DNA from: Yoonia sp. F2084L
GTDB taxonomy: Bacteria > Pseudomonadota > Alphaproteobacteria > Rhodobacterales > Rhodobacteraceae
DNA: 64,000 bases
Direction: 5' to 3'
Assembly (NCBI RefSeq): GCF_023015625.1
Contig: NZ_JALKAH010000005.1
Location: forward strand, 124,001-188,000
A model generated the notes under the pieces. That model saw nothing but the letters and a program-made list of their open reading frames with translations. It searched no databases and was not told where the DNA came from. The number at the start of each line of letters is the position of its first letter. Within the stretch, counting starts at the first letter, position 1. Made by a program: the position numbers and the translations under genes. Below are positions 1 to 64,000 of this stretch, piece after piece.

Positions 1-821
<821 letters not shown>

Positions 822-847
822 GGTGTGGCTCCTTCAATTTAGTTGGG

Positions 848-904
848 GCGGCGGGGATAACCCCGCCCTACGGGATGGTGGTAGGGCGGGGTTATCCCCG
901 CCGC
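848..904. repeat. Paired REP-like palindromes (head to head) between fusA and tuf
   Basis: Two 24-bp units, 848-871 and 881-904, are exact reverse complements separated by 9 bp. Read outward from the centre, each begins with a GTAG foot followed by an 18-nt hairpin (GGCGGGG, TTAT loop region, CCCCGCC). Each half can fold alone, or the two can pair into one long stem. The GTAG foot plus short hairpin is the layout known for REP sequences processed by TnpA-REP (RAYT) proteins. The pair could also act as a weak processing or termination structure in the str operon. Confidence 0.8.
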
Positions 905-909
905 ACCGC

Positions 910-3027
910 TTATGCGTATTTCGCTTGGATCTCTTCAGAGATGTTGCTTGGAACCGGCTCGTAGTGGTCAAACTGCATCGAGAAGTTGGCTCTACCGCTC
1001 GACATGGAACGCAACGTGTTGATGTAGCCGAACATGTTCGCCAATGGCACCATTGCGTCGATTGCAATGGCGTTACCGCGTGTGTCCTGACCCTGCACCT
1101 GACCGCGACGTGATGTCAGGTCGCCGATGATACCACCGGTGTGTTCTTCAGGTGTGATCACCTCAACCTTCATGATCGGCTCAAGCAGTTTCGCACCAGC
1201 TTTGCGCATGCCTTCACGCATACACATACGGGCCGCGATTTCGAACGCCATGATGGAGGAGTCAACGTCGTGGAACTTTCCGTCGATCAAAGCCACCTTA
1301 AAGTCGATCACGGGGAAGCCGGCCAAGGGGCCGTTATCCATGACAGACCGGATGCCTTTTTCAACACCGGGGATGTATTCCTTGGGCACCGAACCACCGA
1401 CAACGCGGCTTTCGAATGAGAAACCTTCGCCGGGCTCTGTCGGGGAGATGATCATTTTCACTTCACCGAACTGACCTGAACCACCCGACTGCTTTTTGTG
1501 GGTGTAGGTATGCTCAACCTCGTGGCCGATTGTTTCACGGTATGCCACCTGTGGCGCACCGATGTTGGCTTCAACCTTGAATTCGCGCTTCATGCGGTCG
1601 ACAAGAATGTCGAGGTGCAATTCGCCCATGCCCTTCATGATGGTCTGACCGGATTCAAGGTCAGTCTCAACGCGGAAGGAAGGATCCTCAGCAGACAAAC
1701 GCTGCAAAGCAAGGCCCATCTTTTCCTGATCACCCTTTGTCTTTGGCTCAACGGCGATCTCGATCACAGGATCCGGGAACGTCATTGTTTCAAGAACGAC
1801 AGGCTCTGCAACAGAACACAATGTGTCACCTGTTGTTGTGTCCTTCAGACCACCCAGCGCGATGATGTCGCCGGAAAACGCTTCCGAGATTTCATCACGG
1901 TCGTTGGAGTGCATGATCATCATGCGGCCGACACGTTCTTTTTTGCCTTTGGTGGAGTTCAGGAATGTATCGCCTTTTTCCAGCTTACCCGAATAGATGC
2001 GGGTAAACGTCAGCGAGCCCACAAATGGGTCATTCCAGATTTTGAACGCCAGCGCAGAGAAGGCCATATCATCGTCCGCACGGCGGGCAATGTTACGCAC
2101 TTCGTCTTCGTCGCCGGGCAAGAAGCCCATGTAGTCCACGACGTCAAGCGGGCTTGGCAGATAGTCAACAACTGCGTTCAACAGCGGCTGAACACCTTTG
2201 TTTTTGAACGCAGACCCACCCAGAACAGGAACGAAAGACATGCTGAGCGTCGCTTTGCGGATCATTTCGCGCAGCTTTGCGACGTCAGGCTCGTTACCTT
2301 CAAGGTACGCTTCCATTGCATCGTCGTCTTGCTCAACCGCACCTTCGATCAGCTTTTCGCGCCATTCGTTGGCCAGGTCTTGCAGGCTTTCACGAATAGG
2401 GGCTTTGGTCCAAGACGCACCAAGGTCTTCACCCTGCCACAACCATTCTTCCATAGTGACAAGGTCAACCAGGCCTTCCAGCTCGGTTTCGGCACCAATT
2501 GGGAATGCGATTGGCAATGCGCGTGCGCCAGTGCGGTCTTCGACCATCTCAACACATTTGAAGAAGTCAGCGCCGATTTTATCCATCTTGTTGACGAAAA
2601 CCATGCGCGGCACTTTATAACGGTCAGCCTGACGCCAAACAGTTTCTGTCTGCGGCTCAACACCGGCGTTGGCGTCAAGAACACAGACCGCACCGTCAAG
2701 CACAGCCAAAGAACGCTCAACTTCAATCGTGAAGTCAACGTGGCCGGGTGTGTCGATGATGTTCAGGCGGTGCTTGGGGCCATCAGGCGTCGCACCATCT
2801 TCTGTGCGCTCCCAGAAAGTAGTCGTCGCAGCAGATGTGATCGTAATGCCGCGCTCTTGCTCTTGCTCCATGTGGTCCATGGTCGCCGCGCCGTCGTGGA
2901 CTTCGCCGATGTTATGTTCTTTGCCTGTATAATACAGGATGCGCTCGGAACATGTGGTTTTGCCGGCGTCGATGTGCGCCATGATACCAAAGTTCCGGTA
3001 CAGTTCGAGAGGATACTCGCGTGCCAT
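910..3027 (-). CDS. fusA: Elongation factor G
   Basis: This is the translocation GTPase of the ribosome, 705 residues, full length for the family. The N-terminus carries the GTPase signatures: AHIDAGKTT (P-loop, about residues 17-25), the RGITI switch region, DTPGH and NKMD. The C-terminal domains end normally with the [12 protein letters not shown] tail. The ATG at 3025-3027 gives the standard [20 protein letters not shown] start. It follows rpsG by 15 bp and precedes tuf in the str operon. Nothing in the sequence suggests the fusA2 or mitochondrial-type paralogue. Confidence 0.98.
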
Positions 3028-3042
3028 ATCAGATGCTTCCTA

Positions 3043-3513
<471 letters not shown>

Positions 3514-3525
3514 CTAATCTTTTCC

Positions 3526-3897
3526 TTACTTAGGACGCTTCGCGCCGTATTTCGAACGACGTTGCTTACGGTCTTTGACACCTTGGGTATCAAGTACACC
3601 GCGCAGGATGTGGTAACGCACACCTGGAAGGTCTTTTACACGGCCGCCACGGATCAGAACCACTGAGTGTTCCTGAAGGTTGTGGCTTTCACCGGGGATG
3701 TAAGAGATGACCTCAAAACCGTTTGTCAGGCGCACTTTGGCAACCTTACGCATGGCCGAGTTCGGCTTCTTAGGTGTCGTTGTATAAACGCGTGTGCAAA
3801 CACCGCGTTTTTGTGGGCATCCCTCCATGTGGAGCGACTTGGATCTGGTGACTTTTGGCTGGCGCGGCTTGCGGATCAGCTGCTGAATCGTTGGCAT
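3526..3897 (-). CDS. rpsL: 30S ribosomal protein S12
   Basis: This is the decoding-centre protein of the small subunit, 123 residues. The start at 3895-3897 ([13 protein letters not shown]) is chosen over an in-frame upstream start near 3975 because it gives the family N-terminus. The PKKPNSA and KDLPGVRYH segments carry the lysines whose mutation gives streptomycin resistance elsewhere; both are wild type here. It is the first gene of the str operon. A near-consensus promoter lies about 220 bp upstream, leaving a long untranslated leader of roughly 210 nt. Confidence 0.98.
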
Positions 3898-4116
3898 CGT
3901 TTGATGTTCCCATCTATTCACATGTTGCGTCCGGCAAACGCTGAGTTTCAAAACTGCTTTCACTTCGGAAAGCACAAAAATTCCGCAGTCGAACCCTTAC
4001 CGGAGGTTCGGTGCGGTGAGCTCCAGAGGAACAAAGCAGTAAAAGCGCTCGGTTCTTGGCCACGACGTGGTATAATAACGGGACTATAAGGGTTTCCCCT
4101 CGGCCCGGATGAGCGG
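3898..4116 (-). other. Long untranslated leader of the str operon
   Basis: About 220 bp between the predicted promoter and rpsL hold no convincing gene. The stretch is moderately GC-rich with an A/T-rich patch around 4070-4090 (tataataacgggactata). I see no strong hairpin followed by a T-run. An S7-type or antitermination element could lie here, but nothing specific can be recognised by eye. Confidence 0.4.
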
Positions 4117-4145
4117 CGTATAGGTGGAGTCGGTTGGGCTGTCAA
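4117..4145 (-). promoter_or_regulatory. Sigma-70-type promoter of the rpsL-rpsG-fusA-tuf operon
   Basis: On the minus strand a perfect -35 box TTGACA (4140-4145) is followed after exactly 17 bp by TATACG (4117-4122). Transcription would start near 4110, about 213 nt before the rpsL ATG. This is the strongest promoter match I found in the window, and its position fits the head of the str operon. It shows that the operon no longer depends on read-through from rpoC, from which it is separated by 4.3 kb of accessory genes. Confidence 0.75.
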
Positions 4146-4337
4146 CAGTGCCACAACGCCCACCCCGCGTCTCAGTCGCGCACCTGTTATCTGGCGGCGC
4201 GAAGGCGTCAATAACATCCAACGATATCCTATAGCAATCAGGCTTTATTGCTTAACGAAGCCCCCTTGCCCCATCTGTTGTTGCAAGGCGCAAAAGCCGC
4301 GCCAGCCCTTTGCAACCATCACGATGGAGCCCAAAAC

Positions 4338-4913
4338 ATGAACCGTATCACAGTTAGTATAATCAGCCTCGCCGCCCTTTCGGCCTGCATGAGCGCAAGC
4401 GAGAATGAGCCTTCCGTCACTGCCTCGGATGTGGATCGTGCCTTTGCCGAGGCAGAAGCGATCAGCAGATTGCCTTTGACCAGCACAGCCAACTTGCCCA
4501 CAGGCAGCGTGACCTATCGCGGTCAGTTAGGCGCAAATGTAAGCGGTGATGCCAATGGCAGCATTTTGGGTGACATGGCCATGCGCGTCGATTTTGCAGA
4601 CAATGACATTGATGGCAGTGTCACGAACATTAACCTGATTGATCCCAACGGGGAACCTAACCAACGCTTTGATGGCAGTCTGAACATTGACGGGGTTGAA
4701 AGCAGCGGTCGACTTGATGCCTTTGCATCGGGTCAGATTACCGGTGTGGACAACGACGGGGTTGAGGTCGACAGCCAGATGCTTTTGACGCTTGATGGTG
4801 ACGTCCATGACGGCTTGCGTCGCGGCGATGCAGTCTTTGGGTCAGCCGAAGGGACCGCGCGCGGCGAATTCAATATGGATGTCGATGGCGTCTTCTTCGG
4901 GAGAGCAGACTAA
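4338..4913 (+). CDS. Putative lipoprotein, beta-rich (TbpB-like barrel domain possible)
   Basis: This is a 191-residue predicted lipoprotein starting MNRITVSIISLAALSAC, where LSAC is a good lipobox. The in-frame start at 4248 is rejected because it would bury this signal. The mature part has alternating Gly/Asp-rich beta-strand segments (GSVTYRGQLGANVSG, SGRLDAFASGQITG) and ends GVFFGRAD. This resembles the barrel domain of transferrin-binding-protein-B-like surface lipoproteins (GxFxG-A ending). That assignment is an inference from pattern only; no iron-binding function can be claimed. It sits alone, convergent with the EamA gene, only 2 bp between the stop codons. Confidence 0.7.
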   Translation: MNRITVSIISLAALSACMSASENEPSVTASDVDRAFAEAEAISRLPLTSTANLPTGSVTYRGQLGANVSGDANGSILGDMAMRVDFADNDIDGSVTNINLIDPNGEPNQRFDGSLNIDGVESSGRLDAFASGQITGVDNDGVEVDSQMLLTLDGDVHDGLRRGDAVFGSAEGTARGEFNMDVDGVFFGRAD

Positions 4914-4915
4914 GC

Positions 4916-5818
4916 CTATTTGATACGGTCCGGCATAATCCTGTGCCGGATCTTCAGCTTCGTCTCTCGGTAGAGCGTAAAAAGCCCTGTGACCACAACG
5001 ACAGCACCACCGGCCAAGGCCAACGCGTTGGGCCATTCACCAAAGACGATGACACCAAGGATCAACGCGACCAACAAGCTGGTGTAGCGGAACGGGGCGA
5101 CAAACCCGATTTCACCAAATCGCATCGCATTCGCGGATGCGATGTAAGCAAAGATCATGAATGTCATCGCACCGGCCAACTGCAAGCCGGACGTTCTGGT
5201 AAGCGGCTCCCACGAGGTGAAAAGCGACCCACCCGCCCCCAGTCCCATGACACCAACTGCCGCAATCAACCCCACAAACACAGCTGGCACGTCATGCGAC
5301 ATGCGCCGCATGGCGATATCGCGCATCGTCGCACAGGCGACAGCACCAAGCGCATAAATGCTATAGCTACTGAAATCCGCACCACCTGGCTGAATGATCA
5401 ACAGCACTCCGACAAAGCCAACAAAGATTGCCGTCAGCCTGCGCCAGCCAAGCGCCTCGCCCAAGATCAGCGCCGCAGCAAGGCTGACACTCAGAGGCAG
5501 CACCTGCAAAATCGCACTCACGTTCGCAATGGGCATGTTGAAGAGGGCGGTCAGAAAGAAGAACGTGCCCCCAACCTCGCCCGCCGTGCGCAGCAGCAAA
5601 AGGCCCCAATCGCGTCGCGGAAACCGGAAACGTAGCTGACCCAGCATGCGGCACATGATCGCCAGAAAAATCACCGCACCGACCCCGCGCAAAAAGATCG
5701 CCTGAAACAGCGGGATTTCATCCGACAGTGCCTTCATGAAAGCATCGTTGAACGTATAGGCGCACATCGCGCACACCATGAAAAGTGCGCCGCGGATATT
5801 GTCAGACAGGACCGGCAT
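4916..5818 (-). CDS. EamA/DMT-family transporter
   Basis: This is a 300-residue inner-membrane protein with about ten hydrophobic segments in two EamA repeats, the usual size of drug/metabolite transporters. The first repeat begins GALFMVCAMCAYTFNDAFMKALSDEIPLFQAIFLRGVGA, characteristic of the family. Substrates of such exporters range from amino acids to nucleotide derivatives and cannot be deduced here. It starts at the ATG at 5816-5818 and ends 2 bp from the convergent lipoprotein gene. The UspA gene upstream is separated by 38 bp on the same strand, so co-transcription is possible. Confidence 0.9.
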   Translation of the reverse strand: MPVLSDNIRGALFMVCAMCAYTFNDAFMKALSDEIPLFQAIFLRGVGAVIFLAIMCRMLGQLRFRFPRRDWGLLLLRTAGEVGGTFFFLTALFNMPIANVSAILQVLPLSVSLAAALILGEALGWRRLTAIFVGFVGVLLIIQPGGADFSSYSIYALGAVACATMRDIAMRRMSHDVPAVFVGLIAAVGVMGLGAGGSLFTSWEPLTRTSGLQLAGAMTFMIFAYIASANAMRFGEIGFVAPFRYTSLLVALILGVIVFGEWPNALALAGGAVVVVTGLFTLYRETKLKIRHRIMPDRIK

Positions 5819-5856
5819 GGCGCTGGCGTATCAGCGCCATCCAGACAAAGCCAGCA

Positions 5857-6264
5857 TTAGCGCAGCACATGCACCGCGCATTTGGCATGGCGCACAACCT
5901 TGGCCGCTGTGGACCCCAGAAGGTAATCCTGCATGCCCGGTTGGTGACTGGCCACGATGATCAGGTCCACATCGTTATTGTCGGCATGGGCAAGGATGGT
6001 ACGCGAGGAATGCCCGTCCACTACCACCGCAGATGCGTTATCGACCCCATCAACAAGCGATTGCAGACTTGCCACAACATCGGCCTTCGCAGTCTCAAGG
6101 TGACCGGCGGGCAAATACTCGGTCGCGTATTTCGGCAACTGTTCCATCACATGCAGGCAGGTGATTGTCCCGCCATCGGCGCGGAGCGCCTTGGCGATTT
6201 CCATCGCACCTTGGGCATTGCGGTCAGCTTCGAATGAAACGGGAACGAGGATGTTGTTGTACAT
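5857..6264 (-). CDS. Universal stress protein, UspA family
   Basis: This is a 135-residue single-domain Usp protein. It starts MYNNILVPVSFE, the typical first strand, preceded by AAAGGA nine bases upstream. An in-frame extension to 6471 is discarded because it looks non-coding. The C-terminal segment LIIVASHQPGMQDYLLGSTAAKVVRHAKCAVHVLR holds the G-rich nucleotide-binding loop (Gly-x2-Gly-x8/9-Gly-Ser/Thr), slightly altered (SHQPGMQDYLLGST), so ATP binding is plausible but not certain. It is one of two Usp genes in the window; the other is paired with a sodium/alanine symporter. Confidence 0.92.
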   Translation of the reverse strand: MYNNILVPVSFEADRNAQGAMEIAKALRADGGTITCLHVMEQLPKYATEYLPAGHLETAKADVVASLQSLVDGVDNASAVVVDGHSSRTILAHADNNDVDLIIVASHQPGMQDYLLGSTAAKVVRHAKCAVHVLR

Positions 6265-6409
6265 GATTTGGGTCCTTTGATTATGACCACAGCGTAGCAG
6301 CCCAGCGCACGGATAGCTTTGATCTAGGTCACCCGGATTGCGATGATTTTGACTGTGCGCAGCGGCGCCGTCGGGAAGACGCCATGCCGATGCTTGTTTC
6401 AGATAGGCT

Positions 6410-7273
6410 CTAGCCAATACCAGCCACAAACCGGCTCTGTTTTGAAATTGCGGCAAAGACGAACTCTGCAAAAATGCGTACGCGTTCCAGCCGCCGCAGG
6501 TCTGGATGCTGAAGCAACCACGCCGTCAATGTCGGTTGTGTGAAATGTGGAACCACCCGCTGTAGCCGGTCATCGCGGTCCCCCATCACGCAAGGTAACA
6601 GAGCCATTCCCAAGCCTTCCCGCGCTGCCTGCGCCTGCAACTCAAGATCCGGGATCGTCCAGTCAACAGGCGCGTTTGAAAATGGGGTCGTTGCGATCCG
6701 TTCTTGAAAGCGGACAGTATTCGTCCAACCGATCCAGCCCATCCCTTGCGGATCTGCGGTTCCGCGGGCGCAGAATATCGCGTCATGAAATGGCGGTAAT
6801 CGTCTTCCAACAAGATAATCATCGGGTTCTTCCGAGAACCGAACAGCGATGTCAGCGTCCCGCTTGTTCAGATCTGTAAATCTATTCGTTGATACGATCT
6901 CAATCTCAATCTCGGGGTACTTTGCCCGGAAATCGGCCAAGATGGGAAGCATCAGATATTTCAGGACAGCCGGTGGCGCCGTCAACCTGACCGCGCCTTT
7001 GAGAACAACATCAGCACCTGCCACTTCGCGCTCAACCTCAAGAAAGTCAGCTTCGATTTGCTGCGCCTTGTGAAGAAGCGTTTCCCCCGGCCCTGTGATC
7101 AACAGCCCTTCCGGCGTTCGATCAAAAACCTGTGCGCCCAGCGCGTGTTCTAACGTCTGTAGTCTGCGTAGAACTGTCGAATGGCTGGTCCCCAAACTGA
7201 CTGCCGCCGCACGCGCTGATCGTCCTCGCTCTAACGCCAGGAACACTTTCAAGTCATTCCAATCCAAGGACAT
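6410..7273 (-). CDS. LysR-family transcriptional regulator
   Basis: This is a 287-residue LTTR with an N-terminal winged helix-turn-helix (DWNDLKVFLALERGRSARAAAVSLGTSHSTVLRRLQTLE) and a periplasmic-binding-like effector domain. The ATG at 7271-7273 is preceded by GGAGGA at an ideal distance, so the longer frame to 7351 is rejected. HTH residues TSHSTVLRRL follow the subfamily that recognises inverted repeats close to its own promoter. It is divergent from a DUF2892/SRPBCC gene pair, and the shared intergenic region contains two inverted repeats. It therefore probably regulates that pair and itself. Confidence 0.92.
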   Translation of the reverse strand: MSLDWNDLKVFLALERGRSARAAAVSLGTSHSTVLRRLQTLEHALGAQVFDRTPEGLLITGPGETLLHKAQQIEADFLEVEREVAGADVVLKGAVRLTAPPAVLKYLMLPILADFRAKYPEIEIEIVSTNRFTDLNKRDADIAVRFSEEPDDYLVGRRLPPFHDAIFCARGTADPQGMGWIGWTNTVRFQERIATTPFSNAPVDWTIPDLELQAQAAREGLGMALLPCVMGDRDDRLQRVVPHFTQPTLTAWLLQHPDLRRLERVRIFAEFVFAAISKQSRFVAGIG

Positions 7274-7292
7274 TCTAGTTTCCTCCGGATGC

Positions 7293-7350
7293 GGTCCATT
7301 AATGGACCACAGTATATTCAAAATTGGATCACGCGGACCAATATGATCCA
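7293..7350. promoter_or_regulatory. Candidate LysR operator with two inverted repeats
   Basis: In the 121-bp divergent region a perfect 16-bp palindrome GGTCCATTAATGGACC (7293-7308) is followed by a second dyad. Its arms are TGGATCA (7325-7331) and TGATCCA (7344-7350), and a further GGACCA copy lies between them. Paired recognition and activation sites of this kind are usual for LysR regulators of divergent genes. The assignment to the neighbouring regulator is inferred from position. Confidence 0.55.
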
Positions 7351-7394
7351 TGCCATAACTCTTTCCGGAAATGAACCCAGAAAGGAAACACCAA

Positions 7395-7625
7395 ATGTCA
7401 CTTCTTCAACGTCTCATGACCCGGAATGTCGGCACCATCGACAGAATTGTTCGCGCCGTCCCCGCCCTTATTGTCACCCTTCTTTGGTTCAACGGCACGC
7501 TAACGGGCATTGCTCTTGTGATTAGCGCGGTACTGGCAGTGATGCTCTTACTCACGTCAATCACGGCACGCTGTTCAATCTACGCAATGCTGGGCTTCAG
7601 CACCTGCCCCGTGAACAATTCTTGA
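7395..7625 (+). CDS. DUF2892 small inner-membrane protein
   Basis: This 76-residue protein has the hallmark MTRNVGTIDRIVRAV start segment of DUF2892 (YgaP-type membrane domain), two hydrophobic helices, and the family ending CSIYAMLGFSTCPV with conserved cysteines. The ATG at 7395 is preceded by AAAGGA; an upstream in-frame start at 7371 lacks such support. Members are often found alone or fused to rhodanese domains, and their function is not established. It precedes the SRPBCC gene by 47 bp and is divergent from the LysR gene, suggesting one regulated unit. Confidence 0.88.
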   Translation: MSLLQRLMTRNVGTIDRIVRAVPALIVTLLWFNGTLTGIALVISAVLAVMLLLTSITARCSIYAMLGFSTCPVNNS

Positions 7626-7672
7626 TCACAAAAAGACCTCACTCTCAAAGCTCACCCAAATCAGGATAAAAC

Positions 7673-8101
7673 ATGACCCACCACATTCGCGCGGAACGTA
7701 ACATTCCAATTGGTGCAGATATACTTTGGCAGACCGTCAGCCAAATGACCGAGATGGAAAAATGGTATCCGGGCTTGATCCGGGAAAGCGAAGTTCTGGA
7801 GGCCGATTCAGCGCAACCGCGCAGGACCTGTGTCATGCAAGATGGCGGCATCTTGAAGGAACGGATACTGCTTCGCGATGCGGCGACCCGCACCTTCAGC
7901 TACGCTATTGATGAGCACGGGTTGCCCGCCAGGAACGTCGTCGGGACGATCCGTATCGACGATCTAGGCGACGGGACCAGCCATGTTTCCTGGTCCGCTC
8001 AGCTTGTGCTTGATCCCGGCACAGCTGAAAAGTTCGGGCCAATGGTTCAGGGGATGTATGACAACGGACTTGCGTCGCTGGAGGCACATCACCAAAGCTA
8101 G
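7673..8101 (+). CDS. SRPBCC-fold (polyketide cyclase/START-like) protein
   Basis: This 142-residue protein starts MTHHIRAERNIPIGADILWQTVSQMTEMEKWYPGL. That is the beta-strand, 'W..v.....' and W-P pattern of the SRPBCC ligand-binding superfamily. The C-terminal helix (TAEKFGPMVQGMYDNGLASLEAHH) is also typical. Members bind hydrophobic ligands or act as small cyclases or dehydratases; the ligand here is unknown. It is the second gene of the LysR-linked pair and is followed by a short stem plus T-run at 8110-8127. Confidence 0.8.
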   Translation: MTHHIRAERNIPIGADILWQTVSQMTEMEKWYPGLIRESEVLEADSAQPRRTCVMQDGGILKERILLRDAATRTFSYAIDEHGLPARNVVGTIRIDDLGDGTSHVSWSAQLVLDPGTAEKFGPMVQGMYDNGLASLEAHHQS

Positions 8102-8109
8102 TCGTTCGC

Positions 8110-8127
8110 CCAAAGTTGGGTTTTTTG
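8110..8127 (+). terminator. Possible terminator after the SRPBCC gene
   Basis: A short stem CCCAA/TTGGG followed by six T residues lies immediately after the SRPBCC stop codon. The stem is only five base pairs, so the termination strength is doubtful. Confidence 0.4.
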
Positions 8128-8150
8128 CGAATGCATCGTGGCACCAAACA

Positions 8151-8183
8151 AAAAGGCCCCCGCCAGAAGCGAGGGCCTTTTTC
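8151..8183 (-). terminator. Intrinsic terminator of rpoBC
   Basis: On the minus strand, downstream of rpoC, a stem of roughly nine base pairs (GGCCCTCGC with GGCGGGGGCC, loop TTCT) is followed by a T-run. It marks the end of the rpoB-rpoC transcript. Confidence 0.75.
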
Positions 8184-8199
8184 AATCATTTGACCGATC

Positions 8200-11100
8200 T
8201 TACGTGTCGTTGCTTTCCGGCGTGTCCACAACCAGATCATCCGCAAACACATTCGCGTCAGATGACGTATCCGCCATCTCCATCGGAGCGGCCAAACGTG
8301 CAGCTTCTTCAGCTTCCTCGCGGCGCGCTTCGATCACGACATTGTCGCGGTCAGCGGCCACACGGCGCACCTGCTGTGTCGCGCCACCCGTACCGGCTGG
8401 GATCAGACGGCCCACGATGACGTTCTCTTTCAGGCCAATCAGCTTGTCGCGCTTACCTTGCACGGATGCTTCGGTCAGAACGCGTGTCGTCTCCTGGAAC
8501 GATGCGGCAGAGATGAACGAACGGGTCTGCAACGATGCCTTGGTGATACCCAACAAGATCGGCTCACCCTGCGCGGGGCGGTCGCCCCGTGCAAGTGCCT
8601 TGGCGTTGGCTTCATCAAATTCAGCCTTATCGACGTTTTCGCCTTTCAGCAGAACGGTGTCACCACTGTCCTGAATCTCCCACTTCTGGAGCATCTGACG
8701 TACGATAACTTCGATGTGCTTGTCGTTGATTTTCACGCCCTGCAGGCGGTACACGTCCTGCACTTCGTCGATCATATAGTCGGCAAGCGCCTCGACCCCC
8801 ATAACCGCAAGAATATCGTGCGGGGCTGGGTTGCCGTCCATGATGTAGTCACCCTTCTGGACAAAGTCACCTTCCGCAACCGGGATGTGCTTGCCCTTGG
8901 GCACCATGTATTCGACCTTTACCTCTGCATCATCAGAGGATTCAATCGCGATGCGGCGCTTGTTCTTATAGTCCTTGCCAAAGCGCACGTAGCCATCAAT
9001 TTCGGCGATGATTGCGTGATCCTTCGGACGACGGGCTTCGAACAGTTCGGCCACACGTGGCAGACCACCGGTGATGTCTTTCGTCTTGGCACCCTCACGT
9101 GGGATACGCGCGACAACGTCACCCGCTTTGATCTCTTCCCCGTCTTCGACAGACAGAACGGCGTCCACAGACATCGGATAAGCAACAGGGTTGCCATCCT
9201 CTTTGAGGACAACTTCGCCATCTTTGCCCAGAACGATGATCTTTGGTGCAAGCTCATTGCCCTTGGGTGCCGCGCGCCAGTCAGACACGATGCGCTGGGT
9301 CATACCCGTTGCATCATCTGTGTCTTCACGGACCGCGATACCGTTCACCAGATCAACGTATTTGGCTGTACCGGATGCCTCTGCAATGATCGGCAGGGTG
9401 TATGGATCCCATTCGAACATCTTGTCGCCGCGCAGGATATCCTGACCGTCTTTGACAAAGACCTTGGAACCGTAACCAACCTTGTGGCTGGCAAGCTCGT
9501 TCTCGTCCGCGTCCATGATCGACAGAGTCATGTTACGACCCATGACAACCATTTCGCCAGCGGCATTTTCCAGCAGGTTTTCGTTGTCGAAACGAACTTT
9601 ACCCGGCTGTGATGCCTCCTGGAACGACTGCTGGCCACCTTGGGCAACGCCACCAATGTGGAATGTCCGCATGGTCAGCTGCGTACCAGGCTCACCGATG
9701 GACTGTGCAGCGATAATGCCAACGGCCTCACCGATGTTGACGCGTGTACCGCGGGCAAGGTCACGACCGTAGCACATGGCACAGACGCCATCCTCTGACT
9801 CGCATGTCAGCGGGCTACGGATACGCATTTTGCCAACGCCGGCAACGTCGATCATGTCGGCCTTGCGTTCGTCGATCAGCTCACCAGCTTCGACGATCAC
9901 TTCGTCCGTACCCGGCTTGATGACATCATCAGCAGAGACACGGCCCAGCACACGCTCAGCCAAGGACGACACAACCTCACCATCGTTCACGGCAGCTTCG
10001 GCAGTGATCGCACGCTCAGTTCCGCAATCAACCTCGCGGACGATACAGTCTTGGGCGACATCCACCAGACGACGTGTCAGGTAACCAGAGTTCGCAGTCT
10101 TCAACGCCGTATCCGACAGACCCTTACGGGCACCGTGGGTAGAGTTGAAGTACTCAAGAACGGTCAGACCTTCCTTAAAGTTCGAGATGATTGGCGTCTC
10201 GATGATTTCACCGTTCGGCTTGGCCATCAGGCCGCGCATACCGCCCAGCTGCTTCATCTGTGTGACCGAACCACGCGCACCGGAGTGGGCCATCATGTAA
10301 ACCGAGTTCGGTTCACCCTGAGAGCCGTCTTCCATCGTTGGCGTTGTACCAATCGTGGCCATCATTGCGTCGGTGACTTTGTCGTTGGCCTTTGACCACG
10401 CATCGACAACTTTGTTGTACTTTTCACCCTGCGTAATCAGGCCGTCCATGTACTGCTGTTCAAAGTCTTTGACCAAGTCGCGTGTTTCATCGACCAGTCC
10501 CCACTTGGTGTCCGGCACAACCATGTCGTCTTTACCAAACGAAATGCCCGCCTTGAACGCCTCGCGGAAGCCCATGGTCATGATCTGGTCACAGAAGATG
10601 ACAGATTCTTTCTGACCACAGTAACGGTAGACCGTGTCGATGATCTGCTGCACTTCTTTCTTGCGCAGCAGACGGTTGACCAAGGCAAATGGTGCCTTCG
10701 CATTCAGCGGCAACAACGCACCAAGGCGCAAACGGCCCGGCGTGGTTTCAAAGCGCACCTGCACTTCGTTCCCTTCGTCGTCGATCTGCGTCATGCGCGC
10801 GTTAATCTTGGCGTGTAGGTGTACTTCACCAGCGGTCAAGGCGTGTTCAACTTCTTCGATATCCGAGAAGTTCATGCCCTCGCCCTTCATGCCGTCGCGC
10901 ATGATGGTGGTGTAGTAGAGACCCAAGATCATATCCTGCGAAGGCACGATGATTGGCGCACCGTTGGAGGGCGACAACACATTGTTCGTGGACATCATCA
11001 GAACACGGGCTTCAAGCTGTGCTTCCAGCGAAAGCGGCACGTGAACCGCCATCTGGTCACCGTCGAAGTCGGCGTTAAACGCAGAACACACAAGCGGGTG

Positions 11101-12456
11101 CAGCTGGATCGCTTTGCCTTCGATCAGCACAGGTTCGAACGCCTGAATGCCCAACCGGTGCAGCGTTGGCGCACGGTTCAGCATGACAGGGTGTTCGCGG
11201 ATGACCTCGTCCAGGATATCCCACACTTCGGGACGCTCTTTTTCAACCAGTTTCTTGGCTTGCTTGACGGTCGAAGACAGGCCCTTCGCTTCAAGGCGCG
11301 AATAGATGAACGGCTTGAACAGCTCCAGCGCCATCTTTTTCGGCAGACCACATTGATGCAGCTTCAGTTCCGGACCCGTCACAATGACCGAACGACCAGA
11401 GAAGTCGACGCGTTTCCCCAAAAGGTTCTGGCGGAAACGACCCTGCTTACCTTTCAGCATGTCTGACAGCGATTTCAGCGGACGCTTGTTGGCACCCGTG
11501 ATCACGCGGCCACGACGGCCGTTGTCGAACAACGCATCAACAGATTCCTGCAACATCCGCTTTTCGTTGCGGACGATGATGTCAGGGGCGCGCAATTCGA
11601 TCAAACGCTTCAAACGGTTGTTGCGGTTGATCACACGACGATAAAGGTCGTTCAGGTCAGACGTCGCGAAACGGCCGCCATCCAGTGGGACCAGCGGGCG
11701 CAGCTCTGGCGGGATCACAGGGATCACTGTCAGAACCATCCACTCTGGGCGGTTGCCGCTTTCAAGGAAGCTTTCGACGATCTTCAAACGCTTGATGATC
11801 TTCTTTGGCTTCAGCTCACCTGTCGCCTCTTTGAGGTCAGCGCGCAGTTGCTCTGCCTCAGATTCAAGGTCAATCTGGGACAGCATTTCGCGGATCGCTT
11901 CGGCACCGATGTTGGCCTGGAATGCATCCATGCCATAAAGGTCTTGGGCGTCGTTGAACTCTTCTTCGGTCATCAACTGGCCGTAAGTCAGGTCAGTCAG
12001 GCCGGGTTCGATCACTACGTAGTTTTCAAAGTAAAGGATACGCTCAAGATCGCGCAATGTCATGTCCAGCATCAGGCCGATGCGGGATGGCAGCGACTTG
12101 AGGAACCAGATGTGGGCCACAGGTGCGGCCAATTCGATGTGGCCCATCCGCTCGCGGCGGACTTTCTGCAGTGTGACTTCCACACCGCATTTTTCGCAGA
12201 CAACACCGCGATATTTCATGCGCTTATACTTACCGCACAGGCATTCGTAGTCCTTGATCGGGCCAAAGATACGCGCACAGAACAGGCCGTCACGCTCTGG
12301 CTTGAACGTACGGTAGTTGATGGTCTCTGGCTTTTTGATCTCACCAAAGGACCACGACAGGATCCGTTCAGGAGAGGCCAAAGAGACCTTGATTTCGTCA
12401 AACGTTTTCGCCGGTGTGAGCGGATTAAACGGGTTGTTTGTCAGTTCCTGGTTCAT
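8200..12456 (-). CDS. rpoC: DNA-directed RNA polymerase subunit beta-prime
   Basis: This is the catalytic largest subunit, 1418 residues, typical for Rhodobacteraceae. It contains the metal-binding NADFDGD motif, the zinc finger [22 protein letters not shown] near the N-terminus, and the bridge-helix/trigger-loop regions ([16 protein letters not shown]). The ATG at 12454-12456 ([12 protein letters not shown]) has AAGGA seven bases upstream; an in-frame TTG two codons earlier is rejected. It lies 94 bp downstream of rpoB, and the gap contains a head-to-head palindrome pair. A terminator follows. Confidence 0.98.
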
Positions 12457-12497
12457 CTTCAATTCCTTGAATTGGGGTGCATGGGGATGTGGGAATT

Positions 12498-12538
12498 GTG
12501 GGTTTCACCCACCCTACGGTAGGGTGGGTGAAACCCAC
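12498..12538. repeat. Paired REP-like palindromes between rpoB and rpoC
   Basis: Two 20-bp units, 12498-12517 and 12519-12538, are exact reverse complements one base apart. Reading outward from the centre, each starts with a GTAG foot followed by a hairpin GTGGGT-GAA-ACCCAC. The architecture matches the pair at 848-904 although the hairpin sequence differs. The pair lies inside an essential operon, so it is transcribed and must allow read-through or internal processing. Confidence 0.8.
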
Positions 12539-12550
12539 GCGCTGCTGCGC

Positions 12551-15500
12551 CTATTCCTCATCCTCCGCATCCAGGAGTTCCATGTTGAGGCCGAGGCCCC
12601 GGACTTCTTTCACAAGCACGTTGAACGACTCCGGCACACCGGCCTCGAAGTTGTCCTCGCCTTTGACGATGCTTTCATAGACTTTCGTCCGCCCTGCCAC
12701 GTCATCCGACTTCACAGTCAGCATTTCCTGCAAGGTGTAAGCTGCGCCATATGCTTCCAATGCCCAGACTTCCATTTCCCCGAAACGCTGGCCACCGAAC
12801 TGGGCTTTACCACCCAACGGTTGCTGCGTGACAAGGCTGTAAGGCCCGGTGGAACGTGCGTGGATCTTGTCGTCGACCAGGTGGTGCAATTTCAGCAGAT
12901 ACTTCACACCAACAGTCACTTTGCGCGAGAACTGCTCACCTGTGCGACCGTCGAACAAAACCGACTGACCAGAGGTGTCGAAACCCGCACGCACAAGGCT
13001 GTCATTCACGTCAGCCTCTTTCGCGCCGTCAAAAACGGGCGTTGCGATTGGAACACCGTTGGTGACGTTACCCGCAGCCTCGATCAACAGATCCTCGTCC
13101 ATGCCAGCAATGCCTTCGTCGTAGACATCGTCGCCATAGGCAATTTTCATCGCCTCACGCACAGGTGTCAGATCGCCAGAGCGGCGATATTCACCCAAGG
13201 CTTCGTCAATCTGAATGCCAAGGCCGCGTGCGGCCCAGCCCATGTGTGTTTCCAGAATCTGACCGACGTTCATCCGCGAAGGCACGCCAAGTGGGTTCAA
13301 ACAGAAATCCACTGGTGTACCATCCGCAAGGAACGGCATGTCTTCCATAGGAACAACCTTGGAGATAACACCTTTGTTGCCGTGACGACCGGCCATCTTA
13401 TCACCGGGCTGCAGCTTACGCTTCACAGCCACGAAGACTTTGACCATCTTCATCACACCCGGAGGCAGATCATCGCCGCGGCGCACTTTCTCGACCTTAT
13501 CCTCGAACCGCGCGTCCATTGCACGCTTCTGGATTTCGTATTGTTCGTTCAGCGCTTCCACGATCTTGGCGTCATCTTCGTCAGCCATCGCCAGCTGCCA
13601 CCACTGACCACGTGTCAGATCGGCAACGCTTTCCTCGGACACCACAGAACCCGACTTAAAGCCCTTCGGACCCTTGGCCGCTTTCTTGCCGCTGATGATG
13701 TCCCACAAACGCGCATAGATGTTGCGGTCAAGGATGACCATTTCATCGTCGCGGTCACGCGCAAGGCGTTCAACCTCTTCACGCTCGATCTGCAATGCAC
13801 GTTCGTCTTTTTCCACGCCGTGGCGGTTAAAGACGCGGACCTCTACGACCGTACCAAAGTCACCCGGCGGCAGACGCAAGGATGTGTCGCGCACGTCAGA
13901 TGCTTTTTCACCAAAGATGGCGCGGAGAAGCTTTTCTTCCGGCGTCATCGGGCTTTCGCCTTTTGGTGTGATCTTGCCGACAAGGATATCCGCAGGGCCA
14001 ACTTCGGCCCCGATGTAAACGATCCCTGCTTCGTCAAGGTTGCGCAGTGCCTCCTCGCCGACGTTTGGAATATCGCGGGTGATTTCCTCTGGCCCAAGCT
14101 TGGTGTCACGGGCGGCGACTTCAAACTCCTCGATGTGGATCGAGGTAAAGACGTCGTCGCGCACGATACGCTCAGAGATCAGGATACTGTCTTCGTAGTT
14201 ATAGCCATTCCACGGCATAAACGCGACGACCACGTTCTTACCAAGGGCCAATTCACCGATATCGGTAGATGGACCATCGGCAATGACCTGACCCTTCTGG
14301 ATCTTGTCGCCCACCTTCACCAGCGGACGCTGGTTGATGCAGGTGTTCTGGTTGGAACGCTGGAACTTGCGCATGCGGTAGATGTCAACGCCTGCGTCAC
14401 CCAACTCAAGATCAGATGTCGCACGGATCACGATACGCTGGGCATCGACCTGGTCGATGATACCACCACGTTTCGCCATGATCGCCGCGCCACTGTCGCG
14501 TGCCACAACTTCTTCGATACCGGTACCCACCAACGGGGCCTCGGCCTGAAGCAGTGGAACCGCCTGACGTTGCATGTTCGAACCCATCAGGGCCCGGTTC
14601 GCATCATCGTTTTCAAGGAACGGGATCAAGGACGCCGCAACAGAGACAAGCTGCTTTGGTGACACGTCGATCAGGTCAACGTTTTCGCGCGGAGACAGCG
14701 TATAGTCACCGTTCTTACGGGTTGAGACCAGTTCGTTGTTAAACGACCCATCGGCAGCCATATTCGCGTTGGCCTGCGCCACGGTGTGACGCATTTCTTC
14801 GGTCGCGGACATATAGGACACTTCGTCTGTGACCTTGCCGTCTGTGACCTTGCGGTATGGTGTTTCGATAAAGCCGTATTTGTTCACACGGGCAAAAGTG
14901 GCCAGCGAGTTGATCAGACCAATGTTCGGCCCTTCCGGTGTCTCAATCGGGCACATACGACCATAGTGGGTTGGGTGCACGTCGCGCACCTCAAATCCGG
15001 CACGCTCGCGTGTCAGACCACCGGGTCCAAGTGCGGACAGGCGACGCTTGTGCGTGACCTCGGACAGCGGGTTGGTTTGGTCCATGAACTGCGACAGCTG
15101 CGAAGAGCCGAAGAATTCACGCACCGCGGCCGCCGCCGGCTTGGCGTTGATCAGGTCCTGCGGCATGACTGTGTCGATTTCGACAGATGACATACGCTCT
15201 TTGATCGCGCGCTCCATGCGGAGCAGGCCAACGCGGTACTGGTTTTCCATCAGCTCGCCAACAGAACGGACGCGGCGGTTACCAAGGTGGTCGATATCGT
15301 CGATGTCGCCTTTGCCGTCACGCAGCTCAACCAGCGCTTTGATGCAGGATACGATGTCTTCCTTGCGCAGGGTGCGCATGGTGTCTTCAGCATCCAGATC
15401 CAGACGCATGTTCATCTTCACACGGCCAACAGCGGACAGATCATAACGCTCACTGTCGAAGAACAGCGTGTCGAACAGCGCGCTTGCTGAATCAACGGTC

Positions 15501-16690
15501 GGCGGCTCACCCGGACGCATGACGCGGTAGATATCCATGAGCGCGGTTTCGCGGTTCATGTTCTTATCTGCGGCCATTGTGTTGCGCATGTAAGCGCCCA
15601 CTGTGACGTTATCGATGTCCAGAACTGGGATCGTCTTAATACCAGCAGCGACCAATTCGGTCAGCGTACCGCCGGTCACTTCACCAGCTTTGTCAACTTC
15701 AACAGTCAACTCATCACCGGCTTCGACGTAGATCGCACCGGTTTCTTCGTTGATGATGTCCTCGGATACGAACTTGCCCAGAATGTTGTCGTATGGAACC
15801 AGCAATTCAGTGACGTCGCCGGCATCAATCAGTTTCTTGACCGAACGCGGGGTAACTTTCTCACCCGCCTTGGCGATCACTTCGCCTGTTTTGGCGTCAA
15901 CCAGATCATGGGCGGGGCGTGTGCCGCGCACACGCTCAGGGAAGAACTTGGTTGTCCAAGCAGCGCCCTTTTTGTCCAGCTTGTATTCCACAGTGTTGTA
16001 ATAGGCATTCATGATGCCTTCCTGATCGAAGCCCAGCGCATAAAGCAGGGTTGTCACAGGCAGTTTACGACGACGGTCAATCCGGCAGAACACAAGGTCC
16101 TTGGCATCGAATTCAAAGTCGAGCCAGCTGCCGCGGTACGGGATGATACGGCAAGCAAACAGCAGTTTACCGGACGAGTGGGTTTTGCCCTTGTCGTGGT
16201 CAAAGAACACACCGGGGGAACGGTGCATCTGGGATACGATCACACGCTCGGTGCCGTTGACAACAAATGTGCCATTTGGCGTCATCAGGGGCATGTCGCC
16301 CATGAACACATCTTGTTCTTTGATGTCTTTGACAGACTTTGCGCCTGTATCTTCATCCACATCAAACACGATCAGACGAAGGGTCACTTTCAGCGGTGCG
16401 CTGTAAGTCATGTCGCGTTGCTGACATTCCTCGACATCGTATTTCGGCTTTTCCAGCTCGTATTTGACGAACTCAAGCACGGCGGTTTCATTGAAGTCTT
16501 TGATCGGGAACACCGACTGGAAGACACCTTTGATGCCTTCGCCGTCAAGCGGTGTATCACTGTCGCCAGAGCGCAGGAACAGATCATAAGAGGATTTCTG
16601 AACCTCAATAAGGTTCGGCATTTCAAGTACTTCGCGGATTTTGCCGTAGTACTTACGCAGACGTTTCTGACCAAGGAAGGTTGAAGCCAT
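12551..16690 (-). CDS. rpoB: DNA-directed RNA polymerase subunit beta
   Basis: This is the second catalytic subunit, 1379 residues. It starts [18 protein letters not shown]. The rifampicin-binding cluster reads [30 protein letters not shown], with the Asp, His and Ser positions that mutate in resistance all wild type. The C-terminal clamp region ([14 protein letters not shown]) is complete. In most bacteria rplJL lies directly upstream. Here rplL is 11.4 kb away, so rpoB must have its own promoter; a weak candidate is described in the upstream gap. Confidence 0.98.
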
Positions 16691-17191
16691 GTTTGCCGGG
16701 TCTCCATAATGTCAGAACGCGCGTTGGCTGGGCCACCAATGCGCGTCCGATTTACAGCAGGATCGTTTCAATACCTGAGGTGTATCCCAAAACACCTCTC
16801 CCGAAACGAACAACTTACCTGTCAAAACGCGCATCATCGGCGCTTTGAAAGACAAGCTAAAATATGGTTATGACATGGTTAATTTGGGCCGATCACGCTG
16901 GACGAGCGCGTCACTTAGTCGGGATTCGACAAAAGTTCAAGGTCAATAAGAAAAAACAGCGCGAAATGCACCGATGAAGCGGGGCGACACCTGACACCAG
17001 AAATGGCGACGGGGGCTTATCCGCGCGGGAAACTATGGTTCGGACCGCTTCAGATCATTCGTGGCAAATGTGCGTTACACGCTTAAGTCGAATAAACACC
17101 TTGTACCAGCAGCAATTCGGGGCAATGCTCACGATTGAGTGAACTGTTCATATCGCTCAACTTGTGAGAACCATAACTGGAGAAAAAACCT
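16691..17191. other. Intergenic region upstream of rpoB with a weak promoter candidate
   Basis: This 500-bp stretch holds no convincing gene. On the minus strand TTGAAC (16935-16940) and TAAGTG (16912-16917) are spaced 17 bp apart and could form the rpoB promoter, giving a leader of about 220 nt. The -10 is poor, so other starts are possible. On the plus strand side, before the DUF3015 gene, an 11-bp palindrome TGAACTGTTCA near 17139 is nested between TTGAG and CTCAA. It is a possible operator. Confidence 0.4.
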
Positions 17192-17701
17192 GTGAAGCAA
17201 AACCTCGTATATGTAGCCGCCGTTGCCGCCCTTTCTTTGACCGCACCAAACGTTGCCTCTGCGCAAGATATTGGCGCGATTTATACAAACTGCGGCCTTG
17301 GTGGCGCAATTTTCCCAAATGGTGATCAGCCCGTCGCACCTGTTATTGTCAACATCTTGGTGTCATCGCCGACCGTTCTGACCCAAGGTCTGCTCTTACC
17401 TGACAGCTGCTCCGGCGCGGGCGCAGTCTCTGCACGTATGATGCACGCAGCCTACCCACAATTCGAAGTTGATGTGGCCGTTGGCGAAGGTGAATACATC
17501 ACATCGCTGATGAACGTGATGGGTTGTGACGAAGCGATACGCCCTGCGTTGATCGCCGACATGCGCACAAACCTGAACGACAGCATGTCTGACGTTACTT
17601 ACGCAAGCATGGACGACGCTGACAAAGCACGCGACATGTATGTGGATATGTACCAGACCGTACAAGCCAACTATGCGGGTTCCTGCCTGCCCGTACAGTA
17701 A
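17192..17701 (+). CDS. DUF3015-family secreted protein
   Basis: This 169-residue protein has a clear Sec signal peptide (MKQNLVYVAAVAALSLTAPNVASA, cleavage before QD). The mature region holds NCGLGGAIF, a pattern of paired cysteines (NCG, DSC, GCD, SCL), and VDVAVGEGEYITSLMNVMGC, which match the DUF3015 layout. Function is unknown; the protein is probably periplasmic or outer-membrane associated. GGAGAAAAAACCT before the GTG or ATG start region supports translation. The next gene is a DUF4105/Lnb protein, and a very strong terminator separates the two. Confidence 0.8.
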   Translation: MKQNLVYVAAVAALSLTAPNVASAQDIGAIYTNCGLGGAIFPNGDQPVAPVIVNILVSSPTVLTQGLLLPDSCSGAGAVSARMMHAAYPQFEVDVAVGEGEYITSLMNVMGCDEAIRPALIADMRTNLNDSMSDVTYASMDDADKARDMYVDMYQTVQANYAGSCLPVQ

Positions 17702-17714
17702 CCACCGCTATTGA

Positions 17715-17753
17715 GGGGTTGGCAAAACACGTTTTTGCCAACCCCTTTTTTTT
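17715..17753 (+). terminator. Strong intrinsic terminator after the DUF3015 gene
   Basis: A 13-bp perfect stem (GGGGTTGGCAAAA with its complement at 17733-17745) with a five-base loop is followed by eight T residues. It lies 14 bp after the DUF3015 stop. The following gene starts only 26 bp beyond the T-run, so that gene is reached either by leakage or from a promoter overlapping the terminator. Confidence 0.9.
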
Positions 17754-17778
17754 GCAAATCTCATCGGATCGCTTTTGC

Positions 17779-19707
17779 ATGCTCCGTATATGCCTAATTT
17801 CCCTACTTTTGTTGATATCCGGACCACTGAGCGCGCGTGATGCGGGCGACCGTGCCCAGTTGCAAAGCCTGATCGCACAAGCCAACGATCTGCAACTCAG
17901 TGAGCGGGATCACTGGAAAGGTCTGCTACATTATCGCGGCAGAGCGCAGCGCAGTGAAATCAGCCCAGGTTCGTTTTTCCTCAGCCCTGAAGGTGCCACC
18001 GATCCGTTGGCCGAGATGGAGGCGACGCTAACTGCCGCCTTCGCCCCGATCAGCACTGATGTGAACACCTACGTGTCCTGTCGCTATCCGGCGCGCATCC
18101 GTTTTTTGCAAGATGCGCTGGACTGGACAGCCCCGCAGCAACCGGTTTGCCCCGACCTGCAACGCTGGCGCAGGGATGGCAGCGTTACAGGGATCAGTCT
18201 GGTTTTCGTCTCGGGTGATCTGTCGAACCCCGCCTCATTCTTTGGTCATATCTTGATGAAATTCAACGAGGACGGTGAAGGTGACCTGACAACTGACGAC
18301 CTGAGCAACCGCAGCGTCAATTTTGGCGCACTTGTGCCCGAGGCCGAAAATCCCGTGTCTTATCTGGTGCGCGGATTGGTGGGCGGCTACCCATCCAGCT
18401 ACAGTTCTACCAGCTACTTTGACCAACGCCACGACTACGGCGAAGATCAGTTGCGCGACATGTGGGAATACCGCCTGAACCTAGACGATGCGCAAGTGCA
18501 GCTTATGGTAGATCACACATGGGAATTGCAGGATGCGCGCAACACCTACTTCTTTCTGACCCGCAATTGCGCTTACGAGTTTGCGCAATTGCTTTCCTTA
18601 GCCATTGACGGGCTGACCTTGCCTGAAATCAAACTCTGGTCCACCCCCGCCGATCTGTTCGAGAGCCTGTCCGGCATGACCACCGCAACAGGCGCACCAC
18701 TGGTGGCTGACATAGGGCTTGTCGCGTCGCGCCAGCGAAGTTTCCGACAGGCATACGCATCGCTGACGACCGCTGAGCAACAGGCACTGGACGATTTGTT
18801 GACCGCGCTGGATACAGGCGAAAGCGCCCCGGCCAGCTTTGACGAGAAAGACCCTCAAAGCCAAAGCCGCATTCTTGAGGTGGCTTTGCAATACACCCGC
18901 TTTGGCCGTGAAAAGCATGAGGCCGGTAGCGACGAAGCCACCAGTGCCCAGCAAATGCAGCGGCAACTGGCCCTGTTACGGCTGCAACAACCGGCAGGGG
19001 CCGCGTTAGAACCTGCACCCGATGATATCGCTCCGCCGACGCAGGGGCATCGGTCGTCACTGCTGCAGATCACCGCATTGTCGCACAACAGGCTTGGCGA
19101 AGGGATCGAGATCAGACTGCGGCCCGCCTATTCGGACCTTTTGTCACTTGATGCAGGTGCATTGCCCTATGGTGGCGTAGCGATGGGAGATATCCGTCTT
19201 TTGCTGCGCAACGATGAACTATCGCTGCGACAGTTGGACCTGATCAGGATCGAAGCATTCAACGTATCCCCAACCGCCCTGCCCTTTGACCGCGATCGTG
19301 CATGGACTTTCCGGATCGGTGCCGAAGATCGCGACCTAAGCTGCGATCAATGCCTCGTTGGTTTTGCCGAAGGGGGGTACGGGACCAGCATCGCATTGGG
19401 ACAGAATGCGGCGCTCGCGCTTTTCGCCCAAGGGCGCGGGATTGCAGATGGTCGATTTGACGGCGCGCTTGAGGTTGGGCCGAACATCCAACTGGTCGGA
19501 TCATTTGGCACAGCGATCAGACTGGCGGCAACGGCGCGCCACCTGACATCACATGGGTTGGACGACCAGAGCCGCTTTGAAGCATCAATCGACATGCGCT
19601 TTGGCGACAGCCAAACATCGGATGTACGGCTCAGAGCCCAGCACTTGCAACCCGACAGCGGGCAAAGCAATTCAGAAGTTGGATTGTCAGCATCATTCTT
19701 TTTCTAG
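17779..19707 (+). CDS. DUF4105 / Lnb N-terminal periplasmic domain protein
   Basis: This 642-residue exported protein starts MLRICLISLLLLISGPLSARD, a signal peptide. The earlier in-frame TTG at 17719 is rejected because it lies inside the terminator. The central part has SNPASFFGHILMKFN and, later, FLTRNCAYEFAQLL, the conserved His/Cys segments of the Lnb N-terminal periplasmic domain, which suggests a papain-like cysteine fold. The C-terminal third is Gly/aromatic-patterned and ends SEVGLSASFFF, consistent with outer-membrane beta-strands ending in Phe. The role is unknown; linkage with a DUF3015 gene is noted. Confidence 0.8.
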   Translation: MLRICLISLLLLISGPLSARDAGDRAQLQSLIAQANDLQLSERDHWKGLLHYRGRAQRSEISPGSFFLSPEGATDPLAEMEATLTAAFAPISTDVNTYVSCRYPARIRFLQDALDWTAPQQPVCPDLQRWRRDGSVTGISLVFVSGDLSNPASFFGHILMKFNEDGEGDLTTDDLSNRSVNFGALVPEAENPVSYLVRGLVGGYPSSYSSTSYFDQRHDYGEDQLRDMWEYRLNLDDAQVQLMVDHTWELQDARNTYFFLTRNCAYEFAQLLSLAIDGLTLPEIKLWSTPADLFESLSGMTTATGAPLVADIGLVASRQRSFRQAYASLTTAEQQALDDLLTALDTGESAPASFDEKDPQSQSRILEVALQYTRFGREKHEAGSDEATSAQQMQRQLALLRLQQPAGAALEPAPDDIAPPTQGHRSSLLQITALSHNRLGEGIEIRLRPAYSDLLSLDAGALPYGGVAMGDIRLLLRNDELSLRQLDLIRIEAFNVSPTALPFDRDRAWTFRIGAEDRDLSCDQCLVGFAEGGYGTSIALGQNAALALFAQGRGIADGRFDGALEVGPNIQLVGSFGTAIRLAATARHLTSHGLDDQSRFEASIDMRFGDSQTSDVRLRAQHLQPDSGQSNSEVGLSASFFF

Positions 19708-19818
19708 TGCTCTGCCGAATGTCGGCCGCATTCCCCCCTCACCCGCATATCTGACCTCAAACAGAAAAACGGTCTTTGGATCAGAATGCGGCGACGGTCC
19801 GGTTTGGGGTTTTTTGAT

Positions 19819-20517
19819 CTATCCAGTCGTCGAAAAGCCAACAATTTCCTGTGCCAACAGGTCAATGGTATCCACAACATGTGCATCCGGGACCACGCTA
19901 TCTGCGATCAGCGAAAATTCGGAACAGGCAATGATCTGTAGCTCCACCGCAGCAGCATCAAGCACTGTCGAGGCGTCAAGTAGAGCGTTGCGTGCTCGCG
20001 GCTCTGGTCCTTGTGATTTAATCAAACTGATTGCAGCGAGCATGGCATCATCGCGGTTTGGCCAATGCACCGACATATCTTTTTTGCCCAGAGCCCGCTC
20101 AAATAAGCCGGCTTTCTGCACGGCAGGTGAGGCCAGTATGCCAACACGTCCACCCTCGCCAATAGCGCGCGCGGCATGGTTTGCAGCCAGATCAATCATG
20201 TTCAAGAAGGGAATGTCCACCGCGCCGGTTATCGCGTCTGCATAGTGGTGCGCCGTGTTGCAAGGCATTGCCAAGGCGGCGCAGCCCATGTGTTGCAACC
20301 TAATAGCCATCGCGGCCAGCGCAGGACCAGGGTCTTCGCCGGTGCCTTCAATCAAATGCGCGATGCGCGACGGCACCTGCGGATTCATGTCAATCATTAA
20401 GGGAACATGATCGCTGTCGTCATGCGCAGACACGGCATCAATGACTTTGCGTTGCAGCAATATGGTTGCTTCGGGCCCCATCCCGCCGAGTATACCGATT
20501 GTAAGGGGCCCGGGCAT
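19819..20517 (-). CDS. Aspartate/glutamate racemase family protein
   Basis: This 232-residue enzyme begins TIGILGGMGPEATILLQRKVIDA, the family start. Both catalytic cysteines are visible: MPCNTAHHYAD (about residue 85) and IIACSEFSLI (about 196). Members racemise acidic amino acids without a cofactor; related ones act on other substrates such as sulfonated or broad amino acids. It lies 3 bp after the PLP lyase gene on the same strand, so the two are probably co-translated. Racemising the lyase substrate, for example D-cysteate to L-cysteate, would be a sensible job, but this is inferred from context. Confidence 0.85.
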   Translation of the reverse strand: MPGPLTIGILGGMGPEATILLQRKVIDAVSAHDDSDHVPLMIDMNPQVPSRIAHLIEGTGEDPGPALAAMAIRLQHMGCAALAMPCNTAHHYADAITGAVDIPFLNMIDLAANHAARAIGEGGRVGILASPAVQKAGLFERALGKKDMSVHWPNRDDAMLAAISLIKSQGPEPRARNALLDASTVLDAAAVELQIIACSEFSLIADSVVPDAHVVDTIDLLAQEIVGFSTTG

Positions 20518-20520
20518 TTT

Positions 20521-21534
20521 CTAAACGTTCACCCAGCGGGAAGTGTGATCGAAGGCAAAGTCATAGCCACCCAACGCAGCCGCACCGCCTGTGTGCAAGA
20601 ACACCACACGCTCATCTTTGAACTCGCCTTTGCGTGCCAGATCAATCAGACCTGCGGCACCTTTGGCCGAGTAACAAGGGTCAAGCAGAATGCCTTCCAA
20701 TTCTGCAAACATCTTGATCGCTTCGATGCCGCTTTCGGTAGGAATGCCGTAGCCGTCGCCGACATAGTCGGTGTTCGCCATCACATCTTCACGCTTGACG
20801 ATGCCGGGGCAGCCCAGCATTTCAGCGGTCTTACAGGCCAGATCATAAACCATCTGTTCTTGCTTGGGCTGCGGTGCGCGGGTGCCAATGCCCAATACGG
20901 GGATTTGTGCGTTCATTGCGCACATGCCTGTGACCAGACCTGCCTGCGTACCTGAAGAGCCTGTCGCGTGTGTAAGCCGGTCGATTTTCATTCCCATGTC
21001 ATTGGCCTGCGAGACGAGCTCGAACGCGGCATTGACATAACCAAGCGCACCCGTCGGGTTCGAGCCACCACCGGGGATGACATAGACTGTGTGGCCCTTG
21101 GCGCGCATCTTCTCGGCGGCATTCTCCATTTCGCCGGGCATGTCATGGCCCGCAGGGAATTTCTCGGTCGTCGCACCATGTAGGTGATCCAACAACACGT
21201 TGCCGTTGGTGTTATAGTTGCCATCCTGATAACCAGTGCGATCTTCTAGCAGGATGTGGCATTTCAGGCCCAACTTTGCGGCAAAAGCGGCTGTTTGGCG
21301 ACCGTGGTTGGTTTGGGTCGCCCCTTGGGTCATGACCATGTCTGCGCCCTGTTCCAAGGCTTCGGCCATCAAGAATTCAAGCTTGCGGGTCTTATTACCG
21401 CCCGTTGACATGCCGGTGCAGTCATCACGTTTGATCCATAACTCGACACCAAGTTCCTTTGACAACCTTTCCATTGGCTCAAGTGGTGTAGAAAGATGGG
21501 CCAGATGAACGCGGGGAAAGCGAGCGAGGTGCAT
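20521..21534 (-). CDS. cuyA: PLP-dependent L-cysteate sulfo-lyase / D-cysteine desulfhydrase family (CuyA-like)
   Basis: This 337-residue enzyme is of the ACC deaminase/D-cysteine desulfhydrase family. The PLP lysine lies in [11 protein letters not shown] (about K48). The cofactor phosphate loop is [12 protein letters not shown], and the C-terminus has [16 protein letters not shown] and [12 protein letters not shown]. The start [24 protein letters not shown] and the [15 protein letters not shown] segment resemble my recollection of roseobacter CuyA more than E. coli DcyD (which has QSNHVRQTAA). CuyA cleaves L-cysteate to pyruvate, sulfite and ammonia. AGGAG precedes the ATG. The divergent LysR gene is its likely regulator. 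A D-cysteine desulfhydrase remains possible. Confidence 0.7.
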
Positions 21535-21599
21535 TATGGTTCTCCTATATGTGTTTACGTCAATTTAGAGTGATATATCTTACGTTGCTAATGCGAATT

Positions 21600-21617
21600 A
21601 CGCGTCTTAAGTTGCGT
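21600..21617. promoter_or_regulatory. Candidate LysR operator between cuyA-like gene and its regulator
   Basis: An 18-bp dyad with arms ACGC and GCGT and a CTTAAG centre lies in the 119-bp divergent gap, close to the LysR start. Its position suits autoregulation plus control of the lyase-racemase pair. The match is short and could be chance. Confidence 0.35.
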
Positions 21618-21653
21618 GAATTGCATTTTATAGCGCGATCAGGATAAGAATTT

Positions 21654-22553
21654 ATGCGGCTTGAGTGGATTGATGATATCTTGGCGGTACTTGATTGCGG
21701 GTCACTTGCGCAGGCAGCTGAAAAGCGTGCACTAACCCAATCCGCATTCACGCGGCGGGTCCGCACCATCGAAGACAGTATTGGAACCACGCTCTTTGAT
21801 CGTCGCCGCAAACCTGTGTCACTGATGCCCGGTGTCCAGGCATTGGAGCCAGAGCTACGTGAACTTAGCACGCGGCTGCACAAACTGCGCCAAACCCTGA
21901 AAACCACAAGCAAGGGGTTGGGCAAGTCACTTGCGTTCGTGTGCCAGCATGCTCTGACCACGACCATCTCGCCCCAAGTCGTGCGTGCAGCGGCACACGA
22001 TGGCGAGACAACTGTGCGCGTCCGCTCAGGCAATCAGGACGAATGCTTGATGTTGCTGCTCTCCAAAGAGGTCGATCTTGCGGTGATGTATGCGCTTCCA
22101 AATGGCGCGACGCTGAAAAAGAGCACTGCGTTTGAAACCCTGAGCCTTGGTGAGGATATCTTTGTCCCGGTTTGCGCACCAAGCCTGCGCGTGCAGGCCT
22201 GTCGCGAAAACATACCTATCATTGCCTACCCATCAGACGTTTTTCTGGGGCAGGTTTTTACACGCATGGTCAGCCCCCGATTGCCGCATGGTGTCACGAT
22301 TGTCCCCATCGCCGAAACGGCACTGACGTTCGCCATGTTGCAGTTGGCCCTCAGCGAGATCGGGATTGCATGGCTGCCGTCCTCGCTGATCGCCAAGCCC
22401 CTTGCGCAGGGCGAACTCATACGCGTTGATGATACCTTGCCTGCGCAAACCCTTGACATCAACCTGGTCCGCCTGCGCGGCGGCGAGACTGCGCAAAGTG
22501 ACGCGATCTGGCGTCACCTTGCCGAGAATTTGCAAGTGGTCCCGACGCTTTAG
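21654..22553 (+). CDS. LysR-family regulator, HypT-like subfamily (divergent from cuyA-like gene)
   Basis: This 299-residue LTTR has the DNA-binding segment QAAEKRALTQSAFTRRVRTIEDSIGTTLFDRR. The TQSAF(T/S)RRV signature places it near HypT/YjiE-like LysR proteins and close to the second regulator at 27111-28001. AGGATAAG precedes the ATG at 21654. The gene is divergent from the PLP lyase and convergent with the ABC permease gene. Control of cysteate or betaine catabolic genes is inferred from position. Confidence 0.9.
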   Translation: MRLEWIDDILAVLDCGSLAQAAEKRALTQSAFTRRVRTIEDSIGTTLFDRRRKPVSLMPGVQALEPELRELSTRLHKLRQTLKTTSKGLGKSLAFVCQHALTTTISPQVVRAAAHDGETTVRVRSGNQDECLMLLLSKEVDLAVMYALPNGATLKKSTAFETLSLGEDIFVPVCAPSLRVQACRENIPIIAYPSDVFLGQVFTRMVSPRLPHGVTIVPIAETALTFAMLQLALSEIGIAWLPSSLIAKPLAQGELIRVDDTLPAQTLDINLVRLRGGETAQSDAIWRHLAENLQVVPTL

Positions 22554-22564
22554 AACACCGCGAT

Positions 22565-24052
22565 CTACTCTCGTTTACCTTGGACGATACGGTCCAAAAT
22601 CATCGCGCAAAACAGGATCGCAAAGCCTGCCAGGATACCTTGCCCGACAGAGGCATATTGCAAGGCTTCCAGAACGTCTTCGCCCAGTCCCTTTGCGCCG
22701 ATCAGGGATGCCACAACAACCATTGCAAGGCTCAGCATGATAGTTTGGTTTACACCCGCCAAAATGGATGGCGCAGCGAGGGGCAAATCAACCTTCGTCA
22801 ACAAGAACCACTTGGATGCGCCATATGCGATGGCGGCTTCACGGATGGTGTCAGGCACACCACGCAAACCAAGAACCGTAAGGCGCACCACGGGTGTGCC
22901 GCCAAAGATCATCGTGGTGACGACCGCCGCGGGTTTACCGGTGCCGAAAAACGCGATGACAGGGATCATGAAAACAAAGGCAGGCATGGTTTGCATAAAG
23001 TCCATCACAGGGCGCACGACCGCGTAAAATCGCGGACGACGCGCGCAGAATAGACCCACAGGAATACCAATCGCGATTGAGATACAGGCGGCTGTTCCCA
23101 AAAGTGCCAATGTGGTCATGGCTTTTTCCCAAAACCCCAAAAAGCCCATGTAGGCAAGGAATGCGACCGCAAATATCGCAGCGCGGCTGCCTGCTGAGAG
23201 CCATGTCAGCAAGGCGATGAAGCTGCCGATCACGGGCCACGGCGTGTCCACAAACAAGACCTCTAACGCGTCAAGAACGGTGCGAATGCCAAGCGTGATC
23301 AGCCGGAAGAACCACTCACCTGAATCGATGATGGCTGCGAAAAATGCTTCGACCCGGTCGATGGCACCAAGGCGAATTTCGGGTCGTGTGGGGAAATCCG
23401 TGAGCCAGTAGACCGCACCGGGAAAAGCATAATGTATCACGCAGGTGGCAATAACGAGCACGGGAAAGATCACGGCCACACCGGTGCGAAACGGGTTCAT
23501 GCCAGAGCTGACCGACGCATCCGACAACCACTCTGAATAACGCTTTTCCAATGCTGTGTTGGCTATGATGCCGGCGCAAATCTTGATTACGATCAGCGCG
23601 ACAAACCCGAAAAGGGCCACCCAGATCGCGCCGGATTCAAGTTCAGCGATCTCGACACGCACGTCAGAGATGGCGGTCTCAAGCGAGGTAATCGTGCGTT
23701 CAAACACTTCAACATTATCAGCGTCGTTTGCAATCGCGGCCTCTAGCTGTTCACGCCGCAAGGCCAACGTGCCTTCAATCTGCGCGATCTTGTCGCGTGC
23801 GGTGGCTCCAAGGTCTCCGAACAGTCCGCGCCCTAGCTGGATATAGGCAAAGGCTTCAAGGATCACAAAGGTCAGTGCCCAGTTCCAGATGCCCCGCATC
23901 CCGAACCAAATTGGTCCCAGCAGGGCGGCGACCCAATTGAAAGTCCAGGTGAATTTTGCGCTCGCCCCGATCTTTTGGAACTGATCATTGTAATACGCGC
24001 TGCTCGTGGTCACAAAATCTGTGAGGAGCTCATCTTTGGTCTTATCTGTCAT
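22565..24052 (-). CDS. ProW-type ABC permease with an N-terminal DUF2628-like and coiled-coil extension
   Basis: This 495-residue permease is about 200 residues longer than a plain ProW. Residues 30-75 (FTWTFNWVAALLGPIWFGMRG) look like a DUF2628-type membrane region. Residues 88-140 form a heptad-rich coiled coil (IAQIEGTLALRREQLEAAI), followed by two more membrane segments (about 143-165 and 191-212). The canonical permease occupies about 270-490, with the EAA loop REAAIAYGASKWFLLTKVDLPLAAPSI contacting the ATPase. It lies 3 bp after the ATPase gene. It probably imports a quaternary amine or similar zwitterion. Confidence 0.9.
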   Translation of the reverse strand: MTDKTKDELLTDFVTTSSAYYNDQFQKIGASAKFTWTFNWVAALLGPIWFGMRGIWNWALTFVILEAFAYIQLGRGLFGDLGATARDKIAQIEGTLALRREQLEAAIANDADNVEVFERTITSLETAISDVRVEIAELESGAIWVALFGFVALIVIKICAGIIANTALEKRYSEWLSDASVSSGMNPFRTGVAVIFPVLVIATCVIHYAFPGAVYWLTDFPTRPEIRLGAIDRVEAFFAAIIDSGEWFFRLITLGIRTVLDALEVLFVDTPWPVIGSFIALLTWLSAGSRAAIFAVAFLAYMGFLGFWEKAMTTLALLGTAACISIAIGIPVGLFCARRPRFYAVVRPVMDFMQTMPAFVFMIPVIAFFGTGKPAAVVTTMIFGGTPVVRLTVLGLRGVPDTIREAAIAYGASKWFLLTKVDLPLAAPSILAGVNQTIMLSLAMVVVASLIGAKGLGEDVLEALQYASVGQGILAGFAILFCAMILDRIVQGKRE

Positions 24053-24055
24053 GAC

Positions 24056-25114
24056 TCAAGAGGTCTCCGTTCCTTCGATCACCGTGCGCAGCAGGTCGGG
24101 TCGGGTGATGACCCCGATGCGCTGTCCGGTGGCGTTGATAATTGCGGCGGGTTGATCAGACGTGATCGCCGCCCCGATAAGATCACCCAAGTGAGCGTCT
24201 TGTGGAAACTCTTGTGCTGTCGCAGCAAGGGTCCCATTTGCGCTTTCGAATGCGGCCAAGGGCTGCATGACTGCATGGGCCCGCACAACTTTCAGGCGCG
24301 AAATACCGGCAACAAAATCCGAGACGTAATCATCCACCGGGTTCATCACGATATCTTCGGGCGTGCCTGTCTGGATCACCATACCGTCGCGCATGATCGC
24401 AATGCGATCCCCGATGCGTACGGCCTCATCCAGATCATGGGTGATGAAGACGGTCGTTTTGTTCATGTTCGCGGCCAGCCCCATAAACTCGCCCTGCAAC
24501 TGGCGGCGGATCAGCGGATCAAGCGCCGAAAATGGCTCGTCCATCAGCAGGATTTCAGGATCAGCGGCCAAGGCACGGGCAAGGCCAACCCGCTGCTGCA
24601 TACCGCCGGAAAGCTCATGCGCAAACTTGTTACCCCAGCCTGTCAAATCGACCATTTCGATGGTGCGTTCGGCCACTTCCATACGTTGGTTTTTCGAAAT
24701 ACCGCGAATTTCAAGCGGCAGCGCGACGTTATCCAGCACGGATCTGTGGGGCATCAACGCGAAGTTCTGGAACACCATTGCAATGTGTTCATTGCGGTAG
24801 CGGCGCAGGTCATCGGGCTGCATTGCCATGATGTCATTGCCGTTCACCGTGATGGTGCCCGATGTGGGCTCTAGCAATCGGTTGATATGGCGCACGAGCG
24901 TTGATTTGCCGGACCCTGACAGACCCATGACGCAAAAAATCTCGCCGGGTTTGATGTTCATGGTCGCGTCGGCCACGCCGACCACGCAATTGTATTTTTC
25001 AAGCACCTGTTTCTTGGTGATGCCGTTCGCTTTCACATCGGCCATTGCTTCGGGTGCGCGGTGACCAAAGATCTTCCAAACATTCGACAGTTCGATGGCG
25101 TAGTCTTCTGACAT
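24056..25114 (-). CDS. ProV-type ABC transporter ATPase with C-terminal CBS-like region
   Basis: This 352-residue ATPase drives the betaine-type importer. It has Walker A GLSGSGKST (about 64-72), signature LSGGMQQRVGLARAL, Walker B ILLMDEPFSALD and the switch His in FITHDLDEAV. After residue about 290 a short CBS-like segment follows (DAHLGDLIGAAITSDQPAAIINATGQRIGVITRPDLLRTV). In OpuA/ProV proteins this region senses ionic strength or nucleotides. The ATG at 25112-25114 is preceded by GGGGACC; in-frame upstream starts overlap the binding-protein gene and are rejected. It sits between the binding protein and permease genes. Confidence 0.92.
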   Translation of the reverse strand: MSEDYAIELSNVWKIFGHRAPEAMADVKANGITKKQVLEKYNCVVGVADATMNIKPGEIFCVMGLSGSGKSTLVRHINRLLEPTSGTITVNGNDIMAMQPDDLRRYRNEHIAMVFQNFALMPHRSVLDNVALPLEIRGISKNQRMEVAERTIEMVDLTGWGNKFAHELSGGMQQRVGLARALAADPEILLMDEPFSALDPLIRRQLQGEFMGLAANMNKTTVFITHDLDEAVRIGDRIAIMRDGMVIQTGTPEDIVMNPVDDYVSDFVAGISRLKVVRAHAVMQPLAAFESANGTLAATAQEFPQDAHLGDLIGAAITSDQPAAIINATGQRIGVITRPDLLRTVIEGTETS

Positions 25115-25178
25115 GTTCAGGTCCCCAAGGTCGGTGGCGGCACCACGCAGATGCGCGGTGCCTATCATTATTTTCGGA

Positions 25179-26129
25179 TTAAAGTCCGAGCCAGCTGTCG
25201 ACGCGGTCTGAATTGGCCGCAACCCATTCGCGCGCAACATCCGCCGGGTCTTTGCCGCCCTCGATCTGGAAGGCAAAGTCAGACACAGTTTCACCGTCCA
25301 AAGCGATGTTCGCCAAAAGATCGGCAATCGCAGGCGAGCGTTCGGACAACGTGCCGGAATATGCAATCTGCACTTCCTTCAAAGCGTCTTCTGTCATGAC
25401 AGTCGAGTTTTCGAACCAATCCGGATCATCGGACGGCTGAATTGCGATATACTTGGCTGGGTCAAACGGTGGCTCTGACAGACGCACGATGTCATGCTGG
25501 AACCAGATTGCATGTGGCGAATAGCAGTAAAATGCATAGCCTATGTCCTTGCGGATGCTGTCGCCTACGGTGGCGGTCATAACGGCTTGATCGGCGCGGA
25601 TAGGTTCCATAAACGGCATCAGGCCGTAATCACGGACCTTCACTTCGTTTACATTGGCCGAGGCCCAACCGGGTGCGCCGATCCAGATTTCGCCAAGGCC
25701 GTCGCCATCGCTGTCCATCAGTGCCGCAATTTCAGGACGCGCCAGATCGAAGATGGATGTGACGTTATTCGCCTCAGAGAACTGGCGGCTGACACAAAAG
25801 CTTTGCTTACCTTCATAGGAATTGTCCGACAGGATAACCGTGCCCTCTTCTTCCACATATTGATCGGTAAAGCTTTGTTGGTTTGGCAGCCAAACGTCTG
25901 GATGTACGTCGATGTCGCCACGCCCTTGGCCCATGGCCTGAAAGATGCTGGCATTGTTGCCCGGCACCAGTTCTGCTTCGCCGCCCATACGGGTTTCGAC
26001 GATTTCAGCGATCAGATGTGCGATGGCCTGTGCACCGGTCCATGCCGGTGCGCCGATTTTGACTTCTTCTGCGGCTGATGCAGTTGCCATACTGGCCAAA
26101 AGGGCTGTTGAAAGTAGTAACTTTTTCAT
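25179..26129 (-). CDS. Periplasmic substrate-binding protein, ProX/TmoX type
   Basis: This 316-residue OpuAC-domain protein has signal peptide MKKLLLSTALLASMATASAAEE; the longer in-frame extension to 26300 is rejected. Segments HPDVWLPNQ, DSDGDGLGEIWIGAPGWASANVNEVKVRDYG, YCYSPHAIW and QPSDDPDWF resemble the roseobacter trimethylamine-N-oxide binder TmoX and glycine-betaine binders, including Trp residues of the expected aromatic box. Substrate could be TMAO, a betaine or another methylated zwitterion. It follows an alpha/beta hydrolase gene by 50 bp and precedes the ATPase gene by 64 bp, forming a four-gene operon. Confidence 0.9.
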   Translation of the reverse strand: MKKLLLSTALLASMATASAAEEVKIGAPAWTGAQAIAHLIAEIVETRMGGEAELVPGNNASIFQAMGQGRGDIDVHPDVWLPNQQSFTDQYVEEEGTVILSDNSYEGKQSFCVSRQFSEANNVTSIFDLARPEIAALMDSDGDGLGEIWIGAPGWASANVNEVKVRDYGLMPFMEPIRADQAVMTATVGDSIRKDIGYAFYCYSPHAIWFQHDIVRLSEPPFDPAKYIAIQPSDDPDWFENSTVMTEDALKEVQIAYSGTLSERSPAIADLLANIALDGETVSDFAFQIEGGKDPADVAREWVAANSDRVDSWLGL

Positions 26130-26179
26130 TGGTCTCTCCACTGTTGCTTTAGGCGCCGCCGGCTGGCGCGGTCTGTTTT

Positions 26180-26953
26180 TCAGACGGTTTCCGGCAGAAA
26201 TTTCCCCACGATTGCGTTGAAAATTTCCGGTTGTTCCATGTGCGCGTTGTGTCCGCAGCCCGGCAAAACCGCCAAACTGCTGTCCTTGATCCCGCGCCAC
26301 AGAGCTTCTGGCTGCGACCAGCCATAAGATCGGTCACGATCCCCCCAAATGACGAGGGTCGGATTAGTGATGTTTTCAAGTGCGGCACGCCCGTCCCACG
26401 TTTCCATGGCCGACAGGCCCGAAAGCGCCGTCGTAAGGCTTACATTTTCGCTCAGGGCGACGCAGGTGTTGTAACCTGCGGCCTGTTCGCCTTCGTCAAA
26501 CCACGTTGCTGCAATCCTGCGCGCTGTGGCTATGGTGCCATCATCGCGGGTACGGGCACGGGACGTTTCTATGGTTTCAAAACGGTCAGGCATGACGCCG
26601 CGTGGGCCGGTACCGTAACACACGAGCCTGTCAATGCGGTTGGGCGCCATGGCCGCCATCTGCTGAGCGATCATGCCCCCCATTGAATGCCCTATCAGAT
26701 GAAATCTATCGACGCGTAGATCGTCTAGGAAATCCAAAACCTGACGCGCGTAGCCTTCGATGCTATCCAAAGGTGATTGATCAGCATTGCCGCCGTATCC
26801 AGAAAGTTCAGGTACGATGACATCAAAATTCTTGCTTAGCGCCGCCACTTGCTGTTCCCAAAGTGCTGCCCCACCAAGATAGCCGTGCAAAAGGACCAAC
26901 GGAAATCCTTTGCCTTCGCGCAAATAAGTTGGCCCAGCCTCGGCAAGTTGCAT
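26180..26953 (-). CDS. Alpha/beta hydrolase heading a betaine-type ABC transporter operon
   Basis: This 257-residue hydrolase has a complete catalytic set: nucleophile elbow GHSMGG (Ser), acid in VIWGDRDRSYGW (Asp) and base in LPGCGHNAHMEQP (His). The oxyanion HG segment is LLHGYLGG. GGAG lies nine bases before the ATG at 26951-26953, preferred over the in-frame start at 26983. Being first in the operon with a quaternary-amine importer, it may cleave an ester or similar derivative of the imported compound. No signal peptide is seen, so it should act in the cytoplasm. The exact substrate is unknown. Confidence 0.88.
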   Translation of the reverse strand: MQLAEAGPTYLREGKGFPLVLLHGYLGGAALWEQQVAALSKNFDVIVPELSGYGGNADQSPLDSIEGYARQVLDFLDDLRVDRFHLIGHSMGGMIAQQMAAMAPNRIDRLVCYGTGPRGVMPDRFETIETSRARTRDDGTIATARRIAATWFDEGEQAAGYNTCVALSENVSLTTALSGLSAMETWDGRAALENITNPTLVIWGDRDRSYGWSQPEALWRGIKDSSLAVLPGCGHNAHMEQPEIFNAIVGKFLPETV

Positions 26954-27110
26954 TTTAGGCGTCTCCAGTAGAATCCAGACCACATGCCGGACTTACCTTT
27001 TGAGCCTAGACGCGAAGAGCTTTGCCGCGCCAATTCATTTATTTCATCACGTTATTCCAAATTTGCATAACTTGAATTTGTTTCGTAGATTTCGATGGAA
27101 AGGCGATAAA

Positions 27111-28001
27111 ATGGATCTGAACTGGCTAAGAGATTTTATCTGCCTTGAGCGCACGCTTAGCTTTACGCGGGCCGCAGAAGAACGCAACATTACGCAGTCT
27201 GCGTTCAGTCGTCGTGTAAAATCGCTCGAAAACTGGATGGGAATTGCTCTCATTGACCGGGCAACCTACCCGGTTCAATTGTCACCGGCCGGAAAGCAGT
27301 TTTTGCCGGTGGCAAAGGCGATCATTGCTGATTTGATTGATGCACGCCAAGCCATCAGAGAGCAAGATCAAGGCGATAAGTCTTTCCAACGCTTTGCTGT
27401 TCTGCACACGATTTCAGTAAACTATCTGACCGTGCGACTTGAAGAACTGGAAGCCGAAATTGACGACCTAAAGGCGCGGGTCATTTCTGACAGCCTCAGC
27501 ACGTGTTGCCAGCTATTGGCGGAAGGCGGGTGCGATTTTCTGATTTGCTATCGCCATCCCGACGTACCTTTGATCCTGGACGAGGATCAGTTTTCACGAA
27601 TTGACCTTGGTTTTGAGAAATTAGTACCCTTTGCGCTTAAGAAAGCTGTTGCTTCAAACGGTTGGGTTTTGCCGGGGACAGCACATGCGCCCGTGCCATA
27701 TCTTGCCTATGAACGGTCTTCATTTTTGGGCACAGTTGTCGACCAAACAATTAGTAAGCAGCTGCTTCATCTAAACGTGCGCTACGTTGATGGGCTTGTC
27801 GAAGCCATTAAAAGACGAGTCCTTAACGGAAGCGGGATCGGCTGGCTTCCATATTCCGCCATCCATACCGAATTGGCGGCTGGAACTCTTCAACAAATGG
27901 GACCGCGAGAACTCGAAGCACAGATGACGCTCTCGGTGTTCTGTTCTCCTGAGCGGCTCGATGAAAAAGGGCTCGAAGTCTGGAAAAGGTTTGGTGGTTG
28001 A
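27111..28001 (+). CDS. LysR-family regulator, HypT-like subfamily (divergent from hydrolase-ABC operon)
   Basis: This 296-residue LTTR starts MDLNWLRDFICLERTLSFTRAAEERNITQSAFSRRVKSLENWMGIALIDR. It shares the TQSAFxRRV recognition-helix signature with the regulator at 21654. GGAAAGG precedes the ATG at 27111; the earlier in-frame start at 27000 lacks support. The 157-bp gap to the divergent hydrolase gene should hold the shared operator. Its inferred job is substrate-dependent control of the hydrolase-ABC operon. It is convergent with rplL. Confidence 0.9.
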   Translation: MDLNWLRDFICLERTLSFTRAAEERNITQSAFSRRVKSLENWMGIALIDRATYPVQLSPAGKQFLPVAKAIIADLIDARQAIREQDQGDKSFQRFAVLHTISVNYLTVRLEELEAEIDDLKARVISDSLSTCCQLLAEGGCDFLICYRHPDVPLILDEDQFSRIDLGFEKLVPFALKKAVASNGWVLPGTAHAPVPYLAYERSSFLGTVVDQTISKQLLHLNVRYVDGLVEAIKRRVLNGSGIGWLPYSAIHTELAAGTLQQMGPRELEAQMTLSVFCSPERLDEKGLEVWKRFGG

Positions 28002-28026
28002 CCTTGACGGTCTTCTCAAACGGCAC

Positions 28027-28055
28027 AAAAAAACCGGGCTGCGTGATGCGACCCG
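28027..28055 (-). terminator. Intrinsic terminator of rplJL
   Basis: On the minus strand, 25 bp beyond the rplL stop, an imperfect GC stem (CGGGTCGC with GCAGCCCG) is followed by seven T residues. It explains how rplJL transcription ends before the accessory region rather than running on to rpoB, as it does in many bacteria. Confidence 0.7.
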
Positions 28056-28080
28056 ATTCCTTTGATCAAATCGAAGTGGC

Positions 28081-28452
28081 TTAGGCCAGTTCGACCTCTG
28101 CGCCAGCTGCTTCCAGCTTGGCTTTGACTTCTTCGGCTTCGTCCTTGGACGCGCCTTCTTTGATTTTGCCGCCAGCTTCGACGAGGTCTTTTGCTTCTTT
28201 CAGGCCAAGACCTGTGATCGCGCGGACTTCTTTGATGACGTTGATTTTGGATGCGCCAGCATTCTTGAGAACGACGTCGAATTCTGTCTTCTCAGCAGCA
28301 GCTTCGCCGGGAGCGTCAGATGTCGCCATCATGACTGCGCCGCCAGCTGCGGGCTCAATGCCATACTCGTCCTTGAGGATGGTTTTCAGTTCTTGTGCTT
28401 CGAGAAGGGTCAGACCAACGATCTCTTCAGCAAGTTTTTTCAGATCAGCCAT
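28081..28452 (-). CDS. rplL: 50S ribosomal protein L7/L12
   Basis: This is the stalk protein that recruits translation GTPases, 123 residues. The N-terminal dimerisation domain ([23 protein letters not shown]) is followed by an Ala/Gly hinge and the C-terminal domain [39 protein letters not shown]. It lies 68 bp after rplJ. Unlike the usual rplJL-rpoBC transcription unit, it is followed by a terminator and an 11-kb accessory segment. Confidence 0.98.
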
Positions 28453-28520
28453 TTTATGCTTTCCGTTTCAGTTATGTGTGTTCCAACGTGAGGGTGAACC
28501 CCCAAGTCAATTCAGATGCT

Positions 28521-29033
28521 TTATGCAGCTTTCTCTTCGATGGTTGAGAGAATGCTTGCGATGTTCGAAGCAGGCGCGCCAATGGCCCCGGCGATGTTGC
28601 TTGCAGGTGCCCCGATGCAGCCCACGATAGAAGCAATAAGCTCCTCGCGTGATGGCATCCCGGCAACGGCTTTCACACCAGCGACGTCCAGTGCTGTCTC
28701 GCCCATGGCACCGCCAAGAATGACAAGTTTGTCATTCTCTTTGGCATACTTGTCGACAACCTTCGCCGCAGCGACAGGGTCTTCCGAGTAAGCGAGTACA
28801 GTCATGCCTTCGAGGTAGTCAGCGATGCTTGCGCATGGCTTGCCCTCAAGGGCGATTTTGGCGAGCTTGTTCTTGGCAACGCGTACGGAACCGCCCGCTT
28901 CACGCATGTGCGCGCGCAGGTCCTGCATTTCAGCAACTGTCATGCCTTCGTAGTGGGCAACCACTACGACGCCAGAGCTTTCAAAGATCTGGCCGAGATC
29001 GTCGACCAGCTGTTCTTTTTGTGCTCTATCCAC
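28521..29033 (-). CDS. rplJ: 50S ribosomal protein L10
   Basis: This is the stalk base protein that carries L7/L12 dimers, 170 residues. The GTG at 29031-29033 is chosen because GGAG lies seven bases upstream and the product begins with the family sequence (M/V)[33 protein letters not shown] longer frame to 29087 exists but adds non-family residues. The C-terminus shows a tandem GAPASNIA repeat before the helix that binds L7/L12. A leader with hairpins lies upstream and may be the L10 autoregulatory site. Confidence 0.96.
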
Positions 29034-29367
29034 AGTTTTACTCCAAGTTTGGGAATTGCTTCCCGGCTCAATTTTGCCCCCACGCAAGCGCGGTGACAGT
29101 CGATGTCCACATGTACGGGGGTTGAGCCAGCTTGGGCTGAGGCATGGCCTCAGGTAAATCCGGTCTATCCCGTCTCAGGCAGGAATTAGCGATGCTCTGC
29201 ACCAACCCACCGTCTCGGACGAATAAAGCCCGTTCGAATCAATCGTTCGGACCTGCGCAATCCCTAGTCATCATTCACCCAAATGCCAAGTCTTATCCTG
29301 CAGCACCGCCCAACAGAATTGGCACACGCTAACCACTTGTTCAGCGCCTTTGACTAAGCTCGCTGCG
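29034..29367 (-). promoter_or_regulatory. rplJL leader and promoter region
   Basis: No gene is seen in these 334 bp. On the minus strand TTGGCA (29284-29289) and TAGGGA (29261-29266) are 17 bp apart and are a possible rplJL promoter. The downstream leader carries a perfect 7-bp hairpin with an ATG loop at 29137-29153, next to a second short stem (AGCC...GGCT). L10 leaders in other bacteria bind the L10-L7/L12 complex for autoregulation; whether this one does is inference. The plus-strand promoter for the PAS-GGDEF-EAL gene must also lie here. Confidence 0.4.
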
Positions 29368-31173
29368 ATGACATCGACAAATGATACTAAATTTCGAAAT
29401 CTTGAGGATTTTGCCGGTATCTCTTCCGACTGGTTCTGGGAGACCGACTCCGAACATCGGTTCACATATTTTTCAAGCGTTCTGAAAGACATCGCAAAGA
29501 TAGATCCGTCAAAAGTCCTGGGCACCCGGCGGGATGATGTCGGAGAGATGTGCGCAAACGATCCGAACTGGCAGGCCCATCTTGCAGACCTGCGGGCACG
29601 ACGCCCTTTCAGAAACTTTGAGTATAAGATCAATCGACCCAACAACAGTGGTTATCTTTGGGTCCGCGTTGCCGGGCAGCCGCTGTTTGACGATGCCGGA
29701 GCCTTCATCGGGTATCGGGGCACCGGGCATGACATTACGCAGGAAAAAGAGTCCATACAGCGCCTGATGGAAACGAATGCGGCGCTCGCAGAACGCAACA
29801 GCGAACTTAACGTGATGCGACGCGCTTTGGAACGCAGCGCCAATGAAGACAGTTTGACAGGCCTGCTGAACCGGCGCGCATTTGAACGGGACCTAAGCGA
29901 AGTGCTGGGGGTCGTCGGTAATGACGTCATTCTTATTCACATTGATCTGGATCGCTTCAAATGGGTCAATGACACGCTGGGCCACCCGGCCGGGGATAGC
30001 GTACTCGTCGCAGCAGCCGAACGCATGCGACAGCGCGCCAGCGGCATTGGCCCGGTCTATCGTCTGGGGGGCGATGAATTCCTGATTGTTCTGGCCGATA
30101 ATGCGGACCGCGATCAGGCCCGCTGGATCGCCGATGATTTGGTTGAGGCGATGGAACAGCCAATCCTTGTCGACCGGCAAGAGATTTCAATCGGGGCCAG
30201 TATTGGTATCGCCTATGGCGCTGGTGGCGACGTGACCCCGCGCCAACTGGTCGCGAAAGTCGATATCGCACTTTATGAGGCAAAGCGCGCTGGCCGCGGG
30301 TGCGTGCGCGAACTGATGCCAAGCATGCTATCCGCGATCGCCGCGCGACGGCAACTCGCCAGTGAAATTCCGGGCGCTATTGAAAACGGTGAATTCATCC
30401 CATTCTACCAGCCGCAAATCCATGCCGGAACCGGCGCTGTCGTCGGGGCCGAAGCACTGGCGCGGTGGCAACACCCAGAACACGGACTGCTGGCACCGGC
30501 TGCTTTCCTTGATGTCGCCTCCGAACTGGGCCTTGTGGCGGCGATCGACCGCAGCATGATGCATCAGGCCCTGCAATTCGCAGACGGGGCGGCGAAACAG
30601 GGGCTGCTACCCGCTATCTCAGTCAATCTGAGCGCGGGACGTTTGATTGACCCAAAGCTGGTTGATGACGTTGATGCATGCTGGACCAACCGGCAGTGCA
30701 AGTTATCCATCGAGTTGCTGGAAACCATCAGTTTTGATGAATTGCAGCACGAACCCATGGTCAACGACAACCTCGCACGGCTGCGCGCATTAGGGGTTCA
30801 GATCGAAACCGATGACTTTGGTAGCGGGCGGGCGTCGATCACCGGCTTGCTCATGGTGCGCCCGGACCGGCTCAAGATTGATCGCCATCTGGTGCAGGCC
30901 GCAACCAACGATCCCACTAAGCGCAAGGTCGTTTCCGCTATCTTGGACATGACCCGCGCGCTTGGGATTGAGGTGCTGGCCGAAGGGGTCGAAACACCTG
31001 CAGATATCGCGGTCATTCGGAAACTGGGATGTCATCTGTTCCAAGGCTACGCCTATGCGCGCCCGCTGTCTGAGGCGGATTTTCTAGAGTACTTGCATCA
31101 GATGCAGCCAACCAACCAAATGAAAACGGCAAGCACAGCAACGCGGGCCGCTCATGCCGTGAAGATTGACTAA
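29368..31173 (+). CDS. PAS-GGDEF-EAL cyclic-di-GMP turnover protein
   Basis: This protein of about 601 residues has an N-terminal PAS domain (ISSDWFWETDSEHRFTYFS, about 15-125), a GGDEF domain with intact YRLGGDEFL, and an EAL domain. The EAL residues needed for hydrolysis are present: AEALARW, VNLSA, ELLE, TDDFGSG, LKIDR, LAEGVET and the FQGY Gln. It could therefore both make and degrade c-di-GMP. There are no membrane helices, so sensing is probably cytosolic through PAS. The ATG at 29368 is favoured over a TTG at 29350, but neither has a clear ribosome-binding site. The gene is inserted between rplJ and rplA on the opposite strand. Confidence 0.93.
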   Translation: MTSTNDTKFRNLEDFAGISSDWFWETDSEHRFTYFSSVLKDIAKIDPSKVLGTRRDDVGEMCANDPNWQAHLADLRARRPFRNFEYKINRPNNSGYLWVRVAGQPLFDDAGAFIGYRGTGHDITQEKESIQRLMETNAALAERNSELNVMRRALERSANEDSLTGLLNRRAFERDLSEVLGVVGNDVILIHIDLDRFKWVNDTLGHPAGDSVLVAAAERMRQRASGIGPVYRLGGDEFLIVLADNADRDQARWIADDLVEAMEQPILVDRQEISIGASIGIAYGAGGDVTPRQLVAKVDIALYEAKRAGRGCVRELMPSMLSAIAARRQLASEIPGAIENGEFIPFYQPQIHAGTGAVVGAEALARWQHPEHGLLAPAAFLDVASELGLVAAIDRSMMHQALQFADGAAKQGLLPAISVNLSAGRLIDPKLVDDVDACWTNRQCKLSIELLETISFDELQHEPMVNDNLARLRALGVQIETDDFGSGRASITGLLMVRPDRLKIDRHLVQAATNDPTKRKVVSAILDMTRALGIEVLAEGVETPADIAVIRKLGCHLFQGYAYARPLSEADFLEYLHQMQPTNQMKTASTATRAAHAVKID

Positions 31174-31260
31174 CGTCCCCTCGGGCACTACCGCATTTGG
31201 ACACGCAGAGTCACAACGGCCGATATTTTGCGACCCAAACCCGATACAAGACGAGCCTCT

Positions 31261-32013
31261 ATGTCCGACACCGACAAAACCGACCAGCGGCGGACGCTCG
31301 TGACACTGCCCACCCCTGAGACGATGCGTATGCGTTATGCGGAAGGCCAAGGTGCAGATCTTATCATATGCTTTGCGGGCATTGGCGGGTCGCGCACTGA
31401 AATGCCGCCTGATGAATTTGTCGGTTCAGTTCTACGCAATGAGAACGCACACTGCCTTTTTGTGAGTGACCTCAAAAGATCTTGGCTCAACGACGCGACG
31501 CTCTGTCTTAAGCTTCAACAGGTCGTTCAGAACATCCAGAAAGATGGTCATATCAAACGAACGACAGCGCTGGGTCTCAGCATGGGAGGCTTCAGCGCTC
31601 TTGTGTGCGCAACCCTCTTTCCTGTGACAACCGCGCTCGCAATATCGCCTCAGTACACGATGTCAAAGGCCATCTTACCCGATGAACACCGCTGGGAGTT
31701 TTGGCGTCAAAGACTTGGTGACTTGCGGTTTGAGACTGCTGATTCAATCCAAACCCATCCTCAGCAAAGCTTCATCATACACGCGGGCAAAAATGATGCA
31801 GCCCACCTCCGGCTGTTTGCCCCGCGCCGCAATCGGGCACATTTTGTATTCCCAAGTCTCGGCCACTCCGAAATCGGGCTGAAGTTAAAGGAAGACGGCG
31901 TGCTGTCCCGCATCATTCATGACGCGATGGAAGGGGACCAACGTGCGATCGCGAGAACGCTACAGAAAAGCGGTGCTGTATGGCGCTCTCGATTTGACGC
32001 AGGACCAGTTTAG
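31261..32013 (+). CDS. Alpha/beta-hydrolase-like protein
   Basis: This is a 250-residue protein starting MSDTDKTDQRRTL. It has a nucleophile elbow GLSMGGFSAL, an acidic candidate in IIHAGKNDAAHLRLF and a His in FPSLGHSEIGL, in the order expected for an alpha/beta hydrolase. The LIICFAGIGGSRTEMPPDEF segment replaces the usual HG oxyanion motif. Members of this type appear in roseobacters near surface or capsule genes, but here it stands alone after the PAS-GGDEF-EAL gene. Substrate unknown. Confidence 0.7.
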   Translation: MSDTDKTDQRRTLVTLPTPETMRMRYAEGQGADLIICFAGIGGSRTEMPPDEFVGSVLRNENAHCLFVSDLKRSWLNDATLCLKLQQVVQNIQKDGHIKRTTALGLSMGGFSALVCATLFPVTTALAISPQYTMSKAILPDEHRWEFWRQRLGDLRFETADSIQTHPQQSFIIHAGKNDAAHLRLFAPRRNRAHFVFPSLGHSEIGLKLKEDGVLSRIIHDAMEGDQRAIARTLQKSGAVWRSRFDAGPV

Positions 32014-32044
32014 ACCGGACCGCAGGTTCATGATGGTGCAACTT

Positions 32045-32072
32045 AAAAAGGCGGCCCCAGAAGGCCGCCTTT
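32045..32072 (-). terminator. Intrinsic terminator after rplA
   Basis: A near-perfect stem GGCGGCC/GGCCGCC with a short loop is followed on the minus strand by TTTTT. Because both flanks are A/T-rich it may also stop the convergent plus-strand gene ending at 32013. Confidence 0.8.
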
Positions 32073-32102
32073 CCACAATCCGTTCACTAAAGTGATGAGA
32101 CG

Positions 32103-32804
32103 TTATTCGTTGCCAGTCGCAGAAGACACGTCGATAGAAACGCCTGGGCCCATGGTCGAGCTGACGGCGATCTTCTTCATGTACGTACCCTTGGCACCTG
32201 TTGGCTTGGCTTTGCTGACCGCGTCAACGAAGGCTTTCATGTTCTCTTCGATCTGTTGGGCAGAAAATGACGCCTTGCCGATACCGGCGTGAACCACACC
32301 AGCTTTTTCAGCCTTGAACTGAACCTGACCGCCCTTTGCTGCTTCCACAGCCTCCTTGACGTCCATGGTCACTGTGCCAACGCGTGGGTTTGGCATCAGG
32401 TTACGTGGACCCAGAACCTTACCCAGACGACCAACAACGGCCATCATGTCAGGTGTGGCGATGCAACGATCAAAGTCGATTGTGCCGCCCTGAACGGTTT
32501 CCATCAGGTCTTCTGCACCAACGATATCTGCACCGGCCGCTTTTGCTTCTTCAGCCTTGTCGCCACGGGCGAAGACAGCAACGCGGACAGTTTTACCTGT
32601 GCCGTGTGGCAGGGAAACCGTGCCACGAACCATCTGGTCTGCATGACGTGGGTCAACGCCCAGTGTCATTGCAATTTCGATGCTTTCGTCAAACTTCGCC
32701 TTGGCGTTGTCTTTGACCAAAGATGCGGCTTCCGCAACGGATACGTTGTGCTTGCCTTCGAATGCGGCGCGGGCCGCTGTTGTACGCTTACCGAACTTTG
32801 CCAT
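32103..32804 (-). CDS. rplA: 50S ribosomal protein L1
   Basis: This is the L1 stalk protein involved in E-site tRNA release, 233 residues. It starts [18 protein letters not shown], and the conserved [22 protein letters not shown] loop is present. Its ATG overlaps the rplK stop codon by one base (TAATG), indicating translational coupling. In other bacteria L1 represses the rplK-rplA transcript. A terminator follows. Confidence 0.98.
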
Positions 32805-33229
32805 TACTTCACCTCGATGCCCATAGAGCGAGCAGAGCCCGCGATGATCAGCATTGCGCCTTCGATAGACGTCGCGTTGAGGTCTTTCATTTTGGCCTCG
32901 GCGATTTCACGCACCTGCTTACCAGTGATCGAACCCGCAACCGACTTGCCAGGTGTCTGGCTGCCGGACTTCAGCTTGGCCGCTTTCTTGATGTAGTAAG
33001 ACGCAGGTGGCGTCTTGATTTCCATCGAGAACGACTTGTCCTGATAGTAGGTGATAACAGTCGGGCAAGGTGCGCCGTTTTCCATGTCAGCTGTCTTGGC
33101 GTTGAACGCTTTACAGAATTCCATGATGTTGATGCCGCGCTGACCCAGCGCAGGACCCACAGGTGGGGAAGGGTTAGCAGCACCTGCAGGAACCTGCAGT
33201 TTCAGCGTACCCACGATTTTCTTGGCCAT
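32804..33229 (-). CDS. rplK: 50S ribosomal protein L11
   Basis: This is the GTPase-centre protein, 141 residues. It starts [43 protein letters not shown], the strongly conserved proline-rich N-terminus that contacts release factors and thiostrepton. AAAAGGAGAGG precedes the start. A short dyad CCCCAA-G-TTGGGG at 33279-33291 in the 108-bp gap after nusG could form a leader hairpin for L1 autoregulation, but it does not match a known L1 site that I can recognise. Confidence 0.98.
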
Positions 33230-33337
33230 GAGGCCTCTCCTTTTTTCAGCGACAGATCGAAACCTGTCCTACATTGCCCCAAGTTGGGGCGGTTATGCCG
33301 TGGTTAGAGTTGCCTCTCCCACGTCTGAACACGCAGC

Positions 33338-33868
33338 CTACTGTTTAGAAACCTGCGTATATTCCAATTCGACCGGGGTGGCCCGGCCAAAGATAGAAAC
33401 CGTCACCTTCAGGCGCTGGTTTTCATCATCAACTTCTTCAACCATGCCGTCGAAGTCTTCAAACGGACCGTCGTTGACTTTGACCTTCTCGCCGATCTCA
33501 AAGTGGATCAGCGTGCGTGGCGCGTCTTCGCCCTCTTGAACGCGGCCAAGGATGGCCTGCACTTCGGCGTCGCGCATCGGCATTGGGCGGCCTTGTGGGC
33601 CCAAGAAACCTGTGACGCGGTTGATCGAGTTGATCAGGTGATAACCTTCATCCGACATTTCCATGTGGACCAGAACGTAGCCGGGCATAAAGCGGCGCTC
33701 GGCTGTCACCTTTTTATTCCGGCGAATTTCGATGACTTCTTCGGTCGGCACCAGCACTTCGTCGATCTGATCGTCAAGCCCGTGTTCTTCCGCCTTCTGG
33801 CGGATCGCTTCTGCGATCTTCTTCTCAAAGTTTGAGAGAACGCTTACCGAATACCAACGTTTGGCCAT
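33338..33868 (-). CDS. nusG: Transcription termination/antitermination protein NusG
   Basis: This is an RNA polymerase processivity factor that also couples to ribosomes and Rho, 176 residues. The N-terminal NGN domain starts MAKRWYSVSVLSNFEKKIAEAI, with FMPGYVLVHMEMSDE. The C-terminal KOW domain has GEKVKVNDGPFEDFDGMVEEV. It lies 184 bp downstream of secE rather than almost adjacent, and the gap is filled with hairpins described separately. Confidence 0.98.
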   Translation of the reverse strand: MAKRWYSVSVLSNFEKKIAEAIRQKAEEHGLDDQIDEVLVPTEEVIEIRRNKKVTAERRFMPGYVLVHMEMSDEGYHLINSINRVTGFLGPQGRPMPMRDAEVQAILGRVQEGEDAPRTLIHFEIGEKVKVNDGPFEDFDGMVEEVDDENQRLKVTVSIFGRATPVELEYTQVSKQ

Positions 33869-33896
33869 CTGTCAGAGCACCTTGTCGTCACGTGGC

Positions 33897-33989
33897 CCGA
33901 TGGGCCGCAATTGCATTTCAGCGGAGAAATCCGCAAGTCCCGAAAATAAAAGCGGCGTGCAACTTGATTCGCAGCACGCCATTTTCGGG
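33897..33989 (-). promoter_or_regulatory. Structured leader between secE and nusG
   Basis: Several hairpins are packed into the 184-bp gap. The largest spans 33939-33989: outer arms CCCGAAAAT/ATTTTCGGG enclose an inner GGCGTGC/GCACGCC stem. On the minus strand the inner stem is followed by GCTTTTATTTT, so it could work as a terminator, while the outer arms offer an alternative pairing. Two smaller hairpins follow nearer nusG: GCGGA-GAAA-TCCGC and GGCCC-GAT-GGGCC. The layout suggests attenuation before nusG, which is inferred. Confidence 0.5.
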
Positions 33990-34052
33990 AAGTTGCAGGC
34001 TCTTACCGCTGCCACACACAGTTTTCAAGAGCCCTGCGAGAATTCCGCTAGA

Positions 34053-34253
34053 TTAGCTGCCAAAGTAGGTCAGCACACCATTCAGTCCGGTACGGATCAG
34101 CAGGTCCACCAAAAAGAAGAAGATCGCCGTCAATGCCGCCATGATAAACACCATGATTGTTGTCATGATCACCTCACGACGGGTCGGCCATACGACCTTG
34201 GAAATCTCTGCGCGGACTTCTTGGATGAACTTGACGGGGTTGGCGATGGCCAT
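34053..34253 (-). CDS. secE: Preprotein translocase subunit SecE
   Basis: This is the small clamp subunit of SecYEG, 66 residues with one membrane helix (IMTTIMVFIMAALTAIFFFLVDLLI). The amphipathic N-terminal helix VKFIQEVRAEISKVVWPTRREV carries the family motif KVVWPTRxE. It is the short single-helix form usual in alphaproteobacteria. It lies 91 bp after the sulfotransferase-like gene, which separates it from tRNA-Trp. Confidence 0.97.
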   Translation of the reverse strand: MAIANPVKFIQEVRAEISKVVWPTRREVIMTTIMVFIMAALTAIFFFLVDLLIRTGLNGVLTYFGS

Positions 34254-34344
34254 GTCGGATTGTCCTTTGTCGAAACAAAATCCACTTACGGGGTCCGCCG
34301 GATGAATTCAAGCCCGTAAGGGCACCGGGTCCATCAACATGGCG

Positions 34345-35241
34345 TCAATCAGGGGCCGTTTGGAGCAACCGTACGCGATCAAGCCCTGCGATGGTTTTCA
34401 ACTGACGGGCATAGGCCGCATCACCAATGGCATGTTCGTCGGCGGCAAAACCATCAAAGGGCGTATGCCCGTCCTCAACCGGGAACTGCTGGCGCGCGGC
34501 ATGGGCCAGCTTTTCGGCGATCTCGCCCTCTGCTTGGTCCAAGACTGCCGTCACAGCCGCCTCTGACAGACCACGGTTGATATAGCGCGGGCGAGGCGGG
34601 ACCACCGACGCGGCCTCTGGCCCAACCAGCCCGGCTATGATTTGCGGGAACAGCGCACCATAATCTTCGTACTGCCACACGGTGACGCCACCAACGCCCG
34701 GCGTCGCGCGCACCCGCGAGACCAGATCAACCCAATCAACAGTGCTCAGCGGGTTGCGCCTTTGATAAACGGCAATGGGTTGCACCCGCCCGCCCAGCAA
34801 CATCTGGCAATAGGCCGAATTGATGAAAGCCGTCGGGCGGCGCACGGCAAGGAAAACATCGACATCCTGCCCGATGGCACGGGCCAGCGCCTGCAACCGC
34901 GCATCAGCCGCTTTGTAACGTCGCTTCATTGTGCGTCCATAGGGTTGATTCAACGGTCCAATGAAGTTCTCTTCGCTAAAGACCAACCGATGACCATCCT
35001 TGCGCAGTAAGGCCAATTGATCGGACGCAGGGCGCAGAGCACCACCATTTGCGACACCGGGACGAAACCCAAACAGTGCCTGAATAGTGTGGCCGGGCAG
35101 ACGAAAATAATCGGGCCCATAATAACGCACACCCTTCACAGCCAAAATATCACGCGCGCGCAACAGCGAGCGCTGCAAATGCGATGTGGCGGTCTTGTGC
35201 GCGCCGATATGAAAGGCGATTGAAAGCGGCTGGGATGTCAT
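34345..35241 (-). CDS. Sulfotransferase-like protein
   Basis: This 298-residue protein begins IAFHIGAHKTATSHLQRSLL, the 5'-phosphosulfate-binding loop pattern of PAPS-dependent sulfotransferases (GAHKTxTS). A second motif VFLAVRRPTAFINSAYCQ corresponds to the 3'-phosphate-binding RxxxxxxxS region. The rest is divergent, so the acceptor, such as an exopolysaccharide, is not known. It is inserted between tRNA-Trp and secE on the same strand, so it may be co-transcribed with the translation cluster from the tRNA promoter. Confidence 0.75.
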   Translation of the reverse strand: MTSQPLSIAFHIGAHKTATSHLQRSLLRARDILAVKGVRYYGPDYFRLPGHTIQALFGFRPGVANGGALRPASDQLALLRKDGHRLVFSEENFIGPLNQPYGRTMKRRYKAADARLQALARAIGQDVDVFLAVRRPTAFINSAYCQMLLGGRVQPIAVYQRRNPLSTVDWVDLVSRVRATPGVGGVTVWQYEDYGALFPQIIAGLVGPEAASVVPPRPRYINRGLSEAAVTAVLDQAEGEIAEKLAHAARQQFPVEDGHTPFDGFAADEHAIGDAAYARQLKTIAGLDRVRLLQTAPD

Positions 35242-35288
35242 GGGAAAGGTTTTGATCCTCCGCGCATGCGCGTATCGGTGATCTGGTC

Positions 35289-35364
<76 letters not shown>

Positions 35365-35377
35365 ACGACCGGGTGTC

Positions 35378-35406
35378 GGGGTAGTCCGAAACCAAGGCAG
35401 GATCAA
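35378..35406 (-). promoter_or_regulatory. Candidate promoter of tRNA-Trp
   Basis: TTGATC (35401-35406) and TACCCC (35378-35383) are spaced 17 bp apart on the minus strand, with a start expected about 7 bp before the tRNA. The -35 resembles that of the tuf copy B promoter (TTGATT); the -10 is weak. Confidence 0.4.
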
Positions 35407-35491
35407 GGGGGATAAGTGCGGCACACTTGTGTTCAGGTCCAGAAATGCGACAAGAAGGGCGCAATTCACAATCAAAGGTCTCTGCCCGCTC

Positions 35492-36181
35492 ATGTCCCTG
35501 CGCAAACGGATTGAGAAATCTACATTTCTGGCGAATGTTCTGGCACGGCTGGCCGGGACCTATCTGTCATTCTGCCAACGCACGACCACGTGGCAGTCCG
35601 AAGGTGTCGATGACCTGCGTGCCGCGATGGCCGAAGGCCCCGTTTTGCTGGTGATGTGGCACAGCCGCCTGATGATGAGCGCGTACCATTGGCCGATTGC
35701 CGATGGCACACTCTCCAGCCTGCATGACACCTCACCCATCGGCCGCGTGGTTGGTGTTTTGCATACCCGCGCAGGCCTGCGACCGATGAAAATGTCGCGC
35801 AAAACCACTAACATCGCAGCATCGCGCACGGTCCTTAAACGGGTGAAAGAGGGCGTCAGCATCGGGATGACGGGCGACGGGCCCTTGGGGCCCGCCCGGC
35901 AAGTCAACGATGCAACGCTGGAATGGGCACGGGTGACGGGCATCCCGGTTTTCGGCTATGCCTTTACCACGACAAAAGAACGGCGTTTGGACTCGTGGGA
36001 TCAAATGTTGGTGCCCAAACCCTTTGGCAAAGGGGCCTATGTCTTTCGCCGATTTGATGACGCGTTTCCACGTAAACCGACGGCGGATGAACAGGAAGCG
36101 TTGCGCCAAAGCCTTCAGGACTTTCTGAACAAGGTGACACGTGACGCAGACCAGCTTTTAGGCCTGCCAGAAGGACCTTGA
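35492..36181 (+). CDS. DUF374-family lysophospholipid acyltransferase-like protein
   Basis: This 229-residue protein has LLVMWHSRLMMSAY (the family's WH motif replacing the usual HxxxxD start) and SIGMTGDGPLGPARQV (DGP-GP motif), typical of DUF374. Members are thought to acylate lipid A or other lipids at the inner membrane; a specific substrate is not known. The start MSLRKRIEKSTFL at 35492 is preferred over an in-frame start at 35429. It is divergent from tRNA-Trp. Confidence 0.82.
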   Translation: MSLRKRIEKSTFLANVLARLAGTYLSFCQRTTTWQSEGVDDLRAAMAEGPVLLVMWHSRLMMSAYHWPIADGTLSSLHDTSPIGRVVGVLHTRAGLRPMKMSRKTTNIAASRTVLKRVKEGVSIGMTGDGPLGPARQVNDATLEWARVTGIPVFGYAFTTTKERRLDSWDQMLVPKPFGKGAYVFRRFDDAFPRKPTADEQEALRQSLQDFLNKVTRDADQLLGLPEGP

Positions 36182-36190
36182 TGCGCTTGG

Positions 36191-36847
36191 TCAGCTTGCC
36201 GCAAGCAATGCTTGCAAATCATGCCCGACGATAGCCTTTTCGTTGTCAATGATCCGGGCGATGTCCCAGTCCCACCACGCAATCCGGTTCAGCGCCGCAA
36301 TCGTTTCATCATCAAAACGCATGCGCTGCACCGTGGCGCGGTTGCCCGCCACGATGGCATAATCCGGCACAACGCCGCTGACGACCGCTCCGGCCCCGAT
36401 GATCACGCCATTACCAATTTGCGCGCCCGCCAAAATACGCGCACCGGTCCCGATCCAGACATCATGGCCAACCCGGATATCGCGGCCCGGGCGCAATGTG
36501 CTGGCATAGTCCGCAAAACGGTCGGGATCATGGATCGCGAAGGGAAAGGTCGAAAAGCCCATCCGGGCATGATTAGCCCCATCTGTGATGAACCGCACAT
36601 CATGCGCTATCTGCCCAAACTTGCCGATGATCAGACGATCCGTTGCCATTGGAAACAGATATGGTGCCAATCGCCCGGCCCAATCCTGTGGGTCGTCGGG
36701 GGGATCAAAGTCGCTGGCATAGGTGTAATCACCCACATCCCAGTTTGGATGCGTGATCGCGGCCTTCAAAAACACATTGCCTTTATGTACGGTCCCATCC
36801 GGCAAAGTCACCGGATGCACCGTGTCAGGCAATGGAAAGAACGTCAC
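36191..36847 (-). CDS. CatB-type acetyltransferase (left-handed beta-helix)
   Basis: This 218-residue protein resembles xenobiotic or streptogramin acetyltransferases. It shows hexapeptide repeats (IRVGHDVWIGTGARILAGAQIGNGVIIGAGAVVSG), the active-site His in TDGANHARMGFSTFPF, and the C-terminal helix after VVPDYAIVAGNRATV. The substrate need not be an antibiotic. The predicted start is a GTG whose last bases overlap the TGA of the preceding lipoprotein gene (GTGA), suggesting coupled translation. Confidence 0.85.
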   Translation of the reverse strand: MTFFPLPDTVHPVTLPDGTVHKGNVFLKAAITHPNWDVGDYTYASDFDPPDDPQDWAGRLAPYLFPMATDRLIIGKFGQIAHDVRFITDGANHARMGFSTFPFAIHDPDRFADYASTLRPGRDIRVGHDVWIGTGARILAGAQIGNGVIIGAGAVVSGVVPDYAIVAGNRATVQRMRFDDETIAALNRIAWWDWDIARIIDNEKAIVGHDLQALLAAS

Positions 36848-37098
36848 TGGCTCAGGCAGGTCGCCGAGAAGGTGCCGACACCATCAGCATCGCGACTGAT
36901 CCTAAGGTCAGTGATCCGCTCGTTTTGCGCGCAAACGGCTGCGAACGCATTGCTGCGCAGTTCTTCATCCGACCAGTTCGCGCCGGCTGTTCCTGTAACC
37001 GTGTTGCCATCGCGGTTTTGTGTCAGTTGGTCCGGCGACGGGCCACCGCAGGCCGCAACGAAAGTGAGCAATGCAATGGCGCTAAGAGTTTTTTGCAT
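36844..37098 (-). CDS. Small lipoprotein of unknown function
   Basis: This 84-residue protein has signal peptide and lipobox MQKTLSAIALLTFVAAC. The mature part has two further cysteines (AAVCAQNE, SATCLSQ) and a short beta-alpha pattern. I do not recognise a family. AGGAC lies just upstream of the ATG at 37096-37098. Its stop overlaps the start of the acetyltransferase gene. Confidence 0.75.
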   Translation of the reverse strand: MQKTLSAIALLTFVAACGGPSPDQLTQNRDGNTVTGTAGANWSDEELRSNAFAAVCAQNERITDLRISRDADGVGTFSATCLSQ

Positions 37099-37150
37099 GG
37101 GGGTCCTCAGTTTGCTGATTTCACGAAAACCGTACCCGACTGTTTGAGAT

Positions 37151-37185
37151 AAAAAAAGGCCGCCCTGTCACCAAGGCGGCCTCTT
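37151..37185 (-). terminator. Intrinsic terminator after the AGCS symporter gene
   Basis: A GGCCGCC/GGCGGCC stem with a ten-base loop is followed on the minus strand by seven T residues, 20 bp after the symporter stop codon. Confidence 0.85.
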
Positions 37186-37204
37186 TATTCAGCAATCAAC
37201 GCGC

Positions 37205-38758
37205 TTAATGGGTGAACTTCTTAATCTCGCCTGACTTCAGACGCGCGCTGTAAGAGTTCAACTCTGTCCGCACCACTTTCATCAGGAAGTAGAGACAGAA
37301 GATGTTGACCACCGCCATCGCAAAGATCGCCGCATCCGAGAAGTCGATGACAGGCCCAAGGCTGGCCGCCGCACCGATCACGATGAAGATGCAGAAGATG
37401 ATCTTGAACACCAGCTCAGTGGTCTTGCCTTCACCGAACAGGTAAGTCCACGCTTTCAGCCCGTAGTACGACCAAGAGATCATGGTCGAGAAGGCAAACA
37501 GGATCACCGCGATTGCCAAGACAAACGGGAACCAGCTGATCGCCGATCCAAACGCGGCTGACGTCAGCGCTACACCGCCGTTGCCATCAACCGTGGCAAT
37601 CGCCGTACCCGCTTCGTTCAGCATGTAGTTGCCTGTCGCTTCGTCAATGATCAGCTGTTGCGAGATGATGATCACCAAAGCTGTCATCGTACAAATCACA
37701 ACCGTGTCGATCAGTGGTTCAAGCAAGGACACAAACCCTTCGGTGATCGGCTCTTTGGTTTTCACCGCCGAGTGTGCGATCGCCGCAGAACCAACGCCTG
37801 CTTCGTTTGAGAAGGCAGCACGCTTGAAGCCCTGGATCAACGCGCCGACGAAACCGCCCGCGACACCAAGACCAGTGAATGCACCCGCAAAGATCTGGCC
37901 AAAGGCCCAACCGATCATGTCGTAGTTCACAATCAAAACGACGATTGATGCGCCTACATAAAGAATGCCCATGAAAGGCACGACCTTTTCGGTGACCCGC
38001 GCAATAGACTTGATACCGCCAACAATCACGGCAAATACGACACCCGCAAAGACAAGGCCCGTGATCCAGCCCGGGAAATCGCCGGTGATCTGCGTAATCT
38101 GTGCATGTGCCTGATTGGCCTGGAACATGTTCCCACCGCCCAAGGCCCCAAGAATACAGAAGATCGAGAACATCACCGCAAGGATTTTACCCCCCGGCAA
38201 GCCCAATTCATCAAACCCCTTTGATATGTAGTACATCGGACCACCAGAGACGGTCCCATCGGGGTATTCGTTGCGATATTTCACACCCAGCGTACATTCG
38301 GTGAACTTCGACGCCATGCCCAACAGACCCGCAAGGATCATCCAGAACGTGGCCCCCGGTCCGCCGATACCGACCGCCACGGCAACACCAGCGATGTTAC
38401 CAAGACCAACGGTCCCCGACAGGGCAGTTGCAAGCGCCTGAAAGTGGCTGACTTCGCCTGCATCATTGGGATCGGAATAATCGCCTTTGACCAGGCTGAT
38501 CGCATGGCCAAAGAACCGGAACTGCACCGCGGCAAAGTATATGGTAAACACGGTAGCACCGATCACCAGCCACATCACAATCCACGGGAAATTCGTGCCC
38601 GGTATCGACATAAAGATGAAGTTGACGAACCACCCTGTTGCAGATGCAAAGGTAGCATTGACGCGCTCATCAAGCGTCATTGCCTCTTGGGCGAGTGCCG
38701 GACCAGCCGCAGCACATGCAGCGCCCGCAGCCATCAGGCGTTTTGTAAAAGCGTTCAT
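37205..38758 (-). CDS. Sodium:alanine symporter family (AGCS) transporter
   Basis: This 517-residue membrane protein has the AGCS signatures ALSGTVGLGNIAGVAVAVGIGGPGATFWM and KRAAFSNEAGVGSAAIAHSA. It has about eleven hydrophobic segments. The first 24 residues (MNAFTKRLMAAGAACAAAGPALAQ) look like a cleavable signal peptide, an addition found in some proteobacterial AGCS proteins. An in-frame extension up to 39115 is non-coding overlap with the Usp gene. Glycine or alanine with Na+ is the likely substrate. It follows a UspA gene by 11 bp, so the two are one operon. Confidence 0.92.
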   Translation of the reverse strand: MNAFTKRLMAAGAACAAAGPALAQEAMTLDERVNATFASATGWFVNFIFMSIPGTNFPWIVMWLVIGATVFTIYFAAVQFRFFGHAISLVKGDYSDPNDAGEVSHFQALATALSGTVGLGNIAGVAVAVGIGGPGATFWMILAGLLGMASKFTECTLGVKYRNEYPDGTVSGGPMYYISKGFDELGLPGGKILAVMFSIFCILGALGGGNMFQANQAHAQITQITGDFPGWITGLVFAGVVFAVIVGGIKSIARVTEKVVPFMGILYVGASIVVLIVNYDMIGWAFGQIFAGAFTGLGVAGGFVGALIQGFKRAAFSNEAGVGSAAIAHSAVKTKEPITEGFVSLLEPLIDTVVICTMTALVIIISQQLIIDEATGNYMLNEAGTAIATVDGNGGVALTSAAFGSAISWFPFVLAIAVILFAFSTMISWSYYGLKAWTYLFGEGKTTELVFKIIFCIFIVIGAAASLGPVIDFSDAAIFAMAVVNIFCLYFLMKVVRTELNSYSARLKSGEIKKFTH

Positions 38759-38769
38759 TGTGATGCCCC

Positions 38770-39207
38770 CTAAGCGATCACGGTGACAGGCACCGATGCG
38801 TTCATAACAAGATTGGCGGTCGAGCTGCCAAAGATCCGCGCGGTCATACCGCCTTCGGTCGAACGCCCCACAACAATCTGATCTGCTTGATGTTCTTTGG
38901 CGATCGCGTCCAGAGCATCCGCAACATGGCCGTGCCGGACGACACCGGTCGCCGTCAGCCCCACGTCTTTGAGTTGCTTGAGCGCCGGCTCCACGACCCG
39001 TTCTTTCGCAACAGTAATTTCTTCCTCGCGCCGTTTGTGACGCTCTGCGTTTTCTTCGGCAGTCTGGAACGAAAAGGGCGACCATTCGATCACATAGACA
39101 ACAAGAAGCTCGCACACACCCATTTGCTTGGCCATGTTTTGTGCATAGTCCAGCGCCTTTGCGCCCGAACTTTGCCCATCAAGGCCGACGACAATTTTAT
39201 GCGCCAT
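38770..39207 (-). CDS. Universal stress protein paired with an AGCS symporter
   Basis: This 145-residue Usp protein starts MAHKIVVGLDGQSSGAKALDYA, with the ATP-binding loop VVGRSTEGGMTARIFGSSTANLV intact (Gly-x-Gly ... Gly-Ser-Ser), so it should bind ATP. The ATG at 39205-39207 is preferred to a GTG three codons earlier. Usp proteins tied to transporters, such as TeaD with the ectoine TRAP importer, tune uptake in response to ATP; a similar role here is inferred from the operon. Confidence 0.9.
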   Translation of the reverse strand: MAHKIVVGLDGQSSGAKALDYAQNMAKQMGVCELLVVYVIEWSPFSFQTAEENAERHKRREEEITVAKERVVEPALKQLKDVGLTATGVVRHGHVADALDAIAKEHQADQIVVGRSTEGGMTARIFGSSTANLVMNASVPVTVIA

Positions 39208-39656
39208 CTGTCCCACTTTCTTTTGGCATATCGTCAGTGCTTATCCATGAAAGAGCTGCGCAGGGTCCCTGTTGACCACGGATGCACAGAATCTCGCCAT
39301 TTTGGCGCAGCCCCTTGGGATCACGATAAGGAAATTCAATAGGGCATTGTGACTTAATTTTTATGATGTGAAGGCTATTCAGCCTGCAATCTACGCCTTA
39401 AACCGGCTAAATGGTTTCATCTTGGGCACGAAGCCGGAAATTTGATCTGTTGATAGATTGCAAAAAGGACAATTTGAGAAGGCACCGTTTGGTCGCCGCC
39501 TTATGGTGTTTGATCAAATATCGCCTGGCGCTGTTCTTGCAAACAAAAAAGTACCGCGGCGCAAATAGCAGTCGATGACTTTAAAGCCAGCATCGCGTTT
39601 TTCGATCCAACTTCAGAATTTTAAGAGAGTTGTTGCCAACATATAAACAACCTGAC
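39208..39656. other. AT-rich gap without recognisable genes
   Basis: About 450 bp upstream of the Usp-AGCS operon hold no credible coding sequence on either strand. The region is clearly more A/T-rich than its neighbours (runs such as taatttttatgatgtg and acaaaaaagtaccg) and ends at the left edge of the tuf 3'-end repeat. It may be degraded material from an earlier insertion; I recognise no transposase or integrase remnant. Confidence 0.4.
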
Positions 39657-39690
39657 GCAAAAGGACCGCCCCAAGTGGATCGGTCTTTGG

Positions 39691-39718
39691 TGTAAGGTGG
39701 ATCATGATCCACCTTACA
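39691..39718. repeat. 28-bp perfect palindrome, copy 1
   Basis: A perfect palindrome centred on ATCATGAT, with TGTAAGGTGG on each outer side. Its 26-bp core also occurs at 41221-41246 and 49192-49217. Read from either end it has a GTAA foot and an 18-nt hairpin, similar in layout to the GTAG-footed pairs at 848 and 12498. Confidence 0.85.
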
Positions 39719-39735
39719 CGCTTGGTAGGTTATGC

Positions 39736-39834
39736 TTACTAGACGATCTTCGATACAACACCCGCACCAACGGTGCGGCCGCCTTCTCGGATCGCGAAGC
39801 GCAAGCCGCCTTCCATCGCGATGGGGGCGATCAG
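39736..39834 (-). pseudogene. tuf: Remnant of the 3' end of a tuf gene
   Basis: On the minus strand 31 codons read [31 protein letters not shown], equal to the end of EF-Tu copy B except Gly for Asp. The final GAG codon has become TAG, followed by the original TAA position. Of the 12 base differences from the intact gene, ten are synonymous. The fragment therefore diverged while still part of a working gene and was truncated later. Upstream tuf sequence is absent; the diguanylate cyclase cassette begins there. Confidence 0.9.
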
Positions 39835-39980
39835 GGCGCACACGGCACATCCGTGTTTGATTGGGCTGCCACAGGAATGTTCGCCGGGACAGGCAAACCC
39901 TTTTTGCCCCACACCCAGCAATTGTTCACGGACTATTCAGGATTGGCCGATACCAACGCGTCGGCAAGTGGAGCGTCAGT

Positions 39981-40745
39981 GTGCAGATCAAATCCCCCCG
40001 GCATGTGGTTATCTTCTCGATCGCCATCTCGCTTTTTGCCGCGGCGGCCAGTGTTCTTTATGATTGGACGATGATCCCCCAAGCCGCTTTCGAGCGTAAT
40101 CTGGGCTGGCGGATGCTGTTTTCGGCTAGTCTTGGCTTTGGGGTCGCGGAGATCACCGGGCACAGAATGTTGCGCGAAAACAAACTCAAGCAGTCTCTGG
40201 AATATGCGTTGTCGCACGACACCCTCACCGGCACCTATTCGCGTCGGGCGATTTTTGAGCGGCTCCAGAATAGCCGTCGGGCGACGGGGTTCTTGGTGCT
40301 TGCAGACATAGATCACTTCAAATCCATCAACGATCGGTTTGGTCACGCTGCAGGTGATCTGATGTTGCAACATTTCGGGGCAACCGCACGGCATTATCTG
40401 CAAATGACGCTGGGTGAAGAACGGGCGGCGATCGGACGGATCGGCGGAGAGGAATTCCTGATCCACATTGATATGCCGGCGAAGGCGGATCTGAACATCT
40501 GGATCGATGGGCTGCGCGCCGTATTGCGGCGCGCGCCAGCTTTACAGGGCGACGCACCCTACCCGCTCACCGCGAGCTATGGTGTGACAAAGCTTGACGG
40601 ATGCGGGGTTGATCAAGCGATGTTGGATGCCGATGAAGCGCTGTATGCAGCAAAGGCCGCCGGGCGGGATTGCGCCGTCATGACCGCTGAGATTGCGGCC
40701 TTCGAAGGACGCGCCAAGGATGTCGCGCATGCTTGGCAGGCCTGA
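39981..40745 (+). CDS. Membrane-anchored diguanylate cyclase (GGDEF)
   Basis: This 254-residue protein has two N-terminal membrane helices (VVIFSIAISLFAAAASVLYDW and WRMLFSASLGFGVAEITG) and a GGDEF domain. The domain begins LSHDTLTGTYSRRAIFE, with DIDHFKSINDRFGH and an active-site RIGGEEFL, so it should be active. The GTG at 39981 is preferred because GGAG lies seven bases upstream; the longer frame back to 39861 shows no family residues. It lies in the cassette flanked by tuf 3'-end repeats and overlaps the DUF2147 gene by 17 bp. Confidence 0.85.
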   Translation: MQIKSPRHVVIFSIAISLFAAAASVLYDWTMIPQAAFERNLGWRMLFSASLGFGVAEITGHRMLRENKLKQSLEYALSHDTLTGTYSRRAIFERLQNSRRATGFLVLADIDHFKSINDRFGHAAGDLMLQHFGATARHYLQMTLGEERAAIGRIGGEEFLIHIDMPAKADLNIWIDGLRAVLRRAPALQGDAPYPLTASYGVTKLDGCGVDQAMLDADEALYAAKAAGRDCAVMTAEIAAFEGRAKDVAHAWQA

Positions 40746-41136
40746 GTTGCTGTCACGTCTGGTCATCGGGCTGATGGCCTGCTGTCTGTCGGGTGGCGCC
40801 GCTTGGTCGGACCCCTCTCTTATCGGGTTCTGGATCACGGAACCGCGTGACGGCGTGTCAGGCCTGATCCGGGTCGAGAGTTGTCAGGACGCATTTTGTG
40901 GAAACGTCGTCCACGGCATTGACGCAAACGGTACGCGGGTCGATACGCTGGCAGGTAACCCCGTGATCCGGGAGATGCGGCAGGTTGGACAGGGGCGTTT
41001 CGAAGGAGAGGTGATCGATCCACGCAGTGGCACCGTCTATTTGGGACGACTGACCGTCGCGGGTCAAAGTCTTGCTCTGCAAGGTTGTATCTTGGGCGGC
41101 CTTCTCTGTGCCACCTCGCAATGGCAACGACCCTGA
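40729..41136 (+). CDS. DUF2147-family secreted protein
   Basis: This 135-residue protein has signal sequence LLSRLVIGLMACCLSGGAAWS, followed by the DUF2147 opening PSLIGFWITEPRDGVSGLIRVESCQDAFCGNVV and the later GxVYLGRLTV strand. The family is small, beta-rich and periplasmic, without a settled function. The ATG at 40729 has AAGGA eight bases upstream; it lies inside the end of the diguanylate cyclase gene, indicating coupled translation. It may be an output or partner of that cyclase, but this is only contextual. Confidence 0.8.
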   Translation: MLGRPELLSRLVIGLMACCLSGGAAWSDPSLIGFWITEPRDGVSGLIRVESCQDAFCGNVVHGIDANGTRVDTLAGNPVIREMRQVGQGRFEGEVIDPRSGTVYLGRLTVAGQSLALQGCILGGLLCATSQWQRP

Positions 41137-41186
41137 GCAAAGGCAAATAGACCAAACTCTGCAACAGACCTGCCCGGGATCAAAGC

Positions 41187-41217
41187 AAAAGGCCGCCTCG
41201 TTTCCGAAGCGGCCTTT
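41187..41217 (-). terminator. Intrinsic terminator of tuf copy B
   Basis: A nine-base stem AAAGGCCGC/GCGGCCTTT with a twelve-base loop lies 48 bp beyond the tuf stop codon, after the palindrome at 41220-41247. A degenerate copy lies at 39657-39690. Confidence 0.75.
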
Positions 41218-41219
41218 GG

Positions 41220-41247
41220 TGTAAGGTGGATCATGATCCACCTTACA
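41220..41247. repeat. 28-bp perfect palindrome, copy 2
   Basis: This is identical over 28 bp to the palindrome at 39691-39718 and lies 17 bp after the stop codon of tuf copy B. As RNA it would form a long hairpin at the 3' end of the tuf message, upstream of the terminator. Confidence 0.85.
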
Positions 41248-41264
41248 TGTTTGGTCGGTCGTGC

Positions 41265-42440
<1,176 letters not shown>

Positions 42441-42496
42441 TTTGCAGGGCCCTTAATTTTGTGGGGCCATGTACGGCCCGGTCCAACATCGCGGGC

Positions 42497-42525
42497 GATG
42501 TATTGGGAAACGCGGTGGAAATCAA
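42497..42525 (-). promoter_or_regulatory. Promoter of tuf copy B
   Basis: TTGATT (42520-42525) and TACATC (42497-42502) are separated by 17 bp on the minus strand, giving a start near 42490 and a 50-nt leader. The position and boxes suit a strong alphaproteobacterial housekeeping promoter. Confidence 0.6.
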
Positions 42526-42641
42526 GCCTTGGGTTGGCACAACAGGGCTGTCGGGTCACTTTTTACAAGCGCGGGGGCGCGGAACTTCATGCGAGCGGCA
42601 GGATATGCTATGTCGCAAGGACAGTTTGAAAGGACATAATC

Positions 42642-43013
42642 ATGAAACTGGGCGCATTTTCACTCAGCTTGAACGTCAAGGACATTGCCATTTCCAAAGC
42701 GTTTTACGCCAAGCTAGGCTTTGAAGCCTTTGGTGGGGACGAGGCGCAGGGATGGTTGATCCTGCGCAATGGCGACACCGTAATTGGGCTCTTTGCAGGG
42801 ATGCTTGAGGCCAACACGCTGACATTCAACCCCGGCTGGGATCAGAACATCCAAGAGCTTGATGACTTCGATGATGTGCGCGACATCCAGAAGCGGTTGA
42901 AGGCGGACGGTGTCGATTTTGCAAGCGAGGCCGATGAAAGCACAACGGGACCGGCGAGCTTTATCATCAAGGACCCGGATGGGAACCCGATATTGGTGGA
43001 TCAGCATCGGTGA
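42642..43013 (+). CDS. VOC (glyoxalase/bleomycin-resistance fold) protein
   Basis: This 123-residue protein of the vicinal-oxygen-chelate superfamily begins FSLSLNVKDIAISKAFYAKLGFEAFGG and ends FIIKDPDGNPILVDQHR, the two standard paired motifs. AAAGGA precedes the ATG at 42642. Metal ligands and substrate cannot be fixed by eye. It lies divergent from tuf copy B and convergent with the PhoX gene. Confidence 0.9.
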   Translation: MKLGAFSLSLNVKDIAISKAFYAKLGFEAFGGDEAQGWLILRNGDTVIGLFAGMLEANTLTFNPGWDQNIQELDDFDDVRDIQKRLKADGVDFASEADESTTGPASFIIKDPDGNPILVDQHR

Positions 43014-43073
43014 CGCCAGCAGCCATCTACCCAATGACGCAGGGGCGCGCCTTGTGGCACGCCCCCAACGCAA

Positions 43074-44954
43074 TCAACCAACCATCGCGCCATCGACCCG
43101 CTTCACGGCCACGATAGACGATCGTGGCAGCATCCCTTCCCCATCCGGGAAAGGTGCTGCGGGGTGTTGGATACCCACAAACATCGTGCGCTTGTCGGCT
43201 GACCATGTCAGCCCCGTGACCTCGCATCCGTAAGGACCGGTCATGAAGCGTTCGATTTGCCCAGTGATCGGATCACCGGCCAGCATCTGATTGTTGCCCA
43301 TACCCGCGAAATCACCCTCATTGTCATAGTCACCATCGGTCTGGATCCAGACCAGACCCGTGCTGTCGAACATCATCCCATCGGGTGAATTAAAAAGGTT
43401 CCCTTCGTTAATGTTGGACGACCCGCCATAAACGTCGTCATGTACGGTTGGGTTCCCAGCCATCACATAAAGGTCCCACGTAAAGCTGTCGTCGGCATGA
43501 TTATCGTTGCTGGGATACCAGCGCACGATCTGGCCATAGTGGTTTTCCGCGCGGGGGTTTGGCCCATTCACCGGCGTTTCATCGCCGCCTGCATTTGGCT
43601 GAACGCCTCGGTTGCGGTTGTTGGTCAGACAGCAGTAACCCTCTACCGCGACGGTATTCACGGCCACCCATTCAGGACGGTCCATGGTTGTCGCCCCCAC
43701 TTTGGATGCAGCCATGCGCGTATAGATCGCGATCTCGGCCTCATCCATGCCGGTCGCCTCAGGCGTAAGTGCAACCCAAGTGCCAGTCAGATCGTTGTTG
43801 AACTTGGCCACGTAAAGCTGACCGTCATCCAACAATTCCGATGTTGGTCCACCGGGTGTGTAGATGCCGTTTGAGACGTATTTATACAGGAATTCGCCCC
43901 GTTCATCATCGCCCATATAGACAACAACGCGGCCATCGGGGGCGATTACCGCTGCTGCGTTTTCGTGTTTGAAACGGCCCATGGCGGTGTGCTTGATCGG
44001 GGTTGATGTCGGATCTGTCGGGTCGATCTCGACGATATAACCAAAGCGGTGCGGCTCATTGGGGTTTTGGCTGACGTCAAAGCGGGCGTCGAACCTTTCG
44101 TAGTCATAGCGACCTTCAAGGCCGATGCCGTAGCGGATGTAATCCTCAGGCTGTTCAAACGCGGGATCGGTGGACCCGAAATAGCCATTAAAGTTCTCTT
44201 CGCAGGTCAGATAGGTGCCCCAAGGTGTCTTTCCTGCACCGCAGTTGTTCATCGTGCCCAGTACCGTCGTGCCCGCAGGATCGTCAGGTGTCTGCATCAG
44301 AGGATGGCCCGCAGCAGGGCCTGCAATCGTCATCGGCGTGTTCGGGGTGATGCGGCGGTTCAGGTCGCTATCGACAACAATGTCCCATCCGTCAGGGCCC
44401 TCGGCCACCTCCATCACGGTGACGCCTTGCATGTTCTGCAACGTCAGCACGTCATCCGCGCTGAGGACTTCGCCGTCCTGATGTGGCAGGTTTTCACGCG
44501 GATTGACGTATTCGTGGTTTATGGCAATCACCTGACGGCCATCGACAACGAAGGCTTCCATACCGTCGGTGTTTTCACCAAACACCCGGTCAGAGCTTGC
44601 GACGCTGACGCCCGTTTCATTGCTCAGAGGCTCTGCATCTGAAAAGAGCGCCTGACCCCATTTCGCCACCGGATGCCATGTATAGCCTTCTGGCACATGG
44701 ATAGTCCCATCGGTCTGGATCGGGATCGGGGTAAAGCCAAAGCGGCTTGCGGTCTGTGCCTCGGCTGATGTGCCAGACAAAAGGCCCGTGCCCATCACCG
44801 CAGCACCAGAGCCATAGGCAAGAACACCGCTTAGAAATCCACGGCGCGAAATGGCGGCTTCGACGACATCATCAAAATCGGTCTGTTCAGGCGCGGGGCG
44901 TTGCAGCTCGTCCCATTCGTCCCATGACAGGTGGTAAGTATCGTTATCTTTCAT
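43074..44954 (-). CDS. phoX: PhoX-family alkaline phosphatase (DUF839), Tat-exported
   Basis: This 626-residue protein has a twin-arginine signal (ISRRGFLSGVLAYGSGAAVMG, about 36-56). Conserved PhoX segments follow in order: AINHEYVNP, GTYLTCEENFNGYFG, MGRFKHENAAAV, VYMGDDERGEFLYKYVS, EGYCCLTNN and FNSPDGMMFD, matching the Ca/Fe-binding layout of PhoX. It should release phosphate from organic esters in the periplasm. AGGAG nine bases upstream selects the ATG at 44952-44954. A possible Pho box lies 64 bp upstream of the start. Confidence 0.88.
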   Translation of the reverse strand: MKDNDTYHLSWDEWDELQRPAPEQTDFDDVVEAAISRRGFLSGVLAYGSGAAVMGTGLLSGTSAEAQTASRFGFTPIPIQTDGTIHVPEGYTWHPVAKWGQALFSDAEPLSNETGVSVASSDRVFGENTDGMEAFVVDGRQVIAINHEYVNPRENLPHQDGEVLSADDVLTLQNMQGVTVMEVAEGPDGWDIVVDSDLNRRITPNTPMTIAGPAAGHPLMQTPDDPAGTTVLGTMNNCGAGKTPWGTYLTCEENFNGYFGSTDPAFEQPEDYIRYGIGLEGRYDYERFDARFDVSQNPNEPHRFGYIVEIDPTDPTSTPIKHTAMGRFKHENAAAVIAPDGRVVVYMGDDERGEFLYKYVSNGIYTPGGPTSELLDDGQLYVAKFNNDLTGTWVALTPEATGMDEAEIAIYTRMAASKVGATTMDRPEWVAVNTVAVEGYCCLTNNRNRGVQPNAGGDETPVNGPNPRAENHYGQIVRWYPSNDNHADDSFTWDLYVMAGNPTVHDDVYGGSSNINEGNLFNSPDGMMFDSTGLVWIQTDGDYDNEGDFAGMGNNQMLAGDPITGQIERFMTGPYGCEVTGLTWSADKRTMFVGIQHPAAPFPDGEGMLPRSSIVAVKRVDGAMVG

Positions 44955-45017
44955 CACACTTGCTCCTAGCTGGTGTTGGCAACAGCGCGGACGCTAAGGG
45001 ACATTCTTTGCACCCAT

Positions 45018-45035
45018 GTGAAGCTTGTGTGACAG
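45018..45035 (-). promoter_or_regulatory. Candidate Pho box upstream of phoX
   Basis: On the minus strand CTGTCAC, four bases, then GCTTCAC form two 7-bp half-sites with 11-bp periodicity, as in PhoB sites (consensus CTGTCAT repeated). The first half-site matches 6 of 7 and the second is weaker. It lies 64-81 bp upstream of the phoX start, a plausible activator position. Confidence 0.45.
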
Positions 45036-45057
45036 CGATGTAAAACCGCAAGCAGCG

Positions 45058-47400
45058 CTATGAGAAGCGATTGTTCTTGGGAAAGCCGTAAGGTGGACGC
45101 TTGCCAACCCCGGCGCGCGCACCCTTCCATTCCGTCATGTCAGGCTCTACCCGAGTCTTACCGCCGCCCATGGGCCACGACAGGCCTTCGTCCCACGCGA
45201 AGGTGGTGATGTCAGACAGTCCACCATCCAGTTCCAACATGCCCTGACGACCCGAGGCTTTCTTGTATTTCTGGATGCGCACACCCTTGCCGCGGTTCAT
45301 TTCGGGCAGTTCGCTGACTTCAAAGACCAGGAATTTCGCGTTCTCAGACACGACCGCCACATGGTCACCCGCAACGCGGTGACAGACTTTGGCGATGGTG
45401 TCTTTGACGTTCAGGACCTGTTTGCCGCTGCGGGTTTGCGCCACGACTTCTTCTTCTGGTACGATAAAACCGTTGCCTTCAGCCGAGGCGACCAACAGCT
45501 TTTCACCGGGCTTGTGGATCAGGAAATCCACGATCTCGACGTCATTGGGCAGCTCAATCATCAGGCGCAAAGGCTCGCCCATGCCGCGCCCACCGGGCAG
45601 GTTGGTGGCACCAACGGTGTAGAAGCGGCCATTGGCGCCGAAGACCAACAGCTTATCGGTGGTTTCCGCATGGAAGATGAAACGCGGGCCGTCACCGTCC
45701 TTGAATTTCAACTCGCGGGTCAGATCAATATGACCGGTCATCGCGCGGACCCAGCCCATTTGCGAACAGACCACAGTGATCGGCTCACGCTCAATCATCG
45801 CCTCAAGCGGCACTTCGACAACCTCAGCCGCTTCGGCAAATTGCGTCCGACGTGCGCCACCTTCGCTGTCACGGCCAAAAACCTTGCGGGTCTCGCGCAA
45901 CTGCTCAGCGATCTTGGCCCATTGCAGGTCATCGCTTTCCAGCAAATCCTCGATGCCTGCGCGTTCTTCCATCAAAGCATCGCGCTCGGCAATCAGTTCT
46001 AGCTCTTCTAACCGGCGCAAGCTGCGCAGGCGCATATTGAGGATCGCCTCGGCCTGAATTTCAGACAGCGAAACCTCTGGGTCAGCGCCCGGTACGATCG
46101 GCGAGCGATAGTCGACCTCGGATGTGGCGCGAACGTGATCATGCGCCCAGTCTTCGACCATAAGAGCCTGTTTAGGTTCATCGTCATAGCGGATGATATC
46201 AATCACACGATCCAGATGCAGGAAGGCAATGATGAAGCCTTCGAGCACTTCCAAACGGTGGTCGATCTTTTCAAGGCGGTATTTGCTGCGACGCACCAGA
46301 ACATTGCGGCGGTGTTCAAGAAAGGCGCGCAGCACTTCCTTGAGCGAACAAACCTTGGGCGTCAGCCCGTCAATCAGCACGTTCATATTGAGGCTAAACC
46401 GTGTTTCCAGATCGGAGTTGCGGAACAACATGCCCATCATCACCTCGGGATCGACAGTTTTGGCGCGCGGTTCCAGCACAACGCGGATATCTTCGGCACT
46501 TTCGTCGCGGACATCGGCCAGTAACGGGACTTTCTTAAGCTGGATGACCTCGGCCAACTTCTCGATCAGTTTGGACTTCTGGACCTGATAAGGGATCTCG
46601 GTCACAACAATCTGCCATGTCCCACGCCCCAGATCCTCGACTTCCCACTTTGCACGCAGACGGAAAGACCCGCGCCCGGTGCGATAGGCCTCAGCGATAT
46701 TTTCGGCAGGTTCGACAATGGTGCCACCGGTCGGAAAATCAGGACCGGGAATGTAGTTCAGCAACGTATCATCACGGGCATCCGGTGTCTTGATCAGATG
46801 CAGGCAGGCGTCGATCAACTCGTGCAGGTTATGCGGCGGGATATTCGTCGCCATCCCCACAGCGATCCCGCTGGACCCATTGGCCAGAAGGTTCGGGAAT
46901 GTGGCCGGCAAGACTGCCGGCTCGGTCAGCCGCCCGTCATAGTTATCGCGGAAATCAACGCTGTCTTCAGAGAGGCCTTCCAGCAAAGCCTCGGCGGCGG
47001 CGGTCATGCGCGCCTCGGTATACCGGGACGCGGCAGGATTATCGCCGTCGATGTTACCAAAGTTGCCCTGACCATCGACCAGCGGGTAGCGAACGTTAAA
47101 ATCCTGCGCCAAACGCGCCATCGCGTCGTAAATCGCGGCGTCACCATGCGGGTGGAAGTCGCCCATCGTGTCGCCACTGATCTTGGCAGACTTCAAAAAA
47201 CCGCCTGTGGGCGAGAGGCGCAGCCGCGACATCGCATAAAGGATGCGACGGTGCACAGGCTTGAGCCCGTCACGCGCATCCGGCAACGCCCGGTGCATAA
47301 TGGTTGAGAGCGCATAGGTCAGATAGCGATCGCCAATGGCGCGCCGCAGCGTTTCGGTTACATCGTTCGGGCCGAGACCAGTATCGTTGTCATCACTCAT
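45058..47400 (-). CDS. parC: DNA topoisomerase IV subunit A
   Basis: This 780-residue subunit has catalytic Tyr in AASRYTEARMT, the GyrA-like N-terminal domain (RRAIGDRYLTYALSTIMHRALPDARDGLKPVHRRILYAM) and a C-terminal beta-pinwheel (FKDGDGPRFIFHAETTDKLL). The length and the absence of a GyrA-box identify it as ParC rather than GyrA. The quinolone region reads HPHGDAAIYDAMARL, with Ala and Asp where E. coli has Ser80 and Glu84. The start MSDDNDTGLG at 47398-47400 is favoured over an in-frame extension to 47523. Divergent from the SDR gene. Confidence 0.95.
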   Translation of the reverse strand: MSDDNDTGLGPNDVTETLRRAIGDRYLTYALSTIMHRALPDARDGLKPVHRRILYAMSRLRLSPTGGFLKSAKISGDTMGDFHPHGDAAIYDAMARLAQDFNVRYPLVDGQGNFGNIDGDNPAASRYTEARMTAAAEALLEGLSEDSVDFRDNYDGRLTEPAVLPATFPNLLANGSSGIAVGMATNIPPHNLHELIDACLHLIKTPDARDDTLLNYIPGPDFPTGGTIVEPAENIAEAYRTGRGSFRLRAKWEVEDLGRGTWQIVVTEIPYQVQKSKLIEKLAEVIQLKKVPLLADVRDESAEDIRVVLEPRAKTVDPEVMMGMLFRNSDLETRFSLNMNVLIDGLTPKVCSLKEVLRAFLEHRRNVLVRRSKYRLEKIDHRLEVLEGFIIAFLHLDRVIDIIRYDDEPKQALMVEDWAHDHVRATSEVDYRSPIVPGADPEVSLSEIQAEAILNMRLRSLRRLEELELIAERDALMEERAGIEDLLESDDLQWAKIAEQLRETRKVFGRDSEGGARRTQFAEAAEVVEVPLEAMIEREPITVVCSQMGWVRAMTGHIDLTRELKFKDGDGPRFIFHAETTDKLLVFGANGRFYTVGATNLPGGRGMGEPLRLMIELPNDVEIVDFLIHKPGEKLLVASAEGNGFIVPEEEVVAQTRSGKQVLNVKDTIAKVCHRVAGDHVAVVSENAKFLVFEVSELPEMNRGKGVRIQKYKKASGRQGMLELDGGLSDITTFAWDEGLSWPMGGGKTRVEPDMTEWKGARAGVGKRPPYGFPKNNRFS

Positions 47401-47516
47401 GGTGACGTGTGTAGCGATGCAAGAATCCAGCGTAAAGCAGCTATCTTTTGGCGGGCATCCGCCCTTTTGGCGCAACATCGCTTGCCACAACACTGGCAAG
47501 AGGCCAAAGAGTTGCA

Positions 47517-48344
47517 ATGACACAGAAATCCATACTGATCACCGGGTGTTCCTCCGGCATCGGCCTTGACGCGGCACGCGGGTTGCGCGCGGCAGGCTGG
47601 CGCGTCTTTGCAAGCTGCCGCAAGGCGGAAGACTGCGACCAGCTGCGCAGCGAAGGGTTTGAAAGCCCGCGTATCGACTATACCGACGCCGACAGCATCG
47701 TGAATGGGCTGGCTGAGACACTTGAGGCAACCGGCGGGACACTGGACGCGCTTTACAACAACGGGGCCTACGCGCTGCCCGGCGCGGTCGAGGATCTGCC
47801 GGTCGACGCATTGCGCGCCATCTTTGAGACCAACGTCTTTGGCGGGCACGCACTGACACGGTTGGTGATCCCGGTGATGCGTGCGCAAGGACATGGACGG
47901 ATTATCAATTGCTCGTCTGTGTTGGGATTCGTACCGATGCGCTGGCGCGGGGCCTACGTGGCGTCCAAACATGCGCTTGAGGGCCTGACAGATGTTTTAC
48001 GGATCGAAATGAGCGATACACCAATTAAGGTAATCCTGATCGAACCGGGGCCAATCACCGCAAAAATTCGCCAGAATGCGATCCCGCATTTTGAGAAATG
48101 GATTGACTGGCAGTCGTCAGCACGCGCAGCACAGTATGACGAGCTTAGGTCGCGCCTGTATGAAGATGCGGGGCCTGACCGATTTGAACTACCGCCCTCT
48201 GCCGTCACAAAGAAGATATTGCATGCACTGACAGCGCAGCGCCCGAGGCCACGATACTATGTGACGACACCGACTTATTTGATGGGATTTCTACGGCGGC
48301 TTCTCCCAACTCGACTTCTTGATGCGTTGATTTTGCGCGCCTGA
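47517..48344 (+). CDS. Short-chain dehydrogenase/reductase
   Basis: This is a 275-residue classical SDR. It has cofactor loop TGCSSGIGLDAARGL, the NNGAYA motif, catalytic Ser in NCSSVLGF, and YVASKHALEG with the Tyr-x3-Lys pair. The ILITGCSSGIG start and C-terminal hydrophobic tail (YLMGFLRRLLPTRLLDALIL) resemble membrane-associated SDRs acting on lipophilic alcohols. Substrate unknown. It is the first gene of a plus-strand run leading to etfBA. Confidence 0.9.
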   Translation: MTQKSILITGCSSGIGLDAARGLRAAGWRVFASCRKAEDCDQLRSEGFESPRIDYTDADSIVNGLAETLEATGGTLDALYNNGAYALPGAVEDLPVDALRAIFETNVFGGHALTRLVIPVMRAQGHGRIINCSSVLGFVPMRWRGAYVASKHALEGLTDVLRIEMSDTPIKVILIEPGPITAKIRQNAIPHFEKWIDWQSSARAAQYDELRSRLYEDAGPDRFELPPSAVTKKILHALTAQRPRPRYYVTTPTYLMGFLRRLLPTRLLDALILRA

Positions 48345-48406
48345 GGGTTTCCTTCCCCGGTCCGCCTGCTACATCGCAAGCCACACGAACGAAGGACACG
48401 AAAACG

Positions 48407-48613
48407 ATGGCGGATGATCCACTTTTCTGGCTGATGTCACTTTCAGTGCTGATTGTACTTGGCATCCTGATGTGGGGTATGGGCAGTTTTGGCAAAGGCG
48501 GCGAATACAATCGCAAGCACGCCAATAAGATCATGCGCTGGCGGATCGGGGCCCAGTTGTTTGCCGTCGTACTTATCTTGTTGTTTGTCTATCTGCGCGG
48601 CGAAGGGGCCTGA
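48407..48613 (+). CDS. HIG1-like twin-transmembrane small protein
   Basis: This 68-residue protein has two membrane helices (WLMSLSVLIVLGILMWGMGSF and GAQLFAVVLILLFVYLRG) around a basic loop EYNRKHANKIMRWRIGAQ, the conserved N-x-RW-R-Q region of HIG1-domain proteins. In mitochondria and some alphaproteobacteria such proteins associate with cytochrome c oxidase; a role in the respiratory chain is plausible here. It lies 5 bp before the cobalamin adenosyltransferase gene. Confidence 0.82.
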   Translation: MADDPLFWLMSLSVLIVLGILMWGMGSFGKGGEYNRKHANKIMRWRIGAQLFAVVLILLFVYLRGEGA

Positions 48614-48618
48614 AGACC

Positions 48619-49191
48619 ATGGTTGTTCTGAACAAAATCTATACAAAAACCGGCGATGCGGGTGAAACGGCACTTGGCAATGGCAGCCGGGTGGCCAAAC
48701 ATTCACTGCGGGTGACGTCCTACGGGACAGTGGACGAGACGAACGCCACCGTGGGTCTGGCACGGCTGCATGCAACGGGTGAAATGGACGCGCAACTGGC
48801 GATGATCCAGAACGACCTTTTTGATTTGGGCGCGGACCTGTGCCGTCCTGACATGGAAAAAGACGGCGACTCTGAATATCCTGTCCTGCGTATGACAGAC
48901 GCGCAGGTCGAGCGGCTGGAAGGTCAGATTGATGCGATGACCAAGGAAGTTGAACCCTTGCGCAGTTTTATCCTGCCGGGCGGATCAGCGCTTGCTGCCT
49001 ATTTGCATTTGTGCCGGACCGTTTCGCGCCGGGCAGAGCGATTGACGGTGGAACTGGCGACAATGGAGTCTGTGAACCCTGCGGCCGTAAAATACCTTAA
49101 CCGTCTGTCAGACTGGTGCTTTCAAGCGTCCAGGATCGCGAACAACAACGGCAAGGACGACGTGCTTTGGGTGCCCGGTGCGAACCGCTAG
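48619..49191 (+). CDS. PduO-type cob(I)alamin adenosyltransferase
   Basis: This 190-residue enzyme transfers adenosine from ATP to cob(I)alamin to make coenzyme B12. Motifs seen are IYTKTGDAGETALGNG (ATP-binding loop), SYGTVDETNA, and the helix RAERLTVEL, with LSDWCFQASRIANN near the C-terminus. The partner is probably a B12-dependent mutase elsewhere. Its stop codon abuts the third copy of the GTAA-footed palindrome. Confidence 0.93.
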   Translation: MVVLNKIYTKTGDAGETALGNGSRVAKHSLRVTSYGTVDETNATVGLARLHATGEMDAQLAMIQNDLFDLGADLCRPDMEKDGDSEYPVLRMTDAQVERLEGQIDAMTKEVEPLRSFILPGGSALAAYLHLCRTVSRRAERLTVELATMESVNPAAVKYLNRLSDWCFQASRIANNNGKDDVLWVPGANR

Positions 49192-49217
49192 GTAAGGTGG
49201 ATCATGATCCACCTTAC
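49192..49217. repeat. 26-bp perfect palindrome, copy 3
   Basis: The same core as the palindromes at 39691 and 41220, starting at the base after the TAG stop of the cobalamin adenosyltransferase gene. Flanks differ from the tuf-linked copies, so it is an independent insertion of the same element. Confidence 0.85.
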
Positions 49218-49356
49218 GTTTCGCACCTGACGTGCACGTCAAGAACGTGGCGTCGGGAGGCCTTGGCGCGTCGATTTTACACTGTTTTCCCGGGCACGCG
49301 CACGATAACAACATCCTGAGAACATAAATGATCAGATTCTTAGGAGAAGAACGCAG

Positions 49357-50115
49357 ATGAAGGTCCTTGTACCCGTCAAGCGCGTGATCGACTACAACGT
49401 GAAGGTTCGCGTCAAAGCGGATGGTTCCGGTGTTGATCTCGCCAACGTCAAAATGTCGATGAACCCATTCGATGAAATCGCCGTTGAAGAGGCGATCCGC
49501 CTGCGCGAAGCAGGCAAGGTCGAAGAAGTCATCGCGGTGTCCATCGGCGTCAAGCAAAGTCAGGAAACATTGCGCACCGCCCTTGCGATGGGTGCCGACC
49601 GTGCAATCCTTGTCGTCGCGACAGATGATGTGCACACGGACATCGAACCGCTGGCCGTTGCGAAAATCCTGGCGGCCATCGTCAAGGAAGAAGATCCGGG
49701 TCTGGTTCTGTGTGGCAAGCAAGCCATCGACAATGACATGAACGCGACAGGCCAGATGCTGTCTGCCCTGCTGGGATGGTCACAAGCAACATTCGCATCC
49801 GAGGTCGATGTGGACGGCGACAGCGCCACAGTGACCCGCGAAGTGGACGGCGGCCTGCAAACGATCAAGGTCAAGATGCCGACTATCGTGACTGTGGACC
49901 TGCGTTTGAACGAACCACGTTATGCGTCACTGCCCAACATCATGAAGGCCAAGAAAAAGCCTTTGGACGAAAAGACACCGGCCGATTACGGCGTTGATGT
50001 CGCACCGCGCTTGGCCGTCGTTAGCACGGCTGAGCCCGAAGCACGCAAAGCGGGCATCATCGTTGGTTCTGTCGATGAACTTGTTGAAAAACTCAAAGAA
50101 GCGGGGGCTGTATAA
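49357..50115 (+). CDS. etfB: Electron transfer flavoprotein subunit beta
   Basis: This is the AMP-binding subunit of ETF, 252 residues. It starts [49 protein letters not shown], the family signature, and contains [28 protein letters not shown] passes electrons from acyl-CoA dehydrogenases to ETF-ubiquinone oxidoreductase. AGGAG precedes the ATG. Its TAA overlaps the etfA ATG (TAATG). Confidence 0.97.
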
Positions 50116-51041
50116 TGGCTGTACTTCTAATTGGCGAAGTCACAGACGGCGCATTGGCCGTTGATGCGACTGCAAAAGCTGTCTCTGCAGCGCAGGCCTT
50201 GGGCGATGTGACCGTGCTTTGTGCCGGTGCCTCTGCAAAGGTTGCGGCTGATGAGGCGGCAACAATTCAAGGCGTGTCAAAGGTGCTTTGCGCCGAAGAC
50301 CCGGCCCTTGGTCATCGTCTGGCAGAACCAACTGCCGACCTCATCGTGTCATTGGCTGGCGATTACACCCATATCGCCGCACCCGGTACGACCGACGCCA
50401 AGAACGTCATGCCACGCGTGGCGGCATTGTTGGATGCGATGGTCATTTCCGAAGTGACAGCCATCGTTGACGCCGATACGTTCGAGCGCCCAATCTACGC
50501 CGGCAACGCGATCCAGACGGTCAAATCCGCTGACGCCAAGAAGGTCATGACCATCCGTACCGCCGGCTATGACGCCGCTGAGATGGGCGGTTCCGCCACT
50601 GTTGAAAGCATCGGTGCTGCTGGTAACCCCGGTCTGTCTGAATGGGTCGAAGACAAGGTGGCAGCCTCAGACCGGCCAGAATTGACATCTGCAGGTGTCG
50701 TTGTGTCCGGTGGTCGTGGTGTGGGGTCGGAAGAGCACTTTGCCCTGATCGAAACGCTGGCTGATAAGCTGAACGCCGCAGTGGGTGCGTCACGTGCCGC
50801 TGTTGACAGCGGCTATGCGCCCAATGATTGGCAGGTCGGTCAAACCGGTAAGGTGGTCGCACCTGATCTCTATGTTGCCGTCGGTATCTCGGGTGCGATC
50901 CAGCACCTTGCGGGCATGAAAGACAGCAAGATCATCGTGGCAATCAACAAAGACGAAGAAGCGCCGATCTTCCAGGTCGCTGACTACGGTCTGGTTGCTG
51001 ACCTCTTTGACGCGGTGCCAGAACTGACCGGCAAGCTCTAG
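50115..51041 (+). CDS. etfA: Electron transfer flavoprotein subunit alpha
   Basis: This is the FAD-binding subunit of ETF, 308 residues. The C-terminal FAD domain has [79 protein letters not shown], which are the classic EtfA signatures. It is translationally coupled to etfB and followed by a strong terminator. Confidence 0.97.
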
Positions 51042-51062
51042 GCGTCCGCCTGGGTGAACTTG

Positions 51063-51093
51063 AAAAGGCCCGCGCCAATGCGCGGGCCTTTTT
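51063..51093 (+). terminator. Intrinsic terminator of etfBA
   Basis: A perfect nine-base stem GGCCCGCGC/GCGCGGGCC with a CAAT loop and five T residues, 22 bp after the etfA stop. The A-run on the other side means it may also serve the convergent gene. Confidence 0.9.
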
Positions 51094-51938
51094 CATATCT
51101 CATAAAGCGTATCGCGGATTGATCGCACCAAGGCAGCACTGGCCTCAACATGGCAATCCACACCCAGCATCTCGGACGCTGCTTTGGTCTGTGAAACTGG
51201 GAAAAACATGCCTTCAGTCCCCTGCGCGACCGCTTTCTCGGATGGGTTGGCGATCACGACATCCTTTACCAGTGGGCGCAACTCATCAATCATTGATGCG
51301 GTGATGAACAAAGGATCGACCTGAAGCTGGTTTTGCCGTTTTGACCAATGACTGTCAGTCATCTCATCCTCGGAAAACCACAGCAGGATCACACGGTTAC
51401 CGATCTGACCCAGCATATTACGCATCCGCGCCAGCCAAGCCTCGCGCAATTCGCCCACGACGGTTTCGAACCGTTCAATAGACTTCGTATGCAACGCGCC
51501 CAGCATGTGCCGCGTAAAGGAGTATTCGGAAAAGTCCACATCGTGATAGATCGCTTGCAAGACGGTTGAAGCGCGCAAAAAACGGTCGTTGCGACGTGGA
51601 TGGACGGAGTAAAACCGGTTCGACAAGTAGTTGGCGCCCATCACCTGAACCACGGTCAGATCAGCCTCTGAACAAATACCCATCACTGTGGGGTCATTCA
51701 CGAAGGCATCAATGCCGCCATTCACACAACCAAAATTCACACAAGGCTGGCGCATCGCCTTTTCGACCAGCGCTGGGAACGGCTTTTCAATGAATTTCCC
51801 ATAGGTCTCTGTTCCGCCGACAAAGGCAAGATAAGGCGCATCCAGCCGTTTGCGCGGCCCGCGGAACAGCATCCGGGAATTACCATAGCGGCAGGGCGAA
51901 TACGACAGATCACCCAGTTCAACGTTTTCGTGCTTCAT
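51093..51938 (-). CDS. DUF6473-like protein
   Basis: This is a 281-residue protein whose N-terminus YSPCRYGNSRMLFRGPRKRLDAPYLAFVGGTETYGKFIEKPFPALVE I associate with DUF6473, a family common in Rhodobacteraceae. Its biochemical role is unknown; fold hints point to a GSCFA/SGNH-like or capsule-linked protein. The ATG at 51936-51938 has AAGGGG nine bases upstream; a GTG at 51968 is in frame but weaker. It is convergent with etfA, ending at the terminator. Confidence 0.7.
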   Translation of the reverse strand: MKHENVELGDLSYSPCRYGNSRMLFRGPRKRLDAPYLAFVGGTETYGKFIEKPFPALVEKAMRQPCVNFGCVNGGIDAFVNDPTVMGICSEADLTVVQVMGANYLSNRFYSVHPRRNDRFLRASTVLQAIYHDVDFSEYSFTRHMLGALHTKSIERFETVVGELREAWLARMRNMLGQIGNRVILLWFSEDEMTDSHWSKRQNQLQVDPLFITASMIDELRPLVKDVVIANPSEKAVAQGTEGMFFPVSQTKAASEMLGVDCHVEASAALVRSIRDTLYEI

Positions 51939-52098
51939 GGCTTCAACCCCTTTGATTTCTTCACCCACGATGCAGATTCGCTGAAATCCTTTGCCAATTC
52001 GCTAATGCGCATATTCGTTAAAACTTTTACCTATCGACCCGCCTTGATGCTGCCCCCCGCTGGGGCCTATGGTGCAGCGAACCGTTGAGGAATTGATC

Positions 52099-52971
52099 AT
52101 GGCAATTGAACAGGTAGGCATTGTTGGCGCAGGCCAGATGGGCAACGGCATCGCGCATGTTTTTGCCCTAGCCGAATACGAGGTGCTGCTGACGGACATC
52201 AGCCAAGAGGCGCTTGACGCGGCCGTTGCCCTGATTGAACGCAATCTGGATCGGCAGGTCAGCAAAGAGCTGATCACAGCTTCCCAGAAAGCCGATGCAA
52301 TCAAGCGGATCGGCACGACCCAGACCCTGACCGATCTGGGCAAAACAGATCTGATCATTGAGGCCGCGACCGAGCGTGAGACGATCAAGACGGCGATTTT
52401 TGAGGACCTTGTGCCCCATCTGAAGCCAGATACTATCCTGACCTCCAACACCTCCTCTATTTCAATCACGCGCCTCGCGTCGCGCACCGACCGGCCTGAG
52501 AAATTCATGGGGTTCCACTTCATGAACCCGGTGCCGATCATGCAACTGGTCGAGTTGATCCGTGGCATCGCAACGGATGAGCCGACGTTCAAAGCCTGTT
52601 ATGCCGTCGTTGAGCGTCTGGGCAAAACTTCGGCCACAGCAGAAGATTTCCCCGCCTTCATCGTGAACCGCATCCTGATGCCAATGATCAATGAGGCGAT
52701 CTACACGCTTTACGAAGGTGTGGGATCGGTGCAGTCGATTGATACGTCACTGAAACTGGGTGCAAATCACCCGATGGGGCCGCTGGAACTGGCAGACTTT
52801 ATCGGGCTTGATACCTGCCTTGCCATTATGAACGTATTGCATGACGGACTGGCCGACACGAAGTACCGCCCTTGCCCATTGCTGACGAAATACGTGGAAG
52901 CTGGCTGGTTGGGTCGTAAATCGCTACGCGGATTTTATGACTACCGGGGGGATACTCCGGTTCCGACGCGA
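52099..52971 (+). CDS. 3-hydroxybutyryl-CoA dehydrogenase
   Basis: This is a 291-residue (stop near 52972-52974) NAD-dependent 3-hydroxyacyl-CoA dehydrogenase. It has Rossmann loop VGIVGAGQMGNGIAHVFA, catalytic His in GFHFMNPVPIMQLVELI, and the C-terminal domain KLGANHPMGPLELADFIGLDTCLAIMNVLHDGL. GAGG lies eight bases before the ATG at 52099. It oxidises 3-hydroxybutyryl-CoA to acetoacetyl-CoA in butyrate or PHB metabolism. The position after etfBA is typical of roseobacters, with the DUF6473-like gene inserted on the other strand. Confidence 0.94.
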
Positions 52972-52987
52972 TAGGTTACCGGGAACG

Positions 52988-53068
52988 ATGGCTGAGCCTG
53001 AGCAGATTGATGCTTGGTTGCAGTATTGGGTCGCGATACAAAGCAAAGCCAACATCTGGATCGACTAA
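52988..53068 (+). CDS. Possible 26-residue small protein after the hydroxybutyryl-CoA dehydrogenase gene
   Basis: A short frame of 26 codons (MAEPEQIDAWLQYWVAIQSK and six more residues) starts 14 bp after the dehydrogenase stop, with GGGAAC just upstream. It has balanced composition with three Trp residues, but no family is recognised and the frame could be chance. Confidence 0.25.
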   Translation: MAEPEQIDAWLQYWVAIQSKANIWID

Positions 53069-53100
53069 ACCGGCCAGCATCCCACATCAGGGGTCCGGTT

Positions 53101-53125
53101 AGCTGACGCACACCGGCTGTCAGCT
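53101..53125. repeat. Inverted repeat between convergent genes
   Basis: AGCTGAC and GTCAGCT arms around an 11-base loop lie between the plus-strand dehydrogenase and the minus-strand GGDEF-EAL gene. There is no T-run, so it is not a classical terminator; it may act as a transcript-end stem. Confidence 0.4.
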
Positions 53126-53150
53126 GAGCGACCCGTTGAAAAACGATGGA

Positions 53151-54713
53151 TCAGGACGCTTGGCGCGCTGCCATATCATTGAGCAGCCCATCTGTCCGGC
53201 CGAGGAAATCTGAAACGGCTTTCGCGTCCATTGCCTTTGCAAACAGGAAGCCTTGGCCTTGGCGACACTGCCGATCTGAAAGAAAACTCAGGGCCTCATC
53301 AGTTTCAATTCCCTCAGCCGTGACCTTGATATCCATTGACCGTGCGAGCGCCAGAATAGCTGTGACGATTTTGGCATTCTGCGGTGTGGTTTCGACATGC
53401 GACACGAAACTCTTGTCGATCTTGATCTTGTCGAATGGCAGCTTGCTAAGCGTTGCCAAACTAGAGAAGCCTGTTCCGAAGTCGTCGAGGGATATCTGCA
53501 TGCCAAGTTCTTTAAGGGCATCCAGAGCCTTTTTCGCTTCGCCGATGTTACCGATCACAGCGTTTTCGGTAATCTCAATCTCGATGCGGTTTGGGGCAAT
53601 TTTCGACTCACTCAACTGCCATTTGATGTTTTCCAACAGCTCGTCATCAAACAGGCGTGGGGACAGGTTGAATGCAATGAACAGGTTTTCATCCCACTCC
53701 GCCGCCAGCTTGAGCGCTTTGCGCATCACCTGCCATGTTATTGCATTGATAAGCCCCATATCCTCGGCCAGCAGAATAAATTCGTCTGGTCGAACGGGGC
53801 CAAGCGTGGGGCTGTTCCAACGCGAAAGAACCTCAAAGCCGCATACACTTCCGTCATTGATGTCAACGATTGGCTGAAAATGCGGCTCAAAACTCATCTC
53901 AGCCACGGCTGCTTTCAATTCAGCTTCAAGCAGAGCCTGCTTGTGCAGTTCATCGCCAAGGTCTTTGTCAAAAAAGGCGTAACGGCCGCGGCCCTGTTGT
54001 TTTGCCCGATACATCGCCTGATCGGCGTTTCTTATCATTGATTGCGCATCTTCGCCTTGATGCCAACGACTTATGCCGATGCTGCTGCCGATGTTTGCAA
54101 GCCATCCATCAAATTCTACAGGCTCTCCGATTTCCGTCAAAAGCCTTCGTGCCAGTCTGGTTGACCCTGTGAATTTCAAATTGTCCAATATCAGAATGGC
54201 AAATTCGTCACCGCCCAGACGCGCCACCTTGTCGTCACTGCCGCAGCATTTCTGAATCCGACGCGTGACTTCCTGAAGAACCAAATCGCCGCTTTCATGC
54301 CCGCGCAGGTCATTGACGGCCTTGAACCGGTCCAGATCAAGCAAAAGCACGGTCGGGACTTCATCCTGCGTCACATTTTCAGTAGCGGCGTCTAACAGCT
54401 CGCTGAAATAGCGCCGGTTATACAACCCGGTAAGCGCATCGTGGCGTGCGGCATGCTGGGCATTGTTCTTGGCCTCAGATGCATCGCGCATGGCAGCACG
54501 CAGGCGCTTATTCGCACGAAAAAGCAGAAACGGCAAAATCGCCGCGCCAATTGCGTAGACGAGGATAATCTCGTCAAGATCCCAATCTTCATGCGAACGG
54601 CTGAATTCAAAAAATGCTTCAAACGCCTCGGCCTCAGCCGCGAATATATAGGCAATTACACCGACCAAACACACAAGCGCGTCGATCCAATACGCCTTAA
54701 TCCTATTCAACAT
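53151..54713 (-). CDS. Membrane-bound GGDEF-EAL protein
   Basis: This 520-residue protein has two N-terminal membrane helices (IDALVCLVGVIAYIFAAE and IILVYAIGAAILPFLLF). The GGDEF domain has an intact ARLGGDEFA. In the EAL domain the EAL motif itself is EVL (CGFEVLSRW); the catalytic Glu remains, and the other residues (FNLS, EITE, LDDFGTG, IKIDK, AEGIET) are present. Both activities are possible. It stands alone, convergent with the dehydrogenase gene and upstream of an acyltransferase gene on the same strand by 134 bp. Confidence 0.93.
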   Translation of the reverse strand: MLNRIKAYWIDALVCLVGVIAYIFAAEAEAFEAFFEFSRSHEDWDLDEIILVYAIGAAILPFLLFRANKRLRAAMRDASEAKNNAQHAARHDALTGLYNRRYFSELLDAATENVTQDEVPTVLLLDLDRFKAVNDLRGHESGDLVLQEVTRRIQKCCGSDDKVARLGGDEFAILILDNLKFTGSTRLARRLLTEIGEPVEFDGWLANIGSSIGISRWHQGEDAQSMIRNADQAMYRAKQQGRGRYAFFDKDLGDELHKQALLEAELKAAVAEMSFEPHFQPIVDINDGSVCGFEVLSRWNSPTLGPVRPDEFILLAEDMGLINAITWQVMRKALKLAAEWDENLFIAFNLSPRLFDDELLENIKWQLSESKIAPNRIEIEITENAVIGNIGEAKKALDALKELGMQISLDDFGTGFSSLATLSKLPFDKIKIDKSFVSHVETTPQNAKIVTAILALARSMDIKVTAEGIETDEALSFLSDRQCRQGQGFLFAKAMDAKAVSDFLGRTDGLLNDMAARQAS

Positions 54714-54847
54714 AATACTAAACCCGGTCGTTTCGACGGCTTTAGGTTTAGCGGTAATCAGTTAACAACTCATGCATTATGCCCGTCCCCCAGCGCCGCT
54801 TTGTTTGCATTTTAGGTGCATCCCACCACGCGCCGGCCAATCCAGCT

Positions 54848-55726
54848 TCACTCTTTCAAGTTCAACGTTTCTTCGCGCATCCAATCCATGCAGGCGCGCT
54901 GGTCTTTCAGGCGCTCTTTAACCTCATCTTCGTCAAACGGATGCCCGACAACGGGCTTTTGTGGCCGACCGCAGGCATTCACGATCTCATGGATCAACAG
55001 GCTTTGACGCAGTGTCGCTGAAACCTGATTTGCCATTTGATACCAACGCGAATTTGCACCGGGAAAGAACAGTGGCACGACGCGGGCACCCGACATGCGG
55101 ATCATCTTGGCGGTGAAGAGGTTCCATTCATCCTCAACCATCGGGCCAAACAAGGAGTTCGATGAGGCCACAACGCCAGACGGAAATATCGCGATGACGC
55201 CGCCCTCTTTCAGATGCGCCATCGCTGCCTTGCGCATTTCAACCATTTTGGCCTGCGCGTCTTTTTCATGAGGGAATGGAACCGGGATCAGAAAATTGCC
55301 AGCGTCTTCGTCGATGTCGGTCAGGAAAGCGCGGGTCAGAATGCGGTAATCGGTGCGCACCCGCCCGATCAGATCAGCCATCACCATGCCATCGACCATG
55401 CCGTGCGGATGGTTGGCGACAATGACCACAGGGCCGGTCTTGGGAATGCGGTCAAGTTGCTCCTGCGGCGTGATCAGATCAATGCCCATCACATCCAGCG
55501 CACCACGCCAAAACGACTGACCGTGGTACTTGCCGCGCTTCTCGAACTTGCGGATCATGCGGATGATGTGGATCTTGCCCGAGCACCACTCAATCGTTTT
55601 GATGATGTTGCGTTTGATAGGGCTGTCAAAAGTGTTGGAGTAGGTCAGCGCCCCGCGGTCATAGACGCGTGGTGTGGCTTGGGAAACCGCAGGCTGCACA
55701 GAGGCTTTAGGGCTCGTTTCGGTCAA
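54848..55726 (-). CDS. Lysophospholipid acyltransferase family protein
   Basis: This 292-residue protein has the acyltransferase motif VVIVANHPHGMVDGMVM (His-x4-Asp) and the downstream FPSGVVASSN and VVPLFFPG segments. Such proteins acylate lysophosphatidic acid, lyso-ornithine lipid or similar. The predicted start is a TTG with AGGAC eight bases upstream, since no ATG occurs before the conserved core; a slightly different start is possible. It precedes HPr by 30 bp on the same strand as the PTS block, so read-through from it is unlikely; rather it may be at the end of that operon. Confidence 0.85.
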   Translation of the reverse strand: MTETSPKASVQPAVSQATPRVYDRGALTYSNTFDSPIKRNIIKTIEWCSGKIHIIRMIRKFEKRGKYHGQSFWRGALDVMGIDLITPQEQLDRIPKTGPVVIVANHPHGMVDGMVMADLIGRVRTDYRILTRAFLTDIDEDAGNFLIPVPFPHEKDAQAKMVEMRKAAMAHLKEGGVIAIFPSGVVASSNSLFGPMVEDEWNLFTAKMIRMSGARVVPLFFPGANSRWYQMANQVSATLRQSLLIHEIVNACGRPQKPVVGHPFDEDEVKERLKDQRACMDWMREETLNLKE

Positions 55727-55756
55727 TCTGCTTGTCCTATTCGATCCACATAGAGG

Positions 55757-56026
55757 TCAGTCGCCTTCGCCGAACTTATCCGCGACCAGATTTTCGATTG
55801 CCGCCGCAAGCTCGGCTGCCTGCGGACCGCGGGTTTCAACGTCAATAAAGGTTCCGATAGAAGCTGCCAACATTAAAAGACCCATGATGCTGTCGCCGCC
55901 TGTGCTGTTGCCGTCCTTGCTGACCGTGGCATCCGCATCAAAACTTTCGACCACTTCAACCAGTTTGGCAGAGGCGCGGGCGTGCAGGCCTTTGATGTTT
56001 TGGATTTTCAACCGCTGCACCGTCAT
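55757..56026 (-). CDS. Phosphocarrier protein HPr (PTS-Ntr type)
   Basis: This 89-residue HPr has the phosphorylated His in GLHARASAK and the regulatory Ser in GGDSIMGLLMLAAS, the site used by HprK. It takes phosphate from a PTS EI and passes it to EIIA. With no sugar permease nearby, it serves regulation rather than sugar transport. It overlaps the EIIA gene (ATGA). Confidence 0.95.
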   Translation of the reverse strand: MTVQRLKIQNIKGLHARASAKLVEVVESFDADATVSKDGNSTGGDSIMGLLMLAASIGTFIDVETRGPQAAELAAAIENLVADKFGEGD

Positions 56027-56418
56027 TGCGGAAGACCACCATTGTGGCTGTTGATGTATTTGTGCGCGGCAGCAATTGCAGCTTCAACCGCATCAGGCAC
56101 CGTCCTGTTGCGGGTCTTGGCCAGCTTGATCAGCATCGGCAGATTGGCCCCATAAAGGATCTTGCGATTGTCCGGACTACAAGCCCGCAAAGACAGGTTT
56201 GTGGGCGAACCCCCGAACATATCCGTCACGATCACAACGCCGTCGCCGGTATCGACCCCATCGGCCGCATCGCAAATCTCGGATTGCTTGGTCGCCCGAT
56301 CGTCTTCGGGACCGATGGCAATGCTGACCATGCCGGGCTGCGGCCCTACGACATGTTCCACGGCAGCGTGGTATTCCTGTGCAAGCCCACCATGTGCGAC
56401 GATGACGATACCGATCAA
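56023..56418 (-). CDS. PTS system EIIA component, mannose type
   Basis: This 131-residue EIIA-Man domain has the phosphorylatable His in [13 protein letters not shown] (about residue 9), and [13 protein letters not shown]. There is no IIB, IIC or IID partner, which is typical for alphaproteobacteria where it acts as a regulator with HPr and ChvG/ChvI. The start is a TTG overlapping the rapZ TGA (TTGA), so translation is coupled. Confidence 0.93.
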
Positions 56419-57329
56419 ACCTTTTGTCCCATACTACCTTGCGCTTCGCGCCGCTCTAACTCGCGGTGTCGTTTAGACACATGCCATCCGTCTTGCGCAA
56501 GAGTTTCTGCCATATGTTCCGTCAGGGCAACTGAGCGGTGTTGCCCTCCGGTACACCCAAAGCCAATGGACAGATGCGCCTTGCCCTCATCCCGGTGGGC
56601 AGGCAGCAGCAAATCCACCAGTGCTTTCACCCGCTCAAAGAACGCTGGAAAGCGCGCGTCAGCCGCGACATAGGCGGCCACCGCCGGATCACGCCCGTCC
56701 AGTTTGCGCAGGTCCTCTTCCCAATGTGGATTTCGCAAAAAACGGCAATCCATGACGATATCCATGCCGCGCGGCAGGCCACGTTTGTAAGAGAAGGAAT
56801 GCAAGGTGACGCTTAGTCGGTGTCCGTCGCCGGCCCCAAACCAGCGCTCAACCTCAGCCTTGGCATCATGGGGTGACATGCCCGTGGTGTCGATCAAGAC
56901 ATCAGCACGTGCACGGATCGGAATCAGCAGTTCGCGTTCTGCAGATATCCCCGCAAGAGGCGGACCAGCGGGCGCAAGCGGGTGTCTGCGCCGTGTTTCG
57001 GAATACCTGCGCACAAGGTCTTCTTCGGCGGCATCCATGTAAAGGACCTGCGCCATCAGATCGCCCTGCCCGGTCAGCCGATCAATGGTTTCGATCAACG
57101 CATTTGTTCCAAAATCGCGGTTCCGCACATCGACGCCCAGCGCAAGCGGGCGCGCGGGTGGCGGACCGTCCAGCAGTCGTGGCAATAACGACAGCGGCAA
57201 ATTGTCGATCACCTCATACCCGAGGTCTTCCAACGCGTTGATCGCTGTTGTCCGCCCCGCCCCGGATGGACCAGTCACCAACACCACAGAGGGTGCCGAT
57301 TTTGAAGGGTCAGGACCTGCCCGTGTCAT
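56415..57329 (-). CDS. rapZ: RapZ-family RNase adapter / nucleotide-binding protein
   Basis: This 304-residue protein has Walker [10 protein letters not shown] (about 20-28; Arg replaces the usual Lys, which I recall as common in alphaproteobacterial RapZ) and the C-terminal [13 protein letters not shown] motif. In E. coli RapZ guides RNase E to GlmZ; the role in alphaproteobacteria is less clear. The ATG overlaps the hprK stop (ATGA). Confidence 0.94.
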
Positions 57330-57757
57330 CTATCGCTCCAACCGGCCTTGAGAATTTGCAGAATTGCCGGTGCAAAGTGTGGCGCATCAACCTTGTAGAT
57401 CAAGGGCACATCACATCCCAAAGCCGTGAAAATGCGCTCTTTTGGCAGTCGCTCCGCCTCTATGCGGTCCAGATCAACCACCAGCACAACCTGTGCCTGC
57501 ATTTCGTGATGGGCATTGATGATGCCAACACCGCGCGCTTCAATCAGGCCCACGATTGTTTGCGGACAATGAGCAATGAGATGACCATCCTGCGCGGTCA
57601 GCTGCACATGATCATCCGCAATCAAGGTGCACCCAAGTGCCAGCAGCGCCAAACCCAAGGCTGATTTGCCCGCACCCGATGCCCCTGTAATCGCGACCGC
57701 CCTCCCATCCCATGCCACACAGGTCGCGTGCAGGGTGTCAGGGGCGGGATCGGACAT
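57326..57757 (-). CDS. hprK: HPr kinase/phosphorylase, short alphaproteobacterial form
   Basis: This 143-residue protein has Walker [21 protein letters not shown] and the HprK capping segment [10 protein letters not shown], and [18 protein letters not shown]. It lacks the N-terminal domain of Firmicutes HprK, which is normal in alphaproteobacteria. It phosphorylates or dephosphorylates HPr on Ser. It lies 3 bp after chvG and overlaps rapZ, placing carbon-status control in the same transcript as the envelope two-component system. Confidence 0.95.
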
Positions 57758-57760
57758 AGG

Positions 57761-59497
57761 CTAGATCGGCAAACCAACGACAAAGCGCGCGCCAAGCGGC
57801 TCTGACGTTGGATCAGCATCCGTCGGGCGAATATTCTCGGCCCAGATGACGCCCGCATGTGCTTCAACAATCTGCTTTGAAATCGCCAGACCAAGACCCG
57901 AGTTATTGCCAAACTGGCCTTCGGGGCGTTCCGAATAAAAGCGTTGGAAAATCTTGGTCAGCGCATCATCAGGGATGCCCGGACCCGTATCCTCAACCAC
58001 GACAAGCACGCGGTTTTGGCGGGTCCGCGCCCAAACACGGATCGCATCGCCCTTGTCACAGAAAGAAACAGCGTTGGTGATCAGGTTCACAAACACCTGC
58101 GCCATGCGGCCCTCAAGCCCCTGCACGGTGATCGCCTCATCCGGTAAATCGGCGACGAAATCCACGCCGCGCTGGGTCGCATCTTTGCCAAGGAACTCCG
58201 CAATATTGCCAAGCATATTGATCAGATCGAAGGTTTCTTCTTCTTCCTTCACCAATTCACTATCAAGACGGGATGCATTGGAAATATCACTCACCAACCG
58301 GTCGAGGCGCTTCACATCATGCTCAATCACTTCCAGCAAACGCTCGCGCTGGTCATCGCGTTTGGCCACACGCATCGTGCCAACGGCCGAGCGGAGGGAC
58401 GCGAGCGGGTTCTTGATTTCGTGGGCGACGTCGGCGGCGAACTGTTCATTGCCTTCAATCCGCTCGTAAAGTGCGGCAACCATGCTGCGCAAGGCGGCGG
58501 AAAGGCGACCAATCTCATCAGGGCGTCCGCTTAGATCAGGAATACGGACACGACCGGGCGACATCTTGCGCGCGTTCTTTTCCTGGCTTGCCTCAGCCGC
58601 CGTTGCCAATTGGGCAAGCGGGTTCGCGATGGTCGAAGCCAGCACAAGGCTGAGGCCGATGCTGACAAAAACGCCAACAAAGAACAAACGCAAAAACTGT
58701 TCCCGTTCGCGGCGCACAAGGCTGTCCACTTCACCCGCGGCCGTGGTTACCGCAATCACGCCGACAGCGACACCGTTGCGCATGATCGGTGTGGTCACGA
58801 CAAAACTGGTGGCACCTTCGATTTGCGAGGCCTCGAGCTGCGTTCCATTTTCAATCGCTTGCCTGACGTTCTCTTGCGATAGCTGAACCAGGGCTTGTTC
58901 CTGGGTCATTGGTTCTTCACCGAAGGACCCAAGGCTGACCATGCCGTTCCAAAGCGAGATGAGAGAATCCAACACAAAGGTCCCGCCGGTCTGTGCTTCA
59001 AGTTCGGCAATCTGGGACGCGTTCAAGCCACCGGTCGCACGCGCCACCAGTGTTGTATCAGGGGCAAAGACGGATACTTCGACACCGCCGCGCAGGTTCA
59101 AACCATCAAGAGTTGCCGTCGGATTGATACCGTCGGCTGTGACCAGATTGACCGGGGCAACCGTCGGCAACTGCGCCTCAAACACATCAGCGATCAGCTG
59201 TGCTTCGTTGACAAGACCGTTTGCACGCTGAAAAGCCAGACTGTCACGCGATGGGCTGAGATAAAGCACACCGGCGATCAGCAGGATCAAAGCGATCAGA
59301 TTGAAGGTGACAATCTTGCGGGCAATGGGCGAACGCCGTAGCGCAAAAAGGCGACCACCCGGAACCTCATCAACTGCGATATCCTCAGTGACAAGATCGG
59401 GGTCAACCCAGTCATCACCCAACACAAGGTCAGGCGTGCGTGCCGCCGCACGCACCGACTTCAGGTCGCGTACGTCAATTTTCGGAGCGGCGGTCAT
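57761..59497 (-). CDS. chvG: Sensor histidine kinase ChvG
   Basis: This 578-residue kinase has a cytosolic lead, a first membrane helix (about 62-82), a periplasmic sensor region of about 185 residues, and a second helix (about 268-290). It continues with HAMP, the phospho-acceptor His359 in FAADVAHEIKNPLASL, and an ATPase domain (VFVNLITNAVSF, EDTGPGIPD, SGLGLAISKQIV). In related bacteria ChvG/ExoS responds to acid or cell-wall stress through the periplasmic inhibitor ExoR. It follows chvI by 3 bp. Confidence 0.95.
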   Translation of the reverse strand: MTAAPKIDVRDLKSVRAAARTPDLVLGDDWVDPDLVTEDIAVDEVPGGRLFALRRSPIARKIVTFNLIALILLIAGVLYLSPSRDSLAFQRANGLVNEAQLIADVFEAQLPTVAPVNLVTADGINPTATLDGLNLRGGVEVSVFAPDTTLVARATGGLNASQIAELEAQTGGTFVLDSLISLWNGMVSLGSFGEEPMTQEQALVQLSQENVRQAIENGTQLEASQIEGATSFVVTTPIMRNGVAVGVIAVTTAAGEVDSLVRREREQFLRLFFVGVFVSIGLSLVLASTIANPLAQLATAAEASQEKNARKMSPGRVRIPDLSGRPDEIGRLSAALRSMVAALYERIEGNEQFAADVAHEIKNPLASLRSAVGTMRVAKRDDQRERLLEVIEHDVKRLDRLVSDISNASRLDSELVKEEEETFDLINMLGNIAEFLGKDATQRGVDFVADLPDEAITVQGLEGRMAQVFVNLITNAVSFCDKGDAIRVWARTRQNRVLVVVEDTGPGIPDDALTKIFQRFYSERPEGQFGNNSGLGLAISKQIVEAHAGVIWAENIRPTDADPTSEPLGARFVVGLPI

Positions 59498-59500
59498 GCC

Positions 59501-60202
59501 TTACTCTTCGTTGTAGCGGTACCCGATGCCATAGAGGGTCTCGATCGCGGAAAACTCATTGTCCGTATTACGCATCTTCTTACGCAGCCGTTTGATGTGG
59601 CTGTCGATCGTGCGATCGTCCACGTAGACTTGATCATCATAGGCTACATCCATCAACTGATCGCGGCTTTTCACAAAGCCGGGCCGCTGGGCAAGCGCCT
59701 GCAACAACAAAAACTCGGTCACTGTCAGGGATACGTCTTTCCCTTTCCACTTTACTGCGTGACGAAGCGGGTCCATCACCAATTCACCGCGCACCATCAC
59801 TTTGGTGTCTTCGGTTTCCTCAATCTCTTCACCGGCGATCGCATCCTGACGACGCAAGAGCGCACGGATTCTTTCAACCAGTAAACGCTGAGAAAATGGC
59901 TTTTTTACGTAATCGTCCGCGCCCATACGCAAACCAAGGACTTCGTCGATCTCATCATCCTTGGACGTCAAGAAAATAACGGGCATCGACGTCTTCTGGC
60001 GCAGACGCTGCAACAGGTCCATGCCGTCCATCCGTGGCATTTTAATGTCCAACACAGCCAGTTCAGGCATACGTTTGTTGAACGCCTCCAATGCGGACAA
60101 GCCGTCATTGTAGGTCTCAACTTCAAACCCTTCGGCTTCGAGTGTCATCGAAACCGACGTAAGGATGTTCCTGTCATCATCGACAAGTGCAATTCTGGAC
60201 AT
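59501..60202 (-). CDS. chvI: Response regulator ChvI (OmpR family)
   Basis: This 233-residue regulator has a receiver domain (phospho-acceptor Asp52 in [13 protein letters not shown], Lys in DDYVKKPF) and a winged-helix output ([51 protein letters not shown]). The ATG at 60200-60202 has AAGGGG upstream. It leads the chvI-chvG-hprK-rapZ-EIIA-HPr run and is divergent from pckA. Confidence 0.96.
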
Positions 60203-60378
60203 CAAAGAGCCCCTTCATTCGCTGTACCGACGCTCTTGCTGGCGCTGAAACAAGGTTTTCACTGTTTTATTGTGACGAATCAATAGTTAACTCAGTCTAG
60301 GCCACAAATACGCCTTATTTGGGTTAATTTTGCCAGTTTCGCCAAAATTCTTATTGCCGCCTCGACCAGAGCGTATGT

Positions 60379-60412
60379 TGGTTGCGCTAACATCGAAATG
60401 GTTGCGCTAACG
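60379..60412 (+). promoter_or_regulatory. Tandem LacI-type operators upstream of pckA
   Basis: The 13-base TGGTTGCGCTAAC occurs twice, at 60379-60391 and 60399-60411, exactly 20 bp apart. Each site is two mismatches from the palindrome TGTTAGCGCTAACA, which I recall for the Rhodobacter LacI-family regulator CceR controlling central carbon metabolism. The 20-bp period puts both on nearly the same DNA face. They lie about 90-120 bp before the pckA start. Confidence 0.6.
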
Positions 60413-60501
60413 ATGTGCGACGGGGGTATCGGCCCTTTAAAACTTGGTGCTATGGAAGACCATCGCTGGCCACAACGGCCACTTCACAAAGGAGCGAACC
60501 C

Positions 60502-62100
60502 ATGGACCACGGTACGGTCAACCCGTCGATGAAACTTGAAGATCAAGGCATCACAGGGCTGGGTTATGTGTATTACAACCGCTCTGAAGCCGAATTACAC
60601 GATGCAGCCGTTGCCGCTGGTGAAGGCGTCACAGGCAAAGGCGGCACCTTCCTTGTCACCACAGGCAAGCACACCGGGCGGTCGCCCAAGGACAAATTCG
60701 TGGTCAAAACGGCGAGTGTCGAAGACACGATCTGGTGGGAAAACAACCCACCAATGGAGCCAGCCAAGTTTGACATGCTCTACAACGACATGCTGGAGCA
60801 CATGAAAGGTGGCACCTACAACGTGCAGGACCTTTTTGGTGGTGCTGATCCGGCCCACCGTCTTGATGTTCGCGTCGTGACAGAGCTGACTTGGCATGGC
60901 CTGTTCATCCGTCACTTGCTGCGTCGCCCCGACGCGTCCGAGCTGGAAACATTTGCACCGGATTTCACAATCATCAACTGCCCCACCTTCAAGGCCGACC
61001 CTGACAAGCACGGGTGCCGGTCCGAGACCGTGATCGCGTTGAACTTCGAGAAGAAGCTGATCCTGATCGGCGGCACGGAATACGCCGGCGAAAACAAAAA
61101 GTCGGTCTTCACCCTGCTTAACTATCTGTTGCCCGAAAAAGGCATCATGCCGATGCACTGCTCGGCCAACCACGCGCCGGGCAACCCTGTTGATACGGCC
61201 GTCTTCTTTGGCTTGTCCGGTACAGGCAAGACGACCCTTTCTGCCGATCCAACCCGCGTGCTGATCGGCGACGACGAACATGGCTGGTCCGATCGCGGGA
61301 CCTTCAACTTTGAAGGCGGCTGCTACGCCAAGACGATCGGTCTGGACCCAGAGGCCGAGCCGGAAATTTACGCCACCTGTTCCATGCCGCACACGGTGAT
61401 CGAAAACATGGTCTTTGATCCAGAGACGCTTGAACTCGACTTCGAAGACGACAGTCTGACCGCGAACATGCGCTGCGCCTATCCGCTGAACTACATCTCC
61501 AACGCATCAGACACCGCACTGGGCGGGCATCCCAAGAACATCATCATGCTGACCTGCGATGCCTTCGGAGTCCTGCCCCCGATTGCGCGGCTGACACCGG
61601 CACAGGCGATGTATCACTTCCTGTCCGGCTTTACGTCAAAGGTCGCAGGCACCGAGCGCGGTGTGACAGAACCAGAGCCAACATTCAGCACCTGTTTCGG
61701 CGCGCCTTTCATGCCGCGCAGACCCGAAGTTTACGGCAACCTGCTGCGCTCCAAGATCGCAAGCCACGGTGCGACCTGCTGGTTGGTGAACACCGGCTGG
61801 ACCGGTGGCGCTTATGGCACCGGGTCACGCATGCCGATCAAAGCAACACGCGCGCTCTTGTCTGCGGCCCTGGACGGTACGCTGATCGAAAGCACCTTCC
61901 GCAAGGATGTGCATTTCGGGTTCGAGGTTCCAATCTCGGTTGATGGCGTAGACGATGGGCTGCTGAACCCGCGCGATACATGGGCCGACAAGGCAGGCTA
62001 TGACGCGCAGGCCGAAAAGCTGGTCACGATGTTCAGCGACAACTTTGAAAAATATGTCCCGTTCATTGATGACGATGTGAAAGCAGCGGCTATCGGCTGA
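60502..62100 (+). CDS. pckA: Phosphoenolpyruvate carboxykinase (ATP)
   Basis: This is a 532-residue gluconeogenic enzyme converting oxaloacetate and ATP to PEP. It has the P-loop [11 protein letters not shown] (about 237-247), TGRSPKDKF (about 58-66), the metal-site His/Asp segments ([10 protein letters not shown]) and FEGGCYAK. The ATG at 60502 has AAAGGAGC at ideal distance, so the frame extending to 60415 is rejected. Location beside chvI is conserved across alphaproteobacteria. The tandem operators upstream suggest carbon-source control. Confidence 0.97.
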
Positions 62101-62153
62101 ATAGACAGCGCATTTTCATAGACAACCGCGGTTTCATACCTAACTTATGGGGT

Positions 62154-62690
62154 ATGAAACCGACCTACACCCTGACCGCCGTTTTATGCCTGAGCATGAC
62201 AGTCGCCTCGGCTGACATTGCCACATCTTCCGAAATCGCATCGCTTGAGGCCGGCATTGTTTGCGCGCCCGACCCTATCGGATCAGTACCCGCGCCGGGC
62301 ACCGTGGCTGGCACGACGCATATCATCGCTGAAGAACCGGACTTCGTCAGCACCACGCGGCAAGTCCCTGCTGTGCTGGGCGTTGGTTTTGGTGTGAAAG
62401 CGCAAGCGGTCGCAACAGGCGGTCTGGACGGGATCAACATGGTTCTGACTCATCCAAAGATGGGCGCTACAAACGCAACGATGCAGACCTTTGCCACGCG
62501 GATCAGTGGTAGCGATCCTTCACTGACATTCTATCAGTTTGATTACAGCTATGAACTGGTCCTTGGCACATGGGAATTCACGGCGATGTCAGGAGATCAG
62601 GCGCTTTATTCGGTCAGTTTTGAAGTGGTGGACCCGCGCGCTGTGCCGCAACTCGCCAATGCCTGCGGCTATCTGGAACTGCTGTCCTAG
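62154..62690 (+). CDS. Secreted protein, DUF3859-like
   Basis: This 178-residue protein has signal peptide MKPTYTLTAVLCLSMTVASA. The mature part has VCAPDPIGSVPAPGTVAGTTHIIAEEPDFVSTTRQVPAVLGVGFGV and later GTWEFTAMSGDQALYSVSFEVVDP. This corresponds, as far as I can judge, to the DUF3859 pattern of a small beta-sandwich. Function unknown. Its stop overlaps the convergent TauE/SafE stop by a few bases. Confidence 0.7.
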   Translation: MKPTYTLTAVLCLSMTVASADIATSSEIASLEAGIVCAPDPIGSVPAPGTVAGTTHIIAEEPDFVSTTRQVPAVLGVGFGVKAQAVATGGLDGINMVLTHPKMGATNATMQTFATRISGSDPSLTFYQFDYSYELVLGTWEFTAMSGDQALYSVSFEVVDPRAVPQLANACGYLELLS

Positions 62691-63457
62691 CCCATCACAC
62701 CACGGCGGATCAAATTGGCGCCCGCGATGATCAACACCCATAGGGTCGCCTTGCGGAACCGTTCCTGATCAAACCGATCTCCCAGCCGGAACCCCAACCA
62801 CATGCCAAGTAACGCGGGGACCACCAGAGCCGCCGAAAACCCCCAGGTTTGCGCGTTCAGAATACCGGACTGCAAATGGCCCAGCAGTAGCATCACGGAC
62901 CCAAGCCCGTAGATCACCCCTTGCACCGACATCTGCCGTTCGCGGGGCGTATTAAGCGCCAAAAGATAGAGAACCGTCGGCGGACCCCATGTTCCCGCCA
63001 AACCGCCCAAGGTCCCGGCAAGGCCGCCTGCGGTCCATTCAAAGGGGCGACGCCACTGTGGCTTAATACGCGGACGCCAGCCGATAAGTTGAATGACACA
63101 CAGGGCGACAACCGGCACACCCAGCACAATGAACATCACGTCGCCCGGAATGCTGCGCACAAACTGAGCAGACACCAGAATCATGACGCAAACGACAATA
63201 ATATAGCGCCAGTGTTCCTTAAGCGACGCTTGTGCATTTCCGATCCCCGAACGCGCTACTTGCAGGACATTGGCAATCACAATCGGGATCACGATGCCCG
63301 CAATGACCAATTCCGGCGGAATGAAAATGCCCATCCCCGAAATCATGATCAGCGGCATCGCGAATCCGACGGCACCTTTGACAAAGCCACCCAGCAGCGT
63401 CACAGCGCAGGCAAAGGCAAAAATCGCTGGGGTTATCAGAGGCGAAAACTCGGGCAT
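62687..63457 (-). CDS. TauE/SafE-family membrane protein (sulfite/sulfoacetate exporter-like)
   Basis: This protein of about 256 residues has eight or so membrane helices and the family motif FACAVTLLGGFVKGAVGFAMPLIMISGM near the start and GGLAGTLGGLAGTWGPPTVLYLLAL in the middle. Members export organosulfonates or sulfite, but many have other anions as cargo. The ATG at 63455-63457 is taken as start; an upstream GTG at 63511 is in frame and neither has a strong ribosome-binding site. It is divergent from the acyl-CoA dehydrogenase-like gene. Confidence 0.85.
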   Translation of the reverse strand: MPEFSPLITPAIFAFACAVTLLGGFVKGAVGFAMPLIMISGMGIFIPPELVIAGIVIPIVIANVLQVARSGIGNAQASLKEHWRYIIVVCVMILVSAQFVRSIPGDVMFIVLGVPVVALCVIQLIGWRPRIKPQWRRPFEWTAGGLAGTLGGLAGTWGPPTVLYLLALNTPRERQMSVQGVIYGLGSVMLLLGHLQSGILNAQTWGFSAALVVPALLGMWLGFRLGDRFDQERFRKATLWVLIIAGANLIRRGVMG

Positions 63458-63551
63458 ATCTTGTCTTACGACATTGGTCAGGACATTCCAGAAAGAAATC
63501 ACGTGCGACACTTTTGTGCGTAACGACGTGTCTTGGTGAATAATTATTGCG

Positions 63552-63587
63552 CTGCACTTGCAAAGTGATTATCTCTGCACCTGCAAA
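63552..63587. promoter_or_regulatory. Tandem CTGCAC(T/C)TGCAAA operators
   Basis: The 13-mer CTGCACTTGCAAA (63552-63564) recurs as CTGCACCTGCAAA (63575-63587), 23 bp apart, just upstream of the acyl-CoA dehydrogenase-like gene. The first copy overlaps a palindrome CACTTGCAAAGTG. TGCAAA-containing tandem sites are typical of XRE-family short-chain acyl-CoA regulators (PccR/ScfR/RamB group) in Rhodobacteraceae. The match is inferred. Confidence 0.55.
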
Positions 63588-63604
63588 TTGATAGGAGTCG
63601 CAAA

Positions 63605-64000
63605 ATGGCGCATGATGGTCAGGATATGACGTTGAACCAAAACCCAGTTCTGGCTGATCTGCTGTCGCTGACCGCCGACGCAATTCCTGCTGTTGAAGAC
63701 GTTCTCGCACGCGCAAAAGACGCCGTGCGCGCCACTGTGACAGACGGCGACCGCATCTCTGGCAAGCTGATCGAAGAGAACCAGACAGCGGCCCACGGCC
63801 TTGCCTGGCTGGCCACCTACGCACAGTCCTTGCAGCAAATGCAAAACTGGGCTGAACGTCTGCAAGCGGATGGTAAATTTGGTGAGGTGGAACAGCTGAT
63901 CCACCAGATCGCCTTTGGTGAATACCTTTGGCAGATCTACGGCGGCATCCCGATGAGTCAGGGAGAGATCCTGCGCCTGCAAGACATCGGCCTGTCGCAG
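63605..64000 (+). CDS. Acyl-CoA dehydrogenase-like protein (partial, N-terminus only)
   Basis: The first 132 codons are present; the gene runs off the right edge. AGGAG lies eight bases before the ATG. The segment AAHGLAWLATYAQSLQQMQNWAERL and FGEYLWQIYGGIPMSQGEILRL is an all-helical N-terminal extension that I associate with a long acyl-CoA dehydrogenase type of Rhodobacterales. The catalytic domain is not in view, so the assignment is provisional. TGCAAA-type operators upstream are consistent with control by acyl-CoA metabolism. Confidence 0.55.
   Translation, partial: MAHDGQDMTLNQNPVLADLLSLTADAIPAVEDVLARAKDAVRATVTDGDRISGKLIEENQTAAHGLAWLATYAQSLQQMQNWAERLQADGKFGEVEQLIHQIAFGEYLWQIYGGIPMSQGEILRLQDIGLSQ

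Follow-up and report, generated by a model that had tools for sequence, protein, structure and literature searches.

A long ABC importer permease with a conserved N-terminal module, encoded beside cuyA and cuyB in Yoonia sp. F2084L

The 64,000-nucleotide stretch of Yoonia sp. F2084L DNA analyzed here, referred to as the window, carries on its minus strand the gene for a long ABC permease (22565..24052; 495 aa from an ATG start) whose translation scores over the Pfam cut-offs for both BPD_transp_1 and DUF2628. The plus strand over 22565-24052 is interrupted by stops. Upstream of the permease, on the same strand, lie the genes for an ATPase (24056..25114; 352 aa from the ATG at 25114, a start inferred from relatives), an OpuAC-type substrate-binding protein (SBP; PF04069; 25179..26129, start likewise inferred from relatives, N-terminus signal-peptide-like) and, adjoining the SBP gene, an alpha/beta hydrolase (PF00561; 26180..26983, start codon unsure). 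Downstream, beyond a plus-strand LysR-type regulator gene (PF00126 and PF03466; 21654..22553) that is convergent with the permease gene and divergent from cuyA, the minus strand encodes the D-cysteate sulfo-lyase CuyA (20521..21534; NF052482, 520.4 bits against a cut-off of 450) and the cysteate racemase CuyB (19819..20517; NF052483, 267.7 bits against a cut-off of 190). A second LysR-type regulator gene (27111..28001, plus strand, PF00126 and PF03466, in an ORF that opens at 27000) is divergent from the importer genes.

The SBP, ATPase and permease make up an OpuA/ProU-like type I importer, presumably with the ATPase and permease as homodimers. Residues 224-495 of the permease (22568..23383, minus strand) form an OpuA/ProW-type core, with BPD_transp_1 at residues 329-486. 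This core superposes on the membrane chain of Lactococcus lactis OpuA (7ahc_A) with a Z of 30.4 and an rmsd of 2.3 over 270 of its 272 residues, at 35% identity (VIA-align), and by sequence the permease matches the same chain at 161.5 bits. The NCBIfam equivalogs for ProW and choline permease match the core only, and both stay below cut-off (199.9 of 439 and 247.9 of 363 bits). Because only residues 224-495 have a structural counterpart in the membrane domain of OpuA, residues 1-223 (23384..24052, minus strand) represent an added module, conserved across our alignments but without an alignment to OpuA-type permeases. The OpuA structures (7ahc/7ahd/7ahh), whose membrane chain fits the permease core and whose ATPase is alike over residues 8-288, gave no match to these 223 residues. 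Structure searches with the permease model brought up no fold match to the module either, but their hits were taken up by the core, so this lack of a match carries no weight. The extra helices that a preliminary description had noted as absent from plain ProW are thus borne out, as is the DUF2628-type patch it had placed in the N-terminus: the Pfam search finds DUF2628 at residues 31-73 (23834..23962, minus strand) with 29.8 bits against a gathering cut-off of 23, in a match that spans only profile positions 17-58 of 93.

We modeled the permease with AF2 on 54 rows, comprising 44 full-length and 10 plain permeases (mean pLDDT 76.3); this model supersedes a poor earlier one built on 10 rows (pLDDT 43.6). 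It places helices in the module at residues 56-77, 83-108, 114-140, 142-169 and 187-209. Three of these are predicted transmembrane helices on the minus strand: helix a (residues 56-77, 23822..23887), helix b (142-169, 23546..23629) and helix c (187-209, 23426..23494). Hydropathy backs helices b and c as membrane helices, and helix a, with moderate hydropathy, less strongly. Residues 83-140 (23633..23806, minus strand) form a helical hairpin between helices a and b. In type I importers the coupling loop is cytoplasmic, and counting helices backwards from this loop puts the hairpin, in the predicted topology, probably on the periplasmic side. The periplasmic N-tail of E. coli ProW agrees with this side, and net charge, taken over the 44 full-length rows, alternates from segment to segment (+1.0 for residues 1-38, -3.8 for the hairpin, +1.3 for loop 170-186 and -3.3 for residues 210-271).

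The hairpin is free of gaps and insertions in all 44 full-length rows of alignment A5, window included; in the more diverse alignment A6 its length is off by 1-2 residues in 4 of 17 rows (L125, L129, L130 and L131). Relative to the nearest relative, L035, dN/dS is 0.015 for the hairpin, where dS is saturated, and 0.012 for the core, while constraint is weaker elsewhere in the module (0.041 to 0.109); against L036 the hairpin dS was not computable. Among the 16 other rows of alignment A7, the module as a whole is 89% identical to that of the window in L035 and 26-59% identical in the remaining 15. The preliminary description had proposed a heptad-rich coiled coil at about residues 88-140. The position of the predicted helices, 83-108 and 114-140, comes close to that proposal, but the periodicity does so less well: a hydrophobic period of 3.5 over residues 83-140 is equalled in 36 of 2000 shuffles; of the two helices taken singly, the first has no such period (1217/2000) and the second only a weak one (145/2000). 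Support is therefore good for the term helical hairpin and moderate for the term heptad-rich coiled coil.

Since the predicted topology places the hairpin on the SBP side, a role in docking with the binding protein is possible. The module would most likely pack against the core and hold the hairpin near the SBP docking face. A built-in periplasmic hairpin that docks or gates the SBP would, to our knowledge, be a device not known from any other ABC importer. It is rather unlikely that the module serves only as an assembly or membrane-anchoring element with no share in docking or sensing, although much of it consists of the DUF2628-like segment and transmembrane helices and its sequence drifts in most rows; the low dN/dS of the hairpin and its predicted periplasmic side suit a contact role equally well.

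In its 353-residue translation, the ATPase matches 7ahc_D along residues 8-288 at 300.9 bits. Neither its tail nor that of L125 has a Pfam match at E<=10, while CBS appeared in the tails of two relatives, among four tails scanned, at 15.8 and 21.9 bits, below the cut-off of 24. A CBS-like tail, as described earlier, is thus echoed by sub-threshold single repeats in relatives and not by the window sequence, and the tail would represent at most one CBS-like repeat or remnant. A tandem CBS pair was sought and none was found; the tail is too short for the pair of OpuA, which, in the source text available for it, has tandem CBS in its ATPase and an SBP fused to its permease. In Shinella relatives the long permease is accompanied by a 282-aa ATPase whose frame ends soon after the nucleotide-binding domain, so that the tail is absent.

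These observations bear on the idea of osmoregulated import, with the coiled coil as a sensor of osmotic or ionic conditions and a second control exerted by the tail of the ATPase. The core and the ATPase are closest to OpuA, described as an osmoregulated importer in the excerpt available (PMC11065425). We nevertheless regard this function as very improbable, given the window tail, too short for tandem CBS and free of Pfam matches, the tail-less ATPases that partner long permeases in Shinella, the catabolic genes nearby and a separate plain ProW-like permease encoded in the same genome. Accordingly, neither the osmosensing coiled coil nor the control at two points suggested in the preliminary description held up, the former in view of its catabolic gene neighbors and the latter in view of the single CBS-like repeat at most and the Shinella pairings.

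The SBP matches PF04069 at 156.9 bits (cut-off 21.2). Numbered from the frame at window:25182-26144, in which Met is residue 6, it has an aromatic cage of W35, W85, W160, Y206 and Y208 that is kept in 17 of 17 sequences. Aromatic cages of this kind hold onium groups. Among distant members the cage is partly lost, with Tyr at position 35 in L127 and L130 and Trp160 missing in L128 and L131. The nearest solved relatives of the SBP include glycine-betaine, DMSP and TMAO binders. In the DMSP importer DmpXWV, which the available part of the source reports in Roseobacters and SAR11, the SBP is also of OpuAC type, and RnDmpX residues W35, W84, W152, Y200 and W202 align with the window cage (7yle; PMC10030565). 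The two proteins differ at RnDmpX Thr64 and Glu113, which are Asn64 and Gln114 in the window SBP. An identification of the importer as DmpXWV, considered because of this occurrence in Roseobacters and SAR11, was rejected, since the window SBP and 7yle are only remote relatives (profile E 1.2e-11).

Further SBP positions, among them N63, A163, R183 and W214, do not vary within six members of the clade (CuyA-linked and SAR11), whereas eight outsiders have other residues there (A8); in A9, L138 is an exception with Thr at 63 and R183 kept. N63 adjoins the residue aligned with RnDmpX Thr64. These clade-constant positions suggest, at the sequence level, that the SBPs of this clade may have a ligand of their own, to which we attach no name. 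Variants were also seen among the relatives. In two Neomegalonema MAGs (L053:4880-6148 and L060:4716-6125), the SBP is longer than the others and ends in a glycine-rich linker followed by a C-terminal tail of helical appearance. In SAR11, an SBP (L085:7860-8842) and, in a different genome, an ATPase (L074:8840-9972) are each split into two ORFs.

The SBP, ATPase and permease are also of the same superfamily as those of the TMAO importer TmoXWV (4xz6). In a same-genus control, L135, TmoW is a double permease of 664 aa that carries two BPD_transp_1 stretches but lacks DUF2628, and the match to the window permease starts only at residue 191. The L135 SBP matches TmoX 4xz6 at 1.4e-186, and the window SBP profile does so only at 1.3e-5. 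On this one same-genus control, we rejected an assignment of the window permease to the TmoW type. The preliminary description had considered that the extension might be universal in TmoW-like permeases; the TmoW of L135 is without it, so the module is not a TmoW trait but belongs to a different permease subfamily. The TmoX-type cluster of L135 (G035:C15:27500-36500) lies near genes for an oxidoreductase-like protein and for the beta subunit of a sulfopyruvate decarboxylase, which exceeds the TIGR03846 cut-off.

The module is inherited within a single permease subfamily, with members in SAR11, Roseobacters, Kiloniella, Rhizobiales and one Pseudomonas. It represents a genuine variant, of wide occurrence, on an importer type that is already known. 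Within the genus, the full module occurs in 10 of 36 genomes, own included. A contig scan returned 280 stretches with a module relative, and the best 80 of these comprise 64 from SAR11 and 16 others (Loktanella, Sulfitobacter, Litoreibacter, Kiloniella, Granulosicoccus, Neomegalonema, uncultured Rhodobacteraceae, Rhizobiaceae or Rhodobiaceae). Some contigs were retrieved twice (L045=L035, L047=L036, L048=L038 and L049=L037). An SBP gene accompanies the permease in 77 of these best 80 loci. Among evenly drawn genomes, at least 9 of 289 from the class (7 full, 2 partial) and at least 7 of 299 from the phylum (5 full, 2 partial) match at E<=1e-6; as up to about 10 first-look candidates were scored per genome, these carrier counts are minimum values. 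On plasmids, long relatives occur at 38-53% identity, and 15 of 671 matching records cover >=80% of the query. The 12 best plasmid matches of the window SBP all fall within those 15 records, so this permease and its SBP branch appear to travel together. DUF2628 matched 13 of 17 diverse long permeases at E<=1 and stayed below cut-off in all 5 further long permeases scanned, which makes the module more useful as a marker than the name given by Pfam. In the literature found, the titles and opening lines of abstracts describe neither the permease module nor a link between the importer and CuyA, and those on DUF2628 concern other subjects only.

We then considered the linkage of the long permease to cuyA and cuyB. 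In the genus, CuyA exceeds its cut-off in 10 of 10 long-permease genomes versus 1 of 26 others (G029), with a Fisher p of 4e-8 that ignores shared ancestry. Across the 289 genomes of the class sample it does so in 6 of 7 full-module carriers versus 20 of 282 others, again ignoring shared ancestry, and in 6 of 9 carriers when the partial matches G060 and G106 are counted; the full-module carrier without CuyA over cut-off, G228, is 64% complete. Among control genomes the count was 1 of 14. Locally, a CuyA relative lies inside the locus stretch in 15 of 22 distinct non-SAR11 loci (the 16 from the best 80 of 280, L039-L043 and the window). The one in L060 is weak (41% identity), with the genome's only hit at 320.7 bits, below cut-off. 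Three of the 7 loci without CuyA sit on short contigs (L053, L056 and L059), and two of the 7, L046 and L056, have CuyA over cut-off elsewhere in the genome, as do G021 (L043) and G023 (L049). The NCBIfam cut-off for CuyA was exceeded in 7 of 7 proteins run, from L036, L038, L039-L042 and the R. pomeroyi control. CuyB over cut-off is rarer, at 4 of 60 relatives, own included. The CuyB-positive G029 has no long permease, and in G021 cuyA and cuyB are far from the long permease. The cuyA genes of G220 and G313 lie on a different contig from the long permease. G211 carries, on another contig, a second long permease.

Linkage is also seen with divergent binding proteins. In L136 (G063), the genes run on one strand in the order cuyA, a DegT-type aminotransferase-like gene (L136:9053-10423; PF01041, 152.1 bits), cuyB, SBP, ATPase and permease. 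L137 has the order cuyB-SBP-ATPase-permease, and its cuyA lies about 5 kb ahead of this row. Both enzymes exceed their cut-offs in both loci, and the two SBPs are only 34-38% identical to that of the window. A quick tree was made from 37 permeases; it leaves out L136-L140, labels L060 as without CuyA and has some joins flagged for long branches. On it, the label of adjacent CuyA needs 5 changes, at least 4 of them by starred branches. The CuyA linkage is thus not a single frozen inheritance. Separately, the CuyA of L124 (L124:5578-6666) is 91% identical to that of the window, while the L124 permease belongs to another subclade; this mismatch suggests transfer or re-association of cuyA.

As CuyA and CuyB, both over their cut-offs, adjoin the importer and the linkage recurs in the genus, in the class and in L136 and L137, we favor cysteate or a close amino-sulfonate as the candidate substrate, with a confidence that is about evenly balanced. 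The importer would bring this compound into the cell, where CuyB would interconvert D- and L-cysteate and CuyA would split D-cysteate into pyruvate, ammonia and sulfite. A supply of D-cysteate to CuyA by CuyB is described in the accessible text of PMC11382572.

Other carriers of the long permease have different neighbors. None of the 64 SAR11 loci among the best 80 of 280 has a CuyA relative in the stretch, and none of 8 SAR11 genomes searched (0.9-1.3 Mb) has CuyA at E<=1e-30. A relative of the alpha/beta hydrolase lies near the importer in 44 of these 64 loci; SAR11 hydrolases such as L057:7002-7772 and L106:12088-12846 are about 38-45% identical to that of the window. In the 10 plasmid neighborhoods inspected, out of the 15 long-permease records, the importer is found with arginase/agmatinase (L125, L129 and L134), trimethylamine methyltransferase (L127 and L131), aminomethyltransferase (L126), ETF and folate genes (L128), an aminotransferase and an M24 peptidase (L132) or a flavin oxidoreductase (L130 and L133). 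These varied neighbors show that the long-permease family is substrate-diverse. In the Shinella plasmids L130 and L133 the oxidoreductase is of the LLM class, and YeeE/YedE and sulfurtransferase genes lie nearby, perhaps for sulfur metabolism. R. pomeroyi has a plasmid cuyA near a TRAP transporter, and its long-permease importer is beside arginase genes.

The absence of CuyA from the SAR11 loci and genomes searched and the other catabolic genes beside the plasmid relatives count against a cysteate importer, as do the genomes with cuyA on another contig (G220 and G313) and the presence of CuyA without a long permease in 20 of 282 class genomes. The cage typical of onium binders, read from the SBP sequence, also argues against cysteate and keeps an onium ligand alive. 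The importer could, tentatively, take up a quaternary ammonium, sulfonium or guanidinium-type compound, as an osmolyte or a nutrient, with CuyA and CuyB adjoining it through co-regulation or through a breakdown route via a beta-substituted D-alanine. This would be consistent with the invariance of the cage, the ligands of the nearest solved SBP relatives, the SAR11 carriers without CuyA, and the arginase/agmatinase and trimethylamine methyltransferase genes beside relatives. However, the linkage to cuyA/cuyB is seen repeatedly, in distinct subclades whose SBPs have diverged, and a scan of eight window proteins gave no match to a betaine catabolic family. In the comparison of six members with eight outsiders, N63, A163 and R183 are specific to the clade, though L138 has Thr63. 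In addition, SPOA0231 did not bind DMSP, according to the portion of PMC10030565 available. From gene type and place, we infer that L125 holds SPOA0231.

The cysteate reading must also be set against the transporters already described in R. pomeroyi. The available text of PMC10130141 presents cuyTUVW (SPO3040-3043) as a mutant-tested cysteate transporter that, among Roseobacters, is unique or almost unique to this species. SPO2658-2661, with two permeases, is listed as a cysteate ABC set in the excerpt of PMC9038784, and SPO2657, beside it, is cuyA2 in that of PMC9870897. By these descriptions both are four-gene systems, unlike the window importer, and that the mutant-tested transporter of R. 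pomeroyi is of the four-gene kind counts against cysteate here. A still broader proposal, in which the long permease would mark a widespread marine importer of cysteate (amino-sulfonate) in cuyAB bacteria and SAR11 alike, with a periplasmic hairpin that docks or gates the SBP, seems to us doubtful.

Cysteate is a phytoplankton metabolite, as stated in the available text of PMC10130141, and within the literature found, in the form accessible, a cysteate importer is reported only in R. pomeroyi. If the favored reading is true, the locus described here would provide a candidate cysteate importer that can be recognized in sequence by its long permease, would explain a route by which the pathway could be supplied in other cuyAB bacteria, and would direct attention to a SAR11 transporter. 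The permease module itself would offer a new test object for the encounter between a binding protein and its ABC importer.
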